Source: Candidatus Endomicrobiellum devescovinae (GTDB lineage Bacteria > Elusimicrobiota > Endomicrobiia > Endomicrobiales > Endomicrobiaceae). From it: a stretch of 40,182 nucleotides of DNA. Under the pieces are notes generated by a model, which was given only the letters and a program-made list of their open reading frames with translations, ran no database searches and had not been told where the DNA came from. The position numbers were made by a program, and so were the translations under genes. Positions 1 through 40,182 of the stretch are shown here, piece after piece (the stretch's first letter is position 1; each line of letters begins with the position of its first letter). The stretch lies in the NCBI GenBank assembly GCA_031267795.1, contig JAIRYK010000012.1, forward strand, positions 1-40,182, in the 5' to 3' direction.

Positions 1-115
1 CGTTTATTTTATTTTCAGTGTTTGGGTGTACAATATTGTTTAATCAAGAGAGAATATTTTTGAAAAAAAATAAAGATTTGATTTAATCCTTTCCCCTTAA
101 TATACATAAAATTAA

Positions 116-153
116 AAAAGAGGACGGAACCACTTAAGGTTCCGTCCTCTTTT
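116..153 (-). terminator. Rho-independent terminator of the cyclophilin/DJ-1 operon
   Basis: Bases 116-131 pair perfectly with 138-153, giving a 16-bp stem with a GC-rich core around a six-base loop (132-137). Read on the minus strand, the stem follows the DJ-1 stop codon by about 60 bases and is followed by a T-rich run (the A-rich stretch 111-115 on the plus strand). The plus-strand 3' side also has a few T residues, so it may act in both directions. The 115 bases before it hold no recognisable gene. Confidence 0.9.
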
Positions 154-166
154 CTAAATCTTACAT

Positions 167-209
167 TAAGCACAAAGCTGCAGTAAAGCAAGTACGCACA
201 TTGTGCTTA
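167..209. repeat. Inverted repeat just downstream of the DJ-1 gene
   Basis: Bases 167-175 (taagcacaa) are the exact reverse complement of 201-209 (ttgtgctta), with 25 bases between them. The right arm lies directly next to the DJ-1 stop codon. On the minus-strand transcript it would form a 9-bp stem ahead of the strong terminator at 116-153. It may protect the 3' end or be an accessory terminator; the function is unknown. Confidence 0.45.
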
Positions 210-211
210 GA

Positions 212-718
212 CTATTGCAAAACCTTTACGATGGCTTTGCCAAATTCTTCTGCGGCATCGGGTCCGTTTGCAGTAATGATATTTCCGTCAACTTCCAAAG
301 AATTGCCTGTATAATCAGCACCGCCTCTTAGCAAAGCTTCTTTTCCATCAATGTAAACAGTAGCTTTCCTACCTCTCAAAACGCCTGAATTTGCCAAAAT
401 AACTCCAGCAATGCATATTGCGGCAAGAGGTTTATTTTGGTTGAAAAATTCATTTGCAAGCTGCAAGGCGCTTTTGTTTTCAAAAAACACACTTGATCCA
501 CCGCCTCCGACGTAAACTATGGCGTCAAAATCAGAAGACTTAATATCAGAAATTAAGACCGTACTTACGGTTTTGTAACCAAATCGCCCCATCAGCTCTC
601 CTATTTTTACACTCGCTGTAATTACTTCTACGCCTGCTTTTTCTAGGATTTCTTTAGGCTTGAAATATTCTTCGTCTCTGAATACTTCAGGAGCAGTTAT
701 AAAAACAACTCTTTTCAT
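212..718 (-). CDS. DJ-1/PfpI family protein
   Basis: This 168-residue cytoplasmic protein has the flavodoxin-like fold of the DJ-1/PfpI (class I glutamine amidotransferase-like) family. The nucleophile elbow is AAICIAG with Cys102, and the partner acid is probably Glu16 or Glu17 in FRDEEYF. A glycine-rich YVGGGGS loop (residues 69-75) and the closing TANGP..A.EFG segment also fit. The usual His after the nucleophile in PfpI proteases (AICHG) is Ile here, so proteolytic activity is doubtful. A stress-response, deglycase-like or chaperone role is more likely but not shown. The gene starts 9 bases after the cyclophilin stop, with an AGG-containing ribosome site overlapping that stop, so the two genes form one operon ending at the 116-153 terminator. 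Confidence 0.88.
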   Translation of the reverse strand: MKRVVFITAPEVFRDEEYFKPKEILEKAGVEVITASVKIGELMGRFGYKTVSTVLISDIKSSDFDAIVYVGGGGSSVFFENKSALQLANEFFNQNKPLAAICIAGVILANSGVLRGRKATVYIDGKEALLRGGADYTGNSLEVDGNIITANGPDAAEEFGKAIVKVLQ

Positions 719-727
719 CTTAAATCC

Positions 728-1231
728 TTATCTTTCAATTTTAATGCTTTCAATTATGACAGGCTCTACAGGATTATCGGAAAAATCAACTTGGGTTCTG
801 GCTATCTTTTTTATTACGTCCAAACCTTCTGTAACTTCGCCAAAGATTGTATGGTTTCCGTTAAGCCAAGGTGTAGAAACTTCAGTTATAAAAAATTGAG
901 AACCATTTGTATTAGGTCCAGAGTTAGCCATAGCCAAAATTCCCGGCTTATCAAACTTCAAAGAAGGGTCTATTTCATCTTTAAATTTATACCCTGGTCC
1001 GCCGGTACCAGTTCCAATAGGGTCCCCTCCTTGAATCATAAATTCAGGTATTACTCTGTGGAAAATTAGTCCATCATAGAATTTTCTTTTTATAGCTTTT
1101 CCTGTTTTTGGGTCAATAAATTCTTTTGTTCCTTCTGCTAATTCCACAAAATTAGCCACTGTAAGTGGTGCATTTTCGTGTAGAAGTTTTATTTTAATTG
1201 TTCCCATAGAAGTTTTGATTACAGCATTCAT
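728..1231 (-). CDS. Peptidyl-prolyl cis-trans isomerase, cyclophilin type
   Basis: The product catalyses cis-trans isomerisation of Xaa-Pro bonds. From the chosen ATG it has 167 residues and no signal peptide, so it is probably cytoplasmic. Cyclophilin signatures are intact: the catalytic Arg59 in IFHRVIP, Phe64 and Gln67 in FMIQGGDP, GSQFFIT at 110-116, and Trp122 with NGNHTIFG. The insertion around residues 33-50 (TKEFIDPKTG) is common in bacterial single-domain cyclophilins. The reading frame is open upstream to 1276, but the start at 1231 has a clear AGGAG site about 6 bases ahead and gives the normal family N-terminus, so I chose it. It is the first gene of the minus-strand operon. Confidence 0.95.
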   Translation of the reverse strand: MNAVIKTSMGTIKIKLLHENAPLTVANFVELAEGTKEFIDPKTGKAIKRKFYDGLIFHRVIPEFMIQGGDPIGTGTGGPGYKFKDEIDPSLKFDKPGILAMANSGPNTNGSQFFITEVSTPWLNGNHTIFGEVTEGLDVIKKIARTQVDFSDNPVEPVIIESIKIER

Positions 1232-1282
1232 TGATACGTCTCCTTTTTTTTTATTTTGAAAAGATCCAATAAACATATCGGT

Positions 1283-1288
1283 ATTATA
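1283..1288 (-). promoter_or_regulatory. Candidate -10 element for the cyclophilin operon
   Basis: The minus strand carries a consensus TATAAT about 50 bases before the cyclophilin start codon. The best -35-like hexamer (TTGTAA) is 20 bases further upstream, which is longer than ideal, so only the -10 is called. The 255-base space from 1232 to 1486 separates divergent genes and holds nothing else I can identify. Confidence 0.4.
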
Positions 1289-1486
1289 TCAAAGTTTTTG
1301 CAGGCATTTTACAATACTCAATAAAAAAGTTCTTTAAAGTATCCAAATTATATATTTCCACACTTTTTCACATTAAATACGCACTTCAGAGTAAAAAAAC
1401 TATAAAATAATTAAATTAAATAATTATAACGTAAACGCTGAAAATATCATATCGTTGCATTTTACAATTAACAATAAAGGAAAATT

Positions 1487-2556
1487 ATGAAAAATTTTTT
1501 GATGGCGGCGTTTTTGTTTGTTTTATATCTATTTATTACTTGCGAATTTTCTTTTGCAAAGGGGAATGTTGCCATTTTAGGAGTCGGTGGCACTATAGCT
1601 GGTACGGCTAATCGCCTACGAAAGTTGTGGGTTATAAAGCGGCTTCTCTGACAGTTGACGATATTATAAAAAGCATTTCTGAATTAACTAAAGACGTAAA
1701 TATTGTTTTATGCGAGCAAGTTGCTCAAATAGACAGTAAGGATATGACCGATGATATTTGGCTTAGGCTTGCTAAAAGAGTCAACGAACTTTTAAAGCGA
1801 AACAATATTAATGGTATTGTAATTACACATGGAACTGACACTATAGAAGAGACTGCTTATTTCCTGAGCTTAGTTGTTAAAAGTAAAAAACCAGTTGTTT
1901 TGGTTGGAGCAATGCGCCCAAGTACTGCAATAAGCGCAGACGGTCCCAAAAATCTGTACGATGCTTGCATTATAGCAGGTAGTGAAAAATCAGAAGGGAG
2001 AGGAGTTTTGGTGTGCCTTAACGATACCATATACTCCGCAAGATTTGTTACAAAACTTAATACAATTCTTCCGAATGCTTTTGGCAGTTTGGATTTTGGC
2101 GTTTTAGGGTATGTAGTAGAAAATGAGCCATATTTTTATAATGCTTTAGATAAAAAATATACTTTTAAATCTGAATTTGACGTAAGAGATTTAAATGCAT
2201 TGCCAAAAGTTGATATTGTGTACAGCTATGCTGGAACAAATTCTCATGTCGCGGTAGAAGCTTTCTGTAAGTCAGGTGTAAAGGGGATAATCCATGCTGG
2301 TACAGGTAATGGAAGTATTCATAAAGAAACATTAGAAGCTCTCAACAATGCAATAAAATCTGGTGTAATCATAGTAAGAGCTACTAGACTTCCCGGGGGC
2401 ATAGTTTCAAAAGATGAAAATTATGAAGGAAGCTATAAATTTATAGCTTCAGATTCTTTAAACCCCCAAAAAGCAAAAATTTTACTACAGCTTGCGCTGA
2501 CAAAGTACTCTGCTAAAGATACGAAGTCAATTCAAGAGCTGTTTTACAGATATTAG
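1487..2556 (+). pseudogene. ansB: Type II (periplasmic) L-asparaginase, frameshifted
   Basis: The gene opens at ATG 1487 behind an AAAGGA site with a signal peptide (MKNFLMAAFLFVLYLF..FSFA) and the first asparaginase motif GGTIAG. That frame runs into a stop at 1649-1651. The rest of the enzyme (HGTDT, AMRPST..SADGP, LNPQKARILLQLAL-like end) lies in another frame from about 1612 to 2556. Homology joins the two if one base is missing near 1610-1612, giving GTAN-SPTKVVGYKA and a protein of about 356 residues, the normal family length. Both catalytic threonine motifs (GGTIAG and HGTDT) survive but in different frames. A GTG at 1627 could start the long part, but it has no ribosome site and would lack the signal peptide and first catalytic threonine. 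The name rests on close AnsB-type similarity. Confidence 0.85.
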
Positions 2557-2566
2557 TAAAAATTTA

Positions 2567-2596
2567 TTGACCAATTTCTGAATAATTAGGTAGAAT
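2567..2596 (+). promoter_or_regulatory. Sigma-70-type promoter before the ligase/ATP synthase run
   Basis: TTGACC (2567-2572) and TAGAAT (2591-2596) are separated by 18 bases, and the start codon at 2639 lies about 40 bases downstream. Because only 39 bases separate the ligase gene from atpB and no better promoter is visible there, this promoter could also feed the ATP synthase operon. Confidence 0.6.
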
Positions 2597-2638
2597 ACCC
2601 ATCGTTGCTATCTTTCAATTGTGAGGGAAAATCCTATT

Positions 2639-4843
2639 ATGATTCAGAAATCTCTGAGAAAAATAGTTCTTTTTGGTCTTCCTATTTTTTATTTTTTGAT
2701 AGCAGTGTCTTTTTATCTTGGCACTTATGACTCGGCTCAAATAAAAATCACTATTTTTCATATAGGCGGATTGCTTTTAATCATGGCTTGGCTTCTTCTA
2801 AAAATAGAAGAGGGATGTTTTACTTTGTTTAAAAATAAGTTCATCTATATTTTACCTGTAGTTTTACTACTGTTGTCCGGACTTGTTTCTCTTTCCATTT
2901 CTCCTTTCAAACTTGCAAGTTTAAACGATCTTCTTAGAAGATTTATATATTGCGGTATAGCTTTTATATTAGTTGATGAATTTGACGATAACAAGAAAAT
3001 ATTCCGTATAAAAAATTGGCTTATTGCTGCATCGTTTGCCGTGTGCGCGTATGGCATATTGCAGATATTTGACTATCATATGTATCCTAAAGAAACGTTC
3101 TCATCGGGCTTAGACCCTTTTCTTTGGAGGCAAGCGTTTGGCGAGAGAATAATGTCAAGTTTTGGCAATCCTAATTTCTTCGGCGATTTCTTGATTGTCA
3201 TGAGCCCTATCAGTCTCGCTTTATTTATGTATAGAAAGAAATTTTATCTTGCTATTTTATGGTTTCTGATTTTAATATGCTCTTATCATACAATGTCAAA
3301 GGGAACATGTCTTGGTTTTGCTTCAGGGCTTGTTGTTTTTGCTGTGCTATATGCGTTTCTATTTTTAAGAAATAAGCTCAACAACAAATTGTTGACTATA
3401 TTGGCAATATGCATGCTGATTGTTTCATTTTTATCAGTTTTTGCCATATATCACAAAACTAAGGAAAGAAGTGATAGTGCTTCCTTCAGAGTGTTTACAT
3501 GGCTTTCAACGTGGGAAATGATAAACACAAATCCTGTTTTAGGCACTGGAATAGGCACATTTTATTTAACATATCCGTCTTGGAGAAGACCGCAGATATT
3601 TTTTATTGAGGGGAAACACAATACAGAAAGCGATCATCCTGAAAATGAATATCTTGAAGTGTGGTATGACGAAGGCATAGCAGGTCTTACAATCTTCCTT
3701 GTCCTTATTATTTTTGTTTTAATTTTAGGATACAAAAATATGTTATTTTTACGCGCAAACGAAACTACAAGAGACGGACATATTGCTTACTTACAGCTTG
3801 GCGTTATTTCAGCGTTTGCCGCTCAGCTTGTGCATGGATTCGTATGCGTTTCTTTAAAATTCGTATCTTCCGGTGTTATGTTTTGGCTTTTAATAGGTTT
3901 AACTTTATCTATAGGAGCAAATTCTATAAAACATGGAAGTAGCACAAACAAAAACTATTTAAAAAAGCCTGTTAAACTTGTTTTGCAATCTATAATTGTT
4001 ATTATTTTTGTCTGGGCGATTATGTTTACAAAAGGTTATTTTAGTGCAGACTTGCTGCATGCAAGAGCTATTCTTTTCTCCAGATCTAGGAATTGGGAAA
4101 ACGCAATCTTTACATACAACCAAGTAAACAAAAATAATCCTTCTTACTTAATGTCAAAGTATTTTAAAATTAACGTTCATATTGACAGATGGAAAGCTGG
4201 TGACAGCACTTTGGCAGAAAAAACCTTCGGAGAACTTTGGAATTTAGCTCCGAATTTTGTACAATCCAAATGGTATGCAGGGATGATGTATCTAAGGTTG
4301 TTTAACGATAATAAAATTTTGTTAAAGCAATATATTGCAGAGGGTAAACCTAGAGATATTATTGCCAATCAGGAAAAAGCCGTCAGCGATGCGTTTAAGA
4401 TGTCGGAAAAGTATTATAAGCAGTACATTGAAATAGATCCAATTTTTCCTATGTCATATTACGGGCTCTCATCATTGTATGCTCAAGTTGGAGATTTTGA
4501 AAAATCTGAAAAAATTTTGTTAGCTCATTTGGAGTACCCTAAAAGATTATGGGAAGCCCCTCATAACTTTTGGGTTGAAGATTGGAGTTCTAGACGACAA
4601 AGTGATTATTCCGAGACCTATAACCAACTTGGATATTTGTATGTGCTTCAAAGGAAATTTGACAAAGCGGAATCTATGTATTTAAAAGCTCTGGAGTTGA
4701 ATTCTCAAAATATAAATGCTAAAAAGAATCTTGCCATGCTTTACAGCGGGTTAGGTAAAAATGGTAAAGCAAAACAATTATGGATTGAAATTTATCATAT
4801 AAATCCCAATGATAAAGACGCAGCAGAGTATTTCAAACGCTGA
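2639..4843 (+). CDS. O-antigen ligase-like (Wzy/WaaL family) membrane protein with C-terminal TPRs
   Basis: This protein of about 734 residues has around ten hydrophobic helices in its first 450 residues and then a soluble tetratricopeptide part. The ligase/polymerase signatures are the FGNPNFFGDF loop (about 175-184), the FRVFTW...GTGIGTF periplasmic segment, and HPENEYLEVWYDEG (about 333-346), the usual H.N.YL motif of Wzy_C proteins. TPR-like units follow, most clearly in the last 80 residues (YNQLGYLYVLQRKFDKAE, then KNLAMLYSGLGKNGKA). The family joins or polymerises glycans on the periplasmic side of the inner membrane; the substrate cannot be read here. The frame is open from GTG 2621, but ATG 2639 has a GAGGG site about 10 bases upstream. 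TPR-extended ligases often act on protein or S-layer glycans, which is possible here. Confidence 0.8.
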   Translation: MIQKSLRKIVLFGLPIFYFLIAVSFYLGTYDSAQIKITIFHIGGLLLIMAWLLLKIEEGCFTLFKNKFIYILPVVLLLLSGLVSLSISPFKLASLNDLLRRFIYCGIAFILVDEFDDNKKIFRIKNWLIAASFAVCAYGILQIFDYHMYPKETFSSGLDPFLWRQAFGERIMSSFGNPNFFGDFLIVMSPISLALFMYRKKFYLAILWFLILICSYHTMSKGTCLGFASGLVVFAVLYAFLFLRNKLNNKLLTILAICMLIVSFLSVFAIYHKTKERSDSASFRVFTWLSTWEMINTNPVLGTGIGTFYLTYPSWRRPQIFFIEGKHNTESDHPENEYLEVWYDEGIAGLTIFLVLIIFVLILGYKNMLFLRANETTRDGHIAYLQLGVISAFAAQLVHGFVCVSLKFVSSGVMFWLLIGLTLSIGANSIKHGSSTNKNYLKKPVKLVLQSIIVIIFVWAIMFTKGYFSADLLHARAILFSRSRNWENAIFTYNQVNKNNPSYLMSKYFKINVHIDRWKAGDSTLAEKTFGELWNLAPNFVQSKWYAGMMYLRLFNDNKILLKQYIAEGKPRDIIANQEKAVSDAFKMSEKYYKQYIEIDPIFPMSYYGLSSLYAQVGDFEKSEKILLAHLEYPKRLWEAPHNFWVEDWSSRRQSDYSETYNQLGYLYVLQRKFDKAESMYLKALELNSQNINAKKNLAMLYSGLGKNGKAKQLWIEIYHINPNDKDAAEYFKR

Positions 4844-4882
4844 ACGCAAATAAAGAAACGATACAGAGAAAGAGGAAATAGT

Positions 4883-5819
<937 letters not shown>

Positions 5820-5834
5820 TTCAAAGAGACAAAA

Positions 5835-6344
5835 ATGGAAATAATACAAAAATTTGGTTTAGAAACTAAGTTGTTTTTGTTTCAGCTGATAAATTTTCTC
5901 ATCATAGTGTTTATTCTTAAAAAGTTTTTATTTAAACCTTTAAAGAGAATGCTTGACGAGAGAAAGCGTAAAATAGAACAATCTTTGCAAGATGCTGAAA
6001 ATGCAAAAGCTGCTTTGGAAAATGCAGGCGAGGAACGCAAAAAGATTCTTGCCGACGCTAAAGTTGGCGCAGATAAGCTAATGGCGTCTGTTAAGGCATC
6101 TGCTGACGAAACAAAAGAAAAAACATTAGTTGAAGCAAAGTCTCATTCGCAGCAAATTATAGAAGAAGCAAAGAATAAAGCCTCTGCTGAATTTGAAAAC
6201 ATGAATAAGCAAATAGGTAAAATGTCTGTTGATGTTTCAAGCAAAATTTTATCTAAAGTTTTATCAGAGTTGTTTACTGAAGAAGAAAAACAAAAATTAA
6301 TGTCTCGCGCTCTGGAAAGGATAGATGAAAAGATCACAAATTAA
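5835..6344 (+). CDS. atpF: F1Fo ATP synthase subunit b
   Basis: Subunit b is the peripheral stalk that holds F1 to Fo. The 169-residue protein has one N-terminal membrane helix (about 13-33, FLFQLINFLIIVFILKKFLF) and then a long charged coiled coil rich in Ala, Glu and Lys to the C-terminus. It ends with the usual helix that binds subunit delta. Length is normal. Its 3' end overlaps atpH by 20 bases, which suggests translational coupling of the two stalk subunits. Only one b gene is present, so the stalk is presumably a b homodimer. Confidence 0.95.
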   Translation: MEIIQKFGLETKLFLFQLINFLIIVFILKKFLFKPLKRMLDERKRKIEQSLQDAENAKAALENAGEERKKILADAKVGADKLMASVKASADETKEKTLVEAKSHSQQIIEEAKNKASAEFENMNKQIGKMSVDVSSKILSKVLSELFTEEEKQKLMSRALERIDEKITN

Positions 6345-6681
6345 AGAACTTGCAAAATCAATAGTTGAATACGATGAGTTGTCGGAAAAAGATTTAAATT
6401 GGGTTTATTCAAATTTTTCAAGGCAAGAGATTAAGGCATTTGCTCGCCTTTTGTCTAATGAGATAAAAGATAAGAATGTTCTCGCAACCTTTGCCGGAGA
6501 GCTTAGCGCCGCTAATAAAAGTAAAATAGAAGCGATGTTTCCCGGTAAAAAGATTACTTTTAAACGCGACGATGCAGGTGTTGCCGGCGGCGTGCGTTTT
6601 GAATATAGTGATTTCATTTTAGATTATAGCATTTCAGGGATAGCAAGAAGAATCTTAAATGCCATAAAAGAGAGATTATAA
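6325..6681 (+). CDS. atpH: F1Fo ATP synthase subunit delta, shortened N-terminal domain
   Basis: Delta links the top of F1 to the b stalk. The identity comes from operon position and from the C-terminal domain, where GVAGGVRFEYSDFILDYSISG followed by RRILNAIKERL matches the family's closing 'GG..I..GD.ihDgSv..rL..l' pattern. The protein is only 118 residues, against about 175-180 normally. The loss is in the N-terminal six-helix domain that grips the alpha-subunit N-terminus: only about 50 residues precede the C-terminal part. No upstream frame carries the missing helices, because the preceding sequence is the intact end of atpF. The gene overlaps atpF by 20 bases and shares one base with the atpA start. 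It is probably functional but reduced. Confidence 0.85.
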   Translation: MKRSQIKELAKSIVEYDELSEKDLNWVYSNFSRQEIKAFARLLSNEIKDKNVLATFAGELSAANKSKIEAMFPGKKITFKRDDAGVAGGVRFEYSDFILDYSISGIARRILNAIKERL

Positions 6682-8196
6682 TGAAACCGGAAGAAATAAT
6701 ACAAAGAATTGAAAAAGAGCTGTATTCCGCTCAAACAAATTCTGAGCTTGTAAATTTTGGAGTTGTAGAAAGTATCGGGGACGAAATTGTTAAAGCTTCA
6801 GGGCTTTCTAATGCGGGATATTATGAAGAAATAGAATTTGATGATGGTTCTGTAGGGTTTGTATTAAACATTGATGAAGATTTTGTTTCAATTGTTCTAA
6901 TTAAAAATACTGGTCGTGTTTCGCGTGGAATGAAGGTAAAGTCAACAGGGAAAGTTTTGAATGTTCCTGTTTCGGACAAACTCATAGGAAGGGTTGTCAA
7001 CACCCTTGGAGAACCTATAGACGGAAACGAGCTTAAACATGCTAACCCATCTTATTATCCAGTTGAAAAAATAGCACCAGGAATTATTGAAAGAAGCTCA
7101 GTTGATACGCCTTTAAAGACTGGAATTAAAGCCATAGACGCTATGACGCCTATAGGAAGAGGTCAAAGAGAACTTATAATTGGCGATAGAGGCACAGGAA
7201 AAACTGCCATAGCTGTAGACACTATAATAAATCAACAAAAGCTTGATATGGGCTTAAAAAGAGTTATATGCATATATTGCTCAATTGGACAAAAGCAGTC
7301 TAACTTAGCTTCAATAGTTGCAAAGTTAAAAGAAGAAGGAGCTATGGATTACACCATAATTGTAGCTGCAACTGCTTCCGATCCTGCTTCAATGCAATAT
7401 ATTGCTCCTCTTGCAGCTTCTGCAATCGGCGAATATTTTATGGATAAAGGGGAAGACGTTTTAATTGTTTACGACGATTTGACAAAACACGCATGGGCAT
7501 ATAGACAGATTTCATTGTTAATTAAAAGACCTGCAGGACGCGAAGCTTACCCTGGCGATATTTTCTATTTGCACTCAAGGCTTCTTGAAAGATCTGTAAG
7601 AATGTCAGATAAAAGAGGTGGGGGATCAATCACAGCTTTGCCGATTATTGAAACTCAAGGAAATGATTTGTCGGCGTATATTCCTACAAACGTTGTTTCT
7701 ATAACAGATGGACAGATATATTTAGAAGCGGATTTATTTAACGCAGGCATGCGTCCGGCTATTAACGTTGGACTTTCTGTGTCCCGCGTTGGCGGCGCAG
7801 CTCAGACTAAATCAATGAAACAGCTGGCAGGTCCTGTAAGACTTGAACTTTCTCAGTTTAGAGAGCTTCAGGCTTTTACGCAGTTTGGGAGTGATTTAGA
7901 TGAAGACACATTGAAGCGGCTTGAAAGAGGGAAAAGAATTTCAGAAATTCTTAAGCAGCCTCAATACAGACCTTACGATGAAATTTCTGAAATATTGTCA
8001 ATTTTTGCCGCAACGTCAGGACTTCTTGATAATATAGATGTTGACAAAGTTGTAACAGTTGAACACCAAATGATAGATTACGTTAAGAAAACGTACCCTG
8101 AGACTGTAAAAAAACTATCAACAAGCGCAAAGATAGACAATGCGCTGAAAGCTGAACTTGAAAAAGAAATTAATGAATTTAAGAGTGTAAACAGCT

Positions 8197-8222
<26 letters not shown>
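6681..8222 (+). CDS. atpA: F1Fo ATP synthase subunit alpha
   Basis: Alpha is the non-catalytic nucleotide-binding subunit of the F1 hexamer. The 513-residue length is normal. The Walker A loop GDRGTGKT lies at 168-175, preceded by GIKAIDAMTPIGRGQR, and the signature GMRPAINVGLSVSRVGGAAQ is intact. The start codon overlaps the atpH stop by one base, and the 3' end overlaps atpG by 26 bases. No residues appear missing. Expression is tied to the rest of the operon by these overlaps. Confidence 0.98.
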
Positions 8223-10469
<2,247 letters not shown>

Positions 10470-10484
10470 TGAAAGCGGGAAAAT

Positions 10485-10901
10485 ATGAATAATTTTGGAA
10501 TAGAAATTTTATCGCCACAAGGGCTTGTTTTTAAAGGAGAGATACGTTCCGCTTCTTTTCCTACAGCAAACGGTATAATAACAGTCTTGCCTGGACATGA
10601 AGGACTTGTAACTAACTTAAAACATGGCGAGATAATACTTGAATCTTCAGACGGCGTAAAAAAGATAACTATTACAGGTGGTTTTGCAGAGATTACAAAT
10701 AAAAATATTAACGTAATAGCGGAATTTGCTGCAAGTTCTGATGAAACTAATAAACATAAGATAGAGCAGGCTGTAAAACTTGCAAAAGAAATGAAAGAAA
10801 AGAGAAAGAATTTTGTTGATATGTCCGTTATAGAAACTGAATTGAAAAAATCTGTTGCAGAGTTAAAATCAGGGATAGGTCTCAAACGTAAAGGCATGTA
10901 A
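10485..10901 (+). CDS. atpC: F1Fo ATP synthase subunit epsilon
   Basis: Epsilon sits on the rotor base and can inhibit ATP hydrolysis. The 138-residue protein has the N-terminal beta-sandwich (IEILSPQGLVFKGEIRSASFPTANG..TVLPGHEGLVT) and a C-terminal two-helix region (from about residue 83) rich in Lys and Glu, so the inhibitory arm is kept. It ends the operon. No clear terminator follows in 10902-11037, where I see only AT-rich DNA with a TATAAT at 11002-11007 that may belong to a promoter of the next gene. Confidence 0.95.
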   Translation: MNNFGIEILSPQGLVFKGEIRSASFPTANGIITVLPGHEGLVTNLKHGEIILESSDGVKKITITGGFAEITNKNINVIAEFAASSDETNKHKIEQAVKLAKEMKEKRKNFVDMSVIETELKKSVAELKSGIGLKRKGM

Positions 10902-11037
10902 TATGGTTATGTACTTAACGTTCCTTATTGTTACAAATAGTTTAGAATAATTTTAAGTTTTTGTAGTTTCAGTTTTGCGATGTATTTAGCAACAAACAAT
11001 TTATAATTATTTGCATAAATAAATAGGAGTAAAACCT

Positions 11038-11793
11038 ATGTCAGGTCATAATAAATGGGCTAGTATTAAACATAAAAAAGCAGCAACTGACGCAAAAAAG
11101 GGCAAAGTTTTTACAAAAATTATAAGAGAAATTGTAGTTGCAACAAAAGAAGGCGGGGCTCAGATTGAAAACAATGCTCGTCTAAGAAAAGCTATTGACG
11201 ACGCTAAAGAAGCAAATATGCCTCAGGATAACATAAAGAAAGCAATACAACGAGGTAACGGCGAAATACCGGGTGCGATTTACGAAGAAATGGTTTACGA
11301 GGGATATGGTCCAGCAGGTGTGGCTTTAATAGTGGAAGTAACTACGGATAATAAAAACAGAACAGCTTCAGAAATAAGAAAAATGTTTTCAAGCCACAAA
11401 GGAAACCTTGGCGAAACTGGATGCGTAGGTTGGATGTTTGACAGAAAAGGCTATATAACAGTAAATAAATCTGGAACCGACGAAGAAACTGTTATGAATG
11501 CAGCTTTAGAAGCGGGCGCCGAAGATTTTAAAAGCGAAGCTGACAGCGATATATATGAAATCATAACAAATCCTTCAGATTTGGAATCCGTAAAGAAATC
11601 CTTGAAAGAAAAAAATATAAATGTAACCTCTTCTGAAATAAGCATGATTCCTCAAACTCAGGTAGCTCTTTCAGGCGACGACGCAAAATGTATGCTAAAA
11701 CTTATGGATTCTTTAGAAGAACACGAAGACGTTAAGAATGTCTATGCGAACTTTGACATTTCCTCAGAAGAAATGGAGAAAATAGAAGAGTAA
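11038..11793 (+). CDS. yebC: YebC/PmpR family protein
   Basis: The 251-residue protein opens with the family signature SGHNKWASIKHKKAATDAKKGKVF and has the MPQDNIKKAIQRG and EEMVYEGYGPAGVALIVE segments of domains 1 and 2. Proteins of this family are described as DNA-binding regulators and, more recently, as ribosome-associated factors that relieve stalling; which applies here cannot be told. A TAGGAG site precedes the ATG. As in many bacteria it lies directly upstream of ruvC, and its stop overlaps the ruvC start by one base. Confidence 0.96.
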   Translation: MSGHNKWASIKHKKAATDAKKGKVFTKIIREIVVATKEGGAQIENNARLRKAIDDAKEANMPQDNIKKAIQRGNGEIPGAIYEEMVYEGYGPAGVALIVEVTTDNKNRTASEIRKMFSSHKGNLGETGCVGWMFDRKGYITVNKSGTDEETVMNAALEAGAEDFKSEADSDIYEIITNPSDLESVKKSLKEKNINVTSSEISMIPQTQVALSGDDAKCMLKLMDSLEEHEDVKNVYANFDISSEEMEKIEE

Positions 11794-12272
11794 TGATAGT
11801 ACTTGGAATTGATCCGGGTCTTTCTCTTACAGGCTGGGGGGTTGTTGAAGCTTTATCAAAAGATAAAATCAACGCCATACAATACGGTTGTATCAAAACG
11901 ATGCCTCCGGCTCCTCTTATAGAAAGGCTTCATACAGTTCATGACGAACTTCAATCTGTTATAAACAGATATAAACCTGAAGTCGTCGCTATAGAAGAGC
12001 TATTCTTTTTAAAAGCGTCTAAAACTGTAGCATCTGTAGGGCAGTCCAGAGGCGCAATAGTTTTAACTGTTTCAATGAATAAGATTCCTTTATTTGAATA
12101 CAATCCTAGATGTGTTAAAATAGCCCTTACAGGCTATGGTTCTGCAGACAAACACCAAATGCAACATATGGTTAAAACTTTTTTAAAGCTTAAAGAAATT
12201 CCAAAGCCTGACGATGCAGCAGACGCATTGGCAATGGCAATATGTCACATTAATACTACAAAATGGCGATAA
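11793..12272 (+). CDS. ruvC: Holliday junction endodeoxyribonuclease RuvC
   Basis: RuvC cuts four-way junctions to finish recombination. At 159 residues the length is normal. The acidic active site is visible: Asp7 in GIDPGLSLTGWG, Glu68 in AIEELFF, and Asp141/Asp144 in DDAADALA. The QSRGAI segment is also typical. The start overlaps yebC by one base, and ruvA and ruvB follow, so the full RuvABC set is encoded together. Confidence 0.97.
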   Translation: MIVLGIDPGLSLTGWGVVEALSKDKINAIQYGCIKTMPPAPLIERLHTVHDELQSVINRYKPEVVAIEELFFLKASKTVASVGQSRGAIVLTVSMNKIPLFEYNPRCVKIALTGYGSADKHQMQHMVKTFLKLKEIPKPDDAADALAMAICHINTTKWR

Positions 12273-12283
12273 CAAGCAATATT

Positions 12284-12311
12284 GTCTTTTAAGTTTTTTG
12301 CTTTAAAAGAC
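12284..12311 (+). other. Small hairpin between ruvC and ruvA
   Basis: Bases 12284-12292 pair with 12303-12311 to give a 9-bp AT-rich stem and a ten-base loop. No T-run follows, so it is a poor terminator. It may simply slow transcription or be a chance palindrome in the 81-base gap between the genes. Confidence 0.3.
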
Positions 12312-12353
12312 CTACACTTATTTGCAGTTCACAGCAAACTTTACAAGGATATT

Positions 12354-12968
12354 ATGTTAGACTACATTTCTGGAATTTTAGAGTCTAAATCAAAAGATAG
12401 TATTACGGTTGGTGTCAGCGGTATAGGTTACGAAGCTGTTGTTACTGTGTCAACATTTTCCAAACTTCCAGAAATCGGAAACCAAGTAAAAATATATGTT
12501 GTTGAAAGTGTTTCGGGAATGTACGGCGGGGTTATATGCCTATATGGTTTTTTGACTAAAGAAGAAAGGGATATGTACCTTTTAATAAAAGATGAAGTTC
12601 CCGGAATAGGCGCCAAGAAAGCAATGGAGTACATAGATAAAATTTCCAAATCTTTTGCTGATTTCAAAACTGCTGTAATTTCAAAAAATCCATCAATGCT
12701 TCATGCAGTGTTTGGATTTACAAAAAAGACTGCAGATAAGCTTATAGCGGCTTTAAAAGATAAAATAATTGGCGTAGAAGTATCGGGTAAGGAGAAATGG
12801 ACAAACGTAAATCTAACTGAAAATAAACTAATTTTGGAAGCTATAGAAGGTCTCACTGCTCTTGGGTATAAAGAACAACAAGCAAGAACTGCAGTGAATA
12901 AAATATACGAACAAGACGAGAATATAACTTTAGAAAATTTAATAACTAAATCTTTGCAGGAATTTTAA
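12354..12968 (+). CDS. ruvA: Holliday junction branch migration protein RuvA
   Basis: RuvA binds four-way junctions and loads the RuvB motor. From ATG 12354 it has 204 residues and begins in the family way (MLDYISGILESKS). The N-terminal OB domain contains YEAVV and the YGF segment. Helix-hairpin-helix motifs appear as VPGIGAKKA and FGFTKKTADKL, and the C-terminal RuvB-binding domain ends ALGYKEQQARTAV. The frame is open from 12282, but the chosen ATG has AAGGAT four bases upstream and removes an unmatched extension. In the first HhH region the usual 'GIGxKxAxR' has Met after Ala, a minor divergence. Confidence 0.94.
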   Translation: MLDYISGILESKSKDSITVGVSGIGYEAVVTVSTFSKLPEIGNQVKIYVVESVSGMYGGVICLYGFLTKEERDMYLLIKDEVPGIGAKKAMEYIDKISKSFADFKTAVISKNPSMLHAVFGFTKKTADKLIAALKDKIIGVEVSGKEKWTNVNLTENKLILEAIEGLTALGYKEQQARTAVNKIYEQDENITLENLITKSLQEF

Positions 12969-12971
12969 ATA

Positions 12972-13994
12972 ATGGACAAAATAGAAAGAATTGTTGAGCC
13001 CATTAAAACGTCTGATGAAGATAGGATAGAAAACTCCTTAAGACCTCAAAGCCTTGATGATTTTATAGGTCAAGAAAAACTTAAGAGCAATCTTAAAGTT
13101 TTTATAGAAGCGGCAAAAAACAGACAAGAGGCTTTAGACCACTGTTTATTTTATGCTCCTCCGGGGCTCGGCAAAACTACTCTTTCCCATATAATTGCAA
13201 AAGAGATGGGCAGCAATCTTAGAGTGACATCCGGACCAGTATTAGAACGAGTAGGCGATTTAGCGGCAATTCTTACAAATCTTTCAGAAGGAGACATATT
13301 TTTTATAGACGAAATCCATAGAATAAACCATCTTGTTGAAGAGTCTTTGTATCCTGTCATGGAAGATTTTGAGCTTAATATTATAATAGGTCAAGGACCG
13401 TCCGCAAAGACCATTAAACTCCCCGTACCACGTTTTACCCTAATTGGAGCTACAACAAGAGCGGGACTTTTATCAAGCCCTTTGAGGGACAGATTTGGCA
13501 TTATAGAACATTTAGATTTTTATGGGATAAAAGATCTTACGCATATAGTTGAGCGTTCTGCATCTATTCTGAATATAGCAATTGACGACACTGCAAGCAA
13601 AGAAATAGCAAGACGTTCGCGAGGAACGCCAAGAATCGTCAACAGACTATTAAAAAGAGTGAGGGATTTTGCTGAAGTTAAAGGCGGTAAAATTACTTTA
13701 GACATAGCAAAAGAAGCTTTAAACGCTTTGGAGGTTGACGGTGCTGGTCTTGATAAGATGGACAGGCTTATCCTTACTGTTTTAATTAATAAGTTCGGCG
13801 GCGGTCCTGTAGGCATTGACACTATTGCAGTCGCAATATCGGAAGAACCAGATACAATAACTGACTTATACGAGCCATATCTTATACAATCCGGTTTTAT
13901 CGCTAGAACATCCAGAGGCAGAGTGGTTACCGAATCAGGGTATAAACATCTCGGTATTGAAACGCCAAAAAACTTCCCAAAAGAGTTATTTTAA
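12972..13994 (+). CDS. ruvB: Holliday junction branch migration ATPase RuvB
   Basis: This AAA+ motor pulls DNA through the RuvA tetramer. It has 340 residues. Walker A is PPGLGKTT (63-70), Walker B is IFFIDEIHR, the sensor region is [20 protein letters not shown], and the arginine-containing [18 protein letters not shown] and C-terminal winged-helix DNA-binding domain (..[12 protein letters not shown]) are complete. It starts three bases after ruvA, so the two genes are co-transcribed and probably co-translated. Confidence 0.98.
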
Positions 13995-14003
13995 AAGATT
14001 AAA

Positions 14004-14549
14004 ATGGATAATTCGCTTAATTCAAAAAATAAGGTTTTATTGCATATCTGCTGTGCTCCTTGTTCGGCTTCCGCTGTGAAAATTTTGCAAAATATATACG
14101 ACATATCTTTTTACTGGTATAATCCCAATATTTACGACGATGAAGAATACAAAAAGAGAAAAGAGTCGGCTGTAAGATATGCTAAAGAATTAGGCATTCC
14201 TTTCTGCGAAAATCCAGATTTCCTATATAATTATAAAGATTGGAAAGACAAAAGCTACGAACAATGCGGTTTTTGTTATACTTTTAGACTTGAAAAGACA
14301 GTTAAGTTTGCAAAAGATAACGGTTTTGATTTTTTTACGACTTCATTACTTTCAAGTCCGTATCAGAAGCATGACTTGATAAAGCAGATTGCAGACAGTT
14401 TGGCATATAAATATGGAGTAAAGTTTTTATATTGCGATTTTAGACCCAATTTTTATGAAGGTAAAAACTCGTTGAGACAAAAAGGTTATTATATGCAAAA
14501 GTATTGCGCATGCAGTAAATCTTATAAGGAAAGATTTGGCAACATATGA
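14004..14549 (+). CDS. queH: Epoxyqueuosine reductase QueH
   Basis: QueH (the former DUF208 family) carries out the last step of queuosine synthesis, reducing epoxyqueuosine in tRNA. The 181-residue protein has the family's cysteine pattern: HICCAPC (Cys16, Cys17, Cys20), CGFC (Cys88, Cys91) and YCACSKS (Cys168, Cys170), which hold an iron-sulfur cluster and a second metal. It lies nine bases after ruvB and overlaps spoIID by four bases. The queuosine enzyme queA is two genes downstream, which supports the call. QueH is the cobalamin-independent alternative to QueG. Confidence 0.93.
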   Translation: MDNSLNSKNKVLLHICCAPCSASAVKILQNIYDISFYWYNPNIYDDEEYKKRKESAVRYAKELGIPFCENPDFLYNYKDWKDKSYEQCGFCYTFRLEKTVKFAKDNGFDFFTTSLLSSPYQKHDLIKQIADSLAYKYGVKFLYCDFRPNFYEGKNSLRQKGYYMQKYCACSKSYKERFGNI

Positions 14550-15670
14550 AGAAAACAACTTTATTAAAAATATTATTTTTTTCAATCTTTCTTTTCTTTT
14601 CTAATGGTTACGCTTTGGACAATGTTCAAAAAAATATAAGAATAGGAATTATTCTTGACGAGATGTCTGTTACGATAGGAAGCTCAAGAGATTTTTTTGT
14701 TTATGATTCAGCAGGTAAAAAATTAAAACTTACAAAGGGGACAGTTAACATCTCTTGTTCTCAAAGAGGCGCACACATAGGTAAATACGATCTTTCTCTT
14801 CCCATAAGGATAGAGCCTTCAAATGGCGTAATTTTTGTAAATTCTAAGCCGTATAGAGGGTATCTAGTATTAAAAAAATCCGGTAAAAAAATGAATGTTA
14901 TTAATGTCTTAGGCATAGAAGACTATATTAAAGGCGTTTTACCAAAAGAAGTAAGCTGTGACTGGCATGCAGAGGCATTAAAAGCTCAAGCCGTTATAAG
15001 CAGAACTTACGCTATATCTAACTTGAACAGACACTCTGCACAAGGTTTTGACTTATGCTCAACAACTCATTGCCAAGTTTACGGCGGACTGGGAGCAGAA
15101 ACTAAAAAAACAAATCAGGCAGTTTCAGAAACAAATGGGGAAGTCTTAACATACCAGGGAAAACCAGCTCAAACCGTTTTTCACGCCGCATGCGGAGGTC
15201 ATACTGAAGATCCAAAATATATTTGGGGTTGGAAAGAAACGCCTTCATATTTAAAAGGTGTAAAATGCCGCTATTGTGGCAAAAGTCCTCATGCTAAGTG
15301 GGCGCAGGTTCTGAGCGAAAATTTTGTAAGAAATAAACTTAAAATAGGCAAAATAAAAAATATTAAAATTAAAGGGAAAACACCTTCAGGAGCGGCAAAA
15401 CAATTGGAAATAACGCATTCAAACGGAAAATGTGTATTAAACGCTTATGAATTTCGGCTTTATGTTGACGCATGGAAAATAAAAAGTCATTTTTTTAATT
15501 CTATAAAAATTAAAAATGATGAAATTTGTTTTAATGGGAAAGGCTGGGGGCATAAGGCAGGGCTATGCCAGTGCGGGGCAAAAGGCATGGCTGAAAAGGG
15601 AAAAACTTATTCAACGATTCTTTACCATTTTTATCCCGGAACGAAAATAGAAACGGTTAACTATAAATAA
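14546..15670 (+). CDS. SpoIID/LytB-family peptidoglycan enzyme
   Basis: The 374-residue protein has a signal peptide or N-terminal anchor (residues 5-23) and then the SpoIID domain. The signature GVLPKEVSCDWHAEALKAQAV places the presumed catalytic glutamate at Glu135; SpoIID family members are lytic transglycosylases or amidase enhancers acting on peptidoglycan. Cysteines 171 and 176 and the HAACGGHTED segment match the metal- and fold-stabilising residues of this family. The C-terminal GKGWGHKAGLCQCGAKGMAEKG is also typical. The gene overlaps queH by four bases and is followed by queA, so it is co-expressed with queuosine genes although functionally unrelated. No sporulation genes are seen here; SpoIID-like proteins also occur in non-sporulating bacteria. 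Confidence 0.9.
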   Translation: MKKTTLLKILFFSIFLFFSNGYALDNVQKNIRIGIILDEMSVTIGSSRDFFVYDSAGKKLKLTKGTVNISCSQRGAHIGKYDLSLPIRIEPSNGVIFVNSKPYRGYLVLKKSGKKMNVINVLGIEDYIKGVLPKEVSCDWHAEALKAQAVISRTYAISNLNRHSAQGFDLCSTTHCQVYGGLGAETKKTNQAVSETNGEVLTYQGKPAQTVFHAACGGHTEDPKYIWGWKETPSYLKGVKCRYCGKSPHAKWAQVLSENFVRNKLKIGKIKNIKIKGKTPSGAAKQLEITHSNGKCVLNAYEFRLYVDAWKIKSHFFNSIKIKNDEICFNGKGWGHKAGLCQCGAKGMAEKGKTYSTILYHFYPGTKIETVNYK

Positions 15671-15682
15671 GGATACGATTTA

Positions 15683-16756
15683 ATGACACTGCAAGATAAT
15701 ATCTTGGATAACTATAGTTACGATATTCCAGAAGAACTTATAGCTCAAAAGCCTGTTGAAAATAGACAAAATTCAAAACTTTTTATTATAGACAGAACTG
15801 CTCGGAAGTTTTATCACAAAAATTTCTATGATATCGTTGACTATTTCAATTCTGGAGATTGCCTGATAATCAATAATACAAAAGTTGTTCCATCAAGGCT
15901 TTTTGGCAAAAAAATAAGTGGAGGAAAAGTTGAGCTTTTATTTCTTGATCCGTGCCAAAAAGACGATAATTATAAAGTTCTAATTAAACCTTTTTCAGGA
16001 ATCGGTAAAAAAGTATATTTTGATGACGGATATGAATGCGAAATATTATCAAAAACTGCTCAAGGAGAAACAATAGTTAAATTTAACAAGCCCGACATTT
16101 TGGACTTTTTACAAAAGAATGGAATTATGCCTCTCCCTCCTTACATAAACAGAAAAGAAGGGCTTGCTCAAGAATTATCTGACTTTGACAGGCAAAGGTA
16201 TCAAACTGTTTATGCTAAGTCTCTAGGTGCAATAGCTGCTCCCACAGCAGGACTTCATTTTACTGAAAGTATATTTTCAAAACTCAAAAAAAAAGGTGTA
16301 AATATTGCAACTTTAACACTGCACGTAGGGTGGGGCACTTTTAAACCTATAACGGCTAAAAATCTAACTGATCATAATATGTTACCCGAACAATTTGAAA
16401 TAGACGAAACAAATGCCGAAATTATAAATACAGCAATTATAAATAACAAGAAGGTTACTGGTGTAGGAACTACTTCTGTCAGAGCTTTGGAGACAACAGC
16501 TGAGACTTCGTATTTTGAAGAAAACGGCAAGACTTTAATAAAAGCTTATTCAGGAAAAACTTCAAAATTTATTTATCCTAGTTATAAATTTAAAATCGTA
16601 AACACTCTGATTACAAACCTTCACCTTCCAAAATCTACTCCTCTCATGATGGCAAGTGCTTTCTCGTCAAGAGATCTCATGCTTAAAGCTTACAGTGAAG
16701 CCGTAAAAGAGAGATATAAATTTTTCTCTTATGGCGATTCAATGCTTATATTGTAA
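15683..16756 (+). CDS. queA: tRNA preQ1(34) S-adenosylmethionine ribosyltransferase-isomerase QueA
   Basis: QueA transfers and rearranges the ribose of S-adenosylmethionine onto preQ1 in the tRNA wobble position, making epoxyqueuosine, the substrate of QueH encoded two genes upstream. The 357-residue protein has family hallmarks: YDIPEELIAQKPVENR at the start, NNTKVVPSRLFG, APTAGLHFTE, TLHVGWGTFKP and the closing NLHLPKSTPLMMASAF. Length is normal. AAGGAT precedes the ATG. It is the last gene of the yebC-to-queA run. Confidence 0.97.
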   Translation: MTLQDNILDNYSYDIPEELIAQKPVENRQNSKLFIIDRTARKFYHKNFYDIVDYFNSGDCLIINNTKVVPSRLFGKKISGGKVELLFLDPCQKDDNYKVLIKPFSGIGKKVYFDDGYECEILSKTAQGETIVKFNKPDILDFLQKNGIMPLPPYINRKEGLAQELSDFDRQRYQTVYAKSLGAIAAPTAGLHFTESIFSKLKKKGVNIATLTLHVGWGTFKPITAKNLTDHNMLPEQFEIDETNAEIINTAIINNKKVTGVGTTSVRALETTAETSYFEENGKTLIKAYSGKTSKFIYPSYKFKIVNTLITNLHLPKSTPLMMASAFSSRDLMLKAYSEAVKERYKFFSYGDSMLIL

Positions 16757-16862
16757 ATTCAAATATTTTTACAATGTTAAGCCTCTTATTTGAGTTTATC
16801 GGAAGGATTTCTCTTTTTACTTTTAAAATTACTTTTTTCTTCAATCAGATCGACGGCAAAAA

Positions 16863-16891
16863 TTGACAAAATTCTACTAAAATAATAAAAT
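16863..16891 (+). promoter_or_regulatory. Sigma-70-type promoter before the M50 protease gene
   Basis: A consensus TTGACA (16863-16868) and TAAAAT (16886-16891) are separated by the ideal 17 bases and lie about 40 bases before the ATG at 16931. It is the best promoter match I found and starts the M50-trpS-scpAB transcription unit. The rest of the 174-base gap (16757-16862) holds nothing clear. Confidence 0.75.
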
Positions 16892-16930
16892 TTTTACGTC
16901 AGATTTTATTGATATTCTCTAAGGATATTT

Positions 16931-17575
16931 ATGACTGTACTAACTGTATTTATATATATTGTAGTTTTTATTTTCTCAGCTATTATTCATGAAATTTCCC
17001 ATGGATATGTCGCTCATCTAAGAGGCGACGATACTGCAAAACTTATGGGACGGATTACTTTAAATCCTTTGTCTCACATAGACTTGTTTGGAAGCATTAT
17101 TCTTCCCGCAATACTTTTATCATTAAGATCTCCTATCCTTTTTGGCTGGGCAAAACCTGTGCCAATAGATTACAGAAATTTTAAAAATCCAAAATTAGAC
17201 ATACCTCTTGTTTCTTTAGCAGGACCAAGTGCAAATTTGTTGCTTGCTTTAGTTTCAGGATTAGGAATTCGCCTTATAAGGATATTTCCCAATTTTGAAG
17301 CAGGTTTTGGAGCCGCAATAGAGTCGTTCTTGTATATAATGCTTATTATAAACGTTATTCTTACAATAATAAATCTTATACCTATTCCTCCTTTAGACGG
17401 ATCAAAAGTTGCAACTTTTTTTATGCCCAGAAACATAGCGACAAAATATATGAACATCAATTCTTTTATTTGTTTAATAGTATTACTTTTGCTATTATCT
17501 TCAGGTGTGGCATGGAGCTTGCTATATCCTGCCATTAGCTTTTTTGTTACAATTTTTAGCGGAATTTCCTATTAA
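16931..17575 (+). CDS. Site-2 protease family (M50) membrane metalloprotease
   Basis: This 214-residue integral membrane protein has about six hydrophobic segments. Zinc ligands are seen in HEISH (His20, Glu21, His24) within the first long helix and in the NLIPIPPLDGSK loop, whose Asp is the third ligand. The GRITLNPLSHID and GWAKPVPIDYRNF segments mark the small SREBP-type subgroup without a PDZ domain. Such proteases cut membrane proteins inside the bilayer, but the substrate is not predictable. AAGGAT precedes the ATG. trpS and scpAB follow, a neighbourhood common to this subgroup in several phyla. Confidence 0.93.
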   Translation: MTVLTVFIYIVVFIFSAIIHEISHGYVAHLRGDDTAKLMGRITLNPLSHIDLFGSIILPAILLSLRSPILFGWAKPVPIDYRNFKNPKLDIPLVSLAGPSANLLLALVSGLGIRLIRIFPNFEAGFGAAIESFLYIMLIINVILTIINLIPIPPLDGSKVATFFMPRNIATKYMNINSFICLIVLLLLLSSGVAWSLLYPAISFFVTIFSGISY

Positions 17576-17597
17576 TTTTTTAGCGAGTACAACACAC

Positions 17598-18590
17598 ATG
17601 AAAAAGAGAGTATTGTCCGGCATGCGCACGACCGGAAGGCTTCATTTGGGTCATTATTTTGGAACACTTCGCAACTGGGTTAAACTTCAAGAGGAGTGTG
17701 ATTGTTACTATATGGCATCGGATTGGCATGCTTTAACTACAGAGTATGCTGACACATCTAAAATTAGCGAAAATACTTTTGAAATGATAGCTGACTGGAT
17801 TACAGTAGGGTTAGACCCACAGAAATCAGTAATTTTCAAACAGTCTGCTATTTGCCAACATAGCGAACTATTTTTAATACTTTCAATGATAACTCCTTTG
17901 GGGTGGCTTCAAAGGTGCCCAACATATAAAGACCAAATAAGAGAAATAAAAAATAAAGATTTAAATAATTATGGTTTTTTAGGGTATCCCGTACTTATGG
18001 CTGCCGATATTCTTCTTTATAGGGCAAACTTAGTTCCTGTTGGGGAAGATCAACTTTCGCATTTGGAATTTACCCGTGAAATAGCTAGAAGATTTAACAA
18101 TTTTTACGGCGAAGTTTTTATTGAGCCTACAGCTAAACTTTCTGAATCCGCAAAAGTACCGGGCACGGATGGAAGAAAGATGTCAAAATCTTATGGAAAT
18201 TCTATATTTCTTGGCGAAAGCAATGATGTAATAAAAGAAAAAGTAAAAAATATGTTTACAGATCCATTAAAGATAAAAAAAGATGATCCGGGACATCCTG
18301 ATGGCTGTGTGGTTATAAAATTCTATAAGATATTTTCAGAAGGTTCGGATAAATATCCAAAATTTGAACAGAGAGAAAAAGACTGCAAAGCTGGAGCAAT
18401 AGGCTGTTCACTATGCAAAAAACAGTTGACTGAAATGCTTTCTGAATTTATGAAGCCTTTGGCTGAAAAAAGAAAGAAGCTTATTTCTGACAAAGCTTAT
18501 CTGGAAAAAGTAATTATGGAAGGCTGCCAAAAAGCTGAAGACTGCGCTCAAAAAACTATGACGGAAATCAGAAAGGCGTTAAAATTTTAA
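17598..18590 (+). CDS. trpS: Tryptophanyl-tRNA synthetase
   Basis: The enzyme charges tRNA-Trp with tryptophan. From ATG 17598 it has 330 residues. Class I motifs are HLGH (16-19, in GMRTTGRLHLGHYFG) and KMSKS (194-198, in TDGRKMSKSYGNSI). The upstream frame extends into the M50 gene's 3' end, but that part does not resemble the family. Ribosome-site quality at 17598 is weak, so translation may rely on coupling to the M50 stop 22 bases upstream. A cysteine-rich insert (DCKAGAIGCSLCKKQL) in the C-terminal domain occurs in one bacterial TrpS subgroup. Confidence 0.96.
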   Translation: MKKRVLSGMRTTGRLHLGHYFGTLRNWVKLQEECDCYYMASDWHALTTEYADTSKISENTFEMIADWITVGLDPQKSVIFKQSAICQHSELFLILSMITPLGWLQRCPTYKDQIREIKNKDLNNYGFLGYPVLMAADILLYRANLVPVGEDQLSHLEFTREIARRFNNFYGEVFIEPTAKLSESAKVPGTDGRKMSKSYGNSIFLGESNDVIKEKVKNMFTDPLKIKKDDPGHPDGCVVIKFYKIFSEGSDKYPKFEQREKDCKAGAIGCSLCKKQLTEMLSEFMKPLAEKRKKLISDKAYLEKVIMEGCQKAEDCAQKTMTEIRKALKF

Positions 18591-18768
18591 ATGGATTTTT
18601 CTAATAACCTCAATGTCTTATAATTACCATGAGTTTGGCGATAATACAAGGCGAAAATGCAGGTAAGGTCTATATCTATATATTGACAAGTTTTTTCAAC
18701 GCTGTAGTGTTGTCAAAGACGCGGTAAGAATATGCGTTGAAGTTATTAGAGAGACCCAAAGGATTATT
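18591..18768. other. trpS-scpA intergenic region with inverted repeat and a tiny ORF
   Basis: This 178-base gap holds an isolated TATAAT (18619-18624), a 32-codon ORF (18629-18727), and an inverted repeat in which TTGACAA (18683-18689) pairs with TTGTCAA (18710-18716). TTGACA could be a -35, but no good -10 follows at the right distance. After the ORF stop, the frame of scpA is open for about 25 codons before its ATG. No homology is recognised, so this may be a leader, a degraded gene or nothing. Confidence 0.3.
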
Positions 18769-19632
18769 ATGACATACGACATTCATCTTGACGCTTTTGA
18801 AGGTCCTTTAGATCTTCTTTTACATCTCATCAAGAAGAATGATCTTGAGATTAATGAGATAAAAATAGCTGATATTACAGCTGAATATCTATCTTACCTT
18901 GATTTGATGAAAGAACTTAATATAGACGTAGCAGGAGAATTTCTTGTTATGGCTTCTACTCTTATGCAGATAAAATCAAAATCTCTACTTCCTTCAGACA
19001 ACGGAAAAGACAGCGAAGAAGACGATCCTTTTGATCAGCTAAAAAATAGATTGCTTGAATATCAAAAATATAAAGAAGTCGGGAAACTTTTATCTTATAA
19101 AATTAATGAAAATTCTCAGATTTATTATAGACCTGAGCCTGTTATAAGCAAACAAGATTTTGTTTTAGACGCTACTATTTTTGATTTGATGAGCAGTTTC
19201 CGCGACGCATTGACGGCTCTGCCAGACAATATAAAAGAAATAATGTATCAAGAAATTCCTATTGAAAATAAAATCAGGGAAATTCTTGATATTTTAGAGG
19301 GAAAACAATACGTTTCTTTTACTGAAATACTAAAGTTGCAAAACACAAGATTAGCTCTTATCGTTTGTTTTATGGCTGTTTTGGAACTTGTGAAAAATAA
19401 ACAAATCGTCGCTAAACAATCTGAATTATTCTCGGAAATTAGAATTTATAAAGTTTATAATAACGAACAAGAGCTAGAGCAAACAAATAAAGATATAAAT
19501 ACTTTTGAGTTTATTGAAAATGGAAAACAAGTGGAGCATTCTATAAAAAATGAAGAAAATCTTAATCCAAAATTAGAATTGCTTACAGAAACTGATAATA
19601 TGATTCAAGGGGAAGAAGATGGAAATATCTGA
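18769..19632 (+). CDS. scpA: Segregation and condensation protein A
   Basis: ScpA is the kleisin that bridges SMC heads in chromosome condensation. The 287-residue protein opens with YDIHLDAFEGPLDLLLHLIKKNDLEINEI, the typical N-terminal SMC-binding helix region, followed by LVMASTLMQIKSKSLLP. The middle is acidic and linker-like, and the winged-helix end is VSFTEILKLQNTRLALIVCFMAVLELVKNKQI. About 45 extra acidic residues follow it. AAAGGAT precedes the ATG. It overlaps scpB by 14 bases; no smc gene is in the window. Confidence 0.95.
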   Translation: MTYDIHLDAFEGPLDLLLHLIKKNDLEINEIKIADITAEYLSYLDLMKELNIDVAGEFLVMASTLMQIKSKSLLPSDNGKDSEEDDPFDQLKNRLLEYQKYKEVGKLLSYKINENSQIYYRPEPVISKQDFVLDATIFDLMSSFRDALTALPDNIKEIMYQEIPIENKIREILDILEGKQYVSFTEILKLQNTRLALIVCFMAVLELVKNKQIVAKQSELFSEIRIYKVYNNEQELEQTNKDINTFEFIENGKQVEHSIKNEENLNPKLELLTETDNMIQGEEDGNI

Positions 19633-20242
19633 AGTTAAGAAAATTTTAGAAGCTTTGCTTTTTGTTTCAGATAAACCTTTGAGTTTAAAAGAATTGAAGG
19701 ATATAATAAAGTCAGACGTTGCTGATATTTCTAATTTAGAAGATATTTTAAAAGAATTGAAAGACGAATATGCTACTCTAAATAAACCTTACGAGATTAA
19801 ATTTGTTGCAGATGGCTGGACGTTTGCCACAAAGCCTGAATATTCTCCTTGGATAAAAAAACTTCTAAAAGAAAAAACCGTTTTAAAATTGTCTCCGTCA
19901 GCATTGGAAACGCTTGCCATGATAGCCTACAAACAACCAATAACAAGAGCAGAAATTGACGAAATACGAGGAGTGGAATCTTCAGGAGTAATAGACACTC
20001 TTCTTGAAAGAAAACTAATAAAAATAGTCGGAAGAAAAGAAGCCCTTGGCAGACCCTTGCTTTATGGCACTACTCAAGACTTCTTAAAACATTTCGGACT
20101 TGCCCATTTAAGCGAACTCCCACTCATAGAAGACATGCCAAAAGAAATCCAAGAGACTGATAATCTGCTTGAACCTGAACTTCCTTTTAATGCAAAGAAC
20201 ATAGAACAAAACGACACTGTAAAAAGTACCGAGATTGTGTAA
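19619..20242 (+). CDS. scpB: Segregation and condensation protein B
   Basis: ScpB dimerises and binds the ScpA linker in the SMC complex. The 207-residue protein has two winged-helix domains: ILEALLFVSDKPLSLKEL at the start, and the conserved LSPSALETLAMIAYKQPITRAEIDEIRGV in the second. The closing GRKEALGRPLLYGTT..FLKHFGL is diagnostic. An acidic tail of about 30 residues follows. It is translationally coupled to scpA by a 14-base overlap. The 108 bases downstream (20243-20350) show AT-rich DNA with no convincing terminator or promoter. Confidence 0.96.
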   Translation: MEISEVKKILEALLFVSDKPLSLKELKDIIKSDVADISNLEDILKELKDEYATLNKPYEIKFVADGWTFATKPEYSPWIKKLLKEKTVLKLSPSALETLAMIAYKQPITRAEIDEIRGVESSGVIDTLLERKLIKIVGRKEALGRPLLYGTTQDFLKHFGLAHLSELPLIEDMPKEIQETDNLLEPELPFNAKNIEQNDTVKSTEIV

Positions 20243-20350
20243 TAATATTTGTATTTTTTAATTTTATTTTATAAACTCCATTTCGTGTAAAGAGGTAAGT
20301 TAATTTTTTAGTTTGTCATAAACAAATTCGGGACAAAAGGATTACTACTA

Positions 20351-23266
20351 ATGCCTGAACAATCTCAGAATGGTTTAGAGACACTTTTATTTATTAACGA
20401 CCAATATATTACAGTTAAGCAGATAGGCAAAGGTGGTTTCGGCGTTGTATGGCAAGCTTATGATTTCAGTCTGAAAAGTTTTGTTGCCATAAAAGAATTG
20501 CTTCCTGAATTTTCTGAGACAAAATTTGTAGAGATGTTTTACAAAGAAGCTCTCATTGCAAAAAATATTGTACAAGATAACATCGTAAGAGTATGGCGTT
20601 TCTGGAAAGGCAACAATGTCTCCTATTACATCTTGATGGATTTTGTCAATGGAAACGACCTTGAAGACATAATAAAAAGATGTAACGAATATCAAATTAA
20701 AATACCTTGGGAATTTTCCGTCTTAATATGTATGGACATATTAAGAGCTATAGATTATGCTAACCATATAGCCAAAGATCCTATAACAGGCAATTCTTAC
20801 GGAATAGTTTATAGAGACATATCGCCAGGCAACATCCTTATTTCTTATGATGGAAACGTAAAGCTCAGTGATTTTGGAATAGCAAAAACTGCAGATGAAA
20901 TAAAATTAGAGATAGGGATAAAACAAAAAATTGTAACTGGCAAATTTCCTTATATGTCGCCGGAACAATTAAAAGGTATGCCTGACATAGACCATCGTTC
21001 CGACATATTCTCTTCAGGAATAGTACTATATGAAATGCTTACAGGTAAGCAACTCTTCTCTGGAGAAAATGATGAAATTAAATCAAAAATTTTAGATACA
21101 GACTTTAATCAGGATTTATTAAATGGTCTTGAACTTCCTTTTGAACTCGGCGATATTTTAACAAAAGCTCTTCAAAGAGACAGAAACGCTAGATATGAAC
21201 GCTCAATTGAGATGTACCGCGATTTAAGAAGAGCTCTAAAAGGAATTGAAAACGAAGAGCTTATTTTGGATCTAGCATCTTTTGTATCAAAAGTGATGAG
21301 TAAAGAGCGCGAAGAGTCCATGAGTGTCGCTGAGCGTGTCAAATCTTTAGACAAGCAGAAGATAATAAATAATCCTTCAACCGTTAGAGTCAAAACATCT
21401 GATTTCATTGTTGGAGATGTTTATGAAGAGCCAGCAGCCAATTCTAAAAACTCCTCAACCGATTCTGCCCAAAATAGTGTTCAAGATCAGTCTCAACAAA
21501 TAGAAGCAAAAGGAAAAACTGTTTTTGAAGAAGTCGGCGATTGGTTTTTAACTAAAATTAAGGGACTTAAAAATAAAGTAGTAAAAATTATTATAAGTTT
21601 AGTTCTTGCTGCGTTAATTTTCTCAGGATTAGATATTTTTCTTCATATTACACCTTTCGGAAAAGCCATATATGCTCGTTTAAATCCTCCTGACGTTATT
21701 ATCACAACAGTTCCTTCAGGAGCAGCTGTAACAATGAAAACAAAAGACGGCGATGTTATTTTAGAAAATGCGGATTCTTCATCACCAATAGCTTTAAGGA
21801 AAGTACAGCCTCAGTCTTATATAGTCACTGCAGTTAAGCAAGGATTTAACCCCGTTGAAAGAGTTGTAAGAATTGACGAAGCCACAAAAGAAAGCAAAAC
21901 TAAACAAAAGAAAATAGAAATCATTTTTGATTTTGAACTTACTGTAAACTCTGTCCCTTCTGAAGCAGAAGTCCATATAGACGGCAATAAATATGGATTT
22001 ACTCCATGTACGATTCAGCTTGCCGCAGGCGCTCATACTGTAGAGCTTCTATTGCCAGGCTTTGAACAACTGGGTTCTCAAGCCAAACAATTTGTTGAAG
22101 GTCAGTGTAATGTGGACTTTTCAAAAACAAATACAGATGAAATATTTACAGAAGTTGACAAAAATTATTGGGATACTGGGCTTAAAACCAGCGATGATAA
22201 AACAACCTTTTTTATAACAGGTCATTTATTTAGAGGATTCTCTTTTGTCTCAGAACCAGAAAATATGAGCATTCATATAGTTGGAGAAGAAAAGCCTCGC
22301 GGGAATACGCCTTTATCTGTTCATTTAAAAGATGGTTCGTACAAAGTAAGGGCATTAGATCCCAATGGAGAATACGCTGAAGCAACAGAAGATATAGTAA
22401 TTTCATCAGATTCGCTAAATCTCTTAAATATTCGTATGAAAAAGAACATTTCTTTTAGAGTAAAAGCAAAAGATTCTTCTGATTCCTTTAGAGCAAAACT
22501 AAAGATTGAAGGTAAAGACTTCAATGAAATAAAAAATATAGATACAGGTAAACCTATAATAATACCTCTTCCTGCAGGTGAATATAAATTTGTCTTTACC
22601 GCAGAAAATTTTGAACCTTATATAGAAAATGACGTTGATATTACAAAAATCAATACCGTAAATGCCGAAATGGTTTATTCTAAAATTCCTTTTAGTATAG
22701 TTGTGGTTTCATTAAATGCAAATGGTAAAGAAATACCTGTTAGAAATGCTTTTATTTGGATAAATAATAAAATTGCAGGCAAAGTAAATTCAAAAGGACT
22801 ATGGAAAACAGATGTTGACAGAAACTCAATTATAGAAGGTAAAATTGTCGCTCAACAATTTATTGAACAAGAATTTAAAATTACAGCTAAACCAAATAAG
22901 AAAAATATCAACAAAATAAGGTTGATCTCTGAGGGTGCTACTGATGTTGCTTCGGTAAACATAACCGAGCTAGAAAACGCAGACGCTTTTGATGTGAAAG
23001 AAGCTCAATCTAAAAGCAAACCTGTAAAAAATAATAATAAAACACCTATAAAATCTCCTAATAAAAAACAGCCCTATAAAAAAAGTATTGACAATGGAAA
23101 ATCTTTACAAAAAGAAAAGACACTTGCTGCATCTACATCAAAGGCTTCAGGAAGCGATAACGAAGTAAAGACAGTAGTCTGCCCATATTGCGGTTATGTA
23201 AATACTATACCTGCTGGCAGAAGATTAAGGTTTTGCGTTAATTGTGGAAAACCTCTTAAGTATTAG
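20351..23266 (+). CDS. Transmembrane Ser/Thr protein kinase with PEGA-like repeats and a C-terminal zinc ribbon
   Basis: The 971-residue protein starts with a Hanks-type kinase domain (about 18-295): glycine loop GKGGFG (26-31), ATP lysine Lys48, helix-C Glu66, catalytic YRDISPGN (Asp156, Asn161), DFG (174-176) and SPE (203-205). Tyr replaces the usual His of HRD, but all catalytic residues are present. A charged linker leads to one membrane helix (about 411-432). The outside part has PEGA-like domains, for example VIITTVPSGAAV, LTVNSVPSEAEVHIDG and VSEPENMSIHIVGEEKPRGNTPL. A lysine-rich stretch precedes a CPYC...CVNC zinc ribbon (Cys944, 947, 962, 965). It heads a nine-gene cluster with a matching PP2C phosphatase and FHA protein, so it is probably the sensor kinase of that module. 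Confidence 0.92.
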   Translation: MPEQSQNGLETLLFINDQYITVKQIGKGGFGVVWQAYDFSLKSFVAIKELLPEFSETKFVEMFYKEALIAKNIVQDNIVRVWRFWKGNNVSYYILMDFVNGNDLEDIIKRCNEYQIKIPWEFSVLICMDILRAIDYANHIAKDPITGNSYGIVYRDISPGNILISYDGNVKLSDFGIAKTADEIKLEIGIKQKIVTGKFPYMSPEQLKGMPDIDHRSDIFSSGIVLYEMLTGKQLFSGENDEIKSKILDTDFNQDLLNGLELPFELGDILTKALQRDRNARYERSIEMYRDLRRALKGIENEELILDLASFVSKVMSKEREESMSVAERVKSLDKQKIINNPSTVRVKTSDFIVGDVYEEPAANSKNSSTDSAQNSVQDQSQQIEAKGKTVFEEVGDWFLTKIKGLKNKVVKIIISLVLAALIFSGLDIFLHITPFGKAIYARLNPPDVIITTVPSGAAVTMKTKDGDVILENADSSSPIALRKVQPQSYIVTAVKQGFNPVERVVRIDEATKESKTKQKKIEIIFDFELTVNSVPSEAEVHIDGNKYGFTPCTIQLAAGAHTVELLLPGFEQLGSQAKQFVEGQCNVDFSKTNTDEIFTEVDKNYWDTGLKTSDDKTTFFITGHLFRGFSFVSEPENMSIHIVGEEKPRGNTPLSVHLKDGSYKVRALDPNGEYAEATEDIVISSDSLNLLNIRMKKNISFRVKAKDSSDSFRAKLKIEGKDFNEIKNIDTGKPIIIPLPAGEYKFVFTAENFEPYIENDVDITKINTVNAEMVYSKIPFSIVVVSLNANGKEIPVRNAFIWINNKIAGKVNSKGLWKTDVDRNSIIEGKIVAQQFIEQEFKITAKPNKKNINKIRLISEGATDVASVNITELENADAFDVKEAQSKSKPVKNNNKTPIKSPNKKQPYKKSIDNGKSLQKEKTLAASTSKASGSDNEVKTVVCPYCGYVNTIPAGRRLRFCVNCGKPLKY

Positions 23267-23316
23267 TTTTTAAGAAAGTCTTACTCTAAATCTATTTTGG
23301 TGAAGCGGAGAGATTT

Positions 23317-24258
23317 ATGAAGAAACTTGTACTGATTACAACGTCATTTTTTGTTACGCTTGTTTTATACAGCATTATTTTTGCAGATTCTCAAAAAATT
23401 ATATCCCTCCAAGGAAGAATAACCGATAACACAGGAACACCTGTCTCAGGCATGGGAAATTTCAGCTTTACATTTCATGATGGGACGACTAATGATCCTC
23501 ATATAAGTATTTCAACTTATGTCAACCGAGGGCTGTACAGCGTTAATATAGAACTTGATAGGCTATCTTCAAGTATAGATTTTAGTAACAGTGTAAGCGT
23601 AGATGTTGAGTACAATAATACTTCTCTGGGAACAACTCAACTAGCTGCAAGTCCCTATGCATTCTGGGCAGATTCATCTAATTATGCTGCTTATGCTTCA
23701 ACTGCTGCTTGGACTACAAATGTCTCAACTGCTATTTGGGCTTCTTCTTCTTCTTGGGTTACTGAACAAATAGATGGAACTCAAATAAGAAACAATACAA
23801 CTGATACTGACCCTTACTTACTCTTTGTTGCTAGCGCTGTTTACGCTTCAACTGCTGCTTGGGCAGCTACACATGGCGAAGACCTTGCAGAAATATATTC
23901 TTCAAAAGAAAATCTTGAACCGGGTGATGTTGTAGTAATATCTCAAGATATAGATAACAACATAGAGAAATCAAAATCACCAGATTCTATTAGAGTAGCA
24001 GGCGTAATTCCTACAGAACCAGGTCTTCTAATGAGTTCAAAAGAACAGGGCTACCAACTGGCTTTGGTAGGCAAAGTTCCTGTTAAAGTTACAAACGAAG
24101 GTGGAAGCATAATCCGTGGAGATTTACTTACGACATCATCAATTCCAGGTCATGCGAAAAAAGCCTCTAATCCCAAAACGGGAAGCGTAATAGGTAAAGC
24201 TTTAGAAAATTTTAGCGGAACAAAAGGCACAATACTTGTTTTGGTAAATTTGCAATGA
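23317..24258 (+). CDS. Secreted protein with repeat stalk and tail-fibre-like C-terminal domain
   Basis: The 313-residue protein has a signal peptide (residues 1-23, ending ..IIFADSQ). Residues 28-115 form a beta-rich domain (SLQGRITDNTGTPVSGMGNFSFTFHDG...) that ends in AASPYAFWADS. Residues about 120-190 are low-complexity Ala/Ser/Thr/Trp repeats (YASTAAW, STAIWASSSSW). The C-terminal domain (EDLAEIYSSKENLEPGDVVVI...GTILVLVNL) resembles C-terminal domains of phage-tail-fibre-like and surface proteins. I cannot assign a function; a surface or adhesin-like fibre is likely. GGAGAG precedes the ATG and the gene overlaps the next by four bases, so it is part of the kinase cluster. Confidence 0.7.
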   Translation: MKKLVLITTSFFVTLVLYSIIFADSQKIISLQGRITDNTGTPVSGMGNFSFTFHDGTTNDPHISISTYVNRGLYSVNIELDRLSSSIDFSNSVSVDVEYNNTSLGTTQLAASPYAFWADSSNYAAYASTAAWTTNVSTAIWASSSSWVTEQIDGTQIRNNTTDTDPYLLFVASAVYASTAAWAATHGEDLAEIYSSKENLEPGDVVVISQDIDNNIEKSKSPDSIRVAGVIPTEPGLLMSSKEQGYQLALVGKVPVKVTNEGGSIIRGDLLTTSSIPGHAKKASNPKTGSVIGKALENFSGTKGTILVLVNLQ

Positions 24259-25487
24259 TAAAAAATAAAAAGATTTTAGACTATATCACTAAAATGTTTC
24301 TGTTATTTTTCTGGCTAGCATTTCCTGTTATTGCAGTAGCCGAAGGATATACAGGAGATATTTCTCTTTCAAACGGCGGGCAGTTAAACCAAAGCGCAAA
24401 TTATCACCATATAAGTTCGGTAAACAACGGTATAACTTTTTCTGAAGTTCCTGTGATGACCTTTGATAATATGATAAGCATAGGCGTTATTACGTCTTTC
24501 TGGCTGGATAACAACGATATTTCATATGAGAACATGACGCTTGAAAATAAATCTTTCATTAGCGGAAGCACTGTTCCGACAAACACAGTAAATATAGGAA
24601 TTACTTTTAAAACCGCAAGTAGCGATATAAGACAAATTAAATATGCAGTCTCCCAAGATTTGAGCAATCTGAATAATTACACAGTAGTTTACAGCAGTTG
24701 GGATCCGGGTGTCCCAGTAGGACAAAGCATACAAATTTCAACAACAACAGATCAATTGGAGAAAGGAATAAATTATATACAATGGTACGCACAGAATACC
24801 GCAGCTGCGGAAGGTCTATTAACTGGCATATTTATAATCTATGTAACCAATTCTGACGAATACATAAAAATTCTTCAACCTGGGCAAATAGCTTCACTAA
24901 AACCAAAAATTAAGGCTGAACTTTATTCAGCTTACGGATTTAACGAATCAAGCGTTACAGTAAAACTTTTTTCAGGAACTTCTACAAATACCGCAAGCAT
25001 ATATAGAGCCTCAGGAGCAGGACATTTCAAATACGAAAATGGTAAAAAATTTCTTGACTATACTTATGATGGTACAGTACGTCTTGTTGATAAAGGACCA
25101 TATACTCTGTCTGTGGAGTTTACAGATAATAAAAATCAAACTGTAGGATCCAAATGCGTAACGTTTAGAGTTAATAGTGAGCAAGTTGCTCAATTATTAC
25201 CGTATCCGTCTCCTTACAATCCAAATAGCGGCAAACAACCAATGAAAATAAAATATGTTTTAGCTGAAGCAGCTTCTGTTACAATCAATATTTATGATAG
25301 AGCTGGTAAATTTATAAGCAAAGTAATAGAGAAAGTTTCTAGTGTTGAAGGGGCAAATTATACCGACTGGGACGCAAAAAGTTATGCGGGAGACAGTCTT
25401 GCAAACGGCATTTACATTTGTGAGATAATTACAGATAACGGTAAAGAAAACAGGCGATACAGATCTTTTGCAATATTAAGGAAATAA
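24255..25487 (+). CDS. Secreted protein with FlgD-like C-terminal domain
   Basis: The 410-residue protein has an N-terminal signal sequence (about 1-30, with hydrophobic MFLLFFWLAFPVIAVAEG). The middle has beta-rich, Ig-like segments without a family I recognise. The last 95 residues form a FlgD/T9SS-type Ig-like domain: PYPSPYNPNSGKQPMKIKYVL, VTINIYDRAGKFI, then DWDAKSYAGDSLANGIYICEI. In Bacteroidota and relatives such ends mark secreted, surface-delivered proteins; that role here is inference. It overlaps the preceding gene by four bases and is followed after four bases by a PorV-type barrel, a protein class linked to surface delivery in type IX secretion. Confidence 0.75.
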   Translation: MIKNKKILDYITKMFLLFFWLAFPVIAVAEGYTGDISLSNGGQLNQSANYHHISSVNNGITFSEVPVMTFDNMISIGVITSFWLDNNDISYENMTLENKSFISGSTVPTNTVNIGITFKTASSDIRQIKYAVSQDLSNLNNYTVVYSSWDPGVPVGQSIQISTTTDQLEKGINYIQWYAQNTAAAEGLLTGIFIIYVTNSDEYIKILQPGQIASLKPKIKAELYSAYGFNESSVTVKLFSGTSTNTASIYRASGAGHFKYENGKKFLDYTYDGTVRLVDKGPYTLSVEFTDNKNQTVGSKCVTFRVNSEQVAQLLPYPSPYNPNSGKQPMKIKYVLAEAASVTINIYDRAGKFISKVIEKVSSVEGANYTDWDAKSYAGDSLANGIYICEIITDNGKENRRYRSFAILRK

Positions 25488-25491
25488 AGTT

Positions 25492-26544
25492 ATGACAAAA
25501 TCAGTAAAAATTGGTTTTCTTATCCTGATATTTGCAACAGTTGCGGTTAATTCTTTTGCCGCTTTTGGCGGATCTGCATTTTTTAAAAAAGGGGTTGGAG
25601 CAAGGGCGCTTGGTATGGGTGGAGCATATACTTCACTTGTAAATGACGCCAGTGCCGTATATTGGAACCCTGCAGGAATTGGTCAAATAAAAAAATATAG
25701 CATATCTGTTATGGGCACCTCAGGAGCATCTAATGAGTGGCCTGGACTCAAAGAAGTGGTGCCAAGCCATAGTTTTGCTGCTATTTCAATACCTGCAGCA
25801 AAAATTACGGATTTTTTGGGAGAATCTGTTTTTGCAATAGGTTTAATAAATTCAACTATTGATAATACTGTGAAATCAGAAGAAGTTGATGATGGAAACG
25901 ACGGTATTGAAACAGGAACTTTTTCTGACACGCAAAATGCCGTTTATTTATCTTGGGGAATACCTCTATTTGAAAATATAAACAATTTGTACTTAGGTTT
26001 ATCACTAAAATATATTTCCGAAAAAATGAGTTCAATCCCCGGCGGAAATGCGGCAGGTTACGACATAGACGCAGGATTGCTCTACAACATTTTTGAAACT
26101 TTAAATTTCGGATTGTTTTTGAGTAAAGGAGCGACTCTTACTTGGGACAGTGGACATAGCGATACCGCAGCATTAACGACAAAATTTGCCGTTTCAAATA
26201 AGTTTAATATCAGCGAAAAGTTTAAAATTACAGGAGCAGTTGATCTTGTTCAGGCTCAAAAAGAACCTTTATCGGCAAATATCGGTAGTGAGATAAGTTG
26301 CGTTGATATTTTGAGAGGATCTTCATTTGGCTTAAACGGTCTTCATTTAAGAGGCGGAATAAATTCTTATGCTTTGGAAAATAGATACAATGTCAAAGAC
26401 GATATTAACAGAAATATAACATATTCTTTGGGATGTGGTATAGATTTGACTGTATTTGGTACCGAACTACGCATTGATTATGCCTTAAGTATGGGCAATA
26501 TTTTTGACCAAAAAAATAAAATTTCTTTGAGTTTATTTTTTTAG
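25492..26544 (+). CDS. PorV/PorQ family (UPF0164-like) outer-membrane protein
   Basis: The 350-residue protein has a signal peptide (residues 1-23, ending NSFAAFG). The diagnostic block GVGARALGMGGAYTSLVNDASAVYWNPAGI lies directly after it, which marks the FadL-like PorV/PorQ/UPF0164 barrels. Alternating beta strands continue to a C-terminal Phe-Phe, the usual outer-membrane ending. PorV in type IX secretion carries cargo to the surface; in other phyla the role is unknown. Its neighbour upstream has a FlgD-like C-terminal domain, which could be cargo. No other type IX component is in the window. Confidence 0.85.
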   Translation: MTKSVKIGFLILIFATVAVNSFAAFGGSAFFKKGVGARALGMGGAYTSLVNDASAVYWNPAGIGQIKKYSISVMGTSGASNEWPGLKEVVPSHSFAAISIPAAKITDFLGESVFAIGLINSTIDNTVKSEEVDDGNDGIETGTFSDTQNAVYLSWGIPLFENINNLYLGLSLKYISEKMSSIPGGNAAGYDIDAGLLYNIFETLNFGLFLSKGATLTWDSGHSDTAALTTKFAVSNKFNISEKFKITGAVDLVQAQKEPLSANIGSEISCVDILRGSSFGLNGLHLRGGINSYALENRYNVKDDINRNITYSLGCGIDLTVFGTELRIDYALSMGNIFDQKNKISLSLFF

Positions 26545-26553
26545 AGGTTTAAA

Positions 26554-27396
26554 ATGATAAAAAAAATTTTTAGTTTCATACTTATTTCTTTGCTTGGCTT
26601 AAATATCCAGTTAAGTTTATGTTTTGCCGCAAAAAGAGATGTGCAAGATCCCGTCCTAAGAGAAATAATTAACGAATTTGGCAATAAAATCCCCAAATTC
26701 ACAAATAAATACGGAGATAGCGTGTTTGTGCAAGATGGCTCTGTTACAAGAGCAGATCTTATTACAGCATTGTATGAATACGATAAAAGAACTAGAGGAG
26801 CAGCAAACGCTCCTGCTGGAATGAATTCGCAAACAATAACTAGAAATGAATTTGAGGATATAAAAAACAAAATTGCTATGCTTGAAAAAAACGGACGGAT
26901 AGCAAGCGCTCCAGCTTCGCCAAAAAGTAAAGGAGGTACAGATATTGTAAGAATAATAGCTGATTTGGAGCCAAATATGCCTATGCTTTTAGATAATTCT
27001 TTAAAATATTCAAAAGTTTTTAACGAATTACAACAACAAGTGAACTACGGAGATGGACGTACCGTGTCAAAGGGAACGCCTATTTCAAAAAAAGAACTTG
27101 CTGAAATTAAAAGAACTCTATCTCAGCTTCAGTCGGACTATATTGCTATTTCAAAAAAAATAGATAAGTTAAATTCATCTTTACCTGAAACAGAACGATA
27201 TGACAAAAATAAAAATATAGAATTAATTCGTCTTTCTAAACAATTGAACGAAATGGAGAAGACTATTTCGGAAACTTCTCACACGCAATATTATGATAAT
27301 TTCGGCTCGCCAAGCAGTGGTAGCAAAAATACAGGTAAGCTTGCTGGAGTAAGCCTTGGTCTTAGCATGATAGCAGCATTATTTGTATCCAGATAA
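26554..27396 (+). CDS. Secreted protein with short SLH-like motif and coiled coil
   Basis: The 280-residue protein has a signal peptide (about 1-25, ending SLCFAAKRD). Residues 38-70 (IPKFTNKYGDSVFVQDGSVTRADLITALYEYDKR) resemble one S-layer-homology repeat with its TRA..L helix. Heptad-like helices follow (EFEDIKNKIAMLEK, and LAEIKRTLSQLQSDYIAISKKIDKLN), with a final hydrophobic segment LAGVSLGLSMIAALFV that could anchor it. I do not recognise a named family. It may link the outer membrane or wall to the other cluster products. Intergenic gaps of 9 and 30 bases keep it in the operon. Confidence 0.6.
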   Translation: MIKKIFSFILISLLGLNIQLSLCFAAKRDVQDPVLREIINEFGNKIPKFTNKYGDSVFVQDGSVTRADLITALYEYDKRTRGAANAPAGMNSQTITRNEFEDIKNKIAMLEKNGRIASAPASPKSKGGTDIVRIIADLEPNMPMLLDNSLKYSKVFNELQQQVNYGDGRTVSKGTPISKKELAEIKRTLSQLQSDYIAISKKIDKLNSSLPETERYDKNKNIELIRLSKQLNEMEKTISETSHTQYYDNFGSPSSGSKNTGKLAGVSLGLSMIAALFVSR

Positions 27397-27426
27397 ATAT
27401 ATTAATAATTATAAGGAGTTGAGAAG

Positions 27427-29095
27427 ATGGCGAGGCTACTATTAAAACGAAAAGCAGAAATTCTTGGCGAGTATATGTTAAAACGTAAAGACAAAATTTT
27501 TGTCGGAAGCAAAAAAGGCAACGATATAGTTATAAATGACAAAATTGTCTCTGAATTTCACTGCTCTATAGTCCTTAACAGTGGCAAATATTATGTAAAA
27601 GATCAAAATACTTTAACCGGCACAAAGATAAATGGGACAACTATATCAGAACAAGAGTTTCTTCCGGGAGATCAAATAGGAATAGGACCTTATTCCATTT
27701 TATACATAGACGATTCAGCAGGACGTCAAAATGAATATTATTTACTTGGCATATACGGTAAATTTGAAGGTAAAAAATATATAATCAAAAATGCTGAAAC
27801 TTTTATAGGAAGAGAAAAATTTTCACCAAGAGGAATTGAAAACGACATCATTCTTTCAGGAGATATGACCGTATCAAAAGGGCATGCAAAAATAACGCTA
27901 AACGGCAGCCAATATGTCATTACAGACGTTGGAAGCACTGGAGGCGTAGCGGTAAACAGTACTAAAGTTGGACAGTTAGACACTATGAACATAAACCCTG
28001 GTGACGAAATATCAATAGGAAGAACAATATTCAGATTTGTAACTTCAGCAAATGAAGATTATTCTTTTCCGGTGAAACAAAATATTCTACTGCTAAAGAT
28101 AGTGCGACCTTTATCTATTGTTTTAACTATAAGCGTTCTTTTATTTTCTGCAACACTATTATGAAAAATATATAGATCTTGTTGAAGGTCCTCTTCTTGC
28201 AAGTCCTGTTCTGTATAAAGCAAAAGATATTCCTCCAATGGTTGTAGTGGCAAACAATAACGGCAAAGTATATTTTATAGACGGCAAAACAAGAGCAAAA
28301 AAAACAGTAGACCTTTTTGAAAAAACAGGCAAAGCTCATCTTATCGCAGGCGCACCCGCAGTGGGGGATATAAACGGTGATGGAATACCAGAAGTTGTTG
28401 TTCAAACGAATATTCCGCAGTATGTTTCCGCTATAGATGTAACAAACTTTAACGTATTATAGACTTTTTTTGTTGAACCTACGCCTCCGTCAGAATTAAG
28501 ACATAACGCTTCGCCTTTAATTTCCGATGGGAATGTTTTTGTCGTTTCGGGAAATGGAACAATTTACAACTTAAAAGGTGATACTACTTATCCTGCTGGA
28601 GAACTTCTTTGGAAACTTAAGCTTCCCGATGGCAAAAGAATGATAGCTTCGCCGTCTAAATTTGATTTTGATAAAGACGGGCACGACGACTTTGTAATAG
28701 CTACCGAAGAAGGGAAAATATTAGTTGTAAAGAATAACACAAGAAGGAAGGAATTTGAGATTATTTCCGAAATTAAAGCCAGCAACGCTCCCATTACTTC
28801 GCAACCTTTGCTAGTTGATGCATTCGGTACTGGTAACTTAAATATATTTTTTGTAAATTCAAATAACGTTCTTCAAGCTATAGACACAAATACAAAAGTT
28901 ATCAAAAATCTTGATCCTTGGCCTATGTTTTTAGGAAGCCCGTCTCATATATCGCCTCAAAATATGTCAAAATATAAATTAAAGTACAGGATTATGTTTT
29001 TCGGCGGAATCTTAATTTCTATCTTTTTTATAACATTTAAAATACTGAGAGCAGTAAAGAAAAGCGTTAAAAAGGTTAAGGTTAAATTTCTATGA
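27427..29095 (+). pseudogene. FHA-domain membrane protein with extracytoplasmic FG-GAP/propeller repeats, broken
   Basis: The intact ancestor would be about 555 residues. The first frame (27427-28164) encodes two FHA domains (VGSKKGNDIVIND..VSEFHCSI; GREKFSPRGIENDIILSGD..VSKGHAKI..VGSTGGVAVNS) and a membrane helix, and then stops. The continuing frame, open from 28133, carries YYEKYIDLVEGPLLASPV and propeller/FG-GAP repeats (VGDINGDGIPEVVV; FDFDKDGHDDFVIA). It is cut by an in-frame TAG at 28460-28462 (NVL-stop-TFFVEP, perhaps once TGG) and resumes unchanged to 29095 with a final membrane helix. So there is one frameshift within 28133-28164 plus one nonsense codon. FHA domains bind phosphothreonine, so this was probably a reader for the cluster kinase. 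A short FHA-plus-helix product may still be made. Confidence 0.85.
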
Positions 29096-30510
29096 AAATC
29101 TCGTACTATGCAAAAACTGACGTCGGAGTTGTAAGAACAGAAAACCAAGATTCTTATGGAATAAATTCTGAGAAAAACTTATTTATTGTATGCGATGGTA
29201 TGGGGGGAGGCGCAGCAGGAGCATTTGCAAGCAAGACAGCTGTTGAAGTAATGCTAAAATCTTTTGACAAATTAACTTTGGACAATATAATAGCAATCAC
29301 AGGAAATGGAGGTCTAAATTCTGAAAACCTTCGTCCTGCAGCATCAATAATGCTTGCAAACAGATACCTAAACAATTTAACACTTAAATATCCAAAGCTT
29401 AAAGGTATGGGGACTACTGCTGTCGCAGTAAAATTTGAACCAGAGTTAAACCTCCTTCGCGCTTACCATACTGGAGACAGCAGAGTTTACAGATTAAGGG
29501 CTGGGGTTCTGGAGCTTCTAACCAAAGATCATTCAAAAATAAATGAACTCATTGATGCGGGGAAGATGAAAGAAGAAGATGTGAAAAGTGCAGAAATACA
29601 GAGCATGATAACCAGAGCCGTAGGAACAGAGCCCACAGTAAAAGTTGACTATACAACTTACGAAACTAAGGAAGGAGACTGTTACGTACTGTGCAGCGAT
29701 GGTCTTAACAGCGAAATAGACGACAGTTTAATAAAAGAAATTATTGAAAAAAACATCAACGATTTAGCATCTTTAACTAATAATCTTATAAGCTCAGCGA
29801 ATAAAGCAGGGGGAAAAGACAACACTACAGTTATAGCTCTAAAAATAGAAACAGATGGGCAAACTCAAACGCCCACTGGCTATACAAATACAACCATAAC
29901 AATTAGCGACAATTCCAAAAAACAATATTTGTGTGAAGATAAACTTTTATCTAACTTTGCAAAATTTTTTGTAATTACTATTCCAAAAGAAGCTAAAGAT
30001 TTTCGTATTAGTCCTTTTGTAATTGCATTATTTATATCAATAGTTGCATTTGCTATAACACTTATATACTCAAATTATTCAAAGGAAAAGCAAAAAGATT
30101 TTACGGAAATCACAGGAAAAGTCTCAGGTATTACTCTTGACATAAGAGAGTTGAAAAAAAATCAACTTGAACTTATAAATTCTGCTCCTGATATGATTAG
30201 TAAGCTTGAATTGCTGCAAAATGCCGTAAAACAGGAAAATGAAGAGACTATACCTTTACCTGAAGTGCAAGTTTTAATGCAACAAGTTGACGGTCCAAAT
30301 AAATTTGTCGGAACTTCCGAACTTTCGCCTATTAGTATAAAATTACCTGCAGGAATTTATATATTATCACTAAAATACCCGGGATTTAAAATTTTAGATG
30401 AAAACTATAATTTGGCAGATTCTTTAAAATTATCCATTGAATTGTCAGAAAGTTTGAAATCTAAAACCGTGATAATGCTGCCCGAAAAAAGAGAGGATAG
30501 TCATGAGTAA
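29092..30510 (+). CDS. Transmembrane PP2C-type Ser/Thr phosphatase with C-terminal PEGA-like domain
   Basis: The first 252 residues form a metal-dependent PP2C phosphatase: RTENQDS (Asp20), CDGMGGGAAG (Asp35), TGDSRVY (Asp129), KDHS, SDGLN (Asp203) and GGKDNTTV (Asp243), so all metal ligands are present. A linker leads to one membrane helix (about 307-327). The outside part of about 145 residues has a helical stretch and a PEGA-like end (VLMQQVDGPNKFVGTSELSPISIKLPAGIYILSLKYPGF). This layout mirrors the cluster kinase and suggests the phosphatase reverses its phosphorylation while sensing a similar outside signal. It overlaps the FHA pseudogene by four bases and the receiver gene by eight. Confidence 0.92.
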   Translation: MKISYYAKTDVGVVRTENQDSYGINSEKNLFIVCDGMGGGAAGAFASKTAVEVMLKSFDKLTLDNIIAITGNGGLNSENLRPAASIMLANRYLNNLTLKYPKLKGMGTTAVAVKFEPELNLLRAYHTGDSRVYRLRAGVLELLTKDHSKINELIDAGKMKEEDVKSAEIQSMITRAVGTEPTVKVDYTTYETKEGDCYVLCSDGLNSEIDDSLIKEIIEKNINDLASLTNNLISSANKAGGKDNTTVIALKIETDGQTQTPTGYTNTTITISDNSKKQYLCEDKLLSNFAKFFVITIPKEAKDFRISPFVIALFISIVAFAITLIYSNYSKEKQKDFTEITGKVSGITLDIRELKKNQLELINSAPDMISKLELLQNAVKQENEETIPLPEVQVLMQQVDGPNKFVGTSELSPISIKLPAGIYILSLKYPGFKILDENYNLADSLKLSIELSESLKSKTVIMLPEKREDSHE

Positions 30511-30868
30511 GAAAAAAATTTTTATTATTGATGATGACAAATCATTTTTAAATTCTATGGAACTTATTTTGCTTTCAAAAGATTTTGACGTTGTAAAAGC
30601 AGTTACAGGAGAAACTTTTTATGATGTTTTAACAAAAGAAAAGCCTGATTTGATTCTTTTGGATATAAAGCTGCCAGGAAAAGATGGCTTTGAAATTTTA
30701 AAAGAAATAAAATCAAACGATAAGTTTTCCACAATACCCATTATTATGGTTACAGGAGACACAACTGTCCACATAGATAAAGCTTTTTCTGCAGGAGCTG
30801 ATGATTGCGTTTTTAAACCTGTTAATATTGCAGAGCTTATGTCAAGCATACAAAGACTTATAAAATGA
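30503..30868 (+). CDS. Stand-alone response regulator receiver domain
   Basis: This 121-residue CheY-like protein has a full receiver active site: Asp10-Asp12 (IIDDDKSF), phospho-acceptor Asp54 in LILLDIKLPGKDGF, switch Thr84 in VTGDTT, and Lys105 in VFKPVN. It has no output domain, so it acts through protein contact. It lies inside the kinase/phosphatase cluster with overlaps at both ends, and no histidine kinase is adjacent; the nearest is the hybrid protein at 38836. It may be a crosstalk element between His-Asp and Ser/Thr signalling. Confidence 0.93.
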   Translation: MSKKKIFIIDDDKSFLNSMELILLSKDFDVVKAVTGETFYDVLTKEKPDLILLDIKLPGKDGFEILKEIKSNDKFSTIPIIMVTGDTTVHIDKAFSAGADDCVFKPVNIAELMSSIQRLIK

Positions 30869-32526
30869 AAAAGAAAATTTTTACTGCTTTTGCGATTATG
30901 TTTTTTAATATTAACCTTTTAGCTTCTGGCACTACTATTCCTGCAGCAAATCTTTTTCTATTAAACTATGACGCAATATCAGAGGGTGTTGGAGGGTCTG
31001 CAGCGGCATTTTCAAAAAATTCGCTTTCATTTATTAACTCTCCATCTTCTAATTACGATGTGTTAGCGACAAAATTGGATTTTTCTGGTATATCGGTGTT
31101 TGACAATGTTTACGGTGGGCTATGCTCATTTCTCTTTCCGACTCGCATCGGAAACTTTAGTATTGCGGGAGCATATAATAAATTTTCGTCCTTAAACGTC
31201 TATACGCCTGACGAAAAAAAGCTTTCAAATAACTATGCGCTATATCTAAATTATGTTTTTCCTTTTATCAAAAAAACTCCCGTCTATGACAATTTCGGAG
31301 GCTTTGGAATAACTTTGAAAGATTACAATTTTAGCACGCAAGATAATTCTAAAATAGCTTTTGCTTTTGACATAGGAGCACACTATAATCTAAGAATGAT
31401 AAGCAATAATTTATGGGCTGTTGCAGCTTTTAGAAATATTGGCGAGAAAGTAGAAATTCCAGAATCAAAACCTTTTGATATGCCACAAAACTTTGATTTT
31501 GCTTTGCGATACAATTTTTACTCTTCTTTAAAACCTGCTGTTATATGCGACGTAATTCAATTTTTAAAAACAAATAAAACGGGCCATGTTTTGGCAGCTG
31601 AAATTGTCCCTTTTTATCCCGCTATTTTTAGAGCTGGCTGGCGGGATTGCAATGATGGAATATTTAAAGGCGTAACTGCTGGGCTATCGCTCAATTTTGA
31701 ATCTATAAATATAGATTATGCTTTCTCTTCCATGAACTGCGGTTACGATGTGAAACACACAGTAACCTTGGGTTTTTTGATAGGAAATGTGTTTAACGCA
31801 GGCAAAGCATATGACTATTATCTAGGAATAAACTTTAATAAAGCCAAAGAAGCATATAAAAGAAAAGATTATATAAATGCAAGACAAATTCTTGAAGAAA
31901 TTCTAGCTTTGTATCCAGATCACGAACCTTCTAAAGAGTATTTAAAAGAAATTGCATACGCTATAAGCGCCAACGACAGATCTCTGGAAATAGCTATACA
32001 AAAATATTTAGTTAAAGCGGATTATGAATTCCAAAAAAACAATTTTTTCAAAGCTCAAAGATATTATTCTAAAGTACTTGGAATAGACTCTGAGAATCTT
32101 AAAGCGCAAAAAGGACTTGAAGACATACAAGCGACTCTTAAAAAAATAGAACTTCAAAAAAACAGACAGAAGAATGCCAATAAGATTATATCTCTGTGGA
32201 GAGAAGGGCTGGAATTGTACAACGACAAGAACTTTGTCTTTGCGAAAGAAAAGTTTAAACAAATTATTGATATTGACCCTGAAAATTCGGGAGCCTTAAA
32301 ATATTTAGCTCTTACAGAAGCTAAAATAAATAAAGTATCTTCTGCTCAAATGAACACTATTTTTGAACAAGCAATGAAATACTATAAGGATAGAGATTAC
32401 GAAAATGCCTCAAAATATTTCAGCGCAGTATATACGGCAGATCCAAGCCGCACCGACGCAAAAAATTATTATGAATTTTCAATAAAAGAGTTAAAAAGCA
32501 AATCGTCAAAAAAATCAAAAAGATAA
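30865..32526 (+). CDS. UPF0164/PorV-like barrel fused to TPR repeats
   Basis: The 553-residue protein has a signal peptide (about 1-20, ending LLASGTT). Residues 25-320 form a barrel related to UPF0164/PorV (EGVGGSAAAFSKNSLSFINSPSS in place of the canonical GMGGAY..WNPA block). From about residue 323 it turns into tetratricopeptide repeats (NFNKAKEAYKRKDYINARQILEEILALYPDHEPS, later ADYEFQKNNFFKAQRYYSKVLGID, GLELYNDKNFVFAKEKFKQIIDIDPENSGA, KYYKDRDYENASKYFSAVYTADPSR). The repeats are presumably periplasmic. The end is basic (KSKSSKKSKR). It is the last gene of the kinase cluster, overlapping the receiver gene by four bases. Function is unknown; a periplasmic docking role is plausible. Confidence 0.8.
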   Translation: MKKKIFTAFAIMFFNINLLASGTTIPAANLFLLNYDAISEGVGGSAAAFSKNSLSFINSPSSNYDVLATKLDFSGISVFDNVYGGLCSFLFPTRIGNFSIAGAYNKFSSLNVYTPDEKKLSNNYALYLNYVFPFIKKTPVYDNFGGFGITLKDYNFSTQDNSKIAFAFDIGAHYNLRMISNNLWAVAAFRNIGEKVEIPESKPFDMPQNFDFALRYNFYSSLKPAVICDVIQFLKTNKTGHVLAAEIVPFYPAIFRAGWRDCNDGIFKGVTAGLSLNFESINIDYAFSSMNCGYDVKHTVTLGFLIGNVFNAGKAYDYYLGINFNKAKEAYKRKDYINARQILEEILALYPDHEPSKEYLKEIAYAISANDRSLEIAIQKYLVKADYEFQKNNFFKAQRYYSKVLGIDSENLKAQKGLEDIQATLKKIELQKNRQKNANKIISLWREGLELYNDKNFVFAKEKFKQIIDIDPENSGALKYLALTEAKINKVSSAQMNTIFEQAMKYYKDRDYENASKYFSAVYTADPSRTDAKNYYEFSIKELKSKSSKKSKR

Positions 32527-32551
32527 CATATATTTAATTCTTGGTATCGCA

Positions 32552-32581
32552 TTCAGACCGATTTTATTTATATAGTATAAT
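32552..32581 (+). promoter_or_regulatory. Promoter before glgA
   Basis: TTCAGA (32552-32557) and a perfect TATAAT (32576-32581) are 18 bases apart, about 60 bases before the glgA ATG at 32645. The -35 is weak. This is the first good promoter after the kinase cluster and probably starts the glgA-ftsX-envC-ctpA-tsaD run. Confidence 0.55.
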
Positions 32582-32585
32582 ATTT

Positions 32586-32611
32586 TATAGGGTCTCTCTA
32601 AAAACCCTATA
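32586..32611 (+). promoter_or_regulatory. Hairpin in the glgA leader
   Basis: Bases 32586-32593 pair with 32604-32611 (8 bp, ten-base loop) just after the expected transcription start. The six bases at 32592-32597 can instead pair with 32632-32637, which is next to the start codon region. The two structures exclude each other, so the leader could switch, but each stem is short. Only the stem is seen; any regulation is inference. Confidence 0.3.
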
Positions 32612-32644
32612 TTCAATCAAATTATTGGCTAAGAGACATACTCA

Positions 32645-34120
32645 ATGAATATTCTAATGGCTGCATCGGAGTGCGTTCCTTTTGTTAAAGTAGGTGGTCT
32701 TGCTGACGTCGTAGGAGCTCTTCCGAAATATTTAAAAAAAGCTGGGCATGATATAAGGATAATACTGCCAAAATATCAATCTATTGACGGCAAAAAATAT
32801 AATCTTCAAACTCTTCCTTACAAATTGCAAACTCAAGTTGGCAAAGATACGGAAAGCTTTAGGTTAAAATATTGTCTTCTGCAAGACAATATAAGAGTTT
32901 ATTTTATTGAAAATATGCGTTTTTTCAATCGTTCTGGAGTATATGGTACAGACGGGATTGATTACAGTGACAACAAAGAGCGTTTTATATTCTTTCAAAA
33001 AGCGATATTGGAATCGGTTAAAGCTTTAATGTTCAGACCTGATATTATTCACTGCCATGATTGGCAACTTGGATTAATACCTGCATATCTAAGAACAAAT
33101 CTAAAAAATGACGGTTTCTTTTGGAACACATCTTCAGTTTTTACTATACACAATATAGCTTATCAAGGGCAGTTCGGCTCAGATACCGTCAAAATCGCAG
33201 GATTTTCTTGGGAAGATTTTACATCTGATAAACTAGAGTATTACAACACTGTTAACTTCATGAAATGTGGGATAAAACTCTCGGATGCAGTTTCAACTGT
33301 AAGCCCTACATATGCCAAAGAAATAAAAGAATTCAATGGTATGGGAATGGAGAGCGTTTTAAACTTAAGGCAAGACGATATTTACGGTATTCTAAATGGC
33401 ATAGATTATGATTATTGGAATCCGGCAACCGATAAAAATATAAAAGCAAACTATTCAAAAGATAATATTCAAGGAAAAGCTATTTGCAAAGCAGACCTAC
33501 AAAAATTATGCGGCTTTGAGATAAAAAAAGATGTTTATTTGCTTGGCTGCGTATCAAGACTAGACGAACAAAAAGGATTTGACATAATAATTGACGCTTT
33601 TTACAAGCTAAATAACGCCGATATACAGTTTGTTGTTTTAGGCTCAGGGAACTCTGAAATAAAGCGCAAGCTTCAAGAAGCTGTAAAAAAAATGCCAAAG
33701 AAAGTTGCTGCTTTTTTTGATTATAATGAATCTTTAGCACATAAAATCTATGCAGGTTGCGATGCTTATATGATGCCTTCAAAGTTTGAGCCTTGCGGTT
33801 TAAGCCAAATGATAGCACTGGCTTACGGAACAGCGCCTATTGTCAATCGTACAGGAGGACTTTCCGACACAATAACCTATTACAACCATTTCACAAAGCA
33901 TGGGAATGGTTTTATGTTTAATATAACTTATGGCGAAAATTTTGTACAAACAATATTGAAATCAGAAAAAATATTTAAAGATAAGAAAAATTGGAATGTT
34001 TTAATACAAAATGCTTTTAAAAGCAACTTTTCATGGGATAAATCATCTGTTGAGTACGAAAAAATGTATAATATAACGGTTTTGAATAAACAAAATGAAA
34101 ATATTTTTACGCACAGTTAG
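32645..34120 (+). CDS. glgA: Glycogen synthase (ADP-glucose type, GT5)
   Basis: GlgA extends alpha-1,4-glucan from ADP-glucose. The 491-residue protein is full length. The N-terminal KVGGLADVVGALP has the substrate-binding Lys15. The GT-B halves are joined by SRLDEQKGFDIII, and the retaining GT5 motif SKFEPCGLSQMIALAYGT has Glu382. HCHDWQLGLIPAYL is also typical. No other glycogen genes are seen here. The ribosome site (AAGAGAC) is weak. ftsX follows after 17 bases. Confidence 0.95.
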   Translation: MNILMAASECVPFVKVGGLADVVGALPKYLKKAGHDIRIILPKYQSIDGKKYNLQTLPYKLQTQVGKDTESFRLKYCLLQDNIRVYFIENMRFFNRSGVYGTDGIDYSDNKERFIFFQKAILESVKALMFRPDIIHCHDWQLGLIPAYLRTNLKNDGFFWNTSSVFTIHNIAYQGQFGSDTVKIAGFSWEDFTSDKLEYYNTVNFMKCGIKLSDAVSTVSPTYAKEIKEFNGMGMESVLNLRQDDIYGILNGIDYDYWNPATDKNIKANYSKDNIQGKAICKADLQKLCGFEIKKDVYLLGCVSRLDEQKGFDIIIDAFYKLNNADIQFVVLGSGNSEIKRKLQEAVKKMPKKVAAFFDYNESLAHKIYAGCDAYMMPSKFEPCGLSQMIALAYGTAPIVNRTGGLSDTITYYNHFTKHGNGFMFNITYGENFVQTILKSEKIFKDKKNWNVLIQNAFKSNFSWDKSSVEYEKMYNITVLNKQNENIFTHS

Positions 34121-34137
34121 AAAGATACGGAGTATTT

Positions 34138-34887
34138 ATGAAGATCAGAAAAAAAATAGCAAGAACTATATCAGAATTGTTGAAATTATCTACATTGGCA
34201 TTTTTAGGTGTCTTATTTGTTTTTATTGTAAATCATTATTATCAAATTAAAGATTATGTAAATACTCTATCTGAAGGGCTCAATATATTTGTATTCTTTG
34301 ATAAAAATTCAAAAGATGAGGATAAAATATTAGAAATTTTGAATTCAGAAAGTTCAGTTTTTGTAAAAGAATATGTAAATGTCGCTGAAGCCTATAACAA
34401 AACAGTTGAAAAAAATCCTCTTTTAAGCAATATTTCTTTACCTAACGACTCAAAATTTCTGCAGGCTTATGCTGTTGTTAAACCGAAATCTATACCAGAC
34501 AATGACTTTTTGATTAAAATAAGAAATACCATTGAAGAAATTACTGGAGTTGACGAAATAATATTTGATGCATCAGATTTCCTTCATTATGCAAAGATTC
34601 AAAAACAATTATTGTTATATGAAAAAGCATTTTTTATTATTATTTCAGTCTTTTTTGTACTTTTAGTTTTAAAATTTGTTTTGATCTATATTGCTGGCTC
34701 AGATATGCTAAAAAAAGCAAAAAGATTCTTTTTATACCTTTTATCAACGGGGTTAGGGTTTTTATTGTTTTGGACTGTATGCAAGTATATTAATTACAGT
34801 TTGTTAATATCAGAAACAGCAGTACTACTAATAATACCGTTTACTTGTGCGCTTGGGATTATGTTTGACAGAATAGACATAGAGTAA
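34138..34887 (+). CDS. ftsX: FtsX-like division membrane protein, divergent
   Basis: The 249-residue protein has the FtsX layout: one helix (16-33), an outside loop of about 125 residues (LNIFVFFDKNSKDEDKILEIL...EYVNVAEAYNKTVEKNPLLSNI...YAVVKPKSIPDNDFLIKIRN), then three helices (about 163-187, 197-215, 225-243). The loop matches the FtsX extracellular domain that binds EnvC-type activators, and an EnvC-like gene follows after seven bases. The C-terminal membrane part is poorly conserved and the protein is shorter than usual (about 300). No ftsE ATPase gene is adjacent; glgA is upstream instead. GGAG precedes the ATG. Confidence 0.78.
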   Translation: MKIRKKIARTISELLKLSTLAFLGVLFVFIVNHYYQIKDYVNTLSEGLNIFVFFDKNSKDEDKILEILNSESSVFVKEYVNVAEAYNKTVEKNPLLSNISLPNDSKFLQAYAVVKPKSIPDNDFLIKIRNTIEEITGVDEIIFDASDFLHYAKIQKQLLLYEKAFFIIISVFFVLLVLKFVLIYIAGSDMLKKAKRFFLYLLSTGLGFLLFWTVCKYINYSLLISETAVLLIIPFTCALGIMFDRIDIE

Positions 34888-34894
34888 TATTAAG

Positions 34895-36025
34895 ATGAAA
34901 ATATATAATTTTTTAAAGATTTTTATTACCACATTATTTGTATTAAATATATCTGTTCATATAGGTTATGCTGAAACGTCAAAAACTAAACGACTTTCCG
35001 ATATAAAACAATCAATACGGGAAAAACAGATTGAAAAAGATAAGCTTGTTTTACAGGAAAAAATCTACCAAAAAGAGTTAAAAACCATTAATGAAACTAT
35101 AGGAGAAACTGAAAAGAAATTAGAAAAAGTTTCAAAAGATATAGAATCCACTTTAAAAAACCTTAATAAGTCGGCAAAGGACTATGATTCTGCTTCTTTA
35201 AGAAAATCAAACTGGAATAAGGCTATTCTTGAAGAATTAAATCTTTTTCATAAAATGACATTTTTAAAGTCTTACACTAAAGACCCTATGGAATATAAAT
35301 TAAGGTTAAAATCTTTGGAATATGGTAATAATAACTTTGAAAAAGAAAAAAAATCCGTTGAAAATTTGGCTTATGATCTGCAAAAATGGGAAAAATCAAA
35401 GAAAAATCTTATAATCCTAAAACAAAGAGAAAGTGAGTTCGTAACTCAAAATAAAAGTTTATTAGAAGAAAAAAATAAAATTCTTAAAACAACTGCGGAT
35501 AAAAGACGTCATGCAGAAAAAGAAATAAGGGCTTTAAACGACAGCGCAAAAGCATTACAAGCTTTGATAAATAAAATTAACTCTGAGAATGCTAAAAAAA
35601 GAGAAACAACTATAGGTCCGCCGACTCCAAAGATAAAAAGAAAAAAATTGCTGACTTGGCCTGTTGCGGGTAATGTAATTTCCTATTTTGGCAAAACTAA
35701 ACACCCTGAGTTAGATACATATATAATAAACAACGGAATAAAAATAAATGGTTCAGACTATGCTAAAGTTAAAAGTATAGATTCAGGCAAAGTAGTTTTT
35801 ACAGGAGCTTTTCGTTCTTATGGGAAGGTTGTTATAATAGACCATAAAAATGCTACTTTTTCCGTTTATGGTTTTTTAAATAAAATATATGTTAAAGAAG
35901 GTCAAAAAGTGTCCAAAGAAGAGATTATCGCTGACATTGGAAGAGAAAAAGATGCTGTTTTATATCTTGAGATAAGACAAAATAATATACCTGACGACCC
36001 TCTTCTCTGGCTACGCAGCAAGTAA
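34895..36025 (+). CDS. EnvC-like murein hydrolase activator with degenerate LytM (M23) domain
   Basis: The 376-residue protein has a signal peptide (about 1-27), a long coiled coil (about 30-235) and a C-terminal LytM/M23 fold (252-376, LLTWPVAGNVISYFG...). The zinc ligands of active M23 peptidases are lost: Asn279 and Lys283 replace the H.GID motif's His and Asp, Phe327 replaces the His of YAHL, and Tyr357 replaces the His of LHFEI. This is the EnvC pattern, a non-catalytic activator of cell-wall amidases controlled by FtsX, which is encoded seven bases upstream. No amidase gene is seen here. The ribosome site is weak, so coupling to ftsX is likely. Confidence 0.9.
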   Translation: MKIYNFLKIFITTLFVLNISVHIGYAETSKTKRLSDIKQSIREKQIEKDKLVLQEKIYQKELKTINETIGETEKKLEKVSKDIESTLKNLNKSAKDYDSASLRKSNWNKAILEELNLFHKMTFLKSYTKDPMEYKLRLKSLEYGNNNFEKEKKSVENLAYDLQKWEKSKKNLIILKQRESEFVTQNKSLLEEKNKILKTTADKRRHAEKEIRALNDSAKALQALINKINSENAKKRETTIGPPTPKIKRKKLLTWPVAGNVISYFGKTKHPELDTYIINNGIKINGSDYAKVKSIDSGKVVFTGAFRSYGKVVIIDHKNATFSVYGFLNKIYVKEGQKVSKEEIIADIGREKDAVLYLEIRQNNIPDDPLLWLRSK

Positions 36026-36061
36026 TTTTATTGATATGATTTGCATATTTTGAGGAATTGA

Positions 36062-37321
36062 ATGATTGTATTTAAAAAAATTGTTTTGTTATTTTCTATC
36101 TTTGTATTTTTTAATTTACAGGCGTATGCTGCTGGCGATGAAGCTTATGAAAAATTAAAGCTTATGATAGATGTTATGGAAATAATAGAAAAAAATTATG
36201 TTTCAGAAACAAATCCAAAAAATTTAACAGTTAGCGCAATAAAGGGCGTAGTAGATTCATTGGATCCATTTTCGCAATATATGGAAGAAAAAGCATTTAA
36301 AGATATGAAAAATGAAACAGAGGGAGCATATAGCGGTGTAGGTCTTAGAATTATGTCAAAAAATAATTTTATAACAGTAGTATCTCCTCTTCCTGGGACA
36401 CCGGCATACAGAGCAGGCATACTTCCAAATGACAGAATTATAAAAATTGACGGTAAATCTACAAACAGGATGAGCACAGACGAAGCTGTTGAGCTTATGA
36501 GAGGCAAAACTGGGAGAAAAATTAAACTCACCATTTTCCGAAGCAATACTGCAGACGAATTAGAATTTAATCTTATAAGAGAAAAAATAAAGATAGAAAC
36601 TCTCCGAACAATCATGCTTGACAACGCAATAGGGTATATAAGGCTATCGGAGTTTAACGCTCAAAGCGACGAAGATATGAAAAAAGCTCTGTATGCTTTT
36701 AAAGATCAGGGCATGAAAGCTTTTATTTTGGATTTACGCAATAATCCCGGTGGTCTTTTAGACTCCGCAATTAATATAATAAGTTTGTTTATTGAAGATA
36801 CAAAGCTTATTCTTACAACCAAAGGACGCAAAGAAGAAACAAAAAGGGAATACTATACTAATGGCAAAGCAGACTTTGCAGATATTCCTTTTGTAGTCCT
36901 TATAAATAGAGGGTCTGCGTCGGCTTCTGAAATAGTTTCTGGAGCTTTGCAGGATTTTAGGAGAGCTCTAATAATAGGTTCAAACACTTTTGGGAAAGGT
37001 AGCGTTCAAACCGTTATCCCTTTGCCAGACGGCACGGCTTTGAGGCTTACTATAGCAAAATATTATCTTCCTTCGGGGCGGACAATAAATCATTCAAATG
37101 AAAAAAATGCTAAAAATGGCATAACTCCCGATATTGATATTCCCGTAACGATTGAAGAAGAAATCAAATTATACGCTCAAAGCGATATACTTTTTTCAAA
37201 AAATAAAGATGAAAAGAAAAATATAATTGAAGATAAAGCTTTAAATAAAGCCTTAGAAATTATAAAAGAAAATAAAATTAAAGAGGCAATAGAATTTTCT
37301 AAAGCCTTAAAGAAAAAGTAA
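36062..37321 (+). CDS. C-terminal processing peptidase (S41, CtpA/Prc type)
   Basis: The 419-residue protein has a signal peptide (about 1-24, ending AYAAGDE), a PDZ domain (about 88-170, GVGLRIMS..ITVVSPLPGTPAYRAGILPNDRIIKIDG) and the S41 catalytic domain. The Ser-Lys-Gln triad fits Ser287 (RGSASASE), Lys312 (FGKGSVQ) and Gln316, with the spacing known from CtpB. ILDLRNNPGGLL is intact. CtpA-type enzymes trim periplasmic proteins, including cell-wall hydrolases. The position behind envC is a common arrangement. The C-terminal 60 residues are lysine-rich and helical. Confidence 0.95.
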   Translation: MIVFKKIVLLFSIFVFFNLQAYAAGDEAYEKLKLMIDVMEIIEKNYVSETNPKNLTVSAIKGVVDSLDPFSQYMEEKAFKDMKNETEGAYSGVGLRIMSKNNFITVVSPLPGTPAYRAGILPNDRIIKIDGKSTNRMSTDEAVELMRGKTGRKIKLTIFRSNTADELEFNLIREKIKIETLRTIMLDNAIGYIRLSEFNAQSDEDMKKALYAFKDQGMKAFILDLRNNPGGLLDSAINIISLFIEDTKLILTTKGRKEETKREYYTNGKADFADIPFVVLINRGSASASEIVSGALQDFRRALIIGSNTFGKGSVQTVIPLPDGTALRLTIAKYYLPSGRTINHSNEKNAKNGITPDIDIPVTIEEEIKLYAQSDILFSKNKDEKKNIIEDKALNKALEIIKENKIKEAIEFSKALKKK

Positions 37322-37335
37322 TACAGGGGAATTGC

Positions 37336-37767
37336 GTGTCAGGTAAAAATAAAAAAGAAAGCCTTTTGATTAAAATATACCTAATATTTCTGTTTATTTG
37401 CGGCATAGCCGTTTGGCTTACAATTCAGCCTGCAAATAAACAAAAAATATCAACTGACGTTATTTTAGATAAAAAAATAGTTGATATTCTTGTCTCTCAT
37501 AATATAAAGCAGGGAAACATTTTAAAACAATTCATAAGAGAAAGAAGCTCTAACTCAATGAAGTGGAACGAGTTTTACAAAACAATAGAACTTAATAAAT
37601 CTGCAAAAATTAAAGAGTTTGAAAAATTATTTAGGAATCTTGCTCGCTCAATGAAAATTGGATTAAGCAGAATGGATAATCCTGACGGCTCTGTAACTTA
37701 TAAATTTTATTCTCCAAGCAGAACTTATTCAAATATTACTTTTGCACTGAGAAAAGGTCGCAGATAA
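37336..37767 (+). CDS. Membrane-anchored protein of unknown function
   Basis: The 143-residue protein starts at GTG behind AGGGGA. It has one N-terminal membrane helix (about 10-31, LLIKIYLIFLFICGIAVWLTI) and a basic alpha/beta domain outside (DKKIVDILVSHNIKQGNILKQFIRERSS...GSVTYKFYSPSRTYSNITFALRKGRR). I do not recognise the family. In many genomes this place after envC and ctpA is taken by a divergent polysaccharide deacetylase, and this could be the reduced N-terminal part of such a gene, but no deacetylase motif is present. It ends two bases before tsaD and is intact. Confidence 0.7.
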   Translation: MSGKNKKESLLIKIYLIFLFICGIAVWLTIQPANKQKISTDVILDKKIVDILVSHNIKQGNILKQFIRERSSNSMKWNEFYKTIELNKSAKIKEFEKLFRNLARSMKIGLSRMDNPDGSVTYKFYSPSRTYSNITFALRKGRR

Positions 37768-37769
37768 AT

Positions 37770-38792
37770 ATGAATATACTTGCTCTGGAAACATCTTGCG
37801 ATGAAACTTCCGCTTCAGTAGTTTCAAACGGAACAAAAGTAAAATCTATGGTTATTTCTTCTCAAATAAAAATACATGCCAAATATTTTGGCGTAGTTCC
37901 TGAACTTGCAAGTCGCGCCCACATAGAAAATATCAATCCTGTAATAGTGGAAACTTTAAAAAAAGCTGGAATATCTTTTTCCGATTTTTCAAAAAAAATA
38001 GATGCGATAGCTGTTACAGTAGGTCCAGGGCTTGCAGGTGCTTTACTTGTAGGCACAATAGCAGCAAAAGCAATGGCAAGCATTTACAAAAAACCTTTGA
38101 TACCAGTCAACCATTTGGAAGGGCATTTATACTCTGCTTTTATTGAAAATAAATCAATAAAACCTCCTTTTTTAAGCGTAATAATATCAGGAGGGCATAC
38201 AGAGATTATAATAATTGAAGATTTTGGAAGATATAAAATACTCGGTGGCACTAGAGACGATGCCGCTGGAGAAGCTTTTGATAAAGCCGCAAAAATGTTG
38301 GGCTTAGAATATCTCGGTGGACCCGTAATAGACAAAAGAGCGGAAAAAGGAAACTCTACTGCAATTAATTTTACAAGACCTTATTTAAAGGGAAGTTGGG
38401 ATTTTTCTTTTTCTGGTATAAAAACGGCTCTTCTGAACTATTTGAAAGCTAACCCAGTAAAGACCGAACAGCATTTAAACGATATTTGCGCTTCTTTCAG
38501 ACAAGCCATAGCAGAAACACTTTGTTTTAAAGCTTTTGAAGGAGCAAAAAAATTTGATTTAAAACAAATAGCATTAGGAGGAGGTGTAAGCGCAAATTCT
38601 CTTATACGGAGTATGTTCATACAAGAAGGTAAGAAAAACAAAATAAAAATATTTATACCCTCGCTTATTTATTGCACAGATAATGCCACAATGATAGGCT
38701 GTGCGGCATATTTGAAACAGAAAAAATGTGGGCTGAATTATAATAATCTTCAACTAAAATCCAACCCTTCTCTACCTTTAGAAAACTGGTAA
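37770..38792 (+). CDS. tsaD: tRNA N6-adenosine threonylcarbamoyltransferase TsaD
   Basis: TsaD makes the t6A modification at position 37 of ANN-decoding tRNAs, with TsaB, TsaC and TsaE. The 340-residue protein has the ASKHA fold: LETSCDETSASVV, VGPGLAGALLVG, metal-binding His115 and His119 in NHLEGHLYSAF, SGGHTEI, DDAAGEAFDKAAKMLGL, and the C-terminal TDNATMIG aspartate. Length and motifs are normal. It ends the envC-ctpA run; tsaB, tsaC and tsaE are not in the window. Confidence 0.97.
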   Translation: MNILALETSCDETSASVVSNGTKVKSMVISSQIKIHAKYFGVVPELASRAHIENINPVIVETLKKAGISFSDFSKKIDAIAVTVGPGLAGALLVGTIAAKAMASIYKKPLIPVNHLEGHLYSAFIENKSIKPPFLSVIISGGHTEIIIIEDFGRYKILGGTRDDAAGEAFDKAAKMLGLEYLGGPVIDKRAEKGNSTAINFTRPYLKGSWDFSFSGIKTALLNYLKANPVKTEQHLNDICASFRQAIAETLCFKAFEGAKKFDLKQIALGGGVSANSLIRSMFIQEGKKNKIKIFIPSLIYCTDNATMIGCAAYLKQKKCGLNYNNLQLKSNPSLPLENW

Positions 38793-38835
38793 TAACTGTT
38801 GCATATAAATTTATTTTTAAGTGAGGACTTATATT

Positions 38836-40182
38836 GTGACTATCAACAAATTAGTTAAGTGGGGCAAAGAAAGTCAAGAATTTTTTGAAAAGGCAGAAGA
38901 TAACAGTGTAGTTTTAGATTTGGTTATATCTTTTGGATGCGCAAGCCAAACAGGAGAAGGGTTTGAAGAGTTAGTAAACACAATAAATAGTGAAAATATA
39001 AAAAGAAAAGTAAAAAAAGTTGTTATAACAGACACATCTTATCTTTATAGGCATGACAATCCTGAATTTTCTAAATATTCAGATCCAAATGTTCCTACGG
39101 AATGGTACTTGAAAAATAAAGAAGCTATTGAAAAGCTAGAAGTTGAAAAAGAAGTTAAGAGTTGGGCAGTAGGGTTAAATACGAAAGAGTTTAAGAAATG
39201 GCATGATAAGATAAGAAGAGATTTTGAAGGAGATGAAAATGGTGTGGGCATAGTATTAGAGTTTAGAGATAAAGTAATGCAAGCGTCTTCTGTAGCGGCT
39301 TATAAAAATAATACTGATGTCAGAGGTTGTATAGAATTTATGCTAGAAGAGACAGCTTATACGTGTGCTTTTTTAGATGGTTCTGCTTTGGTATATCCTT
39401 CAAATCTTGCGGCTCCAATAGAAAACACCATTGAAAGGTACAATGTAAATGTCAAACATGTAGATTATAAAACTTCTAAACAGTCCCAGAGAAATTCGCA
39501 TAACAGTAATATTAATATGGAGTCTGTTGATAAAGAGATTATATCTTTTATGAAGAAGGATGCTAAAAATGTAAATTTCTTTGTTATAGATAAACATGGC
39601 AGCCATATTTATAAGAATTATGCTTTAAATAGAATTGTTGGAAATACAAATGCTAAACGGTTAAATCCTAAAACTTGGGAAATCAGTTGTGAAGTTATGA
39701 GAACTGGCAAGCAAATTATTACAGAAGAACAATCTCTTGAAGGAAATGATTACTTGACTATTAAGTCACCATTAGTAATAAATAGTAAAGTAGAAGGAGT
39801 AATAGGATTGGCGGTAGATATAACAGATAAGAAAAAGAGAGAATATGCAGAAAAGAAGAAAGAAGAGTTAGAGAATAAGCTAAAGATGAAAGAAGAACTA
39901 TATAATGTAGCAAGATATGTAGCACACGATCTAGCGCAGCCTGTGAATGTATTAAAAGGATATTTAGATTTAAATAAAAGTTTAAAAGAAGAAGAAAAGA
40001 AAATATTTGGGGAAGTGGCAAGAAGCATAGAAAATATAACAGATAGATTGTTAATTAAGTATGGAGGAGTTAAAGATATAAAAGAAAAGTCATATATATT
40101 TGTGAAGTGGTGTTTAGATAAAGTAGTTAAACAAATAAGAGAGCAAAAAAAGGAAATAGAAATAAAAAGAGTGTTTAATAGA
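38836..40182 (+). CDS. Cyclodipeptide synthase-like domain fused to PAS and histidine kinase (3' end cut by window)
   Basis: The frame is open from GTG 38836 (GTGAGGA site eight bases upstream) through the window end: 449 codons without a stop. Residues 1-210 resemble tRNA-dependent cyclodipeptide synthases: VISFGCASQTGEG (candidate catalytic Ser32), KVVITDTSYLYRHDN, EWYLKNKEAI, then a helix FRDKVMQASSVAAYK and IEFMLEETAY...ALVYPSN (Glu172, Tyr187). The Tyr178 of AlbC appears to be Phe168. Residues 245-335 are a PAS domain ending VDITDKKKRE, followed by a coiled linker and an HisKA-like box YVAHDLAQPVNVLKGYL with His364. There is no signal peptide or membrane helix, so it is cytoplasmic. The ATPase domain would lie beyond the window. 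The CDPS assignment is from motif order only. The last 222 bases are strikingly cytosine-poor. Confidence 0.6.
   Translation, partial: MTINKLVKWGKESQEFFEKAEDNSVVLDLVISFGCASQTGEGFEELVNTINSENIKRKVKKVVITDTSYLYRHDNPEFSKYSDPNVPTEWYLKNKEAIEKLEVEKEVKSWAVGLNTKEFKKWHDKIRRDFEGDENGVGIVLEFRDKVMQASSVAAYKNNTDVRGCIEFMLEETAYTCAFLDGSALVYPSNLAAPIENTIERYNVNVKHVDYKTSKQSQRNSHNSNINMESVDKEIISFMKKDAKNVNFFVIDKHGSHIYKNYALNRIVGNTNAKRLNPKTWEISCEVMRTGKQIITEEQSLEGNDYLTIKSPLVINSKVEGVIGLAVDITDKKKREYAEKKKEELENKLKMKEELYNVARYVAHDLAQPVNVLKGYLDLNKSLKEEEKKIFGEVARSIENITDRLLIKYGGVKDIKEKSYIFVKWCLDKVVKQIREQKKEIEIKRVFNR

Follow-up and report, generated by a model that had tools for sequence, protein, structure and literature searches.

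The window (the whole stretch of 40,182 nucleotides that was analysed, contig JAIRYK010000012.1 of Candidatus Endomicrobiellum devescovinae, assembly GCA_031267795.1) ends inside a gene that joins a cyclodipeptide synthase (CDPS)-like domain to a sensor histidine kinase (Table 1). The open frame starts with a GTG at 38836 and is still open at the final base, 40182, where the contig end cuts it after 449 residues; it follows a gene that, judged from its sequence, is presumably tsaD-like. The fusion had been proposed in an earlier note on this DNA and it stands, as one frame connects the N-terminal domain (about 220 residues) with the kinase part and the same fusion is present in longer relatives. 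The highest 19-residue Kyte-Doolittle mean of the window protein is 1.13, and 43 of 44 proteins tested are below 1.6 (the other one reaches 1.66), so that a membrane segment is not evident and the kinase is probably cytosolic.

Table 1. Features of the window and of related loci (positions without a locus name are those of the window)
Feature	Position	Strand	Basis
Upstream gene, presumably tsaD-like	37770..38792	+	ORF; kinase gene follows
Probable ribosome-binding site GAGG	38823..38826	+	sequence read; precedes GTG 38836
CDPS-like domain, residues 1-224	38836..39507	+	AF2, Foldseek, VIA, PDB profile matches, conservation in 39 rows
Key residues of the CDPS-like domain: Ser32, Phe168, Glu171, Glu172, Tyr187, Pro188	Ser32: 38929-38931	+	
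PAS/Cache-like sensor region, residues about 245-335	39568..39840	+	PAS_4 / dCache_1 matches among relatives
HisKA dimerisation/phosphoacceptor region	39907..40041	+	Pfam HisKA below cut-off; profile matches
His364, H-box AHDLAQP	39925-39927	+	phosphoacceptor His of the window protein
Kinase-core stretch common with the contig C20 kinase gene of the same genome	39849..40182	+	blastn 91%
Type-B loci	L032 1-1581; L040/L159; L042/L164; L154-L157; L160; L161; L165; alphaproteobacterial L173-L176	- (L032)	
PQ-loop (SemiSWEET-like) membrane protein	L143 837-1154; L144 4992-5306; L148 2670-2948; L103 7566-7865		

The end of the window is nearly the same as part of a second kinase gene of this genome, on contig C20, whose N-terminus differs from that of the window gene: 237 of the last 240 bases are equal, and the last 119 are identical. 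Since the contig names of related MAGs carry k119, the same size, the break at 40182 looks like an assembler stop at shared sequence. Elsewhere in the window's genome, the end of contig C22 (L037) and the start of contig C1 (L033) have 119 bases in common, which fall within a further CDPS-like kinase copy; on account of these shared bases, that copy is probably one gene split by assembly, and it has a frame change in its first part near a poly-G run.

The N-terminal domain is a divergent, XYP-like domain of the CDPS fold. A CDPS (class-I synthetase-like) fold had been claimed for this region, and structure comparison gave the match for residues 1-210: the AF2 model (pLDDT 90) has the CDPS-type Rossmann (class-I synthetase-like) fold, its Foldseek and VIA matches lead to CDPSs, and the PDB profile matches agree. 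That the kinase carries a CDPS-fold domain is thus close to certain. The label given to the domain in the earlier note (NYH or AlbC type) was wrong, the closest proteins being XYP-type CDPSs from Fluoribacter dumoffii (5ocd), Nocardia brasiliensis (9i5m/5mlq) and Rickettsiella grylli (5mlp), with about 18% identity. Unlike these, the window domain has Phe at the Tyr178 equivalent, falls below the family models and is fused to a kinase. The Pfam profile PF16715 gave no match in the window domain, seven relatives, L045 or L048, the NCBIfam CDPS profile TIGR04539 gave none in the window and L003, and hhalign did not join the window-type domain to the canonical CDPSs of the same bacteria (0.1%). 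Because it fails on Tyr178 and on the family cut-offs, the domain is not filed here as a CDPS; it is a CDPS-like relative, and may act as a CDPS does.

The catalytic residues were compared in an alignment of 39 domains (14 from Endomicrobium and 25 alphaproteobacterial, five stretches that duplicate other loci having been removed), and they were mapped to AlbC through HMMER alignments, the equivalences being by sequence and not by distances in coordinates. On this basis, the proposed placing of Ser32, Glu172 and Tyr187 at catalytic positions is supported: Ser32 (equivalent to the nucleophile Ser37 of AlbC) is found in all 38 rows that extend to the position, Glu171 in all 39, Glu172 (AlbC Glu182) in 36 of 39, with Lys in the other three, Tyr187 (AlbC Tyr202) in 38 of 39, and Pro188 (Pro203 of the XYP type) in 39 of 39. 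The replacement of AlbC Tyr178 by Phe168 had also been read correctly, and it characterises the family as a whole: 38 of the 39 rows have Phe and one has Tyr. According to PMC7566563, active CDPSs conserve the four residues S37, Y178, E182 and Y202 almost strictly, and the first substrate is anchored by Tyr178 and Glu182; catalysis may therefore be lost or changed in the window type. A family that keeps three of the four catalytic residues and in which the change in the fourth is fixed does not, for that reason, look like the result of random decay. The basic stretch IKRKVKKV contains Lys58 and Lys61, both invariant in 21 rows. Three alphaproteobacterial orthologue pairs gave dN/dS values of 0.036, 0.070 and 0.066 for the CDPS-like part (rough ratios, as dS is 1.05-1.26 in these pairs and the third stretch includes the start of the PAS region), four other pairs gave 0.125-0.26, and L118/L119 gave no ratio; the window and L044 give 0.14, an average over their whole history. 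These low values suggest purifying selection on the CDPS-like domain.

The kinase part of the window protein has an H-box with a phosphoacceptor His and a HisKA match of 22.4 bits (E 1.3e-4), which lies below the Pfam cut-off of 26.9, and the profile of alignment A7 matches the histidine kinase structures 3a0r and 4jas. HATPase is above the Pfam cut-off in both fused relatives that were scanned (L045 and L048), the window ending before this domain, and a Pfam receiver (Response_reg) was found in one of three proteins scanned (L048, not L045 or L147), DD/D/K-like receiver motifs being recognised by eye in other relatives. The sensor region is less clearly defined. Among segments of alignment A7, PAS_4 matches nine of 17 and dCache_1 nine of 17, neither being among the window's own matches, which are weak (Diacid_rec, E 0.005), and Pfam searches of the whole proteins gave PAS or HisKA at E 0.01 in neither L045 nor L048; the PAS identity in the fused family is therefore weak. 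By alignment and motif, full-length relatives contain, in order, the CDPS-like domain, the sensor region, the H-box and a receiver-like end. ArcB- and AtoS-like PAS histidine kinase models are among the best NCBIfam matches, far below their cut-offs, and the order of sensor region, H-box, HATPase and receiver-like end in full-length relatives is that of PAS histidine kinases, from which the family differs by the CDPS-like input domain placed in front.

The genera Endomicrobium and Endomicrobiellum (Elusimicrobiota) include endosymbionts of termite-gut flagellates (PMC11257099). When the window's own genome and 39 relatives were searched, the window-type domain was found in 11 of the 40, all belonging to the window's genus. 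In-frame stops interrupt 19 of the 48 Endomicrobium matches, and a single match is part of a frame longer than 500 codons; matches are aligned pieces, many of which end at contig ends, and most of those from Endomicrobium are broken or cut short. From these figures, the window copy is maybe on its way out. Public species genomes contain 35 loci (alignment A4 used 20 of them, and one truncated row of alignment A1 was dropped before A3), of which 28 are titled Endomicrobium, Endomicrobiellum or Endomicrobiia and seven belong to 'Holosporaceae' MAGs, Alphaproteobacteria PG1894_72 and RUG14145. The Holosporaceae MAGs would come from termite guts, given the sample codes that they have in common with Endomicrobiellum MAGs, and RUG in the name RUG14145 presumably stands for rumen. 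In the alphaproteobacterial order of RUG14145, which has genomes of 0.5-1.6 million bases and includes four of the Holosporaceae genomes, the window-type domain occurs in 24 genomes out of 49; the 36 matches contain no stops, 27 are in open frames of at least 500 codons, and those in 20 fetched stretches (23 ORFs) were used here. This order is probably UBA3830, a group of alphaproteobacteria of termites and ruminants reported as gene donor to Endomicrobiellum (PMC11257099). In a sample of the alphaproteobacterial class, the window-type domain was present in one of 385 genomes, the centre genome itself, and PF16715 in eight of 385, five of them above the cut-off. The count of PF16715 in the phylum sample (0 of 398) does not show absence, because 14 control genomes were also matchless in all PF16715 searches.

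In a tree of the N-terminal domain, Endomicrobium rows are scattered among alphaproteobacterial ones, which requires seven changes of host group, at least three of them forced by starred branches. This mixing points to several transfers between Endomicrobia and alphaproteobacterial symbionts. Transfers of NTT and AroP between Endomicrobiaceae and the alphaproteobacterial orders UBA3830/RUG11792 have been described, probably in the same symbiont groups (PMC11257099); those concern transporters, and the main text of that paper uses neither the term 'histidine kinase' nor the term 'cyclodipeptide'. A mobile-element origin was considered and rejected, as no relative was obtained from plasmids, from phages or from viral contigs, where none of 30 pattern stretches was confirmed. 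A standalone window-type CDPS-like ORF of 226 codons is also present (L121 1417-2094, minus strand), divergent from the full-length fused kinase gene adjacent to it.

Three types of N-terminus precede these kinases: type A (that of the window), type B (that of the contig C20 gene) and type C (canonical CDPS). In a tree of the PAS region immediately ahead of the H-box (43 rows: 28 A, 8 B and 7 C, a stray frame in which no H-box was found being dropped and L119 not entered), each N-terminal type formed one clade, with two changes, the minimum. In the tree of the kinase core (41 rows, two more with fewer than 85 kinase residues having been dropped; two branches are long and four rows are less than half filled), the N-terminal type needs eight changes and the host group two. 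The window gene itself has a kinase core that is a near-copy of that of a type-B gene. Taken together, these trees and the type-B core of the window gene indicate that the CDPS-like domain and the PAS region behave as one mobile input module, inherited together, and that kinase cores are exchanged locally, the module sitting mostly on local cores. Co-inheritance is partly expected, since the PAS region lies between the CDPS-like domain and the core, where recombination would act. The type-B rows of both trees are all from Endomicrobium, although in the alphaproteobacterial order ten genomes out of 49 also have type B (one match being weak). The type-B N-terminal domain has about 270 residues, is fused to PAS kinases and keeps the motifs F-x-E-S-H, T-G-Y-L-S-R and Y-x-x-E-E in 13 rows; it is possibly a third CDPS-like domain. 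Searches with it against the PDB gave no match of note, and hhalign gave 8-21% on a stretch that ends in the E-E motif, a silence that says little because the control (window type against canonical CDPSs) also fails.

Canonical CDPSs of the same bacteria are themselves found together with PAS kinases, which gives independent support, from genes of Pfam grade, to the association of synthase and kinase put forward in the earlier note. In the order of RUG14145, PF16715 matches two of 49 genomes (L147 and L148). In L147, one frame of 747 codons has Pfam matches to CDPS (9e-58), PAS_4 (1e-14) and HATPase (2.5e-17) and an NCBIfam tRNA_cyclodipep match (7e-63), and in L148 a CDPS gene lies directly before a gene that reads, by motif, as PAS, kinase and receiver. 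In the window's family, PF16715 matches nine of 59 genomes, all of the window's genus, and at the genus loci with matches of at least 170 codons a PAS-bearing frame adjoins the CDPS in six of six cases and a kinase motif is present in four of six (by motif). One of these pairs belongs to the window's own genome (L141 2143-4363; C23:198642-200862) and consists of a CDPS gene of 234 codons (E 3e-45) beside a PAS-PAS-HATPase gene of 510 codons, flanked by genes that resemble, by eye, queD and queC/queE; both L141 and L147 exceed the PF16715/TIGR04539 cut-offs. L149, from an alphaproteobacterium present only in the class sample, is also a pair of CDPS and PAS kinase. The eight canonical CDPS domains aligned all keep the equivalents of Ser, Asn40, Tyr178, Glu182 and Tyr202. 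A small PQ-loop-like protein (Pfam was run on L143, L148 and L103) is encoded next to L143, L144 and L148 and next to the fused genes of L103, L109, L111 and L113, and it could carry the CDPS product; an ABC-transporter-like cluster recurs near four of the 20 stretches. Distant alphaproteobacterial CDPS matches (L150 2497-3225, L151 2355-3212 and L152 3329-4108) lie beside XRE-like regulators and are another regulatory pairing, no PAS kinase adjoining them (all by eye).

It is likely that the CDPS-like domain belongs to the sensory input of the kinase. In the mechanism that we favour, this domain would bind aminoacyl-tRNA, load Ser32 and make a small product (a cyclodipeptide or, as Tyr178 is Phe, an altered product), the neighbouring PAS would read that product, and the kinase output would report the supply of a particular charged tRNA or the level of a peptide. 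As a whole, a CDPS-like input module whose product is read by the PAS is the best explanation of the data, with a probability of roughly 0.5; its catalytic step, in which an aminoacyl-tRNA-using input feeds the PAS by catalysis, is advanced tentatively. A product is favoured because the operon proteins are separate and the CDPS has the full catalytic set, a diffusible product being apparently the simplest link in operons with a separate CDPS, a PAS kinase and sometimes a PQ-loop protein. In general terms, the domain would most likely be the input of a soluble kinase that works on aminoacyl-tRNA, either producing a ligand for its PAS or sensing tRNA charging. More broadly, and with similar reserve, the gene may represent a self-contained device from aminoacyl-tRNA to phosphorelay, in which charged tRNAs are tapped and the bound tRNA or a peptide acts on the PAS and kinase. 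The CDPS-like domain and PAS would then form a mobile sensory cassette that exists in two versions or more (canonical CDPS, window type and maybe one other) and has been exchanged by protist endosymbionts of two phyla.

Other explanations have to be weighed against this one. The CDPS-like domain could make no product and, on binding aminoacyl-tRNA (perhaps at the aminoacyl-Ser stage), change the kinase directly, acting as a sensor of charged tRNA or starvation. The Phe fixed at the Tyr178 position beside the conserved Ser, Glu and Tyr, the low dN/dS, the single chain, which makes direct coupling possible, and the invariant lysines of the basic stretch would all fit; but a dead enzyme kept as a binder need not preserve Ser, Glu and Tyr, and the separate operon CDPS with its full catalytic set agrees better with a product than with direct contact; we consider this explanation rather unlikely. 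Equally doubtful is the view of the window gene as a duplicate in decay, without present function. The stops and fragments among the Endomicrobium matches point that way, as do the L005 copy, apparently split by a frame change, and the kinase end, which hardly differs from the one in a gene with a different N-terminus and was hence probably overwritten. However, all 449 residues are open behind a good start, Ser32, Glu172 and Tyr187 are kept and dN/dS to L044 is low, and this explanation concerns the window copy, being no argument against the family. It is improbable that the domain makes a compound for another use, in the host or a neighbour, the kinase being separate and the fusion tying expression or place: CDPS fusions to P450, methyltransferase and ABC-transporter partners are reported (PMC5816076), a role in the host cell has been suggested for CDPSs of intracellular bacteria (PMC2922099), and the PQ-loop protein and ABC-transporter-like cluster are near several copies, yet the neighbour clusters common to at least two of the 20 stretches (23 ORFs, by eye) contain no tailoring enzyme, and the PAS region follows the N-terminal type. 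Finally, the reading of the domain as another class-I synthetase-like (HUP) fold, TyrRS-like for example, and no relative of CDPSs was rejected on the Z of the structure comparison and has a negligible chance of being right.

The favoured reading, a CDPS-like input module whose product is read by the PAS, extends what has been described. The CDPSs found by 2010 were all standalone, according to PMC2922099. In the genome-neighbourhood data of PMC5767969, PAS is among the commonest non-biosynthetic domains near CDPSs, and quorum sensing was suggested; the same vicinity and the suggestion of a cyclodipeptide signal are thus already present there. That work reports a statistic over neighbouring ORFs, whereas here one polypeptide is involved, with a second, divergent CDPS-like family and a co-inherited PAS. 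The CDPS fusions of PMC5816076 likewise have an N-terminal CDPS in a larger protein, and an isolated domain was active; the fusion partners given there are tailoring enzymes (P450, methyltransferase) or an ABC-transporter, a kinase not being mentioned in the portions of that paper relevant here. Our searches of open-licence papers did not turn up a CDPS-kinase fusion.

CDPSs are familiar as producers of secondary metabolites, and RelA and the T-box are other routes by which tRNA charging is sensed. If our reading is true, a CDPS-like kinase input would mean a sensory role for CDPSs and would link tRNA charging to two-component signalling by a path distinct from those of RelA and the T-box. The role of CDPSs in intracellular bacteria becomes testable, as the genomes are small and the synthase lies beside or inside its likely receptor, and the findings also suggest an exchange of sensory input modules among symbionts of gut protists that are not related to each other.
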